Below, piece after piece: positions 1-64,000 of a stretch of DNA of 64,000 nucleotides. Each line of letters opens with the position of its first letter. Position 1 is the stretch's first letter. Origin of the DNA: Fistulifera solaris (lineage: Eukaryota > Bacillariophyta > Bacillariophyceae > Naviculales > Stauroneidaceae); NCBI GenBank assembly GCA_030295235.1, contig AP026155.1:372001-436000 (forward strand), in the 5' to 3' direction. A model generated the notes under the pieces. That model saw nothing but the letters and a program-made list of their open reading frames with translations. It did not search any database and was not told the DNA's origin. The position numbers were made by a program, and so were the translations under genes.

Positions 1-365
1 GGGAGAAAGTAGCACCTCCAGGCCTCCGGGATTTATTGCTCGTTCGTCGTCCGAGATGTTCAGCTTCCACGTAGAGATTCTTGCTGCATGGCTGCTGTCG
101 ACAGAAGACAGGCTAACTTTGACCTTATCGGAGAATGTAAAATGATGAGAATGCGCATCGAAGTTCAAGTGGAAGTTCTTTTCCTCCGTTTGTGGCGTCA
201 AACGTGATGTTGATGATTGATGATTGATCGCATCGAAGTCGAAGGTGGACTGTGACAATCCTATCGATAGGAAGAGCATCGCTGAACAGAGAAGTGAAGA
301 TATTTCTCGATAGAGAGCTGGCAATCGCATAGAATAATTACTTGTCTGAAACCATAGAACTTAGA
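1..365. other. Intergenic / 5' flank of first gene
   Basis: No supported gene was seen on either strand. It presumably holds the promoter and 5' UTR of the transporter gene that begins at 366. The frame stays open back to a TTG at 342, but that is not a plausible eukaryotic start. Confidence 0.5.
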
Positions 366-1435
366 ATGATGGATGCTTCCGACACGAAGCAGTCGGATGC
401 AACTCCTGGATTGTGGCGACTTGCCTTTTGTGCTACAGGAATTTGTGCTTGTTATCTGTATTATGGACTCTTATTCGAAAATCTCTTTCAACCGGGCGAA
501 CACGCACTTGGTGCTACTTTTGTATTGATGACGCAAAGTATTACAAACTCGATGGTAGCTTATGGTTGGAAAAAGTTCCAAGACAGCTCCTCGGTCGCCT
601 CTTCAGCGACCAGAGAGGCCTTGCCGCATCGCTTTCTATTCGCAGCGACCGCCTGCTACGTTACCGCTATGGCGTGCAGTAATGAAGCTGTGCGATACGT
701 TTCGTATCCCGTCGCCGTATTGGCCAAATCTTGTAAACTGATTCCTACCATGGTCGTCGGACAGTTTGTGGAAGGTCGGCTATACAGTCGAACCGAATGG
801 ATGGCGGCATTATCGATATCGGCCGGAATCGTTGTGTTTCATATGACGCGCATGGAAGAAGCAATCCATCATGATGATCAACCCAAACCAACCGCGACGT
901 ACGGTATGCTGTTGTTGTTAGTGAGTTTAACGGTACGTGCCAGCTGCATAGTAGTACATCGTGCTTATCGTAAAACCGACTCACGTTGTAGCTCCTACAG
1001 ATGGATGGGTTTTTGGCTTCGTGCCAGAACTTTCTCAAGAAGAAGAGACCCAATTTACGACCTCCCGATGCCATCGAGACAATGCTATGGATGAATCTAT
1101 ACGCGATTATTTATTTGGTACCACTCACGGTAATGTCCGGACAATTGGATATGGAAGCGCTTTTGTCTATGTGGTATAAGATTGCGGCATTGAACATGAC
1201 TGTAGCGGCGGGGCAAGTCTTTATTTTTCTTACCATCACATGGTATTCACCTGTCATGACAACCACCTTCACAACGACGCGAAAATTCTTTACCATCTTG
1301 TTGAGTGTCTGGACATACGGGCATCATTTCTCAACCTGGCAGTGGTTAGCAGTAGCGTTGGTGTTTACGGGATTGTATCTGTCCATTTTAATGATACAAA
1401 AGCCGCATGGCGCCGTCGAAAAGAAGAAAGACTAG
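366..1435 (+). CDS. SLC35B1-like nucleotide-sugar transporter
   Basis: Predicted ER/Golgi antiporter of the UAA/SLC35B family, which moves UDP-sugars or ATP into the lumen. Two exons, 366-932 and 1001-1435, are joined by a 68-nt GTACGT..CTACAG intron in phase 0, giving about 333 aa. The first in-frame ATG is 366 (MMDASDTK). Family hallmarks are CYLYYGLLFE in the first membrane segment, the conserved block YPVAVLAKSCKLIPTMVVG, and the C-terminal STWQWLAVALVFTGLYLSIL. About eight to ten hydrophobic segments are visible. The protein ends EKKKD, so a lysine pair sits at the -3/-4 position, a KKxx ER-retrieval signal typical of SLC35B1. Substrate cannot be read from sequence. Confidence 0.85.
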
Positions 1436-2101
1436 ATAGCGAAGATACAAGAGCACCTGTACATAATACAAGAAGTTATTGAAACGTACCTAAATGATTG
1501 CAATCTAATCATCGAATGACAGCTCAATCCTGGGTTTGAGCTAGTCTCGAAGTTGCTGTTAGTGGAACACATTTTTGAAAAAGGTATCAAGTAGCAATTG
1601 AATTTATTAACTTTTGTGTTCTGCTTAGACCAGACTATCCAACCTAGCTCGCTCGGGAAAATCTTTGTGTGCCGCGCGCTGCGCGCTTGTCGGTACTTTA
1701 TAATGCAGTATTCATTCTTGACGACGACTCTTGACTGTAGTTTGTCTTCCCTTCTCCGCCAATCAAAACCACTTTGTATGCTATAGTGCACGTCATTTGC
1801 AACTCGCAGCGGTTTTACATGTTGGTTGTCGCGCGATGGTGTGGAGCGAAAGGGACTAACGGGTAACGGGTGTACTTGTACAGGTACCGGTACCCTGTTA
1901 CTGGTACGGTGGCATCAAGTATTTTGCCTACAGCAACAACGAACTTTTCCTGTAGAAATGCTACCAGATTCTACGGTGCTAAAAGTTCGGATGCAAATTT
2001 TAGTGCAGCTTCGTTCGGTGAACCAAACACAAAAAGGATCTATCTTGTAAGTCATCCCATCTGCGTAACATCTCGCTTTCATTAAAGAATTCGCATCTAC
2101 G
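1436..2101. other. Intergenic with a 12-bp perfect palindrome
   Basis: 666 bp between two plus-strand genes. It contains the perfect palindrome GGTACCGGTACC at 1883-1894, flanked by further GTAC-rich sequence, and a GC-rich dyad near 1673-1688. I saw no coding potential beyond random short frames. The palindrome core TACCGGTA recurs in other gaps of the window. Confidence 0.5.
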
Positions 2102-3688
2102 ATGATTTCCGTAGCGACTACCGCACGACATATCGCCTCTTCAGCGAATTTGATCAATGCAGAATCTCCGCCGGATTCTTGCGCAACGCTGTCGAGCAGC
2201 CAGACGAGCGATGAAGATGGCAATGAATGCAACATTCACCAGCTGGCAGACAACGACGATGAAGATGAAGAAGCGAAGCACCTGAAACGACTGGGTGACC
2301 TGCGACAGGTTGTTGGAAGCCAGTCTATGCTCTCGCAAGAACTCATGAGACCCTCTCAAGTCGACGACTCCGAGGATGAAGACGTTGTTGAAGATGCACG
2401 TTCTTCTTTGCTAGATAATCGCCAAGCTCCGGGCTACTGGCCGAAATCGGCATTCGAGAATCTTTCGCAAGTTTTCACGCAGCCCGAACAAGACAGCCGC
2501 AGTGACAAAGCGACGAGCAAAGACGATATTGCATCCGTGCTGCTCTCGTTGCCGAACACTCAGTTGGAAGACGTACAAGATGATGGAATGATGATGGGTC
2601 TAGATGCGATCAAGCATGCAGCTAATAATCATTTGTCAAAGAATAACCTTATCAAGACAAAGCAAGTTCGTCTGGAAAAGGAAGATGAAGTCCAAGAAAT
2701 TGCTGATGGGACCCACGATGATATCAAGCCTCTGTCTCAAACGAGTTTCGGTTCCTTATTGGATGCCATTCAGATCGTCCACGAACAAGACCATCAAGAG
2801 GAAGTGGGACCGAAACGTCAAACTAGAGACACTTTTCCAACTAGTTATCGCCCGAAGCGCCGACGAGTTGCTCCGAACAAGCATCTGGAGTCAATCACGC
2901 ACGCCACAAAGTCGACAAAAGCCTCGCACAAAAAGTCAAAAGGTAATAATGTTGAGAGGAAAGTAGAGTTACCGATGTCGGCCAAGAAACGCTCCGCTCC
3001 TGCAAAACTTGGTTCGACTACTTCCGCCACTACTTCTACTCCCAAGAGCCGCATCGAAGTTGCAAAGTACGTGTTTCCTCAAGAATCGTCCCAGCAGGTC
3101 AGTCCTGCATTCTCAAAAACGACTTTGACACCCTCGCTCTCGAACTCTTCGACAGTTCATGAGCTCGATGCTGCCGAACTTGCGACGAAGATCATTCACG
3201 ATTCTGAGCTGGCCAAGGAGTTGCTCCTGTCGATGGCACTCTGTAGAACGAATCCGCGAACTCCGCCAAACTCCATTCCCGGACCTGGTCATGTGTTGGA
3301 GGATGGTTTCTTTTGGTCGCGATACCCACCCCTGGAAGCAGTTTTAAAAGACAACATGCCCGAGTACTACCGCTTGTCCATTGAGAAGTGCCAATCGTGC
3401 CAGCAGCAGTCTTTCAACAATCGCCTTGTCGATGAAGTCACTGCCACAGCTACTGAGAAAGGATGGACATTCGATCCTGAGCACTTCAATGATGTGAAGA
3501 TTCTTCGCGACCGAATCAGATGCTATTATAAGACACACATTCAAAACGCGAAGAAACGATTGAAGACAATGCTGCGGAACCCAACGAAAAAGTCGAATGC
3601 TATCCATCTTAGGGAACACTATGATTTGATCCAGCAAGCGGCACAAAAGAAACGAGACGCGGACGAGGATGACGCGTCCTGGGACTGA
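2102..3688 (+). CDS. Acidic Ser-rich protein with conserved diatom C-terminal domain, function unknown
   Basis: Single-exon gene of 528 aa starting at the ATG at 2102. Residues 1-380 are low complexity: acidic runs (DNDDEDEE), Ser/Thr-rich stretches and basic patches (YRPKRRRVAPNK, SHKKSK) that could act as nuclear localisation signals. Residues about 385-510 look like a folded domain: GPGHVLEDGFFWSRYPPLEA, then EYYRLS, a CQSCQQQ element, RDRIRCYYKTHIQNAKKRLK and NPTKKSNA. I recall this arrangement as a recurrent diatom-specific module but cannot name a Pfam family. The basic helical segment suggests nucleic-acid binding; that is inference. No frame breaks. Confidence 0.7.
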   Translation: MISVATTARHIASSANLINAESPPDSCATLSSSQTSDEDGNECNIHQLADNDDEDEEAKHLKRLGDLRQVVGSQSMLSQELMRPSQVDDSEDEDVVEDARSSLLDNRQAPGYWPKSAFENLSQVFTQPEQDSRSDKATSKDDIASVLLSLPNTQLEDVQDDGMMMGLDAIKHAANNHLSKNNLIKTKQVRLEKEDEVQEIADGTHDDIKPLSQTSFGSLLDAIQIVHEQDHQEEVGPKRQTRDTFPTSYRPKRRRVAPNKHLESITHATKSTKASHKKSKGNNVERKVELPMSAKKRSAPAKLGSTTSATTSTPKSRIEVAKYVFPQESSQQVSPAFSKTTLTPSLSNSSTVHELDAAELATKIIHDSELAKELLLSMALCRTNPRTPPNSIPGPGHVLEDGFFWSRYPPLEAVLKDNMPEYYRLSIEKCQSCQQQSFNNRLVDEVTATATEKGWTFDPEHFNDVKILRDRIRCYYKTHIQNAKKRLKTMLRNPTKKSNAIHLREHYDLIQQAAQKKRDADEDDASWD

Positions 3689-3892
3689 AATTCGCGTTGG
3701 GCACCACCGTCGCGTTTACATGTCACCCTTTTACCTAGTTGTATCTTACAAGTATATCATACATAGAACGTTTTTGCAAGTACTATTCCACAGAGTCGGA
3801 GTTAAAGAAATCAGGGTGCAGCTTGATGTATGACCATTCTGCTGCCTTGCCTTTGCCCCAGAAACTAGGAGATTGGAATCTTAGCTAAGAGC

Positions 3893-4966
3893 TCACTTTG
3901 TCACAAAGCCACAACCATTTTTATGTGCAAACACATACCTGTTCACTTCCTTTGCGAAGAGCGCAAATCCATTTTGTTTCAAAGCATTGAAATACTGCGA
4001 TGGTATCTCAGGCAGTTCATGGGTTTCAATAAGAATTTGTCGAATGTCGGCGGATACCCAATCTTTGTACGTGTGCCTTTGAAAAGACAAAAGATGCCTC
4101 GTTAGTAAGGTATGTCTTTTGAGTTGAATACTGACAAACGAGAAGCAAGCATGACGAGCTGACACGAACCATTCGCAACCCTCACAATCGATCTTGAAAA
4201 TATCAATAGTTCGATCACCGTGTCCCAATTGTTCTTGTATTTCCTGAAACGAGTAGTATTGGCCTCTTCCCCTGTTAGCCTTTATTTGATAGTCATCAGA
4301 GTAGCTGCTTTTGAGTCCCCAGTTGTGATAATGCATACTCTTCCCCAAATTTTCCGGCCTATCGTAATTGCCTGGATCAAATATGTGAACTTCACAAACA
4401 GTTCCATCGGCACCCAGAAGTTCGTAAAGGCCATCTTCAAATCTATAATTTCCGTTCGATCCGATCGAGTAGATCAAGCAATCGGTCGGATCTTTCTCGA
4501 ATGATCCCTTCCTCTTTCTTCGCTCGGCCACGACGTGGCTCAAATTCTCCGGGTCGCAGGTCCATTTGGGTCCGTCGCCGAGGCCCCCTACTTTATGTAG
4601 ATGTGGACAGTTGAAATAAGGGTCCCAATTGAAGAATATCCACCAAGCTGGGTCTTCTTTTCGGTAGTCGGGGTCCGTCCTGTTGATATAGTGTTGAGCA
4701 GTAACGGCAGGTTGTTGATAGAAATTTATCCATTCGGTGTCGGGAATGTCATCGAAAAATCCATACGAATGCTTCTTTCCTATTTCAAACGATTCTTGCG
4801 ATCTTGATACATGCTTTGTAATTATAATGTCTTCCTTCGGTTGAGTTTCACCGATTTGAAGGCGATAATTCAAAAAGTTGCTCAGCAACAAAATAATCAC
4901 GAAAAGGGGTACCGAGACCGGACGAGAAAGAGCAGAAAGTTCTTGTCCTCCTTTCCTACGGTGCAT
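3893..4966 (-). CDS. METTL24-like methyltransferase-domain protein (Methyltransf_22 type), membrane anchored
   Basis: Type II membrane protein of about 328 aa. The start is the ATG at 4966, because upstream frame opens only on TTG. A hydrophobic anchor (VPLFVIILLLSNFLNYRL) lies at residues 18-36. The catalytic-type domain shows CLIYSIGSNGNYRFEDGLYE (glycine-rich SAM loop), VHIFDPG (acidic end of strand 2) and IDIFKIDCEGCEWF, the pattern of METTL24-like proteins. One 87-nt intron, 4077-4163, splits the last part; it is a multiple of three, so the unspliced frame stays open, but only splicing places the conserved TYKDW next to CEWF. It is tail-to-head with the methyltransferase-glycosyltransferase gene upstream on the same strand. 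Substrate unknown, likely Golgi lumen. Confidence 0.75.
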   Translation of the reverse strand: MHRRKGGQELSALSRPVSVPLFVIILLLSNFLNYRLQIGETQPKEDIIITKHVSRSQESFEIGKKHSYGFFDDIPDTEWINFYQQPAVTAQHYINRTDPDYRKEDPAWWIFFNWDPYFNCPHLHKVGGLGDGPKWTCDPENLSHVVAERRKRKGSFEKDPTDCLIYSIGSNGNYRFEDGLYELLGADGTVCEVHIFDPGNYDRPENLGKSMHYHNWGLKSSYSDDYQIKANRGRGQYYSFQEIQEQLGHGDRTIDIFKIDCEGCEWFVSARHACFSFVSIQLKRHTLLTRHLLSFQRHTYKDWVSADIRQILIETHELPEIPSQYFNALKQNGFALFAKEVNRYVFAHKNGCGFVTK

Positions 4967-5132
4967 AAGAGCAGCTCGAATGTCCAAAATCGTCACTACT
5001 ATGGTGAAACAAGAATTAGAAGTCCTTTTGAAAGAATTTGAAGAGGTGGTTTGCAAATAATAATGAATACAAAGTAATGACTGCAAAAATGATCGACGAG
5101 CGACTATTATCGTCTGGACGACGTACGTCAAA

Positions 5133-7973
5133 CTATGGATCGACAAGCTTATTTCTAGCTAAACGTCTCCGCCTCGCGGCTTCGTTGGCGTGAACAATAA
5201 AAGGACATGGGCTGCCGTCTTTCTTTTGGCAGACTGTCAACGGCATATCGAATATAATTTCTTCTATTCGGTGCCAAGAGCGATGTTGTGACATGGCCAC
5301 CAATCTACCTTGGCGTGCTATCTCGATCCGTTCGTTGGGGTGCGACAAATAGTACCGAATCTTGGATCGCAAGTCTTCTTGGCTTATAAATTCGATGATG
5401 TTGGTCCCATTCACAAGCCCAGCGGGTAATGATAGCATTCTGTCAGTCAACACTAGTCCACCTGTAACCAGACCCTCAAATAACCGATAATGATCCTCCC
5501 AAGAATCACGCTGCGTTACAACAACTATTTTGGAATTCAGAAGAGTGTCGATGTACTCCGATTTGACTTTCCGCCTTCCGTTACGAGCAGCCTCTCCAGC
5601 AACATCAACGAAGACGTTTATTCCATCGCTTTTCCCCATGTCTACTACAGTTTCACTGACCAGATGTCGAAGCCTGGATTCAACGGTACCTACCAGCGTA
5701 CCATTTAAAGCTGTGTTGAGGAGAGTATAGGAGTGAGAAAAGTAGACCCTAACAGCAAGCAATTCCAAGTTTGTTCTACTTACGCCAAATATGAGAAACG
5801 TCGATTTTTCGATCAATGCGCTCGATCGGTCCATCGAGAGTCATATTGTAATGATTGTGGAGAATGTCTCTGAGAGAATCAATGGTGTCCGTTCTTACGA
5901 TCAGGGGGAGTGTGTAAGTAACTTCTGCCGCCATACAATTGCAACGACATTAAGCGTCCAGACTCGACCCAATTGGTTACGTTTGAAAACATCCGCTCAC
6001 GCACAATAGAACGAGTACTGTAAAAGACAAAGTCTACTCCGATTTCATCTTCGATGTTCCTACACCGCTGGGGAACCGGGCCGTCTGTAAAGTCAACAAT
6101 GAAAATCGGCCACGACAGAGGAAGGCCGAGCTTGAAGCGATGCTTCTTTGCTTCTATCACCCACTTCAAGTATTCACCGCACCAAAAGTTCCATCCGTAT
6201 CCGAACCCGGTATCACCAACCCAGATTACGTTTGGATCATCCAAAGCCATCATATCATCAGCCAAACTCAAATACTTAGATTCATTGACTCCATTCTGTT
6301 CTACGTGTAGGATTTCGGCAGTGCCTATACCCATTTCTAGGTATGGCCAAACAACCACAGGCACAACAGGAAGCTTCGACGCTGTCAGCCTTCGTTGCCT
6401 ATAGCGAAGAATAGGATGATCGCGGGCACGATGATCGGAGCCCTTTGGAATGTCTGTTTCGTCAATCAAATCCTCTGCTTTTGCTACTTTATCAGAGACA
6501 TCGCCTGCTGTCGGACGATTGCCAGGTGTATTTGTGTCCTCAACCTTAATTTCTGGGTCGTTCTTGGGTTCATCTGCCTTTACTGCTGCATCTGAGGCAC
6601 CCTTTGCTACTGGATTATCCTTCTGTTCGTTTTTGGTAACAAATTGAACGTTCTCTCTCACTGCATTCTCCCACTCCAAATCCATTTTGGGAGTTAAAAT
6701 CAGCGGGTAGAAAGAAGGATCCAAACGGGTTTCAAGATCACCGCCTTTGCCCTCGCCACATTCTTTGTTGATGATTGTCAACCCCGGGCCATTTTTCTCG
6801 AAACATCCAAATTCCATAAACAGATTCGCATGCTCCGGCAAAGCAGCGACAGCAGGATTGATAAAAACTTTCATACTTAACGTGACCTGTGGAGAGCAAA
6901 AAGGACGCGTGATGAGAACTAGTTGCTTCACGATGCAATTCGCGTCGGGAACTTACATGACTAGCACCATATGGTTTGTCTCCGGTAGGCGCCATGATCT
7001 TTTTCTGCCTTTCCATTCTAGCAACGTTTCGGATTTCTTCAGTCAGACTACTGCTAAAGCGGAACCCGTACGCCTCAAACTTTTGCACCCACCAGTCATG
7101 GTTATGTACTTCGACTAAAAGGTCATGATTCGCAGCAATGTCAGTGATAAATAGCTATGATCGTTGTTGACGCGACAGACTTACCATGATGCCACCCGCC
7201 CCAAACAGATGATGTAGCAAAAATTAGGGCACATTTTCGGAAAGCTGTTATGAAATTGAATTGATACTGTAACCTGAGATGAATAGATGTTGAATGTGAG
7301 ACAAGCGATTGGCGGGTATCTGGCTACCTACGAGCAAATGAACGTACGAAACGTGCTCCAGAAACTCGACGGCCCAGCAGGCGGAATACGTCTTTTCCGG
7401 CCACCAGGGCCCTCTCGAGAAGTCATGTTCCACCACTTGATTCGCTGGATCGGGAAGCATGGTTCGCTCGACGGCGTCATGGCTACCTTCGGCGCACAAC
7501 ACATCAACGCCGTGAAGGTGGAACCATAGAGAGCTCACGCCACGGCCACAACCAACGTCAAGGACCGATTTCACGCCATATTTTGTCACCATATGTTTCC
7601 AAACGTCAGGTGATATGCCATCTAGATCGACTTCCGTGAAACCGCCCAAATGCTTCTTATCTCCGGCACCTCCGTAAATTTTTCGCTTCTTATCTACATC
7701 GCTGTCTTCGACGCGGATAGAAGGAAGATTCTGCGCTTTTCCTTTCGGTATTCCCAAGGGATTCGTCGGATCCCATCCAGTAGTTATCCCATTTGTTGGC
7801 AATGACGTTTCTTCATGTACAATGTAATCCGTGAAGAGAAACGATGAGGGGATTTCTCTTGTCATTTGGAATAAAAGAATCAACGTAACGGCGAGAATAC
7901 TACCCAAGAGAGTTCTGTTCATTGAGCTTCCAGCAGCCCGCCTTGGAGAGGACAGGCCATTTCCAACTGCCAT
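5133..7973 (-). CDS. Fused methyltransferase-glycosyltransferase, type II membrane protein
   Basis: Five exons on the minus strand: 7973-7348, 7273-7185, 7114-6957, 6886-5784 and 5710-5133; introns are 70-74 nt. Corrected length is about 850 aa. Residues 19-38 form a signal anchor. Residues about 130-300 are a class I SAM methyltransferase (VKSVLDVGCGRGVSSLWF, AVEFLEHV, then SSVWGGWHHVEVHNHDWWVQ). A charged Asp/Lys linker follows. The C-terminal half is a CgeB/exostosin-like glycosyltransferase: DVSHIWP, the segment EDHYRLFEGLVTGGLVLTD, then HPNERIEIARQGR. The reading frame breaks once, in a run of five G at 5904-5908 (C on the coding strand); with four, HTPLIVRTDTIDSL reads through and the exon sum is a multiple of three. 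Likely a Golgi enzyme that both builds and methylates a glycan; the coupling is inference. Confidence 0.75.
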
Positions 7974-8660
7974 GATTGCCTTAGAGTGTCGTTCAAAGAG
8001 GTCGAGACGCAATGATCATGTTCGTAAGCTCTGCTGTTACGACGACTCACTCGGTAGATGGTGAGATGGGGTGTGGTGTGTGTTGCGTGAAAACGACGCA
8101 CAATGTTCTTTGAAAGAAAACGATGCACAATTATGCACATAGTAACCTTGTCAACGGATCTCCAACGGAAGATGAAACGCGTGACTTAATTGGAATATGA
8201 ATGAAATCGTCGTTGAATATCAAAGTCGCAGCAGATTTTTGCCCTGTAATAACAGAATAGTCATTCGATGATATTAGCTCATTATTCGAGAGTGTAAAAA
8301 ACACCGCAATGCTTCAAGGAGTAGGAACGAGGGACTTTGCAGAAGCAATTCCTGTCACACCAAACGTCGTACCGGTTACATACAACTTATCTGTAAAAGT
8401 CTTTTGAGTTTCCAGTTGTCGGAGCACTTTTGCTTCTTATACAAAGTACTTTGTACTCCAGCAACCAGCAACCAGCAACTTCAGTCTCAGAAAACAGTCT
8501 CAGAAATTTTGAACGTGGCTGTTCTCGGAGGAAATAGCTCGAACGCGGGGCAGCAGCGGCGCATGACCTTTTGGAGCACGAGGGGGGGACAATAAAACTC
8601 CTCCTTGTGCCGCTTGTTGTATTCATTGCACATTTACAGACAACTCTTCATTGTTCAAAC
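7974..8660. promoter_or_regulatory. Divergent intergenic region
   Basis: 687 bp between the minus-strand fusion gene and the plus-strand Ser/Arg-rich gene, so both promoters must lie here. A short inverted motif, AAAGTACTTTGTAC, is near 8443-8456. No convincing coding frame seen. Confidence 0.4.
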
Positions 8661-9619
8661 ATGGAAGTCGTCAACGAACATGACGAGGCTGATGATGGAC
8701 ACCAAGGAATTGCGATAGTGGAAGACGAGAATAGCCGCGTGCAACAAAAACCTACGCGAGGGTCACCGGAGAGACCGAGGGGACTAAGCCGCAAACCGTC
8801 GGTTCAGCGCAGTGAAAGCGGTAGTTTGAATGCTATGCGAGGAGCTATTAGGCCTGGAACCATTCCGATTCGATCGCAGAGTATGCGAGCTGTCGTAAGA
8901 CCGTTGGCGCCGACGAAGAGCACGGATCACTTGGCCTCGATGCGCGCGAGTAGAGCTCAACGAGGAAACATTTCTCGCGTGGCCCCCGTCCGTTCCCAAA
9001 GTTCCGTCTTGGGTGCGCCCCGCCGAGTACCACCGGACAGGACAAGTAGCGTTGACTCTACCAATTCGTTACGTGCCTTTCGGCGCGATCAGATGGGGGC
9101 GTGGAACCAGGTACAATGGAACTACAGCGCCTTCGCGGAGGTCCGGGAGCTTCGCTCACGCGCAATCCGAGCGACATGTCCAACTTGACAGATATGACCG
9201 GCGGTGACTTGAGCTGCTTTACGATGGACTCCGTGAATTTGCGCAAGGCACAGCTGGTAGCTGATCCTATTTTCGCGGACGATGGTACCTACAACGAGGA
9301 AGATAGTTACGCCGATCATGAATCTGTTTCGCGAGCATCTATGTTCAGCGAGTATACTCCTGGAGCTGCGAGAAATATCCCCGAGCCGAGACTGGGTGTT
9401 AATCGGACCCCAAGTCGCTTGGGAGCCATCCGAGTGGATCGGAGACCGCATCCCGCTCAACCCAGGGAAGATGAAACTAGCTCGAGTGAAGAAGGAAATG
9501 ATGACGATGACGATAGGTCGTTCGGATCAGTGACTTCCGGTTTGACCCAGGACTTTACCGATAACGATTTCTTGGATGATTCGGAAAGCGAAAATCATCA
9601 CGAGGCTTCCGAAGGCTAA
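8661..9619 (+). CDS. Ser/Arg-rich diatom protein, function unknown (frame break)
   Basis: Start at the ATG at 8661 (MEVVNEHDEADD). The N-terminal part has repeated basic-serine phrases (RKPSVQRSESGS, PIRSQSMRAV, PVRSQSSVLG) that look like kinase or 14-3-3 target sites. The frame breaks at the run of five G at 9095-9099. With six, the protein continues without a gap as a 319-aa product through RNPSDMSNLTDMTGG, FTMDSVNLRKAQLVADP and an acidic Ser/Asp tail (SSSEEGNDDDDDR). The phrase DSVNLRKxQLV is one I associate with a diatom-specific family; no enzymatic domain is visible. The protein is likely intrinsically disordered. Confidence 0.55.
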
Positions 9620-10102
9620 GACTTTTTCTGGATACCTCGTCGTTGCCAATACCTTATTCCGTACAAAGGATATAAATTCATTATTTACTATAAATCTTTA
9701 TTGCAGATTGATACCTTAGATATCTTCAACTTTTACAAACGCCATGTCGGTGTTTCAAGCCTGTAAGCGGAGTAAAGCCGCCCAAGAAAAAAATTAAAGT
9801 AGTGTGTTTTGTGGATCCGCCTAACGTTAGTTGCATTCGATAACTAATTCAAGAAGATCACCCGTTACCTGGTACCCCGTTCGCGTAAAAATCGTCGTTT
9901 TGCCTGGAGTTTCGTACGATCTTTCAGCGAATTTCTTTGAACCAGTTGAACTGAACGAGGCCACGCCTTGACCGCCTTGTAAACTTTAATGTTAAGGATT
10001 GCCTACAGGCAACTTGTAAACGTTGATATTTTACCATAGAAAAATAACAAGGTCAATAAAAACTAATAAATCTTACAACTAAACAGTTTACAAAACATGC
10101 TT
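9620..10102. other. Intergenic, convergent 3' ends
   Basis: 483 bp between two genes whose stop codons face each other. AT-rich with several polyA-like stretches (AATAAA at 10056-10061); presumably both 3' UTRs. No gene seen. Confidence 0.45.
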
Positions 10103-11281
10103 CTAAAACGGATCGTCGTCGTGGTAATCTTGCGACTGCTCATCCAAGTCATCGATATATTCCCACCGATGAGTGCTGCAGTCCGAGTCAAAACTGTCAA
10201 TCTCCGCGATATCGGTCAAGGAATGCGTCCCGTCGTCGTCATCTTCTTCACCGTCATCATCCTCAATCTTCCGATCCGTGTGCATTCGAACTTTGACGCA
10301 CTGTCCACTTCTCCAGGAAAGCCAAACCTTTCGCACCCAATGTATCTGCCTCAGCAAACGAACCAAAATGACAGCTTTCATGTTGCGCAAAAACATCAAA
10401 TACTTCGGAACATACTTGATAATCAATTGCAGCAGCCTTGATGCACCACCAAGACCAGCTCGTTTGGTCTGCTTCGCAACATTGCCGAAAAGGCGAAAGT
10501 GCCGACCCCTCAGAACTCTAGTGACTCGTATGACCGCTTTAGTACGAAAGAATGACTTTTGAAAGAAGCCGCGTTGATTCTGTTTATCAATGATCGGTTG
10601 TATGTAAAGAAGTTCACCGGGAAAGAGAGAAACAGCATCAATAACGAACCACGTGGCTAAATACCTAGCCCACACTCGTACTGGTTCCTTGCATATCATT
10701 CCGTCGGAACATTTGTACTCCGTAACAAAGTTGAAGAGTATATCGAGCACGAACCAAACCTCGCAAAACCTCAGGAAAAAGTTATTGCCGAACTGACGAT
10801 CGCGAATTGACGAATGGGTTGCATAAGCATTCCCGATGGAAAGAATGACGGTCATGATGTCCCATAGCAGTTTCAACGGATGTTCCGCGGGTATTAGCCA
10901 TCGCTGCTTTCTCCGCAAACGCCAATAATTCCAGTCATCCCTTCCTCGTTTCGGGCGACCACGCATGCTGCGACGCCGTGACCGCGGCTGTTCCCAAAGT
11001 CTTCGAACAACAGGTTCAAGTATTATCTCTTCTTCTTCTTCGACTCCTTCACGCTCTTCGCTCGAGGAGGATGATCGTAACACTTTGTCACTATGAGAGC
11101 GCACCAGCCGTCTTCGCAATGTTTCTTCACTTCTGTTTTCCTTTTCATCCAAAAGCTTCTCAGAAGAAATGCGGTTCCCAAGTCGTGGGGAGCAATCGTT
11201 TCGCTCCACCAACATCGGAGTCACGTGCGGCACACGACGTGGCTCCTCAAAATCGATGAGCGTGGGATCTAAGGGAGCCAT
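10103..11281 (-). CDS. Voltage-sensor (S1-S4) protein without a pore
   Basis: Single exon, 392 aa, ATG at 11281. Residues 1-120 are disordered, acidic/serine then strongly basic (RRRSMRGRPKRGR). A CNG/EAG-type voltage-sensor region follows: S1 LKLLWDIMTVILSIGNAY, S2 FLRFCEVWFVLDILFNFVTE, S3 YLATWFVIDAVSLFPGELL, and an S4-like helix TKAVIRVTRVLRGRHFRLF with basic residues spaced in threes. After a helix RLLRQIHWVRKVW the protein turns hydrophilic and ends in Asp-rich sequence. There is no selectivity filter, no S6 and no cyclic-nucleotide domain. It may be a voltage-sensing subunit, a proton-channel-like protein or a truncated paralogue. The stop is clean and there is no leftover pore frame downstream, so I favour a genuine short protein. 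Confidence 0.65.
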   Translation of the reverse strand: MAPLDPTLIDFEEPRRVPHVTPMLVERNDCSPRLGNRISSEKLLDEKENRSEETLRRRLVRSHSDKVLRSSSSSEEREGVEEEEEIILEPVVRRLWEQPRSRRRSMRGRPKRGRDDWNYWRLRRKQRWLIPAEHPLKLLWDIMTVILSIGNAYATHSSIRDRQFGNNFFLRFCEVWFVLDILFNFVTEYKCSDGMICKEPVRVWARYLATWFVIDAVSLFPGELLYIQPIIDKQNQRGFFQKSFFRTKAVIRVTRVLRGRHFRLFGNVAKQTKRAGLGGASRLLQLIIKYVPKYLMFLRNMKAVILVRLLRQIHWVRKVWLSWRSGQCVKVRMHTDRKIEDDDGEEDDDDGTHSLTDIAEIDSFDSDCSTHRWEYIDDLDEQSQDYHDDDPF

Positions 11282-11987
11282 AATGACTCCTCTTTGCAAA
11301 AAAAGGATAGATCGAAACCGGCTTGGAATGCTTGTGCTTTTTATGATGCTTTTGCTGCAACCGCCATGTGTGTGTTTAGCCGTGTGGCCAATCCTGCGGC
11401 CTTCCTCGCGAGGAGGCTTCGGAAAACTGGTTGTGAAACGTGACCGATGTCTTAGAGACAGGTTGTATTATCAGCAATTGTGTAGGAAGGGGTGGAGAAC
11501 CTGAATTCAATTCGGCGGGTCACCTCTGACTTCCTACATCATAGTGGATACTGAAATCATTTCCCGACTAATTAACGGTCAACGGCTTCGGTCCGTGAGA
11601 ACTATCTTGAGTCGCAGATGTCCTCGTGATGAAGTAACCGCGCGAGAACAACCCTCAACGGACGTTTCAAGCGCGCACACCGTTTTAATACCGGTAGGAT
11701 GATTGTTCCTTCGCAATTATCGCGTCAACAAGGGATGCGAGAGAGTTGTTGATGATCCTCTTGCAACTTTTAAAATGCAACTTATCAAACATTTTTATCA
11801 TTTGCAATTGAAATAAATTGTACCTAGTACCTGCTTGAATCATTTGAGTTCAACTTAGTTCTCAATTTACAGTCAACTTGGCAGAATAGACAATTTACTG
11901 GAATCACCGATCTCTTTCTTTTCGTGTTGGAGTCATTTCTCGGGTTGTTACTCGTTCGACTGTGTTCTAGACGACCACGTACATGAA
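11282..11987. promoter_or_regulatory. Divergent intergenic region
   Basis: 706 bp between the voltage-sensor gene (minus) and the ELMO-domain gene (plus). It contains TACCGGTA at 11689-11696. No coding frame is convincing. Confidence 0.4.
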
Positions 11988-13409
11988 ATGGACGAGCCGG
12001 GAAGAAAGAGAAACGAGAATCCTGGGGAGAAAGCTCGTGCCCTCGCCGGGCAATGGGTTGCCAGCGCCGGGCAAGCGATGCAATCCTTGACGGTGAGAAA
12101 GTATACTCTACCGGACAAAAACGTGGCTTCGCAGGTTCTCATGTACCGACAATTGCTCCATACGAAATGCCGTCCTGGATTGAAGCTTTCTCGCGAGTAT
12201 CAAGGCACGCCCGCTCAAAAGGCGGTTCTCCATATGCCATGGTGGAGCAAAGGTATCGAAGAATCCGGGACGATGGAAATTGCGTATGACCCGCTGATTC
12301 GTCGTTTGTGGCTGCACGGGGCCATTTTTCCGATTCAAGACTCCCCCAACGACGTCGATACTTTTCTAGACGACGAAGGAAACCCACCAGTACCTCATGA
12401 ATTCTGGGTATCACGTTTAGGGTTTCAACAAACAGATCCGGTAACGGACTTTCGTTCGGGTGGCGTTCTTTCGTTGGCTATGATGGTTTGGATAGTAGAG
12501 TCCTGTCCAGCGGTGTTTGCTCGATTCGTTCGACCTCACGGTGACGCATCCGTTTTACCATTTGGAATTACGAGCATAAATTGTACCGATATGATGGCGA
12601 AGTTTCTAATGCTCGCCAAGGCAGTCGATCGAATGGATGCCCTTCTTTCACAAAAACCATTTTGGCGCATGTTTGCTGACCCCAATGCATTACTACTTTG
12701 TCAAGAACTCGCAATGGATATGTTAGCGGATGTAGTTGTTGAAGTACGGTCTATTCGTCAAGCGGAAGCGGAAGCATTGGAAAAGAAAGATAGCGAGGAA
12801 ACCTCCTCTTCCAATGACAAGGTTGAATATGTCACGGTCTTTGATTTTGCTCATATTCTAGGTGTAACAGAAAAGCGAGTCGAACACGACTTGCTCGGTG
12901 CAGGACCAGGAACAGTGGCTGAACTGCGCAGTATTCACAGCCGTTTGAAGACACGCTACAAGCAGCAGTTGAGTAAAAAGTTGGAAGCAATCCAGAAGAA
13001 AGATGAAGGTACAAACAAGCAGCAACCCTCTATTCGTCCATTAAGCGCGAATGCTGCTAAAGAGCTTCCACAACAAGTATTGCAACAAGCAACTGAACTC
13101 AGTTCAAAGGCCAGTGCGTTTGCGGGGAAAATGTTCACCAAGCTCAAATCTCCTGGGTTTGCTCTTCAAAGTCCGATAAGAGTGACAAGCACCGAAAGCG
13201 AAGCCGTGGTGTTTGAAGATGGGAAAAGGGAGATGCATGTACCTGTAGTTGAAGACACAACCGACGTTAGGAAAGATATCAAAGAAGATGATGTGATGGA
13301 TGAAAAACCCAGCCAGATTGATGATGGTGATTGGGTGGAAGCTGAAATACCGACGACAACAGATATGGTAGGAAACTTCAGTATCGGTGATGATGACGAA
13401 GATCTGTAA
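11988..13409 (+). CDS. ELMO-domain protein
   Basis: Single exon, 473 aa, ATG at 11988. The ELMO/CED-12 domain covers about residues 115-290: HEFWVSRLGFQQTDPVTDFR, then SGGVLSLAMMVWIVE and PFGITSINCTDMMAKFL. The Asp-Phe-Arg of TDFRSGG is the ELMOD signature, including the arginine linked to ARL-family GTPase-activating activity. The C-terminal third is Lys/Glu-rich and ends acidic (DDGDWVEAEIP, GDDDEDL). Family members act on ARF/ARL GTPases or, with DOCK proteins, on Rac; no DOCK gene is nearby. Only one ELMO domain and no PH domain are visible, so ELMOD-type rather than ELMO1-type. Confidence 0.8.
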   Translation: MDEPGRKRNENPGEKARALAGQWVASAGQAMQSLTVRKYTLPDKNVASQVLMYRQLLHTKCRPGLKLSREYQGTPAQKAVLHMPWWSKGIEESGTMEIAYDPLIRRLWLHGAIFPIQDSPNDVDTFLDDEGNPPVPHEFWVSRLGFQQTDPVTDFRSGGVLSLAMMVWIVESCPAVFARFVRPHGDASVLPFGITSINCTDMMAKFLMLAKAVDRMDALLSQKPFWRMFADPNALLLCQELAMDMLADVVVEVRSIRQAEAEALEKKDSEETSSSNDKVEYVTVFDFAHILGVTEKRVEHDLLGAGPGTVAELRSIHSRLKTRYKQQLSKKLEAIQKKDEGTNKQQPSIRPLSANAAKELPQQVLQQATELSSKASAFAGKMFTKLKSPGFALQSPIRVTSTESEAVVFEDGKREMHVPVVEDTTDVRKDIKEDDVMDEKPSQIDDGDWVEAEIPTTTDMVGNFSIGDDDEDL

Positions 13410-13487
13410 CTGGTAATCTATTACGGAGTATTCATTTATTCGAACAAACCAACATGCACTTAGTACGCATCTCTTTCGTTTCATTAA

Positions 13488-14036
13488 TTAATCAAAGCCA
13501 ATAAATCCTCCCACGCGTAGCATTTCTTCGACCTGTCCAGGTAAACTAATTCCGGTCCAGTATTCTGTCAAAAGTCCAGTCACAAGAAAGAACATGGCGG
13601 TTCGTCCGTTGATGAGCTCCGCAGTAGGAACCCAGCCAACATTGATGGATGCTTCATACTCCTCCTTCTCCCGCTGCGCCCTCCACTTTTCCTCTAGTTT
13701 ACCCAAAGCAGCAGCTTGCATGGCTATCTGATCCTGTGAAAGGACCTGTTTCCCCGGAATTTGCGTCGGATCCGAGATCCAGTCATCGTCTTGCGCATAC
13801 TTTTCATCCCAATTGTAATCCCCCGGAATTTGGGGAAGTTCGGGACGGTCCGGGTTTTGTGCCGGTTCTGCCATCATGTTGGGATTTTGTGCTAACTTGT
13901 CCTGCAAAAACTTGTTGTTGGCGACCGAGTCGTCCGACATGTAGAGACGCGTGTTTGTGCTAGAGACCGCCGTTGGAATCACAAAGGCCGACGCGCACGT
14001 GACAGTCATTGATACTAGAGCAATGAATCGGAACAT
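13488..14036 (-). CDS. Plastid one-helix light-harvesting-like protein
   Basis: 182 aa, single exon, ATG at 14036. The N-terminus is a signal peptide followed by the diatom plastid junction TCASAFVIP, so the protein crosses four membranes into the complex plastid. After a Pro/Asp-rich stretch, one membrane helix carries the chlorophyll-binding signature ELINGRTAMFF (the Glu and Asn-x-Arg of LHC helix 1), followed by VTGLLTEYWTGIS. One helix places it with OHP/HLIP/SEP-like stress proteins rather than the three-helix FCP antennae. Expected roles are pigment handling or photosystem assembly and photoprotection. It is divergently paired with another plastid gene across a 781-bp gap. Confidence 0.85.
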   Translation of the reverse strand: MFRFIALVSMTVTCASAFVIPTAVSSTNTRLYMSDDSVANNKFLQDKLAQNPNMMAEPAQNPDRPELPQIPGDYNWDEKYAQDDDWISDPTQIPGKQVLSQDQIAMQAAALGKLEEKWRAQREKEEYEASINVGWVPTAELINGRTAMFFLVTGLLTEYWTGISLPGQVEEMLRVGGFIGFD

Positions 14037-14817
14037 GATGCTGATTGTTTGATAGTGAAGTTAAACAAGATATGAGAAAAGAGATGTCCGGGTGAGAGGT
14101 GAGATGCATGGAACGTTCAACTTCATTCGAAGGCGAGCATCGAAGGGCAATTCATCCAACATATACAAACTTTGTGCCTTTCGCGGCACTCCAACTCACA
14201 TTTATTCCACTATAGATGATTCTAAAATGAGACTTGCGTTGCTTCAAATTAACTAATGTTTAGAGCCTCGAGCGACTGTTTTGATTTGTTACGATTCTTG
14301 ATAGGATGGTCCCAATAAACGCAGTCCCCATCGTGGTTTTCCTTGTTTTGGATGCTCTCGCACTCCGATAGCGGATAGATAGCATAGAGTCAGTGCAGTG
14401 ACGTCCGTGAATCCGTCCGCTTGTCCGTCCGCAATCTGTGGAGCATCTGAATCAAGAATTTTTGGTCCCTTGCATGACATCATTAATGTTTGCAGCTGAA
14501 GCGACCACGTCATCCACTCCCTTTTGAAAAAGAGTAAGAAAAAAACCGTCTTTAGGCTACCGCTACGAGCTTTCTCAATACATTAAAGCTAATAGCAAAT
14601 CCGCCCACTTGATCACACTGTACAAAGGATGTCGGTTGCAACTTCTGACACTGATTTTTGGGAACACGTTTACGCAAAAATGTCATCCTGCAAAGGAGAA
14701 AAACGAAAAAAAAAGGACCAGCGTCGTCTTTCTTGCATTCATCATCTTTCGGCAACGTGTTCATTTTCATTCCCATTCCTTTGCAAAAGTCTACATTACA
14801 CTTTAATTTATCACAAA
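14037..14817. promoter_or_regulatory. Shared divergent promoter of two plastid-protein genes
   Basis: 781 bp between the ATG of the LHC-like gene (minus) and the ATG of the small thylakoid-type gene (plus). Both promoters must lie here and could be co-regulated by light. Short minus-strand frames inside it have no family signature. I could not name a specific element. Confidence 0.45.
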
Positions 14818-15223
14818 ATGGCACGACTTTCCCTCGTTGCAATTACAATTGCTCTCGTGCAGGTAGTAAATGGGTTCACAGGTGAGTATTATTATCTTAC
14901 GAGATGATGCGTTTTGACGGGCCCGTACGATTGTGTCTAACAGATGCGCTCTACTCTTACTAGTTCCCAGCATGAACTCTCTGCCACAAACCGCATTATT
15001 CATGGCCGATGACAATCAAGCAGCTCCCGTCAAGGAACGTGGTGTCAGTTTCGATCAGGACGGCAAATCGAACGTATGGGCGATTGAACCCAAGGTCGAA
15101 ATTTCGACCAAAAGTGGAGAAGAGCAAACCAAGACGGCCTTGATTGCTGGAGGAGGTCTAGTGGCGGCAGCAGTGGCAGCGGCGGCGATCCTGACGAATT
15201 TGCCGGATCCCAATCAGTTTTAA
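14818..15223 (+). CDS. Small plastid-targeted single-helix membrane protein
   Basis: Two exons, 14818-14881 and 14964-15223, give 107 aa. The donor is ACAG/GTGAGT and the acceptor CTTACTAG; only this acceptor keeps the frame. The intron falls right at the signal-peptide junction VVNGF-TVPSM, a variant of the ASAF plastid motif. A likely mature N-terminus follows LFMADDNQ. The mature part contains SNVWAIEPKVE and one C-terminal helix of Gly/Ala (ALIAGGGLVAAAVAAAAIL) ending LPDPNQF. This looks like a small thylakoid or photosystem-associated subunit. I do not recognise the family and do not assign a symbol. Confidence 0.7.
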
Positions 15224-15502
15224 AGCGAAGGAATGATGCGACAGCTACTAGGCAGTCGGGCAACAGTATTGTAGTAAATTAAAGCGTGCCTTGTGTCGCC
15301 GTATTATTTGTCTCTCCTGGTTGATTCGTTGCTATCATTTTGCTGTATCGTTCGTGACGAGCTTAGTGTTCTGATGAGATAGTGGGTACCATTTGTCAAA
15401 AACATAAAGTGCCGGTGTTTTAGATTGCAGCTTGGCTGCCATGTCTGTTACTCATTCTTATGTTTCTTCTTCTAACTTTGTTAATTCGACGCGAGCCTCT
15501 CA
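15224..15502. other. Short convergent intergenic
   Basis: 279 bp between facing 3' ends. Nothing supported inside. Confidence 0.4.
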
Positions 15503-16780
15503 TCATAGGTCGCGACGGCCTTTATCTCTTCGACTCGTAAAGAGGCACAATTGCGTCGCGACGACGCCAGCCCCAATCAAAATGGCCATTGCGATGTAAT
15601 AGTGCGGGCCCACATCAAATACAACGGAGTCCGTCTCGTCACTATTCGGTACGTAAACGTGATCGAAGGGTTGATCTGGTGTCGCGCGGGGCTTAGTGCG
15701 AGTTTCCTTGCCGGTGGATGCCTTCCAGCTTTCCCCCCGTTTCTTAACAGCTTCTCTGTCTCGTTGAATTTGCTTCGCATGGCTTTCCACGCGTTTGTTA
15801 ATCTTTTCTTGATCGTGTATTCTTGCATCTTTCGCTTCCTTTCGTGCTTTTGTGACTTCTCCTTCTTCTTCTTCTTCTTTGTGATGTTCGATGTCTGTTT
15901 CCGTATCATTTTCGGCTGTCCACTCCAATTCCAGCGCCTTCGTTCTGTACAATGTGGTGGGGTCACTCGCCAGCGCATAAATTCCCGAAATGTAAATTGT
16001 GCGCTCTTCGTCTAAACTTAATTCAGGCCATTCATCACTAGCACTCACCAGTGCCATGTGCGGACACGATGTTGTACCAACCGTAGCACCGGCCGTGGCA
16101 TGAATCACCAGTGTGGAAAAGTCGACATTCCGGAGAGCGACACGGGGCAGTTCGACGGTCCCATCCATGTACAATTCCGCCGTTTCCGAATGGACGACGG
16201 GGCGACTCGCCAACGTGTCGATCGACGTCCAGTCGACGCTCGCACAAGATTGCATCAATGCTTCGTACCATTCCTTCTCCAAGTTGGGTTGCTCTCCGGC
16301 CGGCGGATCAATGATAAATTTTGGAGTGAGACGTACGGCTTCGTGACCCGCTGCCCAACCCGCCCACACGGTCACGGACGCGCGCGCATCTTTCAAGGTG
16401 AGTTCAACAATATCCTTGGCGCGTCCGGCAATCCGACGATCCATGTCACACGATCCACCCACAAAAGCAGCACCCGTTCCGTTCACTTCCATGACATATT
16501 GATAATCTCGATTGGTGGATGGATTTTCGGTGAGAACTTGGAGTGCCACTTTCGTTGGAAACGTCGTACCGGCCGGCAGGGGTCCTCCGACGAGCTGAAT
16601 GTGCATCATGGGATCGTCCGATTCTTCGTGACTGACGACACGGTGGTTCATGATGACTTCGTCGGTACTTAAATCCGTCCAGCAATTACTGCGTGATAAT
16701 AAATACGTGGCAAAGGATCGCGTCGGACGGGGTTGTTGCCCTATGAAAAAGGCCGTGACGAGTAAACGCCAGTATTGCAT
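15503..16780 (-). CDS. Type I single-pass membrane protein, lumenal beta-rich domain, function unknown
   Basis: 425 aa from the ATG at 16780. A hydrophobic N-terminus (MQYWRLLVTAFFIG) looks like a signal peptide. A beta-rich domain follows (MHIQLVGGPLPAGTTFP, VMEVNGTGAAFVGGSCDM, SVTVWAGWAAGHEAVRLTP), faintly reminiscent of a reeler-type fold but not assignable. A Lys/Glu-rich stretch at about residues 305-375 precedes one C-terminal membrane helix (YYIAMAILIGAGVVATQLCL) and a short basic tail. The frame stays open about 45 codons upstream; an out-of-frame ATG at 16925 would join it after a one-base change, so the true N-terminus may be longer and cytosolic. The reading of topology is inference. 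Confidence 0.55.
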   Translation of the reverse strand: MQYWRLLVTAFFIGQQPRPTRSFATYLLSRSNCWTDLSTDEVIMNHRVVSHEESDDPMMHIQLVGGPLPAGTTFPTKVALQVLTENPSTNRDYQYVMEVNGTGAAFVGGSCDMDRRIAGRAKDIVELTLKDARASVTVWAGWAAGHEAVRLTPKFIIDPPAGEQPNLEKEWYEALMQSCASVDWTSIDTLASRPVVHSETAELYMDGTVELPRVALRNVDFSTLVIHATAGATVGTTSCPHMALVSASDEWPELSLDEERTIYISGIYALASDPTTLYRTKALELEWTAENDTETDIEHHKEEEEEGEVTKARKEAKDARIHDQEKINKRVESHAKQIQRDREAVKKRGESWKASTGKETRTKPRATPDQPFDHVYVPNSDETDSVVFDVGPHYYIAMAILIGAGVVATQLCLFTSRRDKGRRDL

Positions 16781-17524
16781 TTTTTTAAAGGCGCTTTTGA
16801 CTGATTGTTGTATCTGCGATTCGATGGGAGTGTTTTCCTCCGTCTCCGATTGACGTAATAGAGATTTAGTCGTCTTTAATGATATAGAGCGGTAATCCGT
16901 TCCTCCTCGTATCAATCGACGCCATGGTCAGTTTTTGGATTTCATGATGATGCCATTTCCGTAGTTGGTGCCCACTCCCCACGAATGAAAAGGACAGCGA
17001 TCACGAATCATAATCAACGGTACGATGAAATGAGTCATGAGTCGACCTAGAAAATCGAACAAAACAAATCTCAAGTAAAAAACGACAAACTAGTTGCCCC
17101 GAACGAAAGAAAAGACTGTGCTTTTACCACCAATTGAGGAAAGATGAGCTCCGTGTGCGCACAAGAGGGAAAAATAGCAAATCGAAAAGCATTGGAAATT
17201 GCATAAATTCCGTAGCAATTGAGGATTTGTCTAATAGTGGCGACATGCGCCTAAATGAACGCTTTTTTACTATAGTATCACTGCCTAGGAAGTTAAAAGC
17301 ACGGCATTCGTTGCTCTGGTATTAATATCTTTTTTTCGAAAGAACTTGCTTGCCGATACACGGACTGTCGTTGTCTATCTTATAACAAAGTCGAATGGGC
17401 ACCAGCACGCACACAAAGATGTCTAGTAACGTGTCTTTTGAGCACATGACCATGCATGCACAATCAATCTGAAATGAGCGGTATAGAATTCTGGTCCTCC
17501 GTTCGGAATTCACAGGCGTTGCTC
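16781..17524. other. Intergenic, possible 5' extension of the upstream gene
   Basis: 744 bp between two minus-strand genes. The part 16781-16925 remains open in frame with the preceding gene and may encode its true N-terminus. The rest holds only short frames without family features. Confidence 0.4.
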
Positions 17525-20500
17525 TCAACGCATTCGTGCTTTCTCGTAATTGCGTTCCATCTCCTGCATTCGCTTCTGCTTCATCTCTAAAGACTTCTTA
17601 GTTCTTTCGCCAATAATTTTGGCCCTGTTCACAGCAGAAGGATCTAGGAACGGATGGCTCAAAATCGTTTTGCAGGTTATCGTCGGGTCTGCTTTCATCG
17701 CTAGAACCCAGATTAGAAAATCTTGTGCAAGGGGATCCAATATATTCTCGTATATCGTATATTCAAGTTCCTCATCTTCAAGATGCCGTCTCGTTATCTG
17801 GCCAAAGTTCGATATGCCGGACATCAACGTGAAGACCAGAATTCCTAGCGCCCAGAAATCGAGTCTTCGATTCGAAAGTGCAAGTGCGTACGGAAGCGAC
17901 GGTAAGACAAGCGTGCCCTGTGTCTGGCTTTCGAAGAAGCATCGAGCGACGGTGAATGTTCCCTTCTTGGTATCAAGAACTGGCTGGAGTGCACAAGCTG
18001 CTATTTGAACACCGAAAAGTTTCTCCACTTGGCTCCAGTATTGCTTATAGATTAGATATTCAGATGGCGAAAGTGAGACGAAAAACTCAGGTGGGAGCGA
18101 TTCCAAATTGAAGGGAACAAACCCGTCGGGTTTAATGGATCCGAAGAAAGTACAATCGGTCGTTTTCGTCAAAGAATACAACGATTGCAGACACCAAGTT
18201 TTGGTTTCGCCGTAGCCACATAAACAGATGTTTCTAGTGGTCACCTGACCGTGCACAAAACCTTTGTCGTGGAAAAAGCTCAAGGTCTGCAGTAAGTTTC
18301 GAGCCAAGCTGCGGATCTCATCGATTTCCAGAGGGCCGTATTCCATCAAGTATTCATGCAAGGTCCCCCGTGACGATGCAGGGTACACTAAAGCAAAAGG
18401 ATAGTCTTTCAGGGTCAGTTCATGCCGTCTGACTTGACTTGATTTGCGACTTCCGTATAAGATAAGGCTCTTGAATCTGTCGTCGCCTGTATCATGCTTG
18501 TAAATGCGATCTTGCTTTCTTTCAGAGCTCATAGCAGAATAATAAGACAACAAAGGGGAAACTCCAATATGTGGACAAGGTCTTCCGTCAACAGGGATGT
18601 CTAAATTGGTTCGATGTTCGACTTCAGTCTTGTACTCTTCCAGGTTTTTAGTAAACTTCATCCAAATTGGTCTCTTCCAATAGCTAAACGTCGCACCAAT
18701 ATCTGCAGGAAGTTCTCCGCTTGTCCATATTTGCTCCTCTGATATTCCAGGTCGTCTTGCATCAGTTTCTGTCTCGGTTGTAAAGATCCATTCGAATGCT
18801 CGAACGAGCAGGCTAGACCCGTCATCGCTCCTATAGATTAAAATATCGTCCTCTGTATCAAATTCGTATTTTCCAAGGAAGTAGCAAGTTTTGTATATGA
18901 GTTCTCGGCACTTAGGACTCGCCCTGTCTCGGAACGTCGAACCGAATAGAGATTCGTGTGGAGGGAAATACATCGCTGCAAATGGCGGCAGAGACATTGT
19001 TGTAAGAGTCTGAGCCGTTTCAAAGTCAATCTCGTCCAGTATCTCGCCAACTTGCACCGAATAATTGTCGTTCGGGTTGTGAGGCTCGCAGTAAAGCGAG
19101 AAGAAGGTCCACAAACGAAAAGCGACTTCACTGATAAAACGAGGTTTTTGGTGAGATTTGGGTGACAAAGAGCTCATGTTGGGAGGTCGGCTGCTATCAT
19201 CTACCTCCTTGCCAAAACCGTTCACACATTCAGGTTTCTCCTTATTCGCTCTACTTTTCGCTTCTTCAAATAGCAAGTCGACGTTTTTGGTGTGACCCTC
19301 GTCTGTCGGCACGCCGCGTCGCTTTTTTCTTTTTCTTTGCCAATCTTTTCTGATATGGGAGATCTTCTATTTCATCTTGATAGTCGATTTCTTCTTCGTC
19401 GTCATCATTATCGCTAGATAGGTATTCATCCTGGCTGTTGCTATCTTCTGATCCAGTTGTACTTCCAGATTCGGCATTAGTCGGCAGATCATAGTCAAAT
19501 TTGGTGTTCTCTTCGTCGTATATCGAAGAGGAATTGGGCACAATGCCCAGATCATGTCCGTTGTCAGCCACATGCATAATCTTTTTGTTGCTGTGGCATT
19601 ATGCGACCTCTTGAGCTGTTTTGGAATTACCACTCGACTCTCAGGATCCGAACCGAGAACAAGATTAGAGAGTGAGTGCGATATTTCCAGATCCATTTCG
19701 CATTGTTCTTTGCTGTTCCCTTGATCGAGATGAAAGGTTCCGTTTCCGTTCAATTCATCAACGATCAATCGAACGCACTGGGACAGCAATCCTTGTCGAT
19801 GCCGATGTGAACCTAATGTTGGACCGAAACTGTACAGCAGTTCTCTTATGTGATGCCATTCTTCCTGCGTGTCACGGAAGCGAGATTGACGCATATCATG
19901 AAGATCGAGAGGGCTATACGCGTGGCGGTTGTGGGTCGAGTAATGCAGTGCAGCATCCGGGTTGAGTTGCAGCACTCGTAAAAGGTTGACATACGGAAGA
20001 GCTTCGAACATTACAGTAAGATGGAGAGGAAGCATCCCGAACTGAGAGTCAGCAAGCGTCAGTGTGAGTGGTTTAGCGGTCAGCGGACGCAGTAGTAGCG
20101 TAGCTTTTTCGAAGCAACGTCGTATTCTTCTTGTGAAGCATCGGAGAGAGGATTGTCGTCTGAAGTTTGGGAACCACAGGCAATAGAAATCAAGGGATCG
20201 GTAAGAATATTATGGGCTGGTAAGTCATTCGCAGGACCAACTTGAAGAGCCGCTTGTGGGTACTTTTCCATTATGAGCTCAATTGTCTTCAGACCCGCTT
20301 TATTTTTCACTGCGTAGTGCAAGGGGTACATGCCCGATGCGTCTTCCATTTTCAAACCCAGGCGTCCATCAATGACTGTTCCGTGCGTCCCTGCTTCGTA
20401 TTGTTGAAGTAAAAGTGACACCAAGGCGGCTGTTTGACGGGGCGCGGCAAAAGTTGTGAATGCACTGTGTAAGGGGACTTTCATTTCTTCTGTGGCATGC

Positions 20501-21819
20501 ACAAGTGCATTAGGAAAGTACTGCAGCAGCAACTCAATCGTCGGCAAAGCAACAGCACACTCCACAGCCAAGTGCAGCGGTAAACGGCCCATGGAGTCCT
20601 CTAGCGTAGCAATGTTTATGGCCGCGGAGTCATCCGGGTGCTTGAGAAGCAAGTTCATTAACGATGAGCTCGGTGAGAACGCTGGAGGTCCTCCTTCTAT
20701 CAAGTTGTATTGCGTGCTTTTGGGTTTCTCGGCTCGCTGTAGATAATTCATCGTTCCAAGGAGCACCATGAGCGGAGTTTGCATTGCAGAATCACGGGTC
20801 GCAAGTTGTCCCACGTGACTGGCCAAGACCGATTGCAGCACTTGAATCGGAAGATTATTGGTATCGTGGAAGTAATTATACGCCACAAAGACACACACCC
20901 AATGCAAAGGAGTTCTTCCCAGACAATCTGCAGTCCGCGCCACGCGACTGCTGGTCAGCATCTGAACGAGTTCTTTGCTGATGGAATGACGCCACCAGGG
21001 TTCTCCCGACCATGGCTCGCCCGAAACATCTTTAGCACCGTCTCCCAACGATCCGGCCCCTAAATAGCGATGCAAAGCCGTTCTTCCAAACCGATCGGTG
21101 AAACTTTGCGAAGCGGGATGTGCTTGAAGTAACACATGGATGGTGCGTAAGTTGGCTCCGTTCATCACCGCGTAGTGCAGAGGTAAACAGCCATCGACCG
21201 CGTCGTGGACGACCGCCGCTGATCCAGTGGACGGCAAGGACGGCAACGGAAAGTCACGACGCGTTTCTTCACCCGCGCAATCGCGGTCCGAGCCTGCAAT
21301 CGTCAAGACATGCGAGCAAAGAGAAGCGACCAGCGCCGGTGATCGTTGGGGTGCATGGTGGAGAAACAGATAGTGCAAAGCCGTCTGGCCGGAATGGTCG
21401 CGATGAATCAGAGATTCGGGGCATGCCTTTGCCAGAATGACAATAACTTCATCTAGTTGGGGGCTGACGGGATATCGGCAAGCATATTGGATCGGTACGC
21501 GGTCTCGAGGACAGGTAGCTCGCAAGGCCGAAGGACCCAATTGACACAGCGCGGCACATATTTCGGGTGGAATTTTGTGCAAGACATTGCGCAACAATGA
21601 TTCCCCCGAAGTACGATCGTGCCGTAACTCCGCTTTCAGTTCCGAGCAAGCCACAAAATGAGACGGCAAAGGAGAATCGAAAGGAAGTTCCGGCGCATCG
21701 TCGATTTCGTCGCAATGATCTTCGAGATACTCCAAAACGTGCTTCCATTTGACTCCGCTATTGGGTACAGCCGCTGTGTCGATGAGCTTTTGCAGGGTAC
21801 CAATCTTTCTTCCGAACAT
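17525..21819 (-). CDS. Ankyrin-repeat / kinase-like fusion protein (likely pseudokinase)
   Basis: About 1,398 aa from three exons: 21819-20089, 20041-19631 and 19580-17525. The introns are only 47 and 50 nt (donors GTCCGC and GTAATT). One base too many in an A-run (T on plus, 19323-19328) breaks exon 3; corrected, all exons sum to a multiple of three. Residues 90-600 hold ankyrin repeats (GQTALHYLFLHH, GRTALHRYL, GRTPLHWVC, GRLPLHLAVECA, GMYPLHYAVKNKAG). An Asp/Ser-rich linker follows. The C-terminal half opens with AFRLWTFFSLYCEPHNPNDN and contains a kinase-like lobe: GTLHEYLMEYG, FFHDKGFVHGQVTTRNICL and LDFWALGILVFTLMSGIS. The catalytic HRD is replaced by VHG, so it is probably inactive. 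It could instead be two genes, the second starting at the ATG at 19177. Confidence 0.65.
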
Positions 21820-22273
21820 AATTAAAATTTAACGCATTAAGCTATTCACACAAGAATGATATTTTTACAATAAAATGCGCAATGTTCTTGTCGACTTTTT
21901 TGTCGTCATAGTTGATGTTGTTGATGCCCTTCGCACTCGCACCGCGAGTGAAGACTTTTTCGCCTACGGTCGATGCTTTACAAAGTATTCAGCCCCTCCA
22001 CGCGTACCAGGTATCAATAAATTCGGGGAACTTTACCAAGTCGTCTCGACCTCCGTTTACTAGCTCTAGAGTCTAGCTAACAACTTCAATCGACCAACGA
22101 TGAGCCGTTTTTGTGATTCTATTTAGTTTACTACACCAACTTGGAACATCACATGCATCATTCGTTGCATAAGCTGCATTGTATCTCTACGCCTCGTGAC
22201 TGAAATTCTGCGAGAAGAGAAAAGTTTTGAACCTTTGACAAACGTTGCTAATAATAAAGGAGACGAGTTCCCA
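21820..22273. other. Intergenic
   Basis: 454 bp between the start of the ankyrin gene and the stop of the first elongase, both on the minus strand. No feature recognised. Confidence 0.4.
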
Positions 22274-23321
22274 TTAATCTGTCTTTTTCGATCGCTTGAC
22301 TCCCACTTGGTAGCGTCCAAGGAAGAAAAGAACGAATAAGTACAGATAGCTGCCGTACATGATGAAATTGGGGACGAGGTGATATTGAACCGTCATGAAA
22401 CATCCGGCCGGCTTTTCGATAAACAGCAAGTACGATCCAAACATTGTGACACTCACACCCCCGACCATTTGAGCAATTTGCGCAATGGTGATCCACTTGG
22501 CATTCAGCCACTTGGGTTTTAAATGAACCGCCATCAAAAAATAGTAAAAATACATAATGGCATGCACGGCATAGTTCATGACGGCGAAAATAATGGCTGT
22601 GGGAGGGTTCATGATGTATCCTTGCCAGCAAAAGAGAAGAACCGAGATGTGGTGGTACCAGTGTAAAAAAAATTAATGGCTTCTTGTGCACCACGATAAA
22701 GAAGGTGTCCACCAACTCCCTATGACAACGGTGAGTGCCTCGAGTTCTTTGAAAGCCGAATGAATACGTGCAACAAAACAGTGACTTACGGAATTTTAGA
22801 CAAGACAAAGAATTGCGGAGAAATTCCAGCGGTTCCACTGCCCACGTTGGATTCTGGATCATAGCAGAAATTTTCTCTCCAGCTATAGAACATGTAGTTG
22901 TGAATCAAAACAGGCAAAAGCCGACACAAACCCCAGAAAGAAAACAGTGAGAGTGAAAAGTTCCAGAGTGCCAGTGTCTTTCGCATGTTCCAAGCCGGTC
23001 GATTCGCAAAATAGCGGCGTCCGGCGATGATGGCGACGCCGTAGAATAAGACGACCCAAACGGCCAAGAAAGGGCGTTCTCGCATCCAATCTCGGACAGG
23101 AACGGGATCGTACGTCTTCTCGAAGCTAAGAAAAAGACCCGGTAAGAATACAGTTGTTGATTGCGTCTTAAAGATTGCCGCAAAAAAACTTACGGTGTTA
23201 AGGTTTTCTCGATCCACGGATACAGGCAACTAAACTCTTCATATTGCACTCCGGCCACATTTGTGCGCACGCATTTCCCGGAAGGATCCGATGGGTGCCA
23301 TTGATACATTTGGTCATCCAT
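22274..23321 (-). CDS. Fatty-acid elongase, ELOVL6-type (ELO copy 1)
   Basis: Condensing enzyme (3-ketoacyl-CoA synthase) of ER fatty-acid elongation. Three exons: 23321-23194, 23125-22790, 22719-22274; introns 68 and 70 nt, both phase 2. Corrected length 302 aa. A run of eight A on plus at 22665-22672 (T on the coding strand) has one base too many and breaks the frame exactly at PLIF-HWYHH; with seven, the catalytic histidine box reads normally. Other signatures are LVDTFFIVVHKKP before the box and MNYAVHAIMYFYYFLMA after it. Several membrane spans. The C-terminus KKTD is a dilysine ER-retrieval signal. Its HWYHH box is the saturated/monounsaturated (ELOVL3/6) type rather than the PUFA type. 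Head-to-head with copy 2. Confidence 0.85.
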
Positions 23322-24006
23322 GTCGATTGCTTTGTACCAGTTTTGAATCAATGAAAAGAAAAAGGTTGTCCTTCCCTAGCCTCTAGCAGCGTTTATTGTG
23401 CGAGAGGTGTGGGGTCCATCGAACGTCATTTCCGCCTAACACCAAGAGGAGAGAAAGCGATTCGTCGAAATGTTTAGCTGATACAAGAAAGTCGAAAGTG
23501 GCAGTAACATTTCCTCTATGTCTGATAAGCTGTTGTCTCAATGGCGCGAATTGCCTAAGTATTGATTTATATAGCTGTAAAGTCGTGGGTACCACTGTAA
23601 GAACAAAACGTCCGACTTTCCTGTTATGCCAGAATTACGAGTACCTAAGGAATGGTGCCGTTGAGGAAAAATGACAGGCATAAACAGTGGAGTCATTCCC
23701 AATTACGACAGGGGGGAACAGTAGTTTGTATCGTGAGTTGAAAGTCGGACAGAATAACTAAAATAATCGCTACTTGATAAGTTGAAACGGCATCGCGGTA
23801 TCCGTTGCGGCATGGACCTCTCGTTTTCAGAGATAACAACGCCCGGAAAATTTGGCGTGCGACGCAACGTTCTTGGTATCATCATCAACAACAACAACAA
23901 CGAAGACTCCTCCTTCGTCGTCTCTCCTTACATTGCAGTTCACAAGCTCTCGTGCAGCCTTTTGATTCATATCGTCAAAAGACTTTGCTCCTTGCGCGAT
24001 AGAAAA
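23322..24006. promoter_or_regulatory. Divergent promoter between elongase copies 1 and 2
   Basis: 685 bp between the ATG codons of two elongases. The frame of copy 2 stays open upstream to an ATG at 23782 through a low-complexity Asn run (a CAA/AAC repeat near 23887-23902), so a longer N-terminus for copy 2 is possible but has no counterpart in the other copies. Confidence 0.45.
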
Positions 24007-25088
24007 ATGGTGGATAAAATTCAATATCCCGGTTTGACCGATCCTTCGTTGCAGCATTGCGTCCGTCTCAATTCGGGAAACCAAAAGTACTTGGATTTTG
24101 CATGTCTTTTTCCTACCTTTGGAAAAACCTACTTTCCGTAAGTTAATACCAGTACTACATAAGGAACAAGCAACTTTATTGAGATTTGTACTCACAAATT
24201 TGTCACCTTCATTTTCGTCATCCTCGTCTACGTCAGGTTCGAACTGAATTACGACCCTGTGGGCCCCCGTGATTGGATGAAGGACAACTTCTGGATTCCC
24301 GTTGCTTGCGCTATCATTTATGCTATCGCTATTTTCTGGGGACGTTCGTACTTTGAGAAACGATCCGCTTGGAACTGGCGTGCTCCCTTGGCCTTGTGGA
24401 ATTTCGGACTTTCGCTCTTTTCGACGATTGGCTTTATCCGCGTGGCCCCCTTTGTGTTGTTCAACATCTACTCGTACACCTTGAGAGAAAATTGCTGTTT
24501 TGATCCGGAAAGTCACGTGGGAAGTGGAGCTACGGGATTCTGGTCGCAAATGTTTGTCTTGTCGAAAATTCCGTAAGTCGCCCTTGTCAATCTCTCTCGA
24601 CACATCACACAACACTCTTTCTGACATTCGGCAACAGTGAACTCTTTGATACATTCTTTATTGTGATCCATAAGAAGCCTCTCATGTTCCTTCACTGGTA
24701 TCATCACATTTCGGTGCTTCTCTTTACTTGGCATGCCTATGTGAACAACTCGCCAACGGGTGCTTTTTTCATCTCCATGAACTATGGTGTTCACGCAATG
24801 ATGTATTTCTATTACTTCCTCATGGCGGTTCGAATGAAGCCCAAGTGGTTCAATCCGATCTGGATTACGGTGGCTCAGATTTCCCAAATGTTCGTCGGGG
24901 TGTTCTTGACCGTCTATACGACGTACATTCTCCATTTCGAAGAACGCGAAGACTGCTTGATGAGAAAAGACATCAACCAGTCGGCTTTACTCATGTACGG
25001 AAGTTATTTGTTCTTGTTCTGCAAGTTTTTCTTTGAGCGATATTACATTCGGGGAAAACCGAGCAAGACCTCTAAAAAAGTAAATTAA
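24007..25088 (+). CDS. Fatty-acid elongase, ELOVL6-type (ELO copy 2)
   Basis: Three exons, 24007-24137, 24237-24572 and 24638-25088, encode 305 aa with no frame break. Both introns are phase 2 at the same sites as in copy 1, and exon 2 is again exactly 336 nt. The family signatures are ELFDTFFIVIHKKPLMFLHW with the histidine box HWYHHISVLLFTW, and MNYGVHAMMYFYYFLMAV. Five to seven membrane segments. The C-terminus TSKKVN carries a KKxx ER-retrieval signal. I chose the ATG at 24007 because its exon 1 length and content match copy 1; an in-frame ATG at 23782 would add 75 residues. The HWYHH form suggests saturated or monounsaturated substrates; chain-length preference cannot be read. Confidence 0.88.
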
Positions 25089-25970
25089 TTTGTTCGGGCC
25101 TGCTGGTTGCTAAGTTACGTGCTTTTAAATAAAAATGATGAGTTTGTTATGTGCCATGCAGTGATTTGAAGTAGGACGGATGGCGATCATGTTGCTAGGA
25201 AATGAAGACAGTAGTTCGTCGAGATGGAATTCGATTGATTTGTAGGGACTTCCAAAGATGTTTGAGGTAAATAGTTGTGTGGAATTCAAATTTTGATGTG
25301 GACGTGAACATATTCTTCAGCTAGGTTTTGTTGGTTTCGCAAATCTATGTTGAGCTCTTAGTCGTCCAGAGTTTGATGGAGCAAAACGAAATTCGCTCGG
25401 GAGTCGTGAGTCGTGAGGCTCTCGAAAGGGTTGTAGTTGTGGTTGTGGGTACCGGTTGGGGATAGAACTATCTTCAAGAAGTAAAGGCCATAATTGGTGC
25501 TAGAAGCACAAATATTGCTCACATATATACCGAACGTCATCGTCTTTTGGATTATAGATCCGTTTAAAGCTAAAGTTTTCATCAGTCATACTTTGTAATG
25601 TCATTCCCTTCAAGCGACGTTTTTAGCTTAGCACATGCCAAGTTTGATTGAAGGAATGCGTTCGATGGTTTCTTGTTCAGCATGATGACGGTCGCCGTGA
25701 GGATTGGACTGTCACGTCCGTACTATACGTAGAAAAGTACCCAGGAACGGTCTTCTGTACTATTTCAACTCATACCTATCAATGCTCTTGTACGTTTTGC
25801 CAGTGCCGTACCTGGTATTCTCGAGAACGACGAACAAAAGCATTGGGTCCGTCGATTTTCATCGCCATCGTCACCTCATCACGTCGACATTCATTCATCC
25901 AACCTTACATTCTCCTTCGAAAGACTGTTGTTGACTTGCTGGCTAGCTCAACGCGACGAGCTCCCTTAGT
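25089..25970. other. Intergenic between elongase copies 2 and 3
   Basis: 882 bp. It contains GGTACCGGTTGGG near 25448. A plus-strand open frame from 25648 runs into the next gene but starts on TTG and lacks any family feature. No gene called. Confidence 0.4.
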
Positions 25971-27098
25971 ATGGCCGTTGATCCCTGTCTCGCTGTCAAT
26001 GGCGACAACCTTGAGTACCGAGAATTCTCTTGTCTTTACCCTCAAGTAGAGCACTTGTACACAAGGTGCGTTGCTGCTACATCATTATTTTCTCCTGAGA
26101 ACTTTGATTTTCCTTTATTTCCGAGGTCTCGCGACGAACAGGACGTCCATTCTTGTGCAGCGCATGCATATGAATCATCCATTCGATTTTGCGCCTCGTG
26201 ATTTCTCATCTTACGTACTTTTGTGTTTTGCACTCGACAGCTTCGAGAAATTCTATGACCCTATTCCTTTGTTGAACTGGATGAAAGGGCAGCCGGGTAT
26301 TCCGGTTGCGGCGTGTATCATTTATGCAGTATCGATCTATTACGGTCAGGCTTACTTTGCCAAGCGCGATCGTTGGAACTGGCGATATACTCTGGCGGTG
26401 TGGAATCTATTTCTGAGCGTCTTTTCGTTTGTGGGAATGCTACGTACGGCGCCGCACTTGTTCCACAACTTGACGCACCTTTCGTTCCGTGACAACATGT
26501 GTTTGGACCCCCGAACCACTTACGGCAGTGGAAGCACGGGATTGTGGGTGCAGTTGTTCATCTTGTCCAAGTTTCCGTAAGTAGTGCCGCCCGTTTGTAC
26601 TTAGGAGTCTTTCGTGACGGCTCTAACCCGCTCGGTTCTGATCTCTCTTTTCACAGTGAACTGATCGACACCTTCTTCATTGTGATTCACAAGAAGCCCC
26701 TCATTTTCCTGCACTGGTATCACCACATCACGGTGCTCTTATACTGCTGGCATTCGTACGTCACTACATCCCCTACGGGAATTATTTTCACAGCCATGAA
26801 CTATACGGTTCATGCTACCATGTACGGCTATTACTTTCTCATGGCCCTTAGAATGAAACCCAAGTGGTTCAATCCTATGGTAATCACTGCGATGCAGATT
26901 AGTCAGATGGTCGTCGGAGTGGCCACGACCATTGTGAGCTATTACTACTTCTTAACGGATGCCGAATGTGCTTTGGATCGGGGCAACAACATTGCGGCCT
27001 TTCTCATGTACGGAAGCTACTTGTTCCTCTTCTGTCAGTTCTTTTTCTCGCGATACTTTTCGCTCAAGAGCTCGCCTGTCAAAAAGAAGACAGTTTAA
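25971..27098 (+). CDS. Fatty-acid elongase, ELOVL6-type (ELO copy 3)
   Basis: Three exons, 25971-26065, 26241-26576 and 26657-27098, encode 290 aa. Intron 1 is long for this window (175 nt), intron 2 is 80 nt; both phase 2 and in register with copies 1 and 2, and exon 2 is again 336 nt. Motifs: SFEKFYDPIPLLNWMKG, ELIDTFFIVIHKKPLIFLHW with the box HWYHHITVLLYCW, and MNYTVHATMYGYYFLMAL. The C-terminus PVKKKTV is a KKxx ER signal. Start at ATG 25971. This copy is closest to animal ELOVL6 around the histidine box. A further gene duplication in tandem with copy 2. Confidence 0.88.
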
Positions 27099-27670
27099 AA
27101 TTGTGTTTCTTCTATCCGCTATTTTTTGTCTGGCTCTTGGATGTTTGAAAATAATTTAAAAAGAAAATCAAAGATTGGACTGCTGTACTTGCTTAGAAAA
27201 ACTATCAACGTATGGTTTGGTAGTTAGTGCAGCTCGTCCTGTTCTGTTTAAGAGCGAGAATAGTGTAGTTGTTTTCCATTCTCCGTGCATAATATCTAGT
27301 GCGTAATGGAAGTAGACTTAAGACAATGCTGATCAATAAAAATTCTTCATCTAGATTTTGCTGTTTCGCTTTTAGCTCTGGCCAATGGGCAAGCTTTGGG
27401 CCCAGAGCCCAGAGATTCAATGGCGATACCGGTAGGACGTATGCAAGTACTTTGTACAGCAAAACTTTTGTAGCTCGTTTTATTGCTTAACTTGCTTCTC
27501 CTGTCGTTCTCATTTTTTGCCATTGATCGTCCTCTTCGATCTTCGATACATATAGTTCGATTAATTACAAGAAAAGTCTTATCGCAATCGAGAGCAGGAC
27601 GAGCTCTCTTCGGTTAAACTGCTTGTTCTTAAAACAAAGTATTGGTCTTATCAAAGTTGCAACGAAACGA
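27099..27670. other. Intergenic with TACCGGTA
   Basis: 572 bp. TACCGGTA lies at 27427-27434, followed closely by GCAAGTACTTTGTAC, an inverted-type GTAC motif also seen near 8443. The frame of the following gene opens on TTG at 27623 but its first ATG is 27671. Confidence 0.4.
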
Positions 27671-28774
27671 ATGAGTACACCCAAAGTAGCCGTCATCGGG
27701 GCCGGTTGGTGGTCGCAGGGATGGCATTTGCGCCATTTGGACGCGAATCCGAATTGTGACCTGGTTGCCATCGTAGATTTAGAAGAACAAATGAACCCCG
27801 ACTTGGATTCGCTGACGACACTTTCCGAGAAGTACCATTGCCGGAAATACTATTCCGTCGAAGATCTGTTACAGAACGAAGAGCTGGATGGCGTGATTGT
27901 AGCGACGCCCCATGCGACACACTACGAGATCGGAAAATGTATTGTGAACGCGCAAAAGAATATTCATATATTAATGGAAAAGCCCATGACGACGGTATTA
28001 TCCGATGCACGCGCATTGTTGAAAATGGTGCAACAATACAAGCCGTCCTTTCTGGTCAATCACACGGCCAACTATCGCACGCAAGCCCAACAGGCGCGAA
28101 ACATTCTACAGAAGGGACATATTGGTCGTATTCGACATGTTTCGGCGTTCTTCGTCTCGCCATTAAAGTCGATCTTTCAAGACGAAAGTCGTAAAGATTG
28201 GAATGAGCCATCGGAGGGGATGTTGGGCAATGGCTTTACGTACGGCCAGATGACTCATCTGGTGGCATGGATTTTACACGTGTGCACGGACCTGAATCCT
28301 CAAAGTGTTTCTTGTCATATGACACATTGTCCGAAGACGGGTGCTGATATTGCTGTGGCGGCTACCGTGGCTTGTGACAAAGATGCGGTTATGAGTATTT
28401 CGGGTACATCGTTGTTGCCCGGCGATGCGCATCATGATCCGCCGGTAGGAAAACGTGTGCGTATTGAAATCTATGGTGAAGGAGGTGCCTTGTTTTACAG
28501 TGGCGTCGATACGGATCCCTCCTCCGGAAAGTTGGAAGTAATTGATGTCGATGGGAACTTCATCACCCAAAATGAGCGTTTTGATTTTGAAAACACGGAT
28601 AATACGGGTATTGGTCCCGAGTCCCTGCAGAATTGGATCAAGGCATGTAACGGGGAAATGGATTACTATGTGGGAGCCGATTGTGAGCTAGGAATGAAAG
28701 CAGTGGCAGTGGTGGCGGCCATGTACGAAAGTCACCATACGGACCAGACCGCTGAAATTGATTTGGTCTCCTAA
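27671..28774 (+). CDS. Gfo/Idh/MocA-family NAD(P)-dependent oxidoreductase
   Basis: 367 aa, single exon, ATG at 27671. An N-terminal Rossmann fold is shown by VAVIGAGWWSQGWHLRHL and an acidic residue ending strand 2 (VAIVDLEE). The family lysine is in HILMEKPMTT (EKP motif), preceded by VIVATPHATHYEIGK. The C-terminal half is the alpha/beta substrate domain (NGFTYGQMTHLVAWIL contains the conserved His). Relatives oxidise or reduce sugars, inositol or related polyols; the substrate here cannot be told. There is no targeting peptide, so cytosolic. No frame breaks and no introns. The protein reads as bacterial-like in architecture, but codon use does not look different from its neighbours. Confidence 0.85.
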   Translation: MSTPKVAVIGAGWWSQGWHLRHLDANPNCDLVAIVDLEEQMNPDLDSLTTLSEKYHCRKYYSVEDLLQNEELDGVIVATPHATHYEIGKCIVNAQKNIHILMEKPMTTVLSDARALLKMVQQYKPSFLVNHTANYRTQAQQARNILQKGHIGRIRHVSAFFVSPLKSIFQDESRKDWNEPSEGMLGNGFTYGQMTHLVAWILHVCTDLNPQSVSCHMTHCPKTGADIAVAATVACDKDAVMSISGTSLLPGDAHHDPPVGKRVRIEIYGEGGALFYSGVDTDPSSGKLEVIDVDGNFITQNERFDFENTDNTGIGPESLQNWIKACNGEMDYYVGADCELGMKAVAVVAAMYESHHTDQTAEIDLVS

Positions 28775-29057
28775 ATCATTATGATTGTGAAAAAGGCTGA
28801 TAAAAAATGCAAAATTGTCGATGAAATTGTCCCTTTCAGCCATGTAGACTAAAGTAGAGCTACGTATGTCGGAGAACACTCTTTGTCGTTAAGATATCCG
28901 GGATTCTCCAGTCACGATCGGTATGACTGTCGTTCGCATTCATAGTCAGTTCGTGTCACCGCCTTTTTCTTCCTCACCATAATTTTCTTGGATCGCAAAA
29001 CCTGTTGCTTTTTATAATTCTTCTGTTTGTCTAAGGAAAGAGTCGTCCAAGCGCACC

Positions 29058-32000
29058 ATGGGAGTACCGAAATTCTTCCGATGGCTTTCCGAACGCTATC
29101 CTAGAATCATTCAACGCCATGGGAGTCGCCCCACAGACGCTACTTGTCAGGAGCATTTTGGAAAGCCACCTCCCGACTATTTGCCTCCACCCGATCCGCT
29201 CTCGGAATGCGGTTTAGCACCGGAAATCGATCGTTTGTACATTGACATGAATGGGATCATTCACGGCTGTTCCCATAATAATGCCGATCTTGAGTTGAAT
29301 CCTGACGCGGAAGGAGAAGCGGATATTTCCGAAGAAGAGATCTTTCGAAATGTATCGTACTATTTAGATCGGATCATCAAGGATATCGCGCAACCGAAAG
29401 AACTTGTCTACATGGCGATTGATGGTGTGGCACCCCGTGCTAAATTAAATCAACAACGAGCTAGAAGGTATAGGTCGGGTCAGGAGGGAGAGATTGAACA
29501 GACCGTCTACGACGCTCACATCAAAGCCATGGAACGAGAACAAGCTGAAATGGACAAACTCAAGGAAGCGAAAGAAAGGGATAGTCAGGAATACTCTGCA
29601 GATGGGGTCGAAAAAGTGAAGGAAATTCAACCGGGTCGTTTTACAGGCAAGTTTGAAACGTTCGAAGGCTCCTCGTATTCTGAGAGTGCTGAAGGCGACA
29701 AGAAAAAGTTTCATTCAAATACCATCACTCCTGGCACCGAGTTTTTCCAACGTTGCACCGATTATCTGGAGCAGTTCATCAAAGATAAAGTAGATCATGA
29801 TCCTGCGTGGCAGAATTTGACCATTGTCTTCTCGGGACCTCACGTACCCGGCGAAGGTGAACACAAAATCATGCAATTCATGCGTGAGCAACAAGCAAAA
29901 GATGATTACAATCCCAACCTTCGTCACTGCATCGTGGGTCAGGATGGTGACTTGGTCATGTTGGGTTTGGCCACGCATGAGCCAAATCTGGTTCTACTGA
30001 GAGAGCAAGTCGTATTTTCCAAGCGGGCCTTGCAAGCGGAGCGACTCTCACAAAAGTACGGTCTTGACATGTACATTCACAATCCAAATTTTGAATTCAT
30101 GCACATGAATTTGCTGCGGGACTATTTGGCATTGGAGTTCCGAACTTCGAACGTTATTCCGAACTCGTCCTTTGATCTGGAACACACGGTGGATGACTTT
30201 GTTTTCATGACATTTCTTGTTGGAAACGATTTTCTTCCGCACATGCCGGCGATGGATATTGCCGACGAAGCATTTGATCTTATCTTTTTCACGTATCGTG
30301 AATTGAGAAAAAAGTGGCTTCGGCAAAGCAACAAACGTCCTGGGTTGATTCCTTATCTGACACACGAGGGAAATATAGTGTCAGGGCGTCGTTTGGAGGA
30401 ATTTTTGACTTTGCTAGGTCAACATGAACTTTACTACTATGACTACAAGAAAACAAACGAAAACCTGGAAGAAACAAGACGAGTTGAGGATAAATATGGC
30501 TATGACTTTACCCCGAGTGATGATGTTATTGTCTCAAAAGAAGAATCCGATCGTGCTCGTTTTCGAGAAATGATACGCAAAAACCTTGCAGATGAGGCCA
30601 GTGATGTTGAGCTGCAAACACCGGACCAAGCGGAGTTTTTCGCGCCAGTGCTCTCCGGGCCGTTGCACAGGCGCCGGACTATTGCTGGCGACGAGCCTGG
30701 TGTTGATGGTGAAGGTGCCGGATTGTTCACGCGTATGGGGAGCTTGTTGCAATACTCAATCGCGTCAGATGATTCTGGTAGCACTTCGCTCCAAATCGAT
30801 GACCAAGACGTTAAAGGAAGGTACTACTACGATAAATTTGGATTTTCGCCATTCGATGCAGAGAAACACGTTGCACTTCGAAAAGCGTACATAGAGGGGC
30901 TCGTGTGGAACTTAAAATACTATTACGAAGGCTGTGTTTCGTGGGAGTGGTATTATCCATACCACTACGGTCCTATGTTGAGCGATCTCGTTGGTTTAGA
31001 GAAAATTTTGAAAGATATCTCCTTTGAAGGGAAAATGGGTGAACCTCTGAAGCCTTTCGAGCAACTCATGGCATGTATGCCACCTTCTCATGCAAAGTTA
31101 CTTCCCGAACCCTATCGGCCTCTTATGACAGACGAAAATTCACCCATCGCATCATTCTATCCGCGTACTTTCACAATTGATATGAATGGAAAGCGATGGC
31201 CTTGGGAGGCCGTGGTTCTTTTGCCTTTTATTGATAGCAAGCGTCTTATTGAAGCAGCGAAATCGGTTGACTCCTCGTTGCTCTCACAGGAGGAATTAAA
31301 TCGCAATAGGCAAGGCGAGCCAGTGGTGTTTCAACGACTGGCGGATGGAAGGGATGCCTCTACTGAGAGCAAAATCGAGGTGACACCGTTGTCGTCTAGC
31401 TTTTTACACTATGCTGGTAAGCGGGTACCACTTTTTCGACCGAAGCTAAAAGATGGTATCCAGGTACCGCTCGGTGGCCGTCCAACACTCTGTGACGGTC
31501 TTGTCGAAAGTGTGATGCTTCGATCTGTACATCTTAATGTTCATGGTATGCAGAGTCGGTACAAAACTGCTTGTTTGGAACTCAGAAATGAAGCACTGGA
31601 GGTTCTTCCTGCCGAAACTATTGCCCCGCATATGATTGGGACAGTTATCTACATTGATTATCCCCATTTGACGGAAGCTTTTGTAACAGCCGTCTCTGAT
31701 CAGCAATGCATCGTTCGCGGTAACAAAACAAAGCGTCCGTGGTCGCTGAAAGAAGCTGCTGACCGCAAAATCGAAAAAAGGCGATTGATGAAAAAGTTTT
31801 TCTTTGGAGACCAATTACCAGGGTCTGGAGGTATTTCGTTCGGTAAGCTAGATAGCATGATGGAGATAGAGACAGTACTCCATGTTCGCCCGTTGCGTGG
31901 ACTTGAAACGCTTAGTGATGGTAGAGTGGTGAAGACTTTCGCCAAGTTTGAGGTAGAAGTACCACTATTCGTTACGTCGTTCCTTCCTAGCGAAGATGAC

Positions 32001-32081
32001 AAAAGACTCGCAGGTATACCAGTCAAACTCGAAGAAGACCCTTTTATTCCACCAAGACGCTTGTGGGTAAACGAATGTTAA
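29058..32081 (+). CDS. XRN1-type 5'-3' exoribonuclease
   Basis: 1,007 aa, one exon, ATG at 29058 (MGVPKFFRWLSERYPRII, the family N-terminus). Conserved blocks follow: LYIDMNGIIHGC, YMAIDGVAPRAKLNQQRARR, GPHVPGEGEHKIMQFMR, VGQDGDLVMLGLATHEPN and FLVGNDFLPHMP. The second half matches XRN1 rather than XRN2: SWEWYYPYHYGPMLSDL, then KPFEQLMACMPPSHAKLLP, and DMNGKRWPWEAVVLLPFID. This predicts cytoplasmic decay of decapped, 5'-monophosphate mRNA. It is shorter than animal or yeast XRN1 (about 1,500-1,700 aa). The stop at 32081 is followed by a long open frame on the same strand, so the C-terminus may be extended (see next entry). Confidence 0.9.
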   Translation: MGVPKFFRWLSERYPRIIQRHGSRPTDATCQEHFGKPPPDYLPPPDPLSECGLAPEIDRLYIDMNGIIHGCSHNNADLELNPDAEGEADISEEEIFRNVSYYLDRIIKDIAQPKELVYMAIDGVAPRAKLNQQRARRYRSGQEGEIEQTVYDAHIKAMEREQAEMDKLKEAKERDSQEYSADGVEKVKEIQPGRFTGKFETFEGSSYSESAEGDKKKFHSNTITPGTEFFQRCTDYLEQFIKDKVDHDPAWQNLTIVFSGPHVPGEGEHKIMQFMREQQAKDDYNPNLRHCIVGQDGDLVMLGLATHEPNLVLLREQVVFSKRALQAERLSQKYGLDMYIHNPNFEFMHMNLLRDYLALEFRTSNVIPNSSFDLEHTVDDFVFMTFLVGNDFLPHMPAMDIADEAFDLIFFTYRELRKKWLRQSNKRPGLIPYLTHEGNIVSGRRLEEFLTLLGQHELYYYDYKKTNENLEETRRVEDKYGYDFTPSDDVIVSKEESDRARFREMIRKNLADEASDVELQTPDQAEFFAPVLSGPLHRRRTIAGDEPGVDGEGAGLFTRMGSLLQYSIASDDSGSTSLQIDDQDVKGRYYYDKFGFSPFDAEKHVALRKAYIEGLVWNLKYYYEGCVSWEWYYPYHYGPMLSDLVGLEKILKDISFEGKMGEPLKPFEQLMACMPPSHAKLLPEPYRPLMTDENSPIASFYPRTFTIDMNGKRWPWEAVVLLPFIDSKRLIEAAKSVDSSLLSQEELNRNRQGEPVVFQRLADGRDASTESKIEVTPLSSSFLHYAGKRVPLFRPKLKDGIQVPLGGRPTLCDGLVESVMLRSVHLNVHGMQSRYKTACLELRNEALEVLPAETIAPHMIGTVIYIDYPHLTEAFVTAVSDQQCIVRGNKTKRPWSLKEAADRKIEKRRLMKKFFFGDQLPGSGGISFGKLDSMMEIETVLHVRPLRGLETLSDGRVVKTFAKFEVEVPLFVTSFLPSEDDKRLAGIPVKLEEDPFIPPRRLWVNEC

Positions 32082-32493
32082 AAGGAGAAGAGGATGCAGA
32101 TCAAGCATCGAAGCGTCTTATAAACGTACCTGGCGCTTTTTCGTACACAATGAGGCGCCCCATAAAAATAAGATCGCGTGCGTTTCATTCAGGTGCAGGC
32201 GGGGTTTCATTTCAATCCAATTTTTCGACCGTCTCGAATCTTCCTTTTGGAAGCAAGGGTCGTGCTGAGCGCCCTAATGCGAGGATGACACTAAACTCAA
32301 ACTTGTCCCAGAGAGCCGCTTTGCGACCCAACTATCTGGGTGCACGGCACACTTCCTTGGGTTGTAGCAAAGGGTTTTCCCTTTGCCTTGTGATTGGACT
32401 TTCGTTTTTTGCTAATGCCTATGCGTCCATCGTGGGTCCATTAAGCAATGAGTTTTTGCTTCTTCGCCGCCAGTTCGCAGCCAATTTCCCAAG
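32082..32493 (+). other. Open coding-like stretch between XRN1 and proteasome beta-5
   Basis: The -1 frame relative to XRN1 stays open from before the XRN1 stop to 32497, overlapping the next start by four bases. It encodes a basic Ser/Asn/Arg-rich sequence (MRRPIKIRSRAFHSGAGG, RPNYLGARHTSLGCSKG) like many exonuclease tails, ending in a hydrophobic stretch (FSLCLVIGLSFFANAYA). One added base near TGTGGGTAAA at 32066-32075 would fuse the first part to XRN1. Alternatively it is 5' leader of the proteasome gene. I do not call it a separate gene. Confidence 0.4.
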
Positions 32494-33207
32494 ATGACCG
32501 AGGATGCTTCCGACTATGGGTTGGTGACGCGTTCCACACCTCCTCTGGAATTCGAGCATGGCACAACCACAATCTCGTTTCTGTTCCAAGGAGGGATAAT
32601 CGCCGCCGTGGACTCGAGGGCCAGTTTGGGAAGTTTCATTGGTTCCAAGACGGTCCAAAAAGTGCTCCCCATCAACTCGCACATGATTGGGACCATGGCC
32701 GGCGGCGCAGCCGATTGCAGTTACTGGATCCGTCTAATCTCGCAGGAAGCATTGTTTTACGAGCTTTCTCGTTCACGTCGTATTTCGGTGACGCGTGTGG
32801 CAACTCTTTTGAGTAATGCACTATATGAGAATCGGAATCTGGGTTTGTCTGTGGGGACCATGATTATGGGTTACGACGACGACAAAGCTAGTCCTCCAAA
32901 AATCTTCTATGTCGACGATTCCGGTGCCCGTATCTCCGGTGACATGTTTGCCGTCGGTTCGGGGAGTACATTTGCGTTGGGCATTCTCGATACGGAACGG
33001 AAGTACGAAATGACCGTTGAAGAAGCAATTGATCTAGGCATCAAAGCTATCCGCCATGCGACTTTCCGAGATGCGTATTCTGGAGGTTTTATCAATGTCT
33101 TTTTGATTACCCGGAACAAAGGCTGGCGGCGTGTCTACAGTGAAGACTTATCGCGGTTTTTACGAGACCCAAGCAGCGGAAATCGCATCCCTTTGGAGCA
33201 AGAGTGA
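32494..33207 (+). CDS. PSMB5: 20S proteasome subunit beta type-5 (catalytic)
   Basis: 237 aa, ATG at 32494. A 23-residue propeptide ends LEFEHG, releasing the catalytic threonine of GTTTISF (residue 24). The other catalytic-site residues are in place: Asp17 and Arg19 (AVDSRASLG), Lys33 (SKTVQKV), and the RDAYSGG block with Asp166 and Ser169 in standard numbering. MIGTMAGGAADCSYW and LSVGTMIMGYD are beta-5 signatures, so this is the chymotrypsin-like subunit. The propeptide is short for beta-5 (yeast about 75 aa), which leaves room for a start further upstream in the open stretch before it. Acts in the cytosol and nucleus. Confidence 0.93.
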   Translation: MTEDASDYGLVTRSTPPLEFEHGTTTISFLFQGGIIAAVDSRASLGSFIGSKTVQKVLPINSHMIGTMAGGAADCSYWIRLISQEALFYELSRSRRISVTRVATLLSNALYENRNLGLSVGTMIMGYDDDKASPPKIFYVDDSGARISGDMFAVGSGSTFALGILDTERKYEMTVEEAIDLGIKAIRHATFRDAYSGGFINVFLITRNKGWRRVYSEDLSRFLRDPSSGNRIPLEQE

Positions 33208-33565
33208 CAGCAGAAACGAATTAGAGTAAAGATTAAGGACTAGGAATTATAACTAGAGAGTAGATTGTTATATTTGCATAGGTCTAGTTGGAGTAGAACA
33301 TAAAATAATATACTCCGGTACTCCCTAATCAAAAATCAATCGCACAGGTGCAAGTGAATCACGGTCATGAAGAAGTTTCGAACTAATAGAATATATAACA
33401 GTACGATATAAGGTTGTTCGCATTTATAGGAAGTTGTGGCTTTTGTGGCAGAGTGAGAGTAAAGGCCCACGCGAAAGATGAATAGGTCTAATCTCATTTC
33501 CTCTTTTGAATAACATTGTTTTAAAAATCATTTTTACCACCCAAACAAGATTTGATTCATCCAAC
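33208..33565. other. Intergenic
   Basis: 358 bp, AT-rich, presumably the proteasome gene 3' UTR and the promoter of the next gene. The next gene's frame opens on TTG at 33506, not used. Nothing else seen. Confidence 0.4.
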
Positions 33566-34234
33566 ATGTCCAGCAACAACAATAGCAAAGATGAGTATCA
33601 ACAAGACGGCCCCGAAGCGCGCGAAATTGCCAAATACCTTCCGTATTTTCCCTTCAAAGGCATCCCTCGTTTCTACGATATCGGGGGTTTCCTGTACGAA
33701 CCCGCCATCTTTCAACAAATTGTCGATATTTTTACGGTACGATACCGTGGACTCGCCGTTGATTGCATTGCCGGATTGGATGCTCGGGGTTTTGTCCTCG
33801 GCCCACCCATTGCCTTGGCCTTGCAAAAACCCTTTGTGATGATGCGCAAGCAGGGCAAAATGCCCAATACTGTCAGCAGTACTCAATACGAAACAGAATA
33901 TGGGAGTCGTTCTGGGTTGACGGTACAACGGGATCGTATTCAACAAGGAATGCGTGTCCTCATTATTGATGATCTTGTGGCAACCGGGGGAACCTTGTCT
34001 TCGGCCATTACGTTAGTCAAAATGTTGGGCGGCATTCCAGTGGAATGCGCCTGTGTCGTGGAACTGAAAATGTTCATCAATCCCCCGAAGGAGAGTGGCT
34101 TGCCCAGTCGGACCGAACTGTTTCGCAAATTGGGACATGATCATGTCCCCATTTGGGGCTTGATTTCAGAAGATGTACTCACATTGGAAGCCCAGCTTCC
34201 GGAGGGATATGTCGATGATGGAGAAGAACATTAA
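33566..34234 (+). CDS. APRT: Adenine phosphoribosyltransferase
   Basis: 222 aa, single exon, ATG at 33566. Purine salvage: adenine plus PRPP gives AMP. The PRPP-binding loop is VLIIDDLVATGGTLSSAI, the type I phosphoribosyltransferase signature with two acidic residues and TGGT. Other APRT landmarks are FPFKGIPRFYDIGGF near the N-terminus, AGLDARGFVLGPPIALAL (the base-binding Ala-Arg-Gly-Phe) and the flexible-loop region around MRKQGKMPNTV. There is no targeting peptide, so cytosolic. Length is slightly above the usual 170-190 aa owing to N- and C-terminal extensions. Confidence 0.93.
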   Translation: MSSNNNSKDEYQQDGPEAREIAKYLPYFPFKGIPRFYDIGGFLYEPAIFQQIVDIFTVRYRGLAVDCIAGLDARGFVLGPPIALALQKPFVMMRKQGKMPNTVSSTQYETEYGSRSGLTVQRDRIQQGMRVLIIDDLVATGGTLSSAITLVKMLGGIPVECACVVELKMFINPPKESGLPSRTELFRKLGHDHVPIWGLISEDVLTLEAQLPEGYVDDGEEH

Positions 34235-34411
34235 TGAAGGATTGAATGAATCATTCATGAGTTAATATTATACGGACTAGTAAATAATATTGTTATTGAC
34301 GCAGGTGTTTGTTTGTCATTAGTCATTATCCTTTGAAAGGTACGCTCGTTTCACATCACACGTCGTCCACTTTCTAGCCCTTCCTCGTCCCAGCTATGCA
34401 CTCCTTCTCCG

Positions 34412-35624
34412 TCATACGGACATTCCGTGACTCGGTGAATCTTCCGACTGTTGCCACAGCATTTGTTCTCGTAACAGCCGTTGCGGTGTACTAAAGCCCA
34501 TGACACGATCGTAATCAGGGAATTGCGGATCCGTCGGCAGCCACCACCAATACCAAGGATCTTGCCCAAAGATGTGCGCGAGGGGAATGCTGTCTTCGAC
34601 GGCCGTATCCATGGTATTTGTGGCCTTCTTTTCAGTCGATCAATCGTCCCAATGCCGGTCAATATGCCATACAAGACATTCATGATCATGCTGCTCGTAA
34701 ACAAAAAGGCGCCAATGGAGAGTAGGGTCATGACACGGACCAATTGCGTCAAGACGACCGTAAAGACACACGCCTCTTCGGCACAAAAGAAATAATTCCA
34801 TCCAAAGGTCAGCAACGAAGTGACGGAACAGATCCAGGTATACACAAGAAACAAGACAAAGTGTTTCAAATTGCCCGCCCCAATACAGTTGTTCATCCAT
34901 GGACAATGATGATCCATTCGACTGATACAACGATTACAGATTCGACAATGGTGCGAATGAGGTGGTTTGAAGGTTTGACATTGACTGCACATGGACAATT
35001 TGAGATCGGCTTGGTGTCGTTGGGCGGCCGTGGGAACGGCGGACGGTGGCACAGCGCCGGGGTCGGTCAGTGATGTTTTGACATGACACGCGAGGGCCAG
35101 GGCTGTCAAGACAGTGTAAAGGAGGGCCAACGAGACGGGAATGCCCCCGGTCGCCGCCAACCACGTCATGGTGAGGGACGAATATCCCATCAAGATCCAT
35201 ACAATGAGGGCCATGATCGTCCCCGCCGGATCGTATCGATTCAGCCAAATACCGTGTTCATCGGAAGTTCCAATCGAACAAGTCCAGGGTAAGTCATTGA
35301 AGGTATCAGTATAATAGTAGGATGTATTATCATTGTTGTTGAGGTGTGGTTGACAACAGGTACTCGCTGCATTCCACAGTCGTTTCGGGAGAGACAATTG
35401 TTTCGACTTTTCGGGTAAGGCATGCAGTGGTCCTAATCCACCGAATGTATAGGATTCTAATCGTGGGGGTGCATTCTTTCATGGATTGTAAGAGAGAGGA
35501 TGGATTGCACCAGAATAGAAAATTCCCCTGTAATAGTACTCACCGGATCATCACGATACGGAAGATCTTGCCGTTGCCGTTGCCGTGTCGAATAATCATT
35601 CGTGGGACTGGAAGGCGTCATCAT
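34412..35624 (-). CDS. DHHC-type protein S-palmitoyltransferase (frame break)
   Basis: Multi-span enzyme that attaches palmitate to cysteines of target proteins. Exon 1 begins at ATG 35624 and runs to about 35544 (27 codons, Gln/Arg-rich); exon 2 probably begins near 35456, but the exact join is unresolved because the phases of the best donor and acceptor do not match. The cysteine-rich domain is complete: CSQCQTFKPPHSHHCRICNR, then DHHCPWMNNCIGAGNLKHF. Two membrane helices precede it and two follow (FVLFLVYTWICSVTSLLTFG, LLSIGAFLFTSSMIMNVLYG). After IDRLK the frame breaks at four T on plus (34629-34632). With five, it continues KKKATNTMDTAVEDS and ends at 34412 with SHGMSV, containing FGQDPWYWWWLPTDPQF. 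Confidence 0.82.
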
Positions 35625-35996
35625 GGTGATTTCCGATGAAGACAATCAATTTAGTTGAGTAAATGATTCTTTTCAAGTCGCCTTCGGTGAAAAACCAAAA
35701 AATGCAACACGGCTGCGACGATGTTGAGACGAAAAACAAGTCTTCTCAAATCGTACCGGTAATCTATTGTTTAGTCCTAAAACAAAAATGAAACCGTTGC
35801 GGTACCCACCTTCCCACATTCAAGTTTAGAGTATAATGCGGTGGCGTTGAAAACCGCATCCGCCTTCATCTCGCTCGATGAGACGGCTCGACGAAACAGC
35901 CATTTGACCCGAAGAGAGGTGCAACTCCTACAACGGATCGCTAATTAAGAATCCCTTCTCCGTTCCCCGAATGATATCAACAACAGCGTTCGAAAA
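35625..35996. promoter_or_regulatory. Divergent intergenic with TACCGGTA
   Basis: 372 bp between the palmitoyltransferase (minus) and the tethering-factor gene (plus). TACCGGTA lies at 35754-35761 and GCGGTACCCACC near 35800. Both promoters must lie here. Confidence 0.45.
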
Positions 35997-38900
35997 ATGA
36001 CAGAACCTGTAAATATTACATTACTGCTCGATCGGTTTCTTTCCGCGAGTACCGCCGCCGATGTGCAAAATGCCCTCGAACACGTGTTATCGGCTTTACA
36101 GGATCCATCCGCAACGGAGGCTCTTCTCGCCGAACCAGATGTCCTCAAAGGAATGCTAAAACTACTGGCAACGCAATCTTACAAAAATGTCGGGGTCGAA
36201 GACGGAGACAATCTCTGTGCACGGATTTTGTGGCAAATTCTGCAAACATCCGACACGGCCAAGACGTTGTTGCAACGTCCCGAACTCGCGCTAATTGAAG
36301 TCTTGATGGATGTCGCAGCAACAAACGAAGACGAAAGCATCGAACGGTCTTCCTATACACGCGTCCTGTGTTTACAATCGTTGGAAAAGTTGTGTCACCA
36401 AGCACCGCAACTCGCGCAACAACAATTGTTGCAAGCCCCGAATGGGTTGCATCGGTTGGGGGAATTGTTGCATTGCGCCGACTTGGCGGTAAGGAATCAA
36501 GCCTTACTGGTAGCCCATTGTTGTGCGGCATGGCCTGCCGTCAGTCAAGTCTGGATTTTTCTCAATATTGTGCCCACTCTCTTACAAGTGGCATTGCAAG
36601 AAGGAGGATTGCAAGGTGGGACCGTTGTGGTGCAGGACTGTTTGCGGTTGTTGAGGAATTTGTTGCGACACGATACTTCCATGGCAGAATTAGTCTTCCA
36701 AGAACAGACGTTGGCACCCCAATTGTCGGTCTTGTTGGATTTGCGCCTCGGAACCGAATTTGTGCATCCCGTTGCGAAAAAGAAAATCGAGCCGCTCTTG
36801 TCGCGCAAAAAAGCAGTTGATGACTTGGATGACCTTCTGATGGAACCAAGTAGCAATCAAGAATCTTCCTCTGACGAGGAAATCATATTGCCACGCCTCA
36901 CGCGCGATGAAGAAAAAGTCATCCATGCTGTTTTGGATATTCTGGAATTAGTGTTGGAGAACAACAAAGTGCGTCAAGCGATTTGTACGCAGGATTTAGC
37001 GTCCATGGTGTGGGAATTGGGGTTGGTCAATTTCCCACCTCCGGGGAGTCGCCGCGCCCTGTGCGTATCCCAGTGCAAGCTTGCAACAACGGGCTTTGCA
37101 AATTACCGCACGTTACTTGAATGATCCCATTCTGCTGCAAAATCACAATGCCCTCCACCGTCTACTGCATTTGGTGTGTATGGGAGGGATACCCAAGGAT
37201 CGGGAGGACAAGTTGGGTGTCTCGCAATCGGCTTTGCATCTGCTGCGTCAGACGGTGCCTCCGGCACAGGCGCAGGAAATTTTACTTAACACCTTGGCGC
37301 CTCCTCTCACGGAGGAGACACCGGATCTGACACCTGTGCAACGACTCCTCATAACAGTCGAGAACAATTTGGTAGCGCCACCGGATACGGGCCGCACGGT
37401 ATTACTCGTGGGATCGACGTGTGCCTTGTCACTCTTTTTGGTCGATACCGCCAGTCGTGAAATGATGGTAAGGTTGATGGACTCCGGGTTGTTGCCTTCG
37501 ATATTGGAATTGTTACCGAACGAACCCGATACTCTGGTTACGTTGGTGTTGCTGCGGTTTTTGTGTCAATGGATGGATGGATCTCCGTTGGTGGTGCAAT
37601 CGATTCTGGGTGCACCACAAAGTGCGACGGTTTTGGCGGCCCTGTTGGAATCGAAGGATTCAACCATTGCCGCGTATGCGTCTCTGTTGTTGGGAATGGC
37701 GTTGAATCAAATGACCGACCAGCAAGATGTCACGAAATATGGAGGATGGACCCGTGAGGGTATTTTGGATATTTTTAAACATTCATTGAAGCTGTTCCTG
37801 TTGCGATTGGACGAGCTTGGTCCCAATCTAAACATGTGGTCGTTCTGTCCTTTGGAACACAAAGTGTGGTTGGAGGAGTTTCAGGCCAATGTTTGGACAG
37901 TGCGAAGATGCCTGGTGGCGGAAATGACTGTGCATAGTGAGTCGAGCGATGAGATTTCGTCTATGCAGGCTTTGATTGAAAAACAATCCAGTGAACTGGA
38001 AGAACTTCGTCAGGAATTGAATTTTTCGAAGAAAAGTCTAGTCCAACAAGGTACGTTGTCATCGCATTTTTGATCTCTCTGCTTTGTTGTTTCTTCTAAC
38101 TTGCTCCCCTAGAAAAGGAATTGTTGCTTTGGAAAGTAAGGGCCGAATGCACTCCAACCCAACTAGATGAATTGCTCAATCAATCCACGTCGCGCAATAC
38201 GGCATTAGAGAAAAAGGTGGAAGAGTTGGAAAGCTTGCTTTATCATATTGAAGCGGAGCATGCCGCTGATGTAAGTCGAAATACGGAACTTGTCGAGTCA
38301 TTGCAAGCAGAAGTTCAGAATGCCTTGCAGAATGAAACCCAAACCCGGGAAGACTTGGAGACCATGCAAGGAGAAATGACTGCTTTGAGCCAAGCTTACA
38401 CTAATCTTGAGGCTGAGTATCGTCGTCAAACTGAGCTTCTATCTACGAGTACAGCAGGGGCCGAGGGCAGCGAACAAAGCGCTCATCAAAACCAAGGTGA
38501 GGACTCAGAGAAGGAATTGTCACGTGGAAATTCAACGGAGGTAGCTATTCTTCGTGCTGAAAATACAAGATTAAAGAATGATATGAAAGTGGCCGAGGAT
38601 TGGATGGCTATGGCTCATCAAAAGCTAAGTGAGATACTGACCGAGAATACTGCGTTGAAAGGCGAGGTGTCGTCGCTCAGAGGACAAGTACAATCTCTCG
38701 GTGACCAGAGTGCAGGTCTACAGCAAGAGTTAAACTCGTTGCGCGAATATTATGGCTCGTCGAGCAATGAAGATTTGCGAAGTATTATATCTAAGACTTC
38801 GCAACAAGCGGAATTAGAGACAAATCTGAGAGAAGAAGCCGAGTCAGAACTCATTCATATTCGTGGATTGCTGGAGAAGGTCGAGAAAGACAAAGCAGAT

Positions 38901-41900
38901 CTGGAGCAGCGCATGAGTGAAATGAATCAAATGTTTATTTCCGAAAACGCGGCCACTTTTGGCCACAGCCAACCTAAAACGTTGCCGGCCGAGAATGACA
39001 CAGTGAATCTTCACGAAGAAGTTGAAGCAGTGAGAAAGGAACTTGCATTTGTGCTTAAGAGAGAAGAGGAGGCAATAAGCAATCGCGACGCACGTATAAG
39101 TGAGCTCGAATCTTGTCTCGATGAACGTGGCTTTCCCTCGGAAGAGCTACTGAGACGAGATAAAGAGATAGAGGAGCTTAAGCAACTTACCCAGGTTGCC
39201 CAAGAATGGATGGATAACGCCATCGAGCAGTACCACGCACTGCAGCAAGATAAGGAAGCTCTTTTGTCGGAAAAAGCAACTTTGACTAACCAATTGAGCG
39301 AGCTGGACAATCAGATACAAACCCTGATTCCGTCCATTTCCATGGCGACAGCGCAACCGGATCTACAAGCCCTAACATTGGCTTTGCAAGAAAAGGACTC
39401 TCTTCTCAAAGAATCCATGGCGACTCTCTCAGAAATGCAAGTTAGCCTCACAGAGAAAGAACACAATCTTGACTCTTTGAGATTTGAACTTCAGTCAGCC
39501 AATGAAGAAATTCAACAGAAGTGCTCGGAGTTGGAGTTATTGAGGCAAAATAGTAATAGTGCAGCGAATGAAATCCAACATTTGCGGGCCCAAGCCAAGG
39601 CGCTAACGTCGCGCGAGCAAGAGTTATGCAAAGAAATTGACGACCTTCGAAATGGGCAATCGTCGAATCAAGATTTGGTCGAAGGTCTTCACGTTGAAGA
39701 AAAACTCCAGCCAATCTAATCTCCTTCTTCAAATTGAGGAGTACAAGACAATGATGAGAAATTTGGAAGCACAGTTGTCCGAACAGGAATGCGACTCAAA
39801 TGACATGGTAAAAGAATGGGAGACAACGTACACTGACCTAGAAAAGCGTCACAAGGAGGTCCTTGGCGAGAAGCAGAAACTAGAAGATCTTTGTAGCGCA
39901 AAAGACGCGCGGATATATGAGTTGCAAGACGAAAACAGAAGCAAGAATGACGAGGTGAACGAGCTGACTATTCTGTTGGAGGAAAAGGTCCGAGTGATGT
40001 CGACCACAAATATTGTTGATACTGGTGAGGAGGAGAATCGTGAGGACAAGGACGCGACTATCAAAACTCTTTCAGATGAAGTAGAGACTTTGAAACAGCA
40101 GTTGCAGGCCATGGACGCAGAGTCGGTGGACGCGATTTCTCGCTGGCAGGCTTCCTATGCCGATTTAGAAGCACGTTACTTGGAATTGTGCAACTCCAAG
40201 GAGACGCCTGTCGTTGATGGAAAAGATGCCGTGCAGCTTGGCTTAGAGGACGGTTCCGTCGATCGTGTGTCTGAGTTGACTTCTCAGGTAACAAGGCTTC
40301 AGCAAGCGCTGACGGAGGCCGAAAGTGAATCGGCGGCAGTGGTGGCGAAGTGGCAGGAAGCTTACGCCGAATTGGAAGACAAGGTCCGTGTCGCTTCCGC
40401 TGACGAATCTGGTATGGGTGCTGACGTACAGGCTAGTAATGACGCCTTGAGCGATCGTGTATCTGAGCTGAATGCGCTGGTTACGAGTCTACAAGAGCAG
40501 CTAAGAGAAGCCGATGCTGAGCACGCTACTGTTTTGGAGAAATGGCAGCAAGGATATGCCGAACTGGAAGAGAAGGTCCGAGTGATGTCGACCACAAATA
40601 TTGTTGATACTGGTGAGGAGGAGAATCGTGAGGACAAGGACGCGACTATCAAAACTCTTTCAGATGAAGTAAAGACTTTGAAACAGCAGTTGCAGGCCAT
40701 GGACGCAGAGTCGGTGGACGCGATTTCTCGCTGGCAGGCTTCCTATGCCGATTTAGAAGCACGTTACTTGGAATTGTGCAACTCCAAGGAGACGCCTGTC
40801 GTTGATGGAAAAGATGCCGTGCAGCTTGGCTTAGAGGACGGTTCCGTCGATCGTGTGTCTGAGTTGACTTCTCAGGTAACAAGGCTTCAGCAAGCGCTGA
40901 CGGAGGCCGAAAGTGAATCGGCGGCAGTGGTGGCGAAGTGGCAGGAAGCTTACGCCGAATTGGAAGACAAGGTCCGTGTCGCTTCCGCTGACGAATCTGG
41001 TATGGGTGCTGACGTACAGGCTAGTAATGACGCCTTGAGCGATCGTGTATCTGAGCTGAATGCGCTGGTTACGAGTCTACAAGAGCAGCTAAGAGAAGCC
41101 GATGCTGAGCACGCTACTGTTTTGGAGAAATGGCAGCAAGGATATGCCGAACTGGAAGAGAAGGTCCGAGTGATGTCGACCACAAATATTGTTGATACTG
41201 GTGAGGAGGAGAATCGTGAGGACAAGGACGCGACTATCAAAACTCTTACAGATGAAGTAGAGACTTTGAAACAGCAGTTGCAGGCCATGGACGCAGAGTC
41301 GGTGGACGCGATTTCTCGCTGGCAGGCTTCCTATGCCGATTTAGAAGCACGTTACTTGGAATTGTGCAACTCCAAGGAGACGCCTGTCGTTGATGGAAAA
41401 GATGCCGTGCAGCTTGGCTTAGAGGACGGTTCCGTCGATCGTGTGTCTGAGTTGACTTCTCAGGTAACAAGGCTTCAGCAAGCGCTGACGGAGGCCGAAA
41501 GTGAATCGGCGGCAGTGGTGGCGAAGTGGCAGGAAGCTTACGCCGAATTGGAAGACAAGGTCCGTGTCGCTTCCGCTGACGAATCTGGTATGGGTGCTGA
41601 CGTACAGGCTAGTAATGACGCCTTGAGCGATCGTGTATCTGAGCTGAATGCGCTGGTTACGAGTCTACAAGAGCAGCTAAGAGAAGCCGATGCTGAGCAC
41701 GCTACTGTTTTGGAGAAATGGCAGCAAGGATATGCCGAACTGGAAGAGAAGGTCCGAGTGATGTCGACCACAAATATTGTTGATACTGGTGAGGAGGAGA
41801 ATCGTGAGGACAAGGACGCGACTATCAAAACTCTTTCAGATGAAGTAAAGACTTTGAAACAGCAGTTGCAGGCCATGGACGCAGAGTCGGTGGACGCGAT

Positions 41901-44900
41901 TTCTCGCTGGCAGGCTTCCTATGCCGATTTAGAAGCACGTTACTTGGAATTGTGCAACTCCAAGGAGACGCCTGTCGTTGATGGAAAAGATGCCGTGCAG
42001 CTTGGCTTAGAGGACGGTTCCGTCGATCGTGTGTCTGAGTTGACTTCTCAGGTAACAAGGCTTCAGCAAGCGCTGACAGAGGCCGAAAGTGAATCGGCGG
42101 CAGTGGTGGCGAAGTGGCAGGAAGCTTACGCCGAATTGGAAGGAAAAGTCCGCATTTCGTCCCCCCGACAATAATCTCGTAGCTGATATCTCATGTAGTG
42201 ATAAGGATAAAAACTTAAGGCTCGATGATGTTGTACGACAAACTGAGACGTTCAAGCAACATGGACAAGACAGGGAGAGATATGATGAGGTTTCTCATGA
42301 AATTGCTTTGCTTCGTTCACAATTACTTGAACAGGAGACTGAAGCACAAGATGCAATCAGGCAGTGGGAAATCTCCTACGCAGAGCTTGAAGAGCGATTG
42401 CTTAAAGTTACAAAAGAACATGATTGTGCACTATCATCAGGTTCTCCAGGCATTGTCGACCCTCCTTTTCTTGAATCTGCTGCTGATAAGAAAAGTATGA
42501 GTGACAATGAAGCCGATACTCAGATTGCAATGGGCGATAACAATTTCCTCGATGCTTTCCGTGAACTGGAGCAACGTGTATCCAAATTGACGAGTGAGGT
42601 GTCTTTTCTGCAGCGAGAACTGGTTGATAGCGAAAAAGAAGCTGCTAATGCCATTTCTACATGGGAGCAAGCGTACGCGAACCTAGAAGCAGAGCTACAA
42701 TTAGCCAAGAAGAATAATTGTGAAAGACACGATAGTGAGGATGTGGATGACAGAGATAGCTTGCTGACAAAAATGACAATTCATATCGCGACACTGAACG
42801 AGCAGCTCTTATTATATCAGACGCAATTAAATTCACGAACAGCAATGAATAAAAGTGATCAAGTAAATTCCCAAGTTGGTGACTCAACAGCCAATATCAA
42901 CGATGGCACCGTAACGCAACTCGAGGTTTCGCTCAACACAGACGCCGATGCAGCTTTCGCGGAACAGCGATACAATGAAGGACCTGAAGAAAGTAGTCAA
43001 AGTAGCCTGCAAGCGGAAGTATATAGACTACAGTGCAATATCAAAGTCATGCAGGAGGAAAAACAAACATCAGTGGCTGAATTACAAGAACGTTTAGCCT
43101 CGGCAACATCAGAGATGGTCGAGACTAAACAACAACTTGGCCTATTAAAGACAGAACTCGAACAAAATAGGCTTCAAGCGAATGAAAAGGCAGAGTTTAT
43201 AAAGCAATTAAGTCTAGAACGAGACCTGCTGAGTGAGTCTTTTAGGCGACTTGAGGATCAGTACGAAAAAGATGTACTCGCTTTCAATTTGGAACGCAAA
43301 GTATTGGAGGATGACCTCTTTAGCACACGAGAAGAGCTTAACTCGAAGACAATGCAAGCTAAGAAGCTAACCAACGATCTCAGAGAAAGCCAGGAAGCGC
43401 TAAGTCAAATGGAGTTAAAAATGAGGGGAGCAGACGAGGAAGACAAACTTCGAGTTCTTCTTGACGAGAAAACCGCAGCCTTGGTATTGTTGGAGGAGGA
43501 TCTAAGTCTCAAGACGTTTGAGCTTCAAAGCAAAAGTGCTGAGTGGGAGAAAGCGAAGGAGCGTGAGGCTGGTAAGTCGATGACGGTCAAAAGATTATTT
43601 GTGTTCATTTGCGCTAAGTTTGTCCCGCATAGAATTGGAGAGAGAAATTTCCCGTCTTCAGTCAGAGTTGTCGGACCAAAAGGAGGAAGCGGAAATAGCA
43701 ATAGCGAGCTGGGAGACACGCTGCGAAGAGTTAGAAGAGCTCTGTAAGTTTTCGCAGGATGATAAAGATAAACTCAACGACGCGTTGGAACGGGCTGGCA
43801 CTCTTGAAACAAGACTTCGAGAAACAGAGGAGCTTTTCAATGCACGACTCGAAACTGCCATATCCGAGCACGATCGTGTACAGAAGGCCATAGCTGACAC
43901 CTTGCGTCTTCAAACACAAGCCGAACATGAGAGACTGGAACTGATCGTTAGTACTTTACAAAACGAGAAGGCAGTGCTTATAGCTGAACGAGACAATCTT
44001 ACCACACGAGTTGCGGAATTAGAAGACGAAGTGCTCGAGTCTAGAGATGCAATGCGCTTTTGCATAACGAATGGCATGTCTGATAAGGCATTCGAGATCG
44101 CGACGCAGTCTCTGCTCGAACAGCTCAATCAGATGAGCGAACAAGCTGCTTCAAACGCAGCTAGCTTAGTCATGGAGCGACAAGGTCGCCAAGCCGCCGA
44201 GGAAGAGGTGAGGCGATTGAGATCCGATCTTGCACTCATTCTTGGAATGGAAAATGGCAACGAAAACGTCGCGGAAATTCAAAAGCTTACACTCAAAACG
44301 AAAGGGTACATTCAAAGGAAGGAGGCAGCTGAAATTCAATCGCTCCGGTCATCGCTGGAGCGAGCTCAAGCCGAATTGTCTGGATCCAAAGCGTCGGAGA
44401 TGGAATCGAAAGAACGTTCCGCGAAGGCAAATATACGTGCGACCGCACTGGAGCAAGAGTTAATCTCATCGAGGAACGATTTCCAGTATCTGGTGAAGAC
44501 GATGGAGGAGATGAGAGAAGCAGAATTGTCCCGTCGAGTTTCTTTCGAGTATCGTATCGACTCACTTGAAAATGACAAGGCAATGCTTAAAAAGATCCAA
44601 GCTACCGAGATCGACAATCTTCGAAACGAACTAAATCAGATTTGCATAGAGCGCGATCGTCTGTTTGTATCTTTAAAAGATAGCGAAAAGAGCAAAGAAG
44701 CGGTGATGCTTGCGTCGAACCGTGCCCAGTTATCCAATTTGAACGAGGAATCGGACTTGCATGCTGAACTAGACATTTTAAGAATTGAGAAGGCTCGGCT
44801 CCTCGCTGCTACAGCCGACGAAACATTACAATTTGAGCGTCGTTTGCGTGACGCAGTCGCAGCTGAACGTTCATCGTCCGAAGCGGACCTCATCCTTGAA

Positions 44901-45593
44901 AAAGAATTGCGACTTGCTGCTGAGAGATCTGTCGATGCACTCAAGCACGAACTCGAACAAATGCAAGTTGATTTGGATCGACCTGTCCATCCAGACGACG
45001 CGTTATCGACAACTGAGGCAATTCCAACGTCGCATGAAATGGTAGAGTTAAAGGCGCAAATTGAAAGTTTATTGATGGAAAAAGGAATTTAAAATCTCAA
45101 GTCGATACCATCAAGGCAGAATCACAACGGCGAATTGAGGAGCTGGCCCGCGAGTGCCGGGAGGCAAAATCGGAAGCTCTGCGAGTGGAGAGAGAAAAGT
45201 CTGTTTGAGGCAGAGTTGCAAGCGGAAATGTCGCGTGTTCAAAATAACGGCTCCTTTAGAAGAAACGAAGTTGACACGGAGGAAAGTCAGGGCATTTTTG
45301 AAGAGAAGAAAGATGCAATGCAGCTGGAACATCTACAGCGACTCTATGAAGCAATAAAAGATCAAAAGGAAACCATAGAAGAGGAAAGAAGTGTTTATTT
45401 CGAGCTACTTTCCGAGCAAGATGACCTTCTCGCACTTTTGGCACAGCAAGATCTTATGGAATCATGTCTGAAAGCTGCTCTTTGTCGCTTGGGTGGCGCT
45501 GAAGCCGTGGAAGAAGCTGCACAGGAAGCCAGAGAAAAAGCCGAGGCACAGTACGGGAAATACATCGAAGTGTCGGCTGTTGAGTCGACCTAG
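35997..45593 (+). CDS. Giant USO1/p115-like vesicle-tethering factor (golgin)
   Basis: Predicted Golgi tether for COPI/COPII vesicles. Start ATG 35997. Two real introns, 38051-38112 (62 nt) and 43572-43632 (61 nt). Residues 1-700 are the armadillo-like USO1 head (EDGDNLCARILWQILQ, VLRNL-type repeats, ELLPNEPDTLVTLVLLRFLC, YASLLLGMALNQM). From about residue 680 the protein is continuous coiled coil. The C-terminus ELLSEQDDLLALLAQQDLME resembles the p115 tail. Five single-base frame breaks occur, at 37043-37046 (G), 39700-39704 (A), 42161-42166 (C), 45079-45083 (A) and 45195-45198 (A). Correcting them gives 9,471 coding bases, exactly 3,157 codons. That is over three times metazoan p115 and well above yeast Uso1 (about 1,790 aa). 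A 588-bp coding repeat accounts for about 720 residues. Confidence 0.8.
39985..42142 (+). repeat. 588-bp tandem coding repeat, 3.7 copies
   Basis: Copies begin at 39985, 40573, 41161 and 41749, each with AAGGTCCGAGTGATGTCGAC; the last stops after about 394 bp. Each full unit encodes 196 residues with tryptophans at unit positions 54, 123 and 187. Copies are almost identical at nucleotide level. The few differences include GTAGAG (copies 1, 3) against GTAAAG (copies 2, 4), and TCAGAT against ACAGAT (copy 3 only). The unit is a multiple of three, so copy number can change without breaking the frame. Confidence 0.95.
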
Positions 45594-46202
45594 TGACTTC
45601 TTCAATTCAATCTCCCATTTTGGATTGCATTCTGCCAATAGAACGGCCTGCTCTCCGCGCGTCACCATTATGATTCAACAATGCAATGAGAAGCGAGACA
45701 GACATTAGCTTCGCACTGACTCACATAATCTAGATTCTAGTGTGGAATATCACTCTCAGTAAAAAAAGCAATAACTTACCCAGATACGGTTTACTTGGAG
45801 AGGAGCTTATAGGCTTTAAGCAGACGATGTGTTGCTGAGAGAACGACGTCATCATTACCGAATGGCAGACAGACTTGGAACAAAGCCGAAGGCTAAAAGC
45901 CGCCATCCACGAAAACTTTCATCACAACAAAATTGTCCCATTAACCATTCCCTACATTCTATTTTAAAAAGCTTGCATTCATCAGCAAGGAAACATACGT
46001 TGTTACCATAAAATCATCGAAACTATCCCCATTTGCAGACTTGAGCTCTCCCTCGGTAGTTTACTGATTGTTTTTCTTCCGTCGAGAACTCGTGATTGCC
46101 GCGCCAAGAATTTCGGAGGTGAAATAGTGATGATTTGCCAATAGACAACCTATCTTGCAGACGAAACAGCGAAGTGTCTGGATCCCAAAACAAGGAATCA
46201 CG
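45594..46202. other. Intergenic
   Basis: 609 bp between two plus-strand genes. The frame of the next gene opens on TTG at 46155; its first ATG is 46203. No element recognised. Confidence 0.4.
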
Positions 46203-49200
46203 ATGAATGGACACGGAGGAGAGATGGACCCACAATCTTTGGAAAGATGGATACTTCAATCGAATGATCCTTCTCAACCCACGGCTCAAATTCAAGCAAT
46301 CACAATGTTGAGGGAGTGGTCGTTATCATCACCCCGAGAAGTAGTTATCGCCAGTATGTTTCAGGTCCTAGACCGGTCGTCGGAAGAAACAGCCCAGTTT
46401 TATTCACTCGGAACACTGGGACGTATGGCTCTGGACGAGACAGAAAGAGCATCCTTCCGACAGTATTTGCTCTATCGATTTCCGCCGGCATCTTCCACTT
46501 TTCTTCGCAACAAAGTAGCATGGATTCTTGCTCGATTCCTTTGGGAAGACGTCCCTGTGCGCTGGACGACATTGGAGCATGATCTCATCCATCATTTATC
46601 CGTCTCCCAGCCCGCTCTGTACTGCAAACTTCTAGAAACGGCGATGGAAGAGTTCTCGGCAGCCGTCATTCGTGAAGACCCGAATAACATCGTTTATGAT
46701 GAAGAACAATCGTTTTTGACCAACTCTTCCTTTTATTCAACGAAAAATGACATGCGAAGAGTAAAGGACTATTTTAAAGACTACATCAACGAATACGGAG
46801 AGGCCACGGGTAAGCAGCCAAATGACACAGAGACAAATACACTGGCCCATCGACTGTTCGATCGCATCGTGAAGGTCCTAGAGGATTGTATCTTCATTTT
46901 ACAGAATGGGAACGATGCAAAGGGACAAGCTATGGAGACTGTGGGACTTGCTTTGAAATCGATGAGGCAGTTTCTGATGTGGATCGACCTTTCCCACGCG
47001 GACACACAGGGCGAAGGAGTTGCGCAGCCAAAAGCAATCGAAATCCTACTCTACCTTCTGTCAATCTCCGACTATCCAGCTCATATTCATGTTTTGGTCT
47101 TCCAGGTGTTGAGAGAATGGAATAGCGGTGCACAATCTACCCACGAAACAGCGCTACTATCTGACCACGAGCTTCATGTTTATTCTGCCGTCTTCGAACA
47201 AATTCACAAAGCAAATCTTCTTCCTTACAACGTCGAATCGTCGGCACCGATTGAAGTAGTGATTGAGGTAGCCAAGTTTGTCGATTCTGCAGGACAACAC
47301 CTTTTGACCGTGTTCGTGATTGAAAGCGTCAAAGCAACACCAGAAATACAGGTTAACGCTGACAAGATAAAGAGTGCTTTGTTCCAGGCGCTAGATCTAT
47401 TCTTTCGCGCATTCAGCTATGATGACATTGATGTATCTGCTGCTGTTTTCCCACTAGGCGGCAACCTTATTTCCGAAATGGAGAAACATGCATCATTGCA
47501 AATTCACTTGCCTCAGCTATTGAATGTGCTATACAGCCAACTGAAATACCCAGCCGATTTTTCGTACGACTACGAAGATGAATTAGTCGCAGAAGAGATG
47601 GCGTATCGTGCTGATCTGGCGAAACTGTTTGGAAAAATGGTACGCATTGATTCAAATATTTGGCTTCAATTTGTAGTTGCGACAGCTCAACGAATGGAAG
47701 GAATATCTAAAGCACCGACGCAAGAAGTTGAAGTATTTTTACGCCTCCTTTACCATTTCTGCGAAGGTATACGACCTTCACCTGGCTTAAAAGTCGTCAT
47801 GAAGAATCAAGTTTTCTGTTCACTTTTGACGGCGTTACATCATAGCGATATTGCTGACCATCCCCATCGCGAGGTCTTGTGTCTTTACTACGATACTGCG
47901 GTTCGCTACCATCCTATTTTCATAACCAACTCAGGAAATGCTAAGGTGGCGAATACGCCGTTACTGTCTCGAGTTTTGGAAGCAATGGTGAGTTTTCGTA
48001 GTTAACAATCAAATGTTACTCTATCGCTTTTCCTCACACGGGTGTATTCACAGAGCGGCACCAGAGGCTTACTACATTCCCATGTCAGAGTAAGATCACG
48101 TTGCTGCTATCTGCTTCTCAATTTGGTAAAGCAAACAGCGCCAGTTCTGCGTCCTTTTGTAGAAACAGCAGTTTTTGGTATCCGTGGCCTTCTGTCCAAT
48201 GGAGATTATTGCTCAACGCTTAGACCGGATGATTCTCTCTACCTTTTTGAAACTATGGGCATATTATTGGGAAAGACAGCGCTTGAAGCTGAGAAGCAGA
48301 GGGGATATTTAGTTGAAGTGGTGACTCCGCACATCGAGAGGGTTAGACAAGAAATCGCTTTTGCAGTTTCCACTGTGGACACTGACCACGAAACTGCAGA
48401 TTTACGAGAAGAGATGCTGGCTAGCGCGATCGCCGCAGTCGCGCATCTTAGCAAGGGTTTCTCTAAGCCATCAGACGGAGTTTTAGCTGTATTATCTGAT
48501 TCGGTACATGTGGTGCTATCTTTTCTTCAAATAGCTCCGACAAGCGAACTAGTCAGAAACAAAACGATGGTGTTCTTACAACGCATGATTGTTACTATCG
48601 ACAACCGCGTCCTACCCGAAATGCCTCAATTTCTCTCCCTACTAATTGAACACTGCGATGCCGATGACATTTTTTCGTTTCTCAGTTATTCAATCAGCTT
48701 TGTTTAAAGTTTAAAGAATCTTCTGTCCCTACGATTGACGGACAATTGATTCCACTGCTAAGAAAATGCCAACAACTTGTGCCGACCCAAGGAAATGGTA
48801 AAGGACAGCCTCCTCATATCTGCGCGGAACAGTTGGCTGTGAAGAAGCTAATCTACGTTGTATTGCAACATATTGTCTCGAATAAAGCCACGTCAGTTCT
48901 AGTTTCACCTTCTAACGTCGGAAGCCTTGAAAGTATTCTTGAGACTATTCGCGACGGAGCTACCAGAGTTCAAGATCCGACTATCCAGAAAACATGCTTG
49001 AGGTTCTTCCGCGAGCTCGTCGCGCAATGGCTTCCTATGGAACTCCCGGGGATGAGGTGGATCTTTACGGTCGTGGCTTGCTGGTTTTCACACTGACTCA
49101 TTTGATTCCAGATGTCATCAACTGCTTTTTTCAAATTCAGTTTGAGGAAAAGATGCTCTTTACAGCCGTGTGATACACGAGTTCGCAAACATTCTATTTT

Positions 49201-49421
49201 CGACAAGATCTCATTTACAGGTTGTTGAAGGTGATCGATCTGGGCTGCTTTTCAACTCTTTACTTAGCTCCATAGAGCGAATGGCGGACTCATCGAATGG
49301 TTTAAAAGCGGACGTGGATCGCTTTGCTGATACTCATTCGGTTCCCGAAATTCAAACGTGGCTAGTTGAAAGTATCCTCGGAATGCACAAAAGAACGAGA
49401 TCGAAAAAGGGCCTTCCCTGA
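46203..49421 (+). CDS. XPOT: Exportin-T (tRNA nuclear export receptor), with frame breaks
   Basis: Karyopherin that carries mature tRNA out of the nucleus with Ran-GTP. Start ATG 46203. One intron, 47988-48053 (66 nt, phase 0). The N-terminal Xpo1-like region includes STFLRNKVAWILARFLWEDV; HEAT-type helices continue throughout. Exportin-T-like blocks are the acidic YPADFSYDYEDELVAEE followed by YRADLAKLFGKMVRID, and, after correction, the C-terminal YSRVIHEFANIL. Three single-base breaks occur: T-run 48670-48675, G-run 49048-49051 and T-run 49159-49161, each needing one more base. Corrected coding length is 3,156 bases, or 1,051 aa, close to animal XPOT (about 960 aa). Identification rests on remembered family patterns, so exportin-T is likely but not certain among karyopherins. 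Confidence 0.75.
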
Positions 49422-49674
49422 CGAAACATTACGGCCGTCGAAGTCTACGCATATCAGCCAGCCTTCTTTAGTCGCCTTTAATCTCATGACTTCCCTGCAC
49501 TCACTCGACACAAAACACGCGACAATCCACTCGGACCTACTCCAGCCTCGTTGATTGTTCAACCGCAAAGAGCGTTTGTAGACAAAGTTCTGCTATAGAT
49601 CAATAAGATCGTTTAAAGCTCGTAAGCTACCAGTTAATCGGATCAACGTGTAACCTATTTATGAAAAGAAGTAC

Positions 49675-50865
49675 TTAATTACCCGCTTTCTTCTTGCGGT
49701 AGTCATCCATCTCTTCTTGATAACGCTTTCTGTCATCGTCGGACTTCTTCTTGTAGTAATCTACCTCTTCGGGATTTAGCTCTTGCCAACGCTGACTGAT
49801 AAGGCGACCAAGATCCTCAAAACTGATTTTGCCATGAGGGCGACTTCGTCCTTTTCGTTGTCCCTTCTCATCATCCCCCTTTCCGGCTTTATCGCCCTTT
49901 CCGGTGTCTTCGCCTTCCTTGCTGCCCTCATCCTTGTCATCATCGTCCTCATCATCAGCAGCCGCGGCGGCAGCAGCTGCTGCAGCACCAAGGATTCGAG
50001 CACGTTCTTCCTTGAAAAAGAAATTGTAAGCAGAAAGTGGGCGCTTCGGTTTGTCTTTCGGTCTCTTCTTGTACGTTTTCTTTTTGATTGCTTTAGGACC
50101 CTCCGGAGCACTGACACCAGCGTGGCTTGCGCCACGATTCCCGGTGACGTTTGCAGCCGTAAGTCCAGCCGGGTTAGAGCCAACGCTTTCAGCCAGCTGA
50201 ATATTGGCCTGAAGCTGTTGTTGCTGCTGTTGCTGCTGCTGTTGCTGCTGTTGAAGCAACTGTAGAAGCAGTTGATTGTTCGAATCTTGAAGTCCACCTC
50301 CAAAGTGACCTCCACCCGCGCCTTGTAAACCAGCTAGAAGATGCTCATTTCCATGCATGCCTTGATGAATTCCCTGTTGCTGGCGCAGAAGCAATTCTCG
50401 TTCAAGTGCAAGCTGATTCGAGCTCATTACATCGGGGCTTCCAAGCCCACCATAGCCTAACTGAACTCCCCCGAAAGACTGATGAATTTGCTGCTGTTGC
50501 TGTTGTTGCTGCTGCTGGAGAAGCTGCATTAGCATCTCATTGTTACCTCCGACTCCAAGCATACCGCCAGGCATACCGCCGCCGGCGAAGACCTGTTGGT
50601 GGCCCATATCCAGCCCGCCCTGCTGCTGGAGGTTGCGAAGTTGAAGCATCTGCTGGATGGAAAGATTCTGGCCGCCAATATCTCCTTGAAGACTGTCACC
50701 TAGTCCTCCTCCGGCGTTGCGCATCTGCTGGAGCATGGCCAGCTGCTGAGATTGACCACCTTGCTGCTGAAGTGCATTCATCCCGAACAGCTGCTGCTGC
50801 AGGCCGTAATGTTGCTGCTGCTGAAGTTCGTCAACGGGCGTCTGTTGGTGCAAGTGGTTCTGCAT
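49675..50865 (-). CDS. PolyQ HMG-box protein with an interrupted HMG box
   Basis: 396 aa, single exon, ATG at 50865 (MQNHLHQQTPVDEL). Residues 1-250 are Gln/Gly/Met-rich with glutamine runs of about 10 and 13, typical of transcriptional coactivators. A basic segment (IKKKTYKKRPKDKPKRP) leads into an HMG box: PLSAYNFFFKEERARIL is helix 1 and KISFEDLGRLISQRWQELN the second helix, then EEVDYYKKKSDDDRKRYQEE. Between them is an insert of about 60 residues (ten alanines, an Asp/Glu run, then Gly/Lys/Asp). Probably a nuclear DNA-bending or transcription protein. No frame breaks despite the CAG/CAA runs. Confidence 0.85.
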   Translation of the reverse strand: MQNHLHQQTPVDELQQQQHYGLQQQLFGMNALQQQGGQSQQLAMLQQMRNAGGGLGDSLQGDIGGQNLSIQQMLQLRNLQQQGGLDMGHQQVFAGGGMPGGMLGVGGNNEMLMQLLQQQQQQQQQQIHQSFGGVQLGYGGLGSPDVMSSNQLALERELLLRQQQGIHQGMHGNEHLLAGLQGAGGGHFGGGLQDSNNQLLLQLLQQQQQQQQQQQQQLQANIQLAESVGSNPAGLTAANVTGNRGASHAGVSAPEGPKAIKKKTYKKRPKDKPKRPLSAYNFFFKEERARILGAAAAAAAAAADDEDDDDKDEGSKEGEDTGKGDKAGKGDDEKGQRKGRSRPHGKISFEDLGRLISQRWQELNPEEVDYYKKKSDDDRKRYQEEMDDYRKKKAGN

Positions 50866-51896
50866 TTGCTTCGAAAGGGTGATGCAATGTGAGGGTTGTG
50901 AGACAAGCGACAATAGTGAAGAATCGGATTGCGCTGTAGATGCAAAGAACCTGTTGTGCTTGCCTGTTGTCCAATTGTTTAGGAGACCTATAACTTCGCT
51001 TTATCGTTAATTACAACCGAATACTGCGTTATCAAAATTCAGCAGATGTTTCTCTCCAACAGCGATCAGGTGACTGTAGACATCTTACCACGATCTACGT
51101 AGAAATTTTTTCCATATCTTTCTTGAAAACTTCTGCACTATGGTCCTTTGCAACAACGATGTCTTCCGTACTCCGTATTTCTGAGTAAGCATTTATGGCG
51201 CCTTGTTTCCCTTATTTAAAAACCAACGTGCGAGCAATCGACATGAGGATCCGATATTTATGAAGGCGACAATAGCCTACTATGTACCTAAATTTCTATG
51301 TCCTCTTGGACCTCTACCATAGAAAAAAGTACGGAACCGTTGTAGTTTGTACTTAGTAAAATACCAAAACACACAGATTCATAGGTTGCGGTTCGCGGTT
51401 ATCCGTACCCATTACAGGCTACTGGCAACGCATGACGTTATATTCTTTACCTGACGCTTCCATTCACAGGGCTACATAGTACATAGTACACTTTTTAAAA
51501 TAGTTTCTAGTGTCCGTTGGTCGTTAATCGTGAATAAGCAATTGGGGATAAAAGGAAACAGTAAAACGTTATTCAGTCTTTACCACAGCAAGTAGTACTG
51601 GCAGCACATGGCAGATGGCAGATGGCAGGAGAACTTATTAGGAGAACGACGAACGAAGAACGAAGTACAAATACAAAAGAAATGAGTGAGTAAACCGTCA
51701 ATGGTCATCAAGGAGAAAGATAAACAACCAATTTGAGTCTGGAGTCCAAGTCCCGGATAAATTTCCTTGAAAAAACTTGAATGCGAGTGTGTGACCATGA
51801 CCAAAAAGTTGAGCCTAACAATTTCCACCACGTGTTGTTTTTACTAAGATCTACTTCATTGACGAGCTGTTCGCTTACTTTGACAGGAGACGAGTT
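50866..51896. other. Long divergent intergenic region
   Basis: 1,031 bp between the HMG-box gene (minus) and the MORN gene (plus). It holds a short direct repeat (GGCAGAT three times, about 51608-51627), a TACATAGTACATAGTAC stretch near 51474-51490 and several GTAC-containing elements. No RNA gene or protein gene recognised; promoters of both neighbours are expected here. Confidence 0.4.
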
Positions 51897-52846
51897 ATGA
51901 ACCAGGAGATTCAAAAAGCACGCGTCGCGAAAGGGCAGTGTGCCTCTTGTGGGCAACAGCTGTACCGATTGAAGCCTGAAGAACATTTTGCCTTAATGGG
52001 CATTCTTACTGGGAAAGTGACCTCCGATGCGAATGGAAAAAGACAAGGAAAGTTCCATTGACAATTCCGAATCTGGTGGAAAAAGGGAAATGCCTCAAAT
52101 GTGCTGGCTCTTTGTCAGTGGTTGCCGACGTTCAGATAAAGAACGATGTCAACGTAGAGCCTTTGAGTAAGGCAACAATTGATGTTTCCGCATTTACTAT
52201 GTACGATGGATCTTTCAATTCAAATGGAGAAAGACACGGTTTAGGGAAGATGACCTGGACCAATGGGGACGTCTATGAAGGAAATTTCGAAAACAATTTG
52301 CGAAATGGAAAAGGAACGATGGTTTTTGCAGCGCATCCCGGAGACAAAAGTATAGGAAAATATGACGGATGTTGGAAGAATGACATGATGCATGGCAGAG
52401 GTTTCCGGAGGTATACGAACGGGGACAAATACGATGGGGAATTTTGCTTGGGCAAGAGACACGGTGAAGGGCGTTTCACTTATGCTAACGGCGACATGTT
52501 CTGGGGATGGTTTGAAGACAATGATATACACGGTTTTGGACGTTACTATTACGCATCTGGACAACGATATGAGGGAGAATTCTTCCGCGGAGAACGTTGC
52601 GGTGTGGGCAAGCTTCAAGGCAAAGATGGACGAATAGAAATCTTCCAGTACGTGGGGAATCAACGCGTGGGGAAAGGGATTCGTTGGTCAAGTGATAGAT
52701 CAACGGCATGGCTGATTGCTGCAAATTCAAATGAAAAGATCATCGGTAAAACAGAAGAACAGATTTCTACCTTAGACGCTGCGAAAAGAGTGCACGACAT
52801 TGAGCAAGCCGTCGAACGCGCAAAACTAGAGAAGTCCAATGCATGA
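51897..52846 (+). CDS. MORN-repeat protein with zinc-ribbon-like N-terminus (frame break)
   Basis: Start at ATG 51897 (MNQEIQKARVAKGQCASCG). A first cysteine pair CASCG and a second KCLKCAG, about 50 residues apart, could form a zinc ribbon. The frame breaks at five A at 52037-52041; with six it continues NGKKTRKVPLTIPNLVEKG, giving 316 aa. Six to seven MORN repeats follow: YDGSFNSNGERHGLGKMTW, YEGNFENNLRNGKGTMVF, YDGCWKNDMMHGRGFRR, YDGEFCLGKRHGEGRFTY, then FWGWFEDNDIHGFGRYYY and YEGEFFRGERCGVGKLQG. MORN arrays bind phospholipids or scaffold membrane-associated proteins. The C-terminus is a short helix with charged residues. An upstream exon cannot be excluded, since an acceptor-like TTTGACAG precedes the ATG. 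Confidence 0.75.
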
Positions 52847-53475
52847 GCTTTCTGAACTTCGCATTACGAAGAAGTGCACAGTAGTAAATAAGTATTAAAA
52901 ATAAACTATTTCAGCTCTGCAATCTAAGCAACGCTCTATTTCGTACTCCCGGGTACTGCCCATCGACGCGTACCCAAACTCACAAACGCTTGAGTGGGCT
53001 TCGATGCCGCCGAAATTGACGAATTACTTCTCTGCTCTTCGCCTTTCAACTGCAAGTTAGATTTGTTAGTTGTTCCTTCAGCAGTAAGGCATGACAGCTA
53101 GTGCGTTCCTTTGGCATCGCTTTAGCTTTTAGCTTTATGGCTCTACCTAGAGAGAAAAGGGTCATTTTAAAGTCATAGTCACAAGGCATCACGTTTTCCC
53201 GTAACAATAAGAACGGCCTACACACTTTTAGAGTGTCTGAGTAAACCGGTACCCACGCAAACAGACACGCTTCACATCTCACAATCCGTCTTCCGAGTGC
53301 GTTGGATGCAAATTTTTGGCAGACGCCCAAAGAGCCTTTTACACCAAGCTTCCAGATGATCGCATCTCGCAACAACATTCGTCGCTTTTGTAATGCACCT
53401 TTCATGAAACAAAAGATGAGACTGTAGAAAGTGAGATCAAAAGTACGATCCCGTGATTTTTATATAGTTGCAACT
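52847..53475. other. Intergenic
   Basis: 629 bp. It contains AACCGGTACCCACG near 53245. A 119-codon minus-strand ATG frame (53405-53046) lacks any family feature and is not called. Confidence 0.4.
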
Positions 53476-54000
53476 ATGAATTTTTACGATCGTCTTCGGA
53501 GAGGAAATGAACGAGAGGCACATGAGCGCGACAACCTTGAACTGGCGCAGCCAACAGGAGAGCGCACGGCAGCGCCTGATTACGGCGACGAAAATGATGA
53601 GCCCGAAGAATATTCAAATCAAATGCTTCCTTCTAATTATATGATGCCACCAGACGAGAATGTGCCAAGAGAAGAATATCCGACACGGGGAATCGGCGCG
53701 TTCCCTCCGCCCCTCGCCGAAGACCCTACTGTGCAAGGTGGTAATTTGAGTGACGCGCAAAATGGGCAAGATAGAACCAATCACGTTGACCCTTCCTCCG
53801 TGGGTATGTCGCAGGGTGCCTATGATCAGACTTTAACGCGAAGCAGACGATCGGCTGCGAGCACTTACCGACGGAGAGAGTTGCTTCGCCGAGAAGAGGA
53901 ACGCAAATTCAAGAGGACGATATGTCTTGTCATTGCTGCAGTTGTTGCTTGGTGTATATTGGCGGCAGTAGTGGGAGGAATTGTTGGTACACTGCTTTGA
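53476..54000 (+). CDS. Tail-anchored membrane protein, function unknown
   Basis: 174 aa, ATG at 53476 (MNFYDRLRRGNEREAHERDN). The first 140 residues are hydrophilic and probably disordered, rich in Glu, Asn, Pro. A basic-acidic stretch (STYRRRELLRREEERKFKR) precedes one C-terminal helix (TICLVIAAVVAWCILAAVVGGIVGTLL) that ends the protein, a tail-anchor topology with the bulk in the cytosol. The Gly-x-x-x-Gly-like packing in the helix could support dimerisation. I do not recognise a family. Confidence 0.6.
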   Translation: MNFYDRLRRGNEREAHERDNLELAQPTGERTAAPDYGDENDEPEEYSNQMLPSNYMMPPDENVPREEYPTRGIGAFPPPLAEDPTVQGGNLSDAQNGQDRTNHVDPSSVGMSQGAYDQTLTRSRRSAASTYRRRELLRREEERKFKRTICLVIAAVVAWCILAAVVGGIVGTLL

Positions 54001-54276
54001 TACATGATGGACGATAGCTTAACAACCGCTCGAAATTCTTATACTCCACTTTCGCTGACCTTGCCACACCTCCTCTGAACACGATCCGTTAAGTCGTTGA
54101 GTAAAACGAGGAAAGGATTCTCATTTCTCTGCACAATTTTGTAAATGTTTAATTAGTATATCAAGTTGGCATTGCGTGCCAATGATGCATGAAGATGCTA
54201 CAGACCTGTATCCACTTCTCCGCCGTCCACGAAACCCCAAGGAAGTAAAAAATTTAGTGTCGAAACCTTAATGAAG

Positions 54277-57200
54277 TTATGAGCTTGAAACGTTGTTAGG
54301 AGAACTTTGATCGTCCAAGACATTTTGTTCCACGGCAACGTCTCTAGAGAAGTAACCAACAACTGCAGCAGGGGGACTGACAAGACCTGCTGTCGCCTCA
54401 AGGATATCCACGGTAGTATTGGCAGCTTCGTCAACCATTCCAGTTGCAGCACCTGCTAGACCCACCAAACCAATCGCCACACCTTCACCAGTAGTTTTTA
54501 AATGATGGACATCATCACCGAAACGCTCGACCACGCCCTTGGCCTCTTCCTTGTCGTGTATTTTTTTGCAGCGCAAGTGCTTCTATCGATTGACTCATTC
54601 GAACCGCCCTCATAATTCGGTACTTCCTCAACCACGGCATGAGATATTGAACGAAGACTTGACGCCAAACGGTACCAGCATCATTCACAAACTTGCTTTG
54701 GTGTCTAAATTTCATCAGGTACAGTTGGGACAAGCGCTCAATAAATGGATGTCTGTGAGCTTCATGAACTAATAGATCCTTGATGAAGTTTGTCGGGACA
54801 TAGTCGAATGCGTATCCGTATAATGAGACATCTTCACTCAGAAAGGGGACGTCAATCCTGCCCACCCAAAAAACAGCTGCGAAAAGGAACTGAGAGATTC
54901 GTCCAATGAGCACGCCCGAACCAAGCCCAATGAACCATGTCTCCAAAGCGAGTGTGGTGATGTTGGACGTTCTCGGTTTCGTCCTATAGAACGCTCTGTA
55001 GAAGTTTTGTCGACAAGTGTTGGTCAGAAGCATTTTCATCGAAATTGTTATAGTCAGCCCAATTGCAAACGCAAGAACCTTTATCATGAACGCACTAGAA
55101 AAGTCCCAAATAAAGAGGAAGGCAAATAAACCCACTGTGTATTGCCAGTGCAGATGCAGGTGAGAATAGTGGGCCTCGCTGGGAAAGATACAACGTATAG
55201 ATTTTAGACCCACCAATGAGGAAGACCAAAATACCAGCTCCGATGAGACCATAGACGGCGTTCCCGATGTTCATGCAAGCCTGACAGAGACTCTTTATTA
55301 GTATTCAATATAAATATCATAACTCCACTAAGATGCGTACCGTGTCCGCACTTCTACGATATTTCGTGAAATAGCGAGAGCCAAGCGAGGGAATCAAACC
55401 ACAGCGGTACTGCAACAATGTGGCTGTCGAGCTAAAGGGGATTTAGGAAAGCTGAATTTAAGCCAGTCACATGTTAAATCGCATTACCTTGGAATGTACA
55501 AAACAACTAAAAGCACCATAGTAAAAGTGGCTGCGATTGATGCTGGATAAAGAGCAAGCTCGACCCCTTTTCGAGTCGGGACCAGCCTGGCAACAACCGT
55601 TAGCAATTCAAAAACGTCTCATCAATTCGCTGCATCACACAACTTACTGCCGAGCCCAAGTAGGTAAATCTTCCGTCAATGAGTCTTGAGCTTCCCCTGC
55701 TAAAACGGATGCAACTCCAGTTATCGAGAAGAAAATCAGTGACAAAATGATAGTGAAGCCAACTTGCGCCGTCTGGAAAACAATCATACGCGTTGGAAGC
55801 CAAATGCCTTCTTTCTCGAACAGTGCTCCTGTCTGGAAAAGTTCCCAAGTCCACATAAATCCTCCCGCTCTTTCCGATTCATTTCCACGAAAAACGAAGT
55901 TAAGCATTGTTTCATCGGAAGAAGTTCCATTCCTTGCTGAGGAGCGAGAGTCACTGAGACTCTGTTTCTTTGGTTCAGAATCCACGTGCAAGACACAGGC
56001 GTTCATGAGCATCGCATTAATCTTTCGAGTAGCAGCTTTTTTGATCCGGCATTCTCCAACGGTGTTCGAAGGTATAAACAGCGATTGTCCAATACCCTTA
56101 ACGAGATGAGCAAAAGACAAATCAAGTAGTAGGTTGCAAGAACGATGCCAGCTCCAAGGGTAATGTACAGATAAAAAATAAAATAGGCTTGGTTGACACG
56201 TTGTTCAGCATCGTCATACGGCTTTTCAGTGTCTGCACGGTACCGCTGAACACCAAAGTAGGGGGGTCTATACCAAACTAGCTTGAGACAATGAAAGGTA
56301 CGTCAAAACGCAGCATACACGGCCTCACTTACACAGAGTAGAGGAGGGTCACAAAAGAGCGATCGCATATTGTTTTGGCCCTTGCGAGTTTGGATTGTTC
56401 CCGAGACTTAAAGGTACAATCGTAACCACACCAAAGGCACCGAGAAAAATGGCCACCATGAACCTGTGGTTTGCAAGTGAGCTTTTCAACTTGAACGATC
56501 GCGCCGCACTACAACGTTACCTACCAATTCCATAACTGCGCCTTTAAAAGACAAGTAAATTCCTCCTTGCTTTCCGTTTCAAGGCAGGAGGCAGCGACGC
56601 GCGACTGATAAATTGACGCGTACGTGACAGATGTCATGAGGTAGAAGAACCAAATTAAACACACGCAAATGACCGAAGAATGTGTGTCCACCACCAAATC
56701 AACAATTGAATGATCTACAGAGTTCATACTAGTGAACACTCCTTCTTTCGGGATTTCTGTGTCCGCTACAGGGTCATTTCGTTTCTCTTTCCGACACTTT
56801 TCGTTGACAATCGACCGCTCTTCCCCAAACACGTCAAAGAATATAGTCGACAGACGATCTTCACTACCCACTTCCCACGCGTCCAAATCGTAGGTTAGAG
56901 CATTCACAAAAGACTCGATACCAAGTCGACCGGAACTTGACATGGCTACTTCTACCATTTCTCGTTTCAAAGCGTCATCACCGGCCCGTTCGAATTCGCC
57001 GCATTCCATTAAAATCGCTTCCACAAGATCGACATCTAGAAGGGGACCCTCCTCTTGATCCGAAAAGTCAACATCTTTCATCATTATGCGAAAAACGTCT
57101 TGGAGTATCGTGCGCGGCTGGGGAAGAAGTGAGGCTGCCAGTTCCGCTTGCCGTGCCTCTTTCATGACTCGCCTTTTGTGTCGCCATTTTCGATACCAGC

Positions 57201-57732
57201 CCGTTGGTTCCTCGTCTTGTTTTTCTTCGTTGTTTTCTTCTTTCATGATTGAGTTGTAATCATTCTCTTTCGCGATCTTGGCCGCTCTCGCCAGTACCGG
57301 AATCAAAAGAAGTGCCGTGATTTGCACCAAATCCAAGTATTCTTCCGGGGAGCACAACTCTTCATCGATATGCTTCTGACTCTCTTCCAGTCTACTATGA
57401 ACATTATCTGATGGCTTTTTCATTAACGAAGATGTTGTCACTTGACTCATGTGCACGACTTTTTGAATCATTTTCTGCCCCGCGCTGTAGGCTTTTTCTT
57501 GAAGCTGCAATTCTTCTTGCGACAACCCTCCACCCAGAGATCGGACGATTTCAATGCATTCTTTATGGGATAACATGAGTCCGTACCGACTAGTGAGTAA
57601 GGCTTGCACATCTCGGGAACTGATGGAGCCATTCGGTCGATCCGGAAAGCAGGTTTGGTGCAGTGCGGCAATGTATTCGAGTTCCTTCACGTCGGCGCCA
57701 GCACCGATCGAACGCAAGAACTCGACGCCCAT
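54277..57732 (-). CDS. STRA6-like multi-pass membrane protein with N-terminal EF-hand-like extension
   Basis: Six exons: 57732-56525, 56463-56333, 56277-55648, 55586-55488, 55431-55341 and 55280-54277. Corrected length about 1,053 aa. The first 300 residues are soluble and acidic/charged, with EF-hand-like helix-loop pairs (FSDQEEGPLLDVDLVEAIL, MSSSGRLGIESFVNALTYD). Many membrane helices follow. Landmarks are GGFMWTWELFQTGALFEKEG, ACMNIGNAVYGLIGAG, HEAHRHPFIERLSQLYLMKF and VWRQVFVQYLMPWLRKYRIM; the last two resemble STRA6, the retinol-binding-protein receptor family. Five single-base breaks are needed: 54561-54567, 55228-55231 and 56275-56277 (one fewer), 56124-56125 and 56373-56376 (one more). 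All phases then agree. The STRA6 link is from remembered pattern, so moderate confidence; it may instead be a diatom-specific membrane family. Confidence 0.55.
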
Positions 57733-58107
57733 TTTGTATTATAGGCAAGCTTTCATTCTCTGCTGGGATAATTACAAGTGTTTGTTCTACTATGAACGCT
57801 GGTCAGGCGAAGAAATCTTTGTTTCAAAGAATAACAACGCGTCGCAGAAAGAACACGGAGAAACGTTTCAACGAGAAGCTCAAAACAAGGTGTGACGAGG
57901 CACTGTCACAATGGTTTAGAAGTATAGCTCTCTCTCGAGACACTTGAGGAGGAGGCTAACCCCGTGAGAATGAGGTCAAAAAAGTTGTGACGGTAAACCA
58001 ACTCTAGATTGTTGATCGATTCTTTCCCTAGACACTATAAAACAGGAGAAAAGATGCACCGACGGGTAATAGCAATAGCTAGAGCCAACGAAATATATTT
58101 GCAGCAA
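57733..58107. other. Intergenic between two minus-strand genes
   Basis: 375 bp upstream of the STRA6-like gene and downstream of the next minus-strand gene. Nothing recognised. Confidence 0.4.
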
Positions 58108-59030
58108 TCAAAAAATAAACTGCCGTCTCACTTTGACTTCCGCTGCCAGGCCTCGTATCGACGTGCCCTCCAGCGGCAATCGGATATCGGTGATCCACTT
58201 GCCCCCACCAGTACTCTGATCCGTCCAGTTGATATCGATCGAGTGGGACGGATCGACTTTGGTATGCAACATAGCCCCGTTGTTCCACTTGACGCTCCAC
58301 TGATACAATACTCGGGCGTCTTTGAGGTGAATTTCGGGAGCAATCACGTTACTATCGCTCAGCGCATAGACCATGGAAAGAGTGGGATCTTTCGCACGAA
58401 GATTTAAAATGGTTTTCGTTCGACCCGCGCCTCCCGTAACGGCTTCAATGGTGCAAGTCACTTTGTCTGTGAGCAGCGTCTGCCGGAAGTCCACAGATGG
58501 ACTTAATCGGAGGGTACTCAGACTAGCAAAGGGGAGATAAAAGAGCGCACTGGCGTTGATGGATTCCACCAGTCTCCGACGTTGATTGCTTAGTTTGCTG
58601 AAGATATAAGAAGGGCCTCGAGTAAATTGCAACAAAATATCTTTTTGACCTGATCGAAGATCAAATACCGGTTGAATTTCAAGTTGATTGATTGGACCCA
58701 ACGAAAATTTCCCTTTACATCCACAAGACTCGGTAGTCGCTTTAGATCATTGTAATTGTAGCCGATCCCCGCGTCGATGGATTTGAGTGAAGGCATCAGT
58801 ACTGGGATGGGTGCAACTTTACTGCGAATATTGAAGAAAGCATTGGGCTGCAAAGACGAAATATCGAACCATGATCTGGAGTGTCCGTCGTGGTACAAGG
58901 AATGCGCCGAAAGAACGCCCTCATGCGACGGATCTTTAACGGTGACGGTCACCGCGGAATTGACTTCGAAGCGAGCACCATGAATCGTTTCAAAGAACAG
59001 CAAGCCAGATAACAATATGGTGAAGAGCAT
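58108..59030 (-). CDS. Membrane-anchored beta-rich protein, function unknown (frame break)
   Basis: About 307 aa, starting at ATG 59030, the first in frame. The N-terminus MLFTILLSGLLFFETIHGA looks like a signal peptide or anchor. The rest is rich in alternating hydrophobic/polar stretches (FEVNSAVTVTVKDPS, QLEIQPVFDLRSGQ, VTCTIEAVTGGAG, LYQWSVKWNNGAMLH, KWITDIRLPLEG), which suggests beta strands, possibly a beta-barrel or jelly-roll. The frame breaks near 58704-58710 (adjacent A4 and T3 runs on plus); one more base gives GKFSLGPINQLEIQP and an exact codon count. A chloroplast or secretory location is possible. No family recognised. Confidence 0.55.
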
Positions 59031-59224
59031 TACTGAACTCAGAAAGAACACCAAAGACAGTTATTATGAGCGATTCGGCATGAATTGGATCATAAACATC
59101 ATGGCGGTGCAGGTCGAGTTCGTCAACAGCACTTTCTCTTCTCACCAGATTTTTGACATTCGCGACTCATTCAAATGAGAGATAAACTCTATCCTTATTC
59201 ATCTTTAGTTTACGGAATCGAACT

Positions 59225-59572
59225 GTGACCGCATCACGCACCATACCATACCAAGCAGACCGGCAACGTCTGTTATTGGATCTTGAAGTGACCTTGCGAA
59301 CCATTGAAAAAGGTGTACGTCATTATTTAGGTCGATCGTGTGAGTATTTTCTGTTGCCATCGTCAACTGATATAAAGAGCCCCTATCAAAGATTATCCAT
59401 CGCTAAACTCATAGCGGCGGAAAATTCGAATTTGAAATTACTTAGCAGCAGAGTTCTATCGAGACCTAAGTGGGAACAAGTTTCCGTTGAACGATTCGTA
59501 CTTGAAGCTATCAGAATTGATTTTCCAGAGTCGGTTCGAGTTCGATTATTTAGAAACGCCGAGGAGAAGTAG
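59225..59572 (+). CDS. Possible 3' exon of an unknown gene
   Basis: A 115-codon open frame without any internal ATG; it opens on GTG at 59225. An acceptor-like TCATCTTTAG at 59201-59210 could supply a spliced start, with ATG codons at 59081 and 59102 as candidates, but I could not find a donor that fits cleanly. The peptide has normal composition (LLLDLEVTLRTIEKGVRHYL, WEQVSVERFVLEAIRIDFP), looks helical and is not low-complexity. Function unknown. It could be chance. Confidence 0.3.
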   Translation: MTASRTIPYQADRQRLLLDLEVTLRTIEKGVRHYLGRSCEYFLLPSSTDIKSPYQRLSIAKLIAAENSNLKLLSSRVLSRPKWEQVSVERFVLEAIRIDFPESVRVRLFRNAEEK

Positions 59573-59843
59573 ATTCCGATTAGGAGAACTTTCCGTTCGA
59601 AATCCATTCCGGAAGCCGGTCACTATACTCTCAAGCTGTAGTGGACAAACGTCATCGCTAGATTGTGTAGACGGGATACGGGGATGGCCGGTGCGTTGGC
59701 TGTTTGTTAGCGCGGAGTAGGAATTTGGGAGCCAAACACGCCATTCCCAAGTCTGCTCTGGTTGACCACACAAATTCGAAAAAATTGTCCAATTGCACAT
59801 TTCGCAAACGTCTCTTCTACTTCTCTACCAAACAAGAATAATC

Positions 59844-60056
59844 ATGAACAAGGTCTTCATTCTATCTTTGTTGCTGGCTGTTGTTGCCGCACAAGACGAG
59901 GCATCTGATATGCCAAGCGACATGCCTTCGGACATGGGCAGTGTTGAAGGCCCGGCTGGCACCCCGGTTGGTGAACCAACTGGAGACTCCTCGGCCTTTG
60001 CCGCCCGTGCTATCGTCGGTGCTGCCATTGTCGCTGTTGGATCCATGTTCCTGTAA
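59844..60056 (+). CDS. Small secreted protein, probable GPI-anchor type
   Basis: 70 aa, ATG at 59844. The signal peptide MNKVFILSLLLAVVAAQ would be cleaved after AAQ or AVVAA. The mature peptide begins with a Met-Pro-Ser-Asp repeat (DMPSDMPSDMGSVEG) and Pro/Thr/Gly-rich sequence, then a small-residue region (GDSSAFAA) and a terminal hydrophobic stretch (AIVGAAIVAVGSMFL) with no charged tail. That layout (signal peptide, short Ser/Pro mature part, terminal hydrophobic segment) is the GPI-anchored arabinogalactan-peptide pattern. After processing only about 25-30 residues would remain at the cell surface. No known family. Confidence 0.6.
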   Translation: MNKVFILSLLLAVVAAQDEASDMPSDMPSDMGSVEGPAGTPVGEPTGDSSAFAARAIVGAAIVAVGSMFL

Positions 60057-60914
60057 ACGGATGCAATATCCGGACCATTCCCGTCCTTTTGAGTGTCATT
60101 GTGGGAAATCAGAGATTGTCGGCCAAAGCCTTTTTATAAGCTGAAGTCCACGAATAAGTAGATTTGAGTAAAATGCATTTGAACAAATTGACTATCTGTT
60201 AGTATCATTCTTTGCTCGTTTGACATGAAAAGCTTCATAAACTCCACAGACCGCTGCTTCACACCGATGGCCGTCATGGCCACGACCTACTCATTCGTCT
60301 CATCGATTTCCTGGAGATCGTGTGAATTGTCCGTTGGCGATGAGCAGAATTTTTTGAAGTGTAGGCTACCTTACCTGTACACTCTGTGTTACAGACTCAA
60401 AGGTATGAGAGAACGTTTGCGCTTGCGTTTGCGCGCTCTCATCCCACATCGAGAGGGCGTGCGTGCAAAAGTAGGACGGTGCGGGAAATTGTGTACTTTC
60501 GCGTAGGCCCCCGTGGAGAAATGTACCAAGCAGAGGTGCGTTCCCGTGTCTCCCTGATTTTTTTTGAATGCTTGGGCTGATCATTTGACCTGGCGCGATA
60601 CCAGTACCGGTATCTACATCGGTTCTATCTTCAGTCTTCAGTTGGAAAAATGTCCTTCAACTACGTTCTACAACCACACGCCGGCAGGGTAGGACAGTGT
60701 ACTTGAACTCCACACCCTCACGAGCGGGCCGGAAATATTTGAATTCTCCCTCCAACACCCCGACACGAAAACGAAATACCATCCGCAATGCTCACAACTT
60801 TAGTGATGGTTGTGCTCCAGAGAAAAGCAGGGTCCTTCCTTTTCTCATGCATGAAACATAGTATCTTCTTTATTCACTACGATATTGCATCAATTACTGA
60901 ACTCCCTTTGAAAA
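60057..60914. other. Intergenic with TACCGGTA
   Basis: 858 bp upstream of the TWINKLE gene. TACCGGTA lies at 60605-60612. A 93-codon ATG frame at 60225 has no family features. GCGTTTGCGCTTGCGTTTGCGCGC, a short GTTTGCGC repeat, is near 60413-60436. Confidence 0.4.
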
Positions 60915-63329
60915 ATGATTCGAATATCGCTATTGCTACGAAACAAACGAGCCATCACTAGAGCGATTGGTGCTCTTCAGTCAAATTACTCTCCTTCTCA
61001 GCAACCAAATTCTGTAACAAAGTCTACCGCTTCTTTCCCTGTACACTCATATACACCTCATTACTTACTCTCTTGTCGTCACAAGAGCGTCTTTGTCTCG
61101 AAACATAATCAGTCTCTAAATGTCACTGCTGAAGACATTATCAATCAAGTCAAATGGAATGTAGAGTCATCTCCGAAGTACCGAACGACAAACCATCATG
61201 TAATTTTCGAAGAGTGCCCATTTTGCACCAAACCAACGAAAGGAAAAGCTGAAAACACATTCAAATTGTACATACAGCTCGGAGGCGGCGCTTATTTCTG
61301 TCATCGATGCGGTCAAGGAGGGTCCTGGTTTGATTTCAAGGCAAAAACTTCGAAGGATCCACAAGTCGTAAAAAGTGCCAGCCAAACCATATATAGTCCC
61401 AAAATGCACGCATCTCAGCCACTTCCCATGCCATCATCACGACTGCAAGCTCTGTACAATAGCCAGCTTCTCGACCAACCGGACAATGCTGTTTTGCAGT
61501 ACCTGACCGAAACGCGGGGATTGACCGTTAAGACTTTACGAAAGTACGGAATCGGCCGAGCGAAGTACTCCTTCAACAACGACGGCGCTTGGGAACCCGT
61601 CGAGTGCGTGACGTTTCCTTGGATCATGAAAGCATCGGATGTATCCTTTCAGGAGGAACTACGCGGCGTCAAACATCCTGTTGAAGATCCCAGTTCGTTT
61701 TTGACGCGTCGCATTAAAGTCAGAGCCTTGGAGAACAAAGCGTGGCAGCGCTTGGATCCTGCGGGCGGCGGATGGGGTTTCTTTGGGTATCACACCCTGG
61801 ATGGAGCGGACAAAAGTCAACCGATTGTTGTGACGGAAGGAGAATACGATGCCATGGCTGTCTGGCAAGCCACCGGGATTCCTTCGGTAAGTTTACCGAA
61901 CGGATGCCGGTCTCTGCCCGTGGAAGTGCTTCCCCTGTTAGAAGATTATGAAAAGATATATCTATGGATGGACAACGATGGACCGGGACAAGAAGGTGCC
62001 CGTGTTTTCTCACAAAAGATCGGCCTCGGAAGGTGTTTCATGGTGCAGCCTACTCTGGAAAACACGGGTTGCCTCGAGTTCGCGGATCTACCAAAGGATG
62101 CGAACGATGCACTCTTGCAAGGCCATGACTTGAAACGCATCATCATGGAAGCGAAACCAGTTCCTCATGAACAGGTTCTATCATTCAGCGATTTGCAAGA
62201 CAGCGTGCTGCATGAAATACTGCATCCAGAAAAGTACGAAGGAACCAAGTTACCCAGCTTGCCGAAATTCTCTGCGGTCGTGAAAGGTCTAAGAAGAGGT
62301 ACGGATTTCTACTGGTGCTTTCAATATCAGGTGCTTCTGTTTGTTGCTTACAAATCGCCTTTTGTTTTCGTCTTGTTACAGGAGAACTCACCGTCGTGAC
62401 AGGACCCACGGGATCCGGGAAAACGACTTTCCTAGGTACGTGTTATCGATTTCTCGCTTTCTTCTCATCGTAAACATTGAGCTTCACTCTCACTATCTGC
62501 ATGACAGGTCAAATGTCGCTAGACTTGGCCGAACAAGGCGTGAACGTTCTTTGGGGTAGTTTTGAAGTGCGCAACACAAGACTCATTCACAAGTTGCTGC
62601 AACAGTTCGCCCGACAGCCCTTACCGAAAGGCGACCCTTCCTCCGCGGATAAGCTGAAAGATATAGCCAAGCGCTTCGGGGAGCTACCGTTGCACTTTCT
62701 CAAGTTCCATGGAGCTTCCGAGCTGGAAGAAGTGCTGGATGCCATGGAATATGCTGTTTACGTCCATGACTGCGAACATATTGGTAAGTTTCAGAGAGTT
62801 TCGGTCTTGCCTCCTCTGTCACTTCCCACTCACACAACACGCACTACTACATATTTGGGTAGTCCTGGACAATCTCCAATTCATGATTTCACGCCAAAAC
62901 CTCGCAACGCGTAGCGGGAACTCCAATTTCGACAAATTTGATGCCCAAGACATTGCTATTGAGAAGTTTCGCAAATTCGCCACTGAACGAAATGTTCACC
63001 TGTCGTTGGTGGTCCACCCTCGCAAGGAAGACGAGTCGTCCCGTCTCGGCATTTCTTCTATCTACGGCAGCGCGAAAGCGACACAGGAGGCCGACAATGT
63101 ACTGATATTACAAAAAGACAATCAAAAAAAGTATCTCGATGTACGAAAGAATCGCTTTTCCGGTGATTTGGGCGCCACCGAAATCTTTTTCGATCGCGCC
63201 ACGAACCGTTACACGGAAGCACCCACAAATCATGTCGTAACACCCCAAATCATTAACAAAGCTCCTAAAGCATCGATCGAAGATCACTGGGGCAAATATT
63301 TCTCGTCACAACTCACAGAAAACAGATGA
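60915..63329 (+). CDS. TWNK: TWINKLE-type organellar primase-helicase
   Basis: Four exons, 60915-62298, 62382-62435, 62508-62783 and 62863-63329, encode 726 aa with no frame break; introns are 72-83 nt. The N-terminus MIRISLLLRNKRAITRAIG is an Arg-rich amphipathic mitochondrial-type presequence. Residues 100-150 form the primase zinc finger (CPFC...FCHRCGQGGSWFDF). The TOPRIM domain follows, with VVTEGEYDAMAVWQA (Glu) and LWMDNDGPGQEGARV (Asp-x-Asp). The helicase core has Walker A GPTGSGKTTFLG (across the 54-nt exon), VLDNLQFM as Walker B and SLVVHPRKEDESSRL. Retaining the zinc finger cysteines and TOPRIM acids suggests both primase and helicase activity, as in plants and unlike animals. Dual plastid targeting is possible but not visible. 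Confidence 0.92.
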
Positions 63330-63402
63330 ATCAACAGAACGCAGGCTTGTTCTATTCATAAAATCTTTAGATTCTCTTTTGCAATGTGCCAGCTTACTAT
63401 CA

Positions 63403-64000
63403 CTATTTGTGCTCCGCAATCAGTTCCTGTAATTTTGAAGGATTCGCCCCCATCATTCGATCGACAATCTCCCCGCCTTTGATAAACAGAAATGTGGGCA
63501 TGGCAGATACTAGATAGAGAGAAAGAATAGAGTGAGAATGGCAATCGTTCCAGAAAATCAAGTTTTTCTAAAAGATCGACTTACCGTTGTACTTCGCAGC
63601 CGCTGTATTGATTAACGATTCGATGCAGGCAACAATTCGAAATAATTGAGAAAATACAAAACAAGAGTCTGATGTTTGTCATTAGCACTTACTATCCGGA
63701 TTCTCGTCAACGTCTACTTTCAGAAAAACAACATCATCGAACGATTCCGACAATTCATGAAACTAGTAAAAACGACGTGAGCTGCTTGTCGTAGGAGGAC
63801 GTGCAACAAACGAGAGATACATACCACCGGAGAAATCATTTTGCAAGGTCCACACCTGCCAAATGGGCCGTGAGACGCCGTTTCACAGAACCTTGAAATG
63901 AGAGAATGCGACTGGACGGACTTACCATGTGGCAGTAAAATCAATCACCACAAGCTTCGATTCCGCACCGGCTTTAAGGAGAATGGCTTCAACATCTTCT
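63403..64000 (-). CDS. Thioredoxin, 5' end beyond the window
   Basis: Partial gene. Exons on the minus strand: 64000-63926 (cut by the window edge), 63855-63825 (31 nt), 63762-63693 (70 nt), 63602-63585 (18 nt) and 63509-63403. Phases agree at every join. The joined product has the thioredoxin fold order: [20 protein letters not shown] with the redox CGPC (split by the first intron inside the Trp codon), VVFLKVDVDENPD, the cis-proline SAMPTFLFIKGG and a final helix ending ELIAEHK. It looks like a cytosolic h-type thioredoxin, but the missing N-terminus could carry a targeting signal. Convergent with TWINKLE, 73 bp between stops. Confidence 0.88.

Follow-up and report, generated by a model that had tools for sequence, protein, structure and literature searches.

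The window, a 64,000-nucleotide stretch of the Fistulifera solaris genome, carries a gene whose sequence marks it as an oversized relative of p115/USO1, a vesicle tether of the Golgi (Table 1). In its rod, a module of about 47 residues occurs 15 times, in seven sequence types; a near-duplicate gene on contig C38 contains 12 copies. We think it probable, if far from certain, that these modules are segments that build the rod, each with an aromatic core where the heptad pattern stutters, that they have been tandem-amplified and homogenised, and that they are particular to this giant p115/USO1-like tether.

The first piece of the head matches known p115/USO1 structures in a phmmer search of the PDB (6lst, USO1, E 1.7e-10; 3gq2, p115, 1.6e-9; 2w3c, p115, 2.4e-9). 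The second piece matches the Pfam family Uso1_p115_head at E 0.0076, under the family cut-off, with a lone chance-level PDB match (E 2.2); a search of the genome with PF04869 returned zero matches, as it did in 14 controls. The C-terminal piece matches Uso1_p115_C at E 0.0064, again under the cut-off (best PDB match, E 0.32). Across the genome that family matches four places, all under its cut-off: the middle of the window gene's rod (E 0.0198, at 38619-38912), the C-terminal end of the C38 copy (E 0.0375), and two others (E 0.087 and 0.275). Three prokaryote controls also match under the cut-off. A search of prokaryote genomes with the C-terminal piece found no relatives. Viral contigs yielded no relatives by module profile or by head pieces. 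No GRIP domain is among the Pfam results for the seven gene pieces scanned at E 0.01. Neither is spectrin, a three-helix repeat of about 106 residues; the modules lie 63-69 residues apart in the array and at variable distances outside it. The repetitive frame 39694-42171 matches 23 Pfam families at E 0.01, of which FlxA, DUF4407, T4_neck-protein and Tetradecapep exceed their own cut-offs, in each case with no single stretch passing alone. We take these matches to reflect a repetitive, coiled-coil composition rather than family membership. The acidic C-terminal tail typical of known p115/USO1 members, which we do not treat as defining, is missing from the window gene: three of its last 17 residues are acidic, compared with 12 for A. 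nidulans Uso1 in the portion of the report available (PMC10275640), and the net charge over its last 121 residues is -14. We do not favour a pseudogene, because the single-base length differences, several of them at homopolymers, do not coincide between the two gene copies and because purifying selection acts on both pieces of the head (dN/dS 0.065 and 0.105, window gene against the C38 copy).

Table 1. Features of the p115/USO1-like gene in the window. Positions of W are those given for each module's tryptophan.
Feature	Position	Strand	Remarks
p115/USO1-like gene	35997..45593 (approx.)	+	Interrupted by introns and 1-nt frame breaks; an estimated ~3,160 residues when read through
Globular head, armadillo-type	35997..38070	+	PDB matches (first piece), Pfam (second piece)
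Coiled-coil rod	38121..45227	+	Roughly 2,350 residues; heptad pattern in open frames tested
588-bp (196-aa) tandem array	39977..42129	+	~3.6 copies, each unit comprising modules A-B-C; ends placed to within about 30 nt
Module M0 (before array)	39721..39861	+	W at 39817
Module A1	40048..40188	+	W at 40144
Linker A-B	40189..40254	+	Net charge -3, 4 Gly/Pro; AF2 helix break
Module B1	40255..40395	+	W at 40351; AF2 helix -33..+16 around W
Linker B-C	40396-40446	+	Net charge -4, 2 Gly/Pro; AF2 helix break
Module C1	40447..40587	+	W at 40543; AF2 helix -41..+17 around W
Linker C-A	40588-40635	+	Net charge -5, 1 Gly/Pro; AF2 helix break
Module A2	40636..40776	+	W at 40732; AF2 helix -37..+16 around W
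Module B2	40843..40983	+	W at 40939; AF2 helix -32..+17 around W
Module C2	41035..41175	+	W at 41131
Module A3	41224..41364	+	W at 41320
Module B3	41431..41571	+	W at 41527
Module C3	41623..41763	+	W at 41719
Module A4	41812..41952	+	W at 41908
Module B4 (array's last)	42019..42159	+	W at 42115
Linker B4-D	42160..42268	+	Includes 90-nt stretch missing from near-duplicate gene
Module D (after array)	42269..42409	+	W at 42365; AF2 helix -31..+21, pLDDT ~87-94 over most
Linker D-E	42410..42565	+	Predicted disordered; pLDDT ~38 over model residues 71-100; dN/dS 0.70
Module E (after array)	42566..42706	+	W at 42662; AF2 helix -42..+20
Module F (behind intron)	43638..43754	+	W at 43710; Cys in place of Tyr

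The motif W-x-x-x-Y-x-x-L-E is present where the original prediction placed it, and the conserved unit is longer than that motif, extending from about residue -32 to +14 around the Trp. All 14 aligned modules have L-18, L-14, W0, L+7 and E+8, and 12 of them have Y+4. Between types, 8-19 of 35 residues are identical and the W is kept in all seven. Chance and low complexity are ruled out as the source of the module by three comparisons. Exact W...Y..LE occurs 11 times in the 1350-aa open frame of the near-duplicate gene, against at most one in 20,000 shuffles; 18 of the 21 pairs of types (all except M0-E, A-F and C-F) outscore the best of 1294 non-module rod windows; and leave-one-out profile scoring gives the seven types 27.2-50.2, the best of 1294 background rod windows reaching 13.7. 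Two further rod tryptophans, at 38601 and 39207, are not members (profile scores -21.1 and -16.6). Module F, with its WETRCEELE, had been described as decayed, but its W and C are unchanged in both gene copies.

At the sensitivity used, the module is found in the 51.7-Mb assembly only in the window gene and the C38 gene. A degenerate motif pattern hits 31 places, of which the window gene accounts for 14 and the C38 gene for 11; none of the other six lies in a coiled-coil context by eye, and the pattern read backwards hits 0. With tblastn at E <= 10, module E gives at least 25 matches and module B at least 24, all within the two genes. We reject an ordinary coiled coil for this genome at that sensitivity. 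Searched against the PDB, a whole-module profile gives 60 matches at E <= 10 (best 1.2e-4). Four of the five alignments that we inspected are confined to the heptad half. The fifth, the HIP1 coiled coil 2qa7 (E 0.0047, profile positions 2-47), is the only inspected match under E 0.01 to span the entire motif; it has Leu and Val opposite W and Y, as core positions would show, and we read it as a generic coiled-coil likeness lacking W and Y. Two keratin matches also span the motif (E 0.011 and 0.045, positions 7-53), and the Trp half alone gives just five chance-level matches (E 0.57-2.1). Among the titles listed in literature searches, none concerns a diatom p115 or such a Trp module.

The tandem array is missed by TRF because the longest period of that program is 500. 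Inside the array, the motif does recur every 63-69 residues as predicted (207, 192 and 189 nt, or 69, 64 and 63 residues), but this spacing breaks down outside it. Counted from W to W, M0 lies 327 nt (109 residues) from the first array module, the last array module 250 nt (83 residues; 159 nt, or 53, in the near-duplicate) from D, D 297 nt (99 residues) from E, and E 1048 nt from F, about 330 residues after subtraction of a 59-nt intron read by eye. Because spacing outside the array varies and one gap differs by 30 residues between copies, regular spacing is not supported as a functional ruler. The motif lies on both sides of the array, with M0 upstream and D, E and F downstream, which bears out the idea of a genuine repeated module in a Golgi-tether rod that is older than the array. 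Gly and Pro are as frequent per residue in the array frame as in the upstream rod (0.0387 vs 0.0385) and mean heptad strength is similar (1.46 vs 1.50); segmentation is therefore no special feature of the array.

With W and Y scored as neutral, the top-scoring heptad register moves by four residues immediately ahead of the Trp in all 14 modules (seven types, two gene copies), from a = 0 upstream to a = 4 (mod 7) downstream; these modules are homologous, not independent. For M0, the second-best register comes close to the best (1.45 vs 1.29; 1.29 vs 1.12). Such a stutter would put Trp and Tyr in core positions, with the Trp apparently buried in the seam between helices. Whether the stutter is counted or not, the Trp falls on the hydrophobic stripe at period 3.5, and the Tyr does so after the four-residue stutter; exposed aromatic Rab sites are thus not supported. 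The angle between W and the upstream stripe is 11-21 degrees at period 3.5, 33-50 at 3.6 and 67-88 at 11/3. Since the Trp is apparently buried, the modules look more like rod-building units than Rab docking sites. Trp is unusual in the core of a two-stranded coiled coil, so its strict conservation may mean more than packing.

Conservation could also point to serial binding sites for Rab1 or another partner, with the tether holding many Rabs along its rod, a reading we find distinctly improbable. In the available parts of three papers, golgins carry Rab sites along their length and Rab1 is proposed to bind the p115 head or coiled coil (PMC4707255; PMC7619307; PMC2645507); in the modules, the non-core E+8 is as invariant as the W. 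However, both registers place the W on the hydrophobic stripe at period 3.5, if less firmly at other periods, and both copy number and spacing outside the array vary. The interface aromatics named in the accessible section on the Rab6-BicD2 model belong to Rab6 (PMC11077774), and an AlphaFold2 model described in the consulted part of another report places RAB1 on the Uso1 head (PMC10275640). Rab binding by the modules is not supported by their sequence.

Comparison of the two gene copies indicates where the rod is constrained. Core positions changed in 2 of 89 comparisons and other positions in 34 of 208 (p = 3e-4), although substitutions do not separate the registers (stuttered 2/89 vs plain 3/89). 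W, Y or C, L+7 and E+8 are unchanged in all seven module pairs. The dN/dS ratio is 0.12 for the motif core, 0.23 for the whole module, 0.30 for the pooled non-module rod and 0.40 for the array linkers; one stretch of plain rod behind F, at 0.125, matches the motif core in constraint. Residues changed in 6 of 91 motif positions against 186 of 1101 in the rod (p = 0.007, uncorrected for multiple tests), and marginally less often in the module (30 of 252, p = 0.056). The 588-nt units differ by 0-2 nt within one gene and by 67-69 between genes, the window gene has four A-modules to three in the C38 copy, and the B3-D linker of that copy is just 9 residues long. Differing copy number, homogenised units and a tolerated 90-nt linker indel are what neutral or near-neutral growth would leave behind, unequal exchange having multiplied an ordinary coiled coil whose conservation is merely that of any coiled-coil core. 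Indeed, conservation is largely that of core Leu, Ile and Val, and whole modules evolve only marginally more slowly than the rod. We nevertheless consider this unlikely: the W persists through seven diverged types, the motif core has a smaller share of changed residues than the pooled rod, and the module is seen nowhere else in the genome at the sensitivity used.

Single-chain, single-sequence AlphaFold (AF2) models place helices over the modules and breaks or disorder between them, which gives the segment-and-linker layout as a prediction. Helices cover all four of the array modules in one model (mean pLDDT 63.8, pTM 0.45) and both D and E in another (mean pLDDT 72.0, pTM 0.29). The four-module model looks like a folded helix bundle, and designed four-helix proteins make up most of its best Foldseek matches (TMq 0.38-0.52). 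Modules folded back as an antiparallel helix bundle, compact or spring-like, would fit this model, and linkers of 20-26 residues would permit hairpins. We give this arrangement very little credence: a single-sequence monomer prediction is of low confidence and cannot form a homodimer, Foldseek finds nothing at E <= 0.001 with the four-module model, the pTM of the D-E model is low, and spectrin is absent from the Pfam matches at E 0.01. p115 itself is a homodimer with a 45-nm coiled coil, according to the part of the source at hand (PMC2645507), and by analogy with p115/Uso1 the rod would form an extended parallel dimer.

In our preferred account of rod-building segments, each module would be one helical segment of ~47-50 residues, with four ordinary heptads, the four-residue stutter and then about three heptads. 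The first core layers past the stutter would hold Trp (d) and Tyr (a), which may fill the inter-helix seam and keep each segment in register. The linkers, mostly acidic and predicted to be poorly helical (20-26 residues long within the array, elsewhere 9 to 53 or more), would supply bends, making the rod a chain of stiff segments. Old duplications would have produced the seven types, and later tandem amplification of the A-B-C triplet would have added 196 residues of rod per copy, with homogenisation ongoing. Module homology, the best-scoring register shift, core conservation and array dynamics are established at the level of sequence; we infer the packing of Trp and Tyr and the role in tethering.

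The gene shares the layout of p115/USO1 (yeast Uso1p, mammalian p115), an armadillo head followed by a long coiled-coil rod. However, its rod of ~2,350 residues exceeds the entire yeast and human proteins (1,790 and 962 residues in the available text of PMC11559087), and it has the Trp module and the 588-bp array. Like GMAP-210, golgin-84 and TMF, it appears to be a Golgi tether with a conserved Trp, but in the accessible portions of their descriptions those Trp motifs are N-terminal (PMC5267433; PMC5840792), whereas the window module is repeated, mid-rod and has its Trp apparently in the core. The modules start ~1,220 residues in, by coordinate estimate, far from the extreme N-terminal location of the golgin capture motif. 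The cargo-binding coiled coil of Bicaudal D binds a Rab, and registry shifts are named in reference titles of the part consulted (PMC11077774); its structure 4bl6 weakly matches the heptad half of the module (E 0.25, profile positions 8-31). It is conceivable, but improbable in our judgement, that each module is a built-in register switch, whose conserved stutter and aromatic core pair would make the coiled coil locally metastable and able to change register or open. With many copies, the giant tether would become compliant or able to collapse, perhaps when it engages Rab1 or a SNARE, and array copy number would set its reach.

GCC185, like the window rod, is a coiled coil with predicted breaks, and its central flexibility is needed for tethering; in contrast to the window rod, no repeated sequence family with a fixed Trp is described in the sections of that paper available (PMC4721967). 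The reach and flexibility of golgin-type tethers are an open question. Should the module turn up across the diatoms, it would represent a defined building block of coiled coils, combining a stutter with an aromatic core and testable residue by residue. The window gene already offers a natural series, in which one rod holds seven diverged versions of a segment and copy number differs between two gene copies in one assembly.

About 47 residues are conserved around each tryptophan of the Trp-centred modules in the rod of the p115/USO1-like gene and its near-duplicate on contig C38. Numbered from the tryptophan, positions L-18, L-14, W0, L+7 and E+8 are invariant in 14 of 14 aligned modules, and Y+4 is present in 12, with cysteine in module F of both copies. 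Pairwise scores between module types (M0 and A to F) exceed the best of 1294 background windows in 18 of 21 cases, and leave-one-out module scores are 27-50 against a background maximum of 13.7. Judged by sequence, homology among the seven types stands well clear of the coiled-coil background. Searches of the organism's own genome by tblastn with modules B and E gave, among the candidates scored, no match beyond the two genes. A degenerate form of the motif pattern matches 25 times in these genes and at six places elsewhere in that genome, which do not look related to the module. We conclude that the repeat module is real and, within this genome, gene-specific. The top-scoring pairs, B-C (99) followed by A-D and B-E (83 each), suggest that an older A-B pair gave rise to D-E, and B to C, before the A-B-C triplet was amplified.

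The top-scoring non-module window (43061; score 13.7) lies between E and F; it keeps the heptad half without the tryptophan and may represent a decayed copy of the module. Module F would begin at an exon edge, just 3' of a likely 59-nt intron with GT-AG ends (43573-43631, by eye). Two further rod tryptophans, at 38601 and 39207, have similar contexts (AEDWMAMAHQKL, AQEWMDNAIEQY) and look like a separate small pair, by score unrelated to the module.

The original prediction had the module recurring regularly about every 63-69 residues. This recurrence is confined to the 588-bp tandem array, where successive tryptophans stand 69, 64 and 63 residues apart. Beyond the array the gaps are 109 residues, 250 nt (159 nt in the other copy), 99 and ~330 residues, and the B4-D linker of the window gene carries a 90-nt stretch absent from the other copy. 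Because these gaps vary and the linker differs between copies, regular spacing belongs to the recent array rather than to the module. Full 588-nt units (three from the window gene, two from the other copy) show 0-2 differences inside one gene and 67-69 between genes. In both, the array starts with A and finishes with B, with four A-modules in the window gene and three in the other copy. The simplest account would be that the array predates the gene split and was then homogenised independently in each copy.

When W and Y are given neutral scores, the top heptad register has a = 0 (mod 7) upstream and a = 4 downstream in 14 of 14 modules, which are homologous and so do not amount to 14 independent tests; in M0 the second-best register is close to the best. 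This places a four-residue stutter after L-14 and before the I/V/L at -3, and puts W in a d position and Y in an a position. If no stutter is assumed, at a period of 3.5, W still lies on the core stripe, 11-21 degrees from the upstream stripe, and Y is 62-73 degrees off; the W offset becomes 33-50 degrees at 3.6 and 67-88 degrees at 11/3. A HIP1 coiled coil whose profile match spans the motif has Leu and Val where the modules have W and Y, which fits core positions. Between gene copies, core positions changed in 2 of 89 comparisons versus 34 of 208 for other positions (p = 3e-4), supporting core constraint. A plain heptad core gives nearly the same split (3/89 and 33/208), so the substitutions leave the stuttered and plain registers undistinguished. 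The dN/dS ratio is 0.12 for the motif core, 0.23 for modules, 0.30 for the pooled non-module rod (0.125 to 0.54 among its pieces), and 0.40 and 0.70 for two linker sets.

AlphaFold2 models, built from the window sequence alone, support helical modules joined by linkers. For B1-C1-A2-B2 (mean pLDDT 63.8, pTM 0.45), predicted helices span 5-54, 61-119, 128-181 and 202-251, starting 32-41 residues before each W and ending 16-17 after it, with helix breaks in the linkers. For D-E (mean pLDDT 72.0, pTM 0.29), they span 2-9, 15-67, 103-165 and 172-215, with most of both module helices at pLDDT 84-94 against ~38 in the linker. The models do not discriminate between a parallel dimer and a folded bundle. 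A Foldseek search with the B1-C1-A2-B2 model gave no match at E <= 0.001, the top entries being designed helix bundles. Against the array's segmentation being special, array and upstream rod are much alike in Gly/Pro content and in mean heptad strength.

The modules are best read as helical segments of the rod, each containing a stutter and an aromatic core and in most cases joined to the next by an acidic linker; such an arrangement would lengthen the tether and allow bends. Tethering by GCC185 is reported to require flexibility (PMC4721967). The aromatic positions had instead been proposed as possible binding sites, for example for Rab GTPases. Golgins in general are reported to bind Rabs along their rods (PMC4707255), but for p115 different studies assign the Rab1 site to the head or to the coiled coil (PMC10275640, PMC7619307, PMC2645507). 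Nothing in our analysis marks the tryptophan as a Rab contact, and rod segments explain the module better than regularly spaced binding sites. On this reading the rod is an architectural variant within the known p115/USO1 tether family.

Assignment to that family comes from the N-terminal piece of the window gene, which matches by sequence the head structures solved for yeast USO1 (E 1.7e-10) and for mammalian p115 (1.6e-9, 2.4e-9). For a second head piece the Pfam match is weak (E 0.0076, below cut-off) and the single PDB match is at chance level (E 2.2). The coiled-coil rod behind the head runs to roughly 2,350 residues. One review keeps p115 out of the canonical golgins owing to its globular head (PMC4707255); another paper terms it a golgin (PMC2645507).

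The assembly comprises 51.7 Mb in 61 contigs. The two copies share ~88% DNA identity across the aligned locus, head dS is 0.37-0.39, and an exportin-like gene (Pfam name) adjoins 3' in both as a matching pair. Fistulifera solaris is described as an allodiploid diatom with 42 homoeologous chromosome pairs and 75% overall homology (PMC5935921). Because the syntenic copies have diverged to this degree, the pair, compared at a single locus, fits an allodiploid diatom genome such as this one.

Neighbouring genes in the window, named by what they look like
Feature	Window position
XRN-type 5'-3' exonuclease	29058-32081
ELMO/CED-12 protein	11988-13409
Exportin-T	46155-48005
HMG-box protein	49675-50913

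The head frames join at a frame change (window 37040-37085; ~2530-2570 in L004, the C38 copy) with no ordinary intron visible in either copy, and L004 has a 2-nt deletion there relative to the window copy. A very short intron or an assembly artefact might account for the change, as might some other cause. The copies differ in length by single bases at window 39697, 42161 and 45199 and at L004 7579, 8111, 8137 and 8945. Since the resulting frame breaks fall in different places in each copy, several within homopolymers, they look like residual assembly error.
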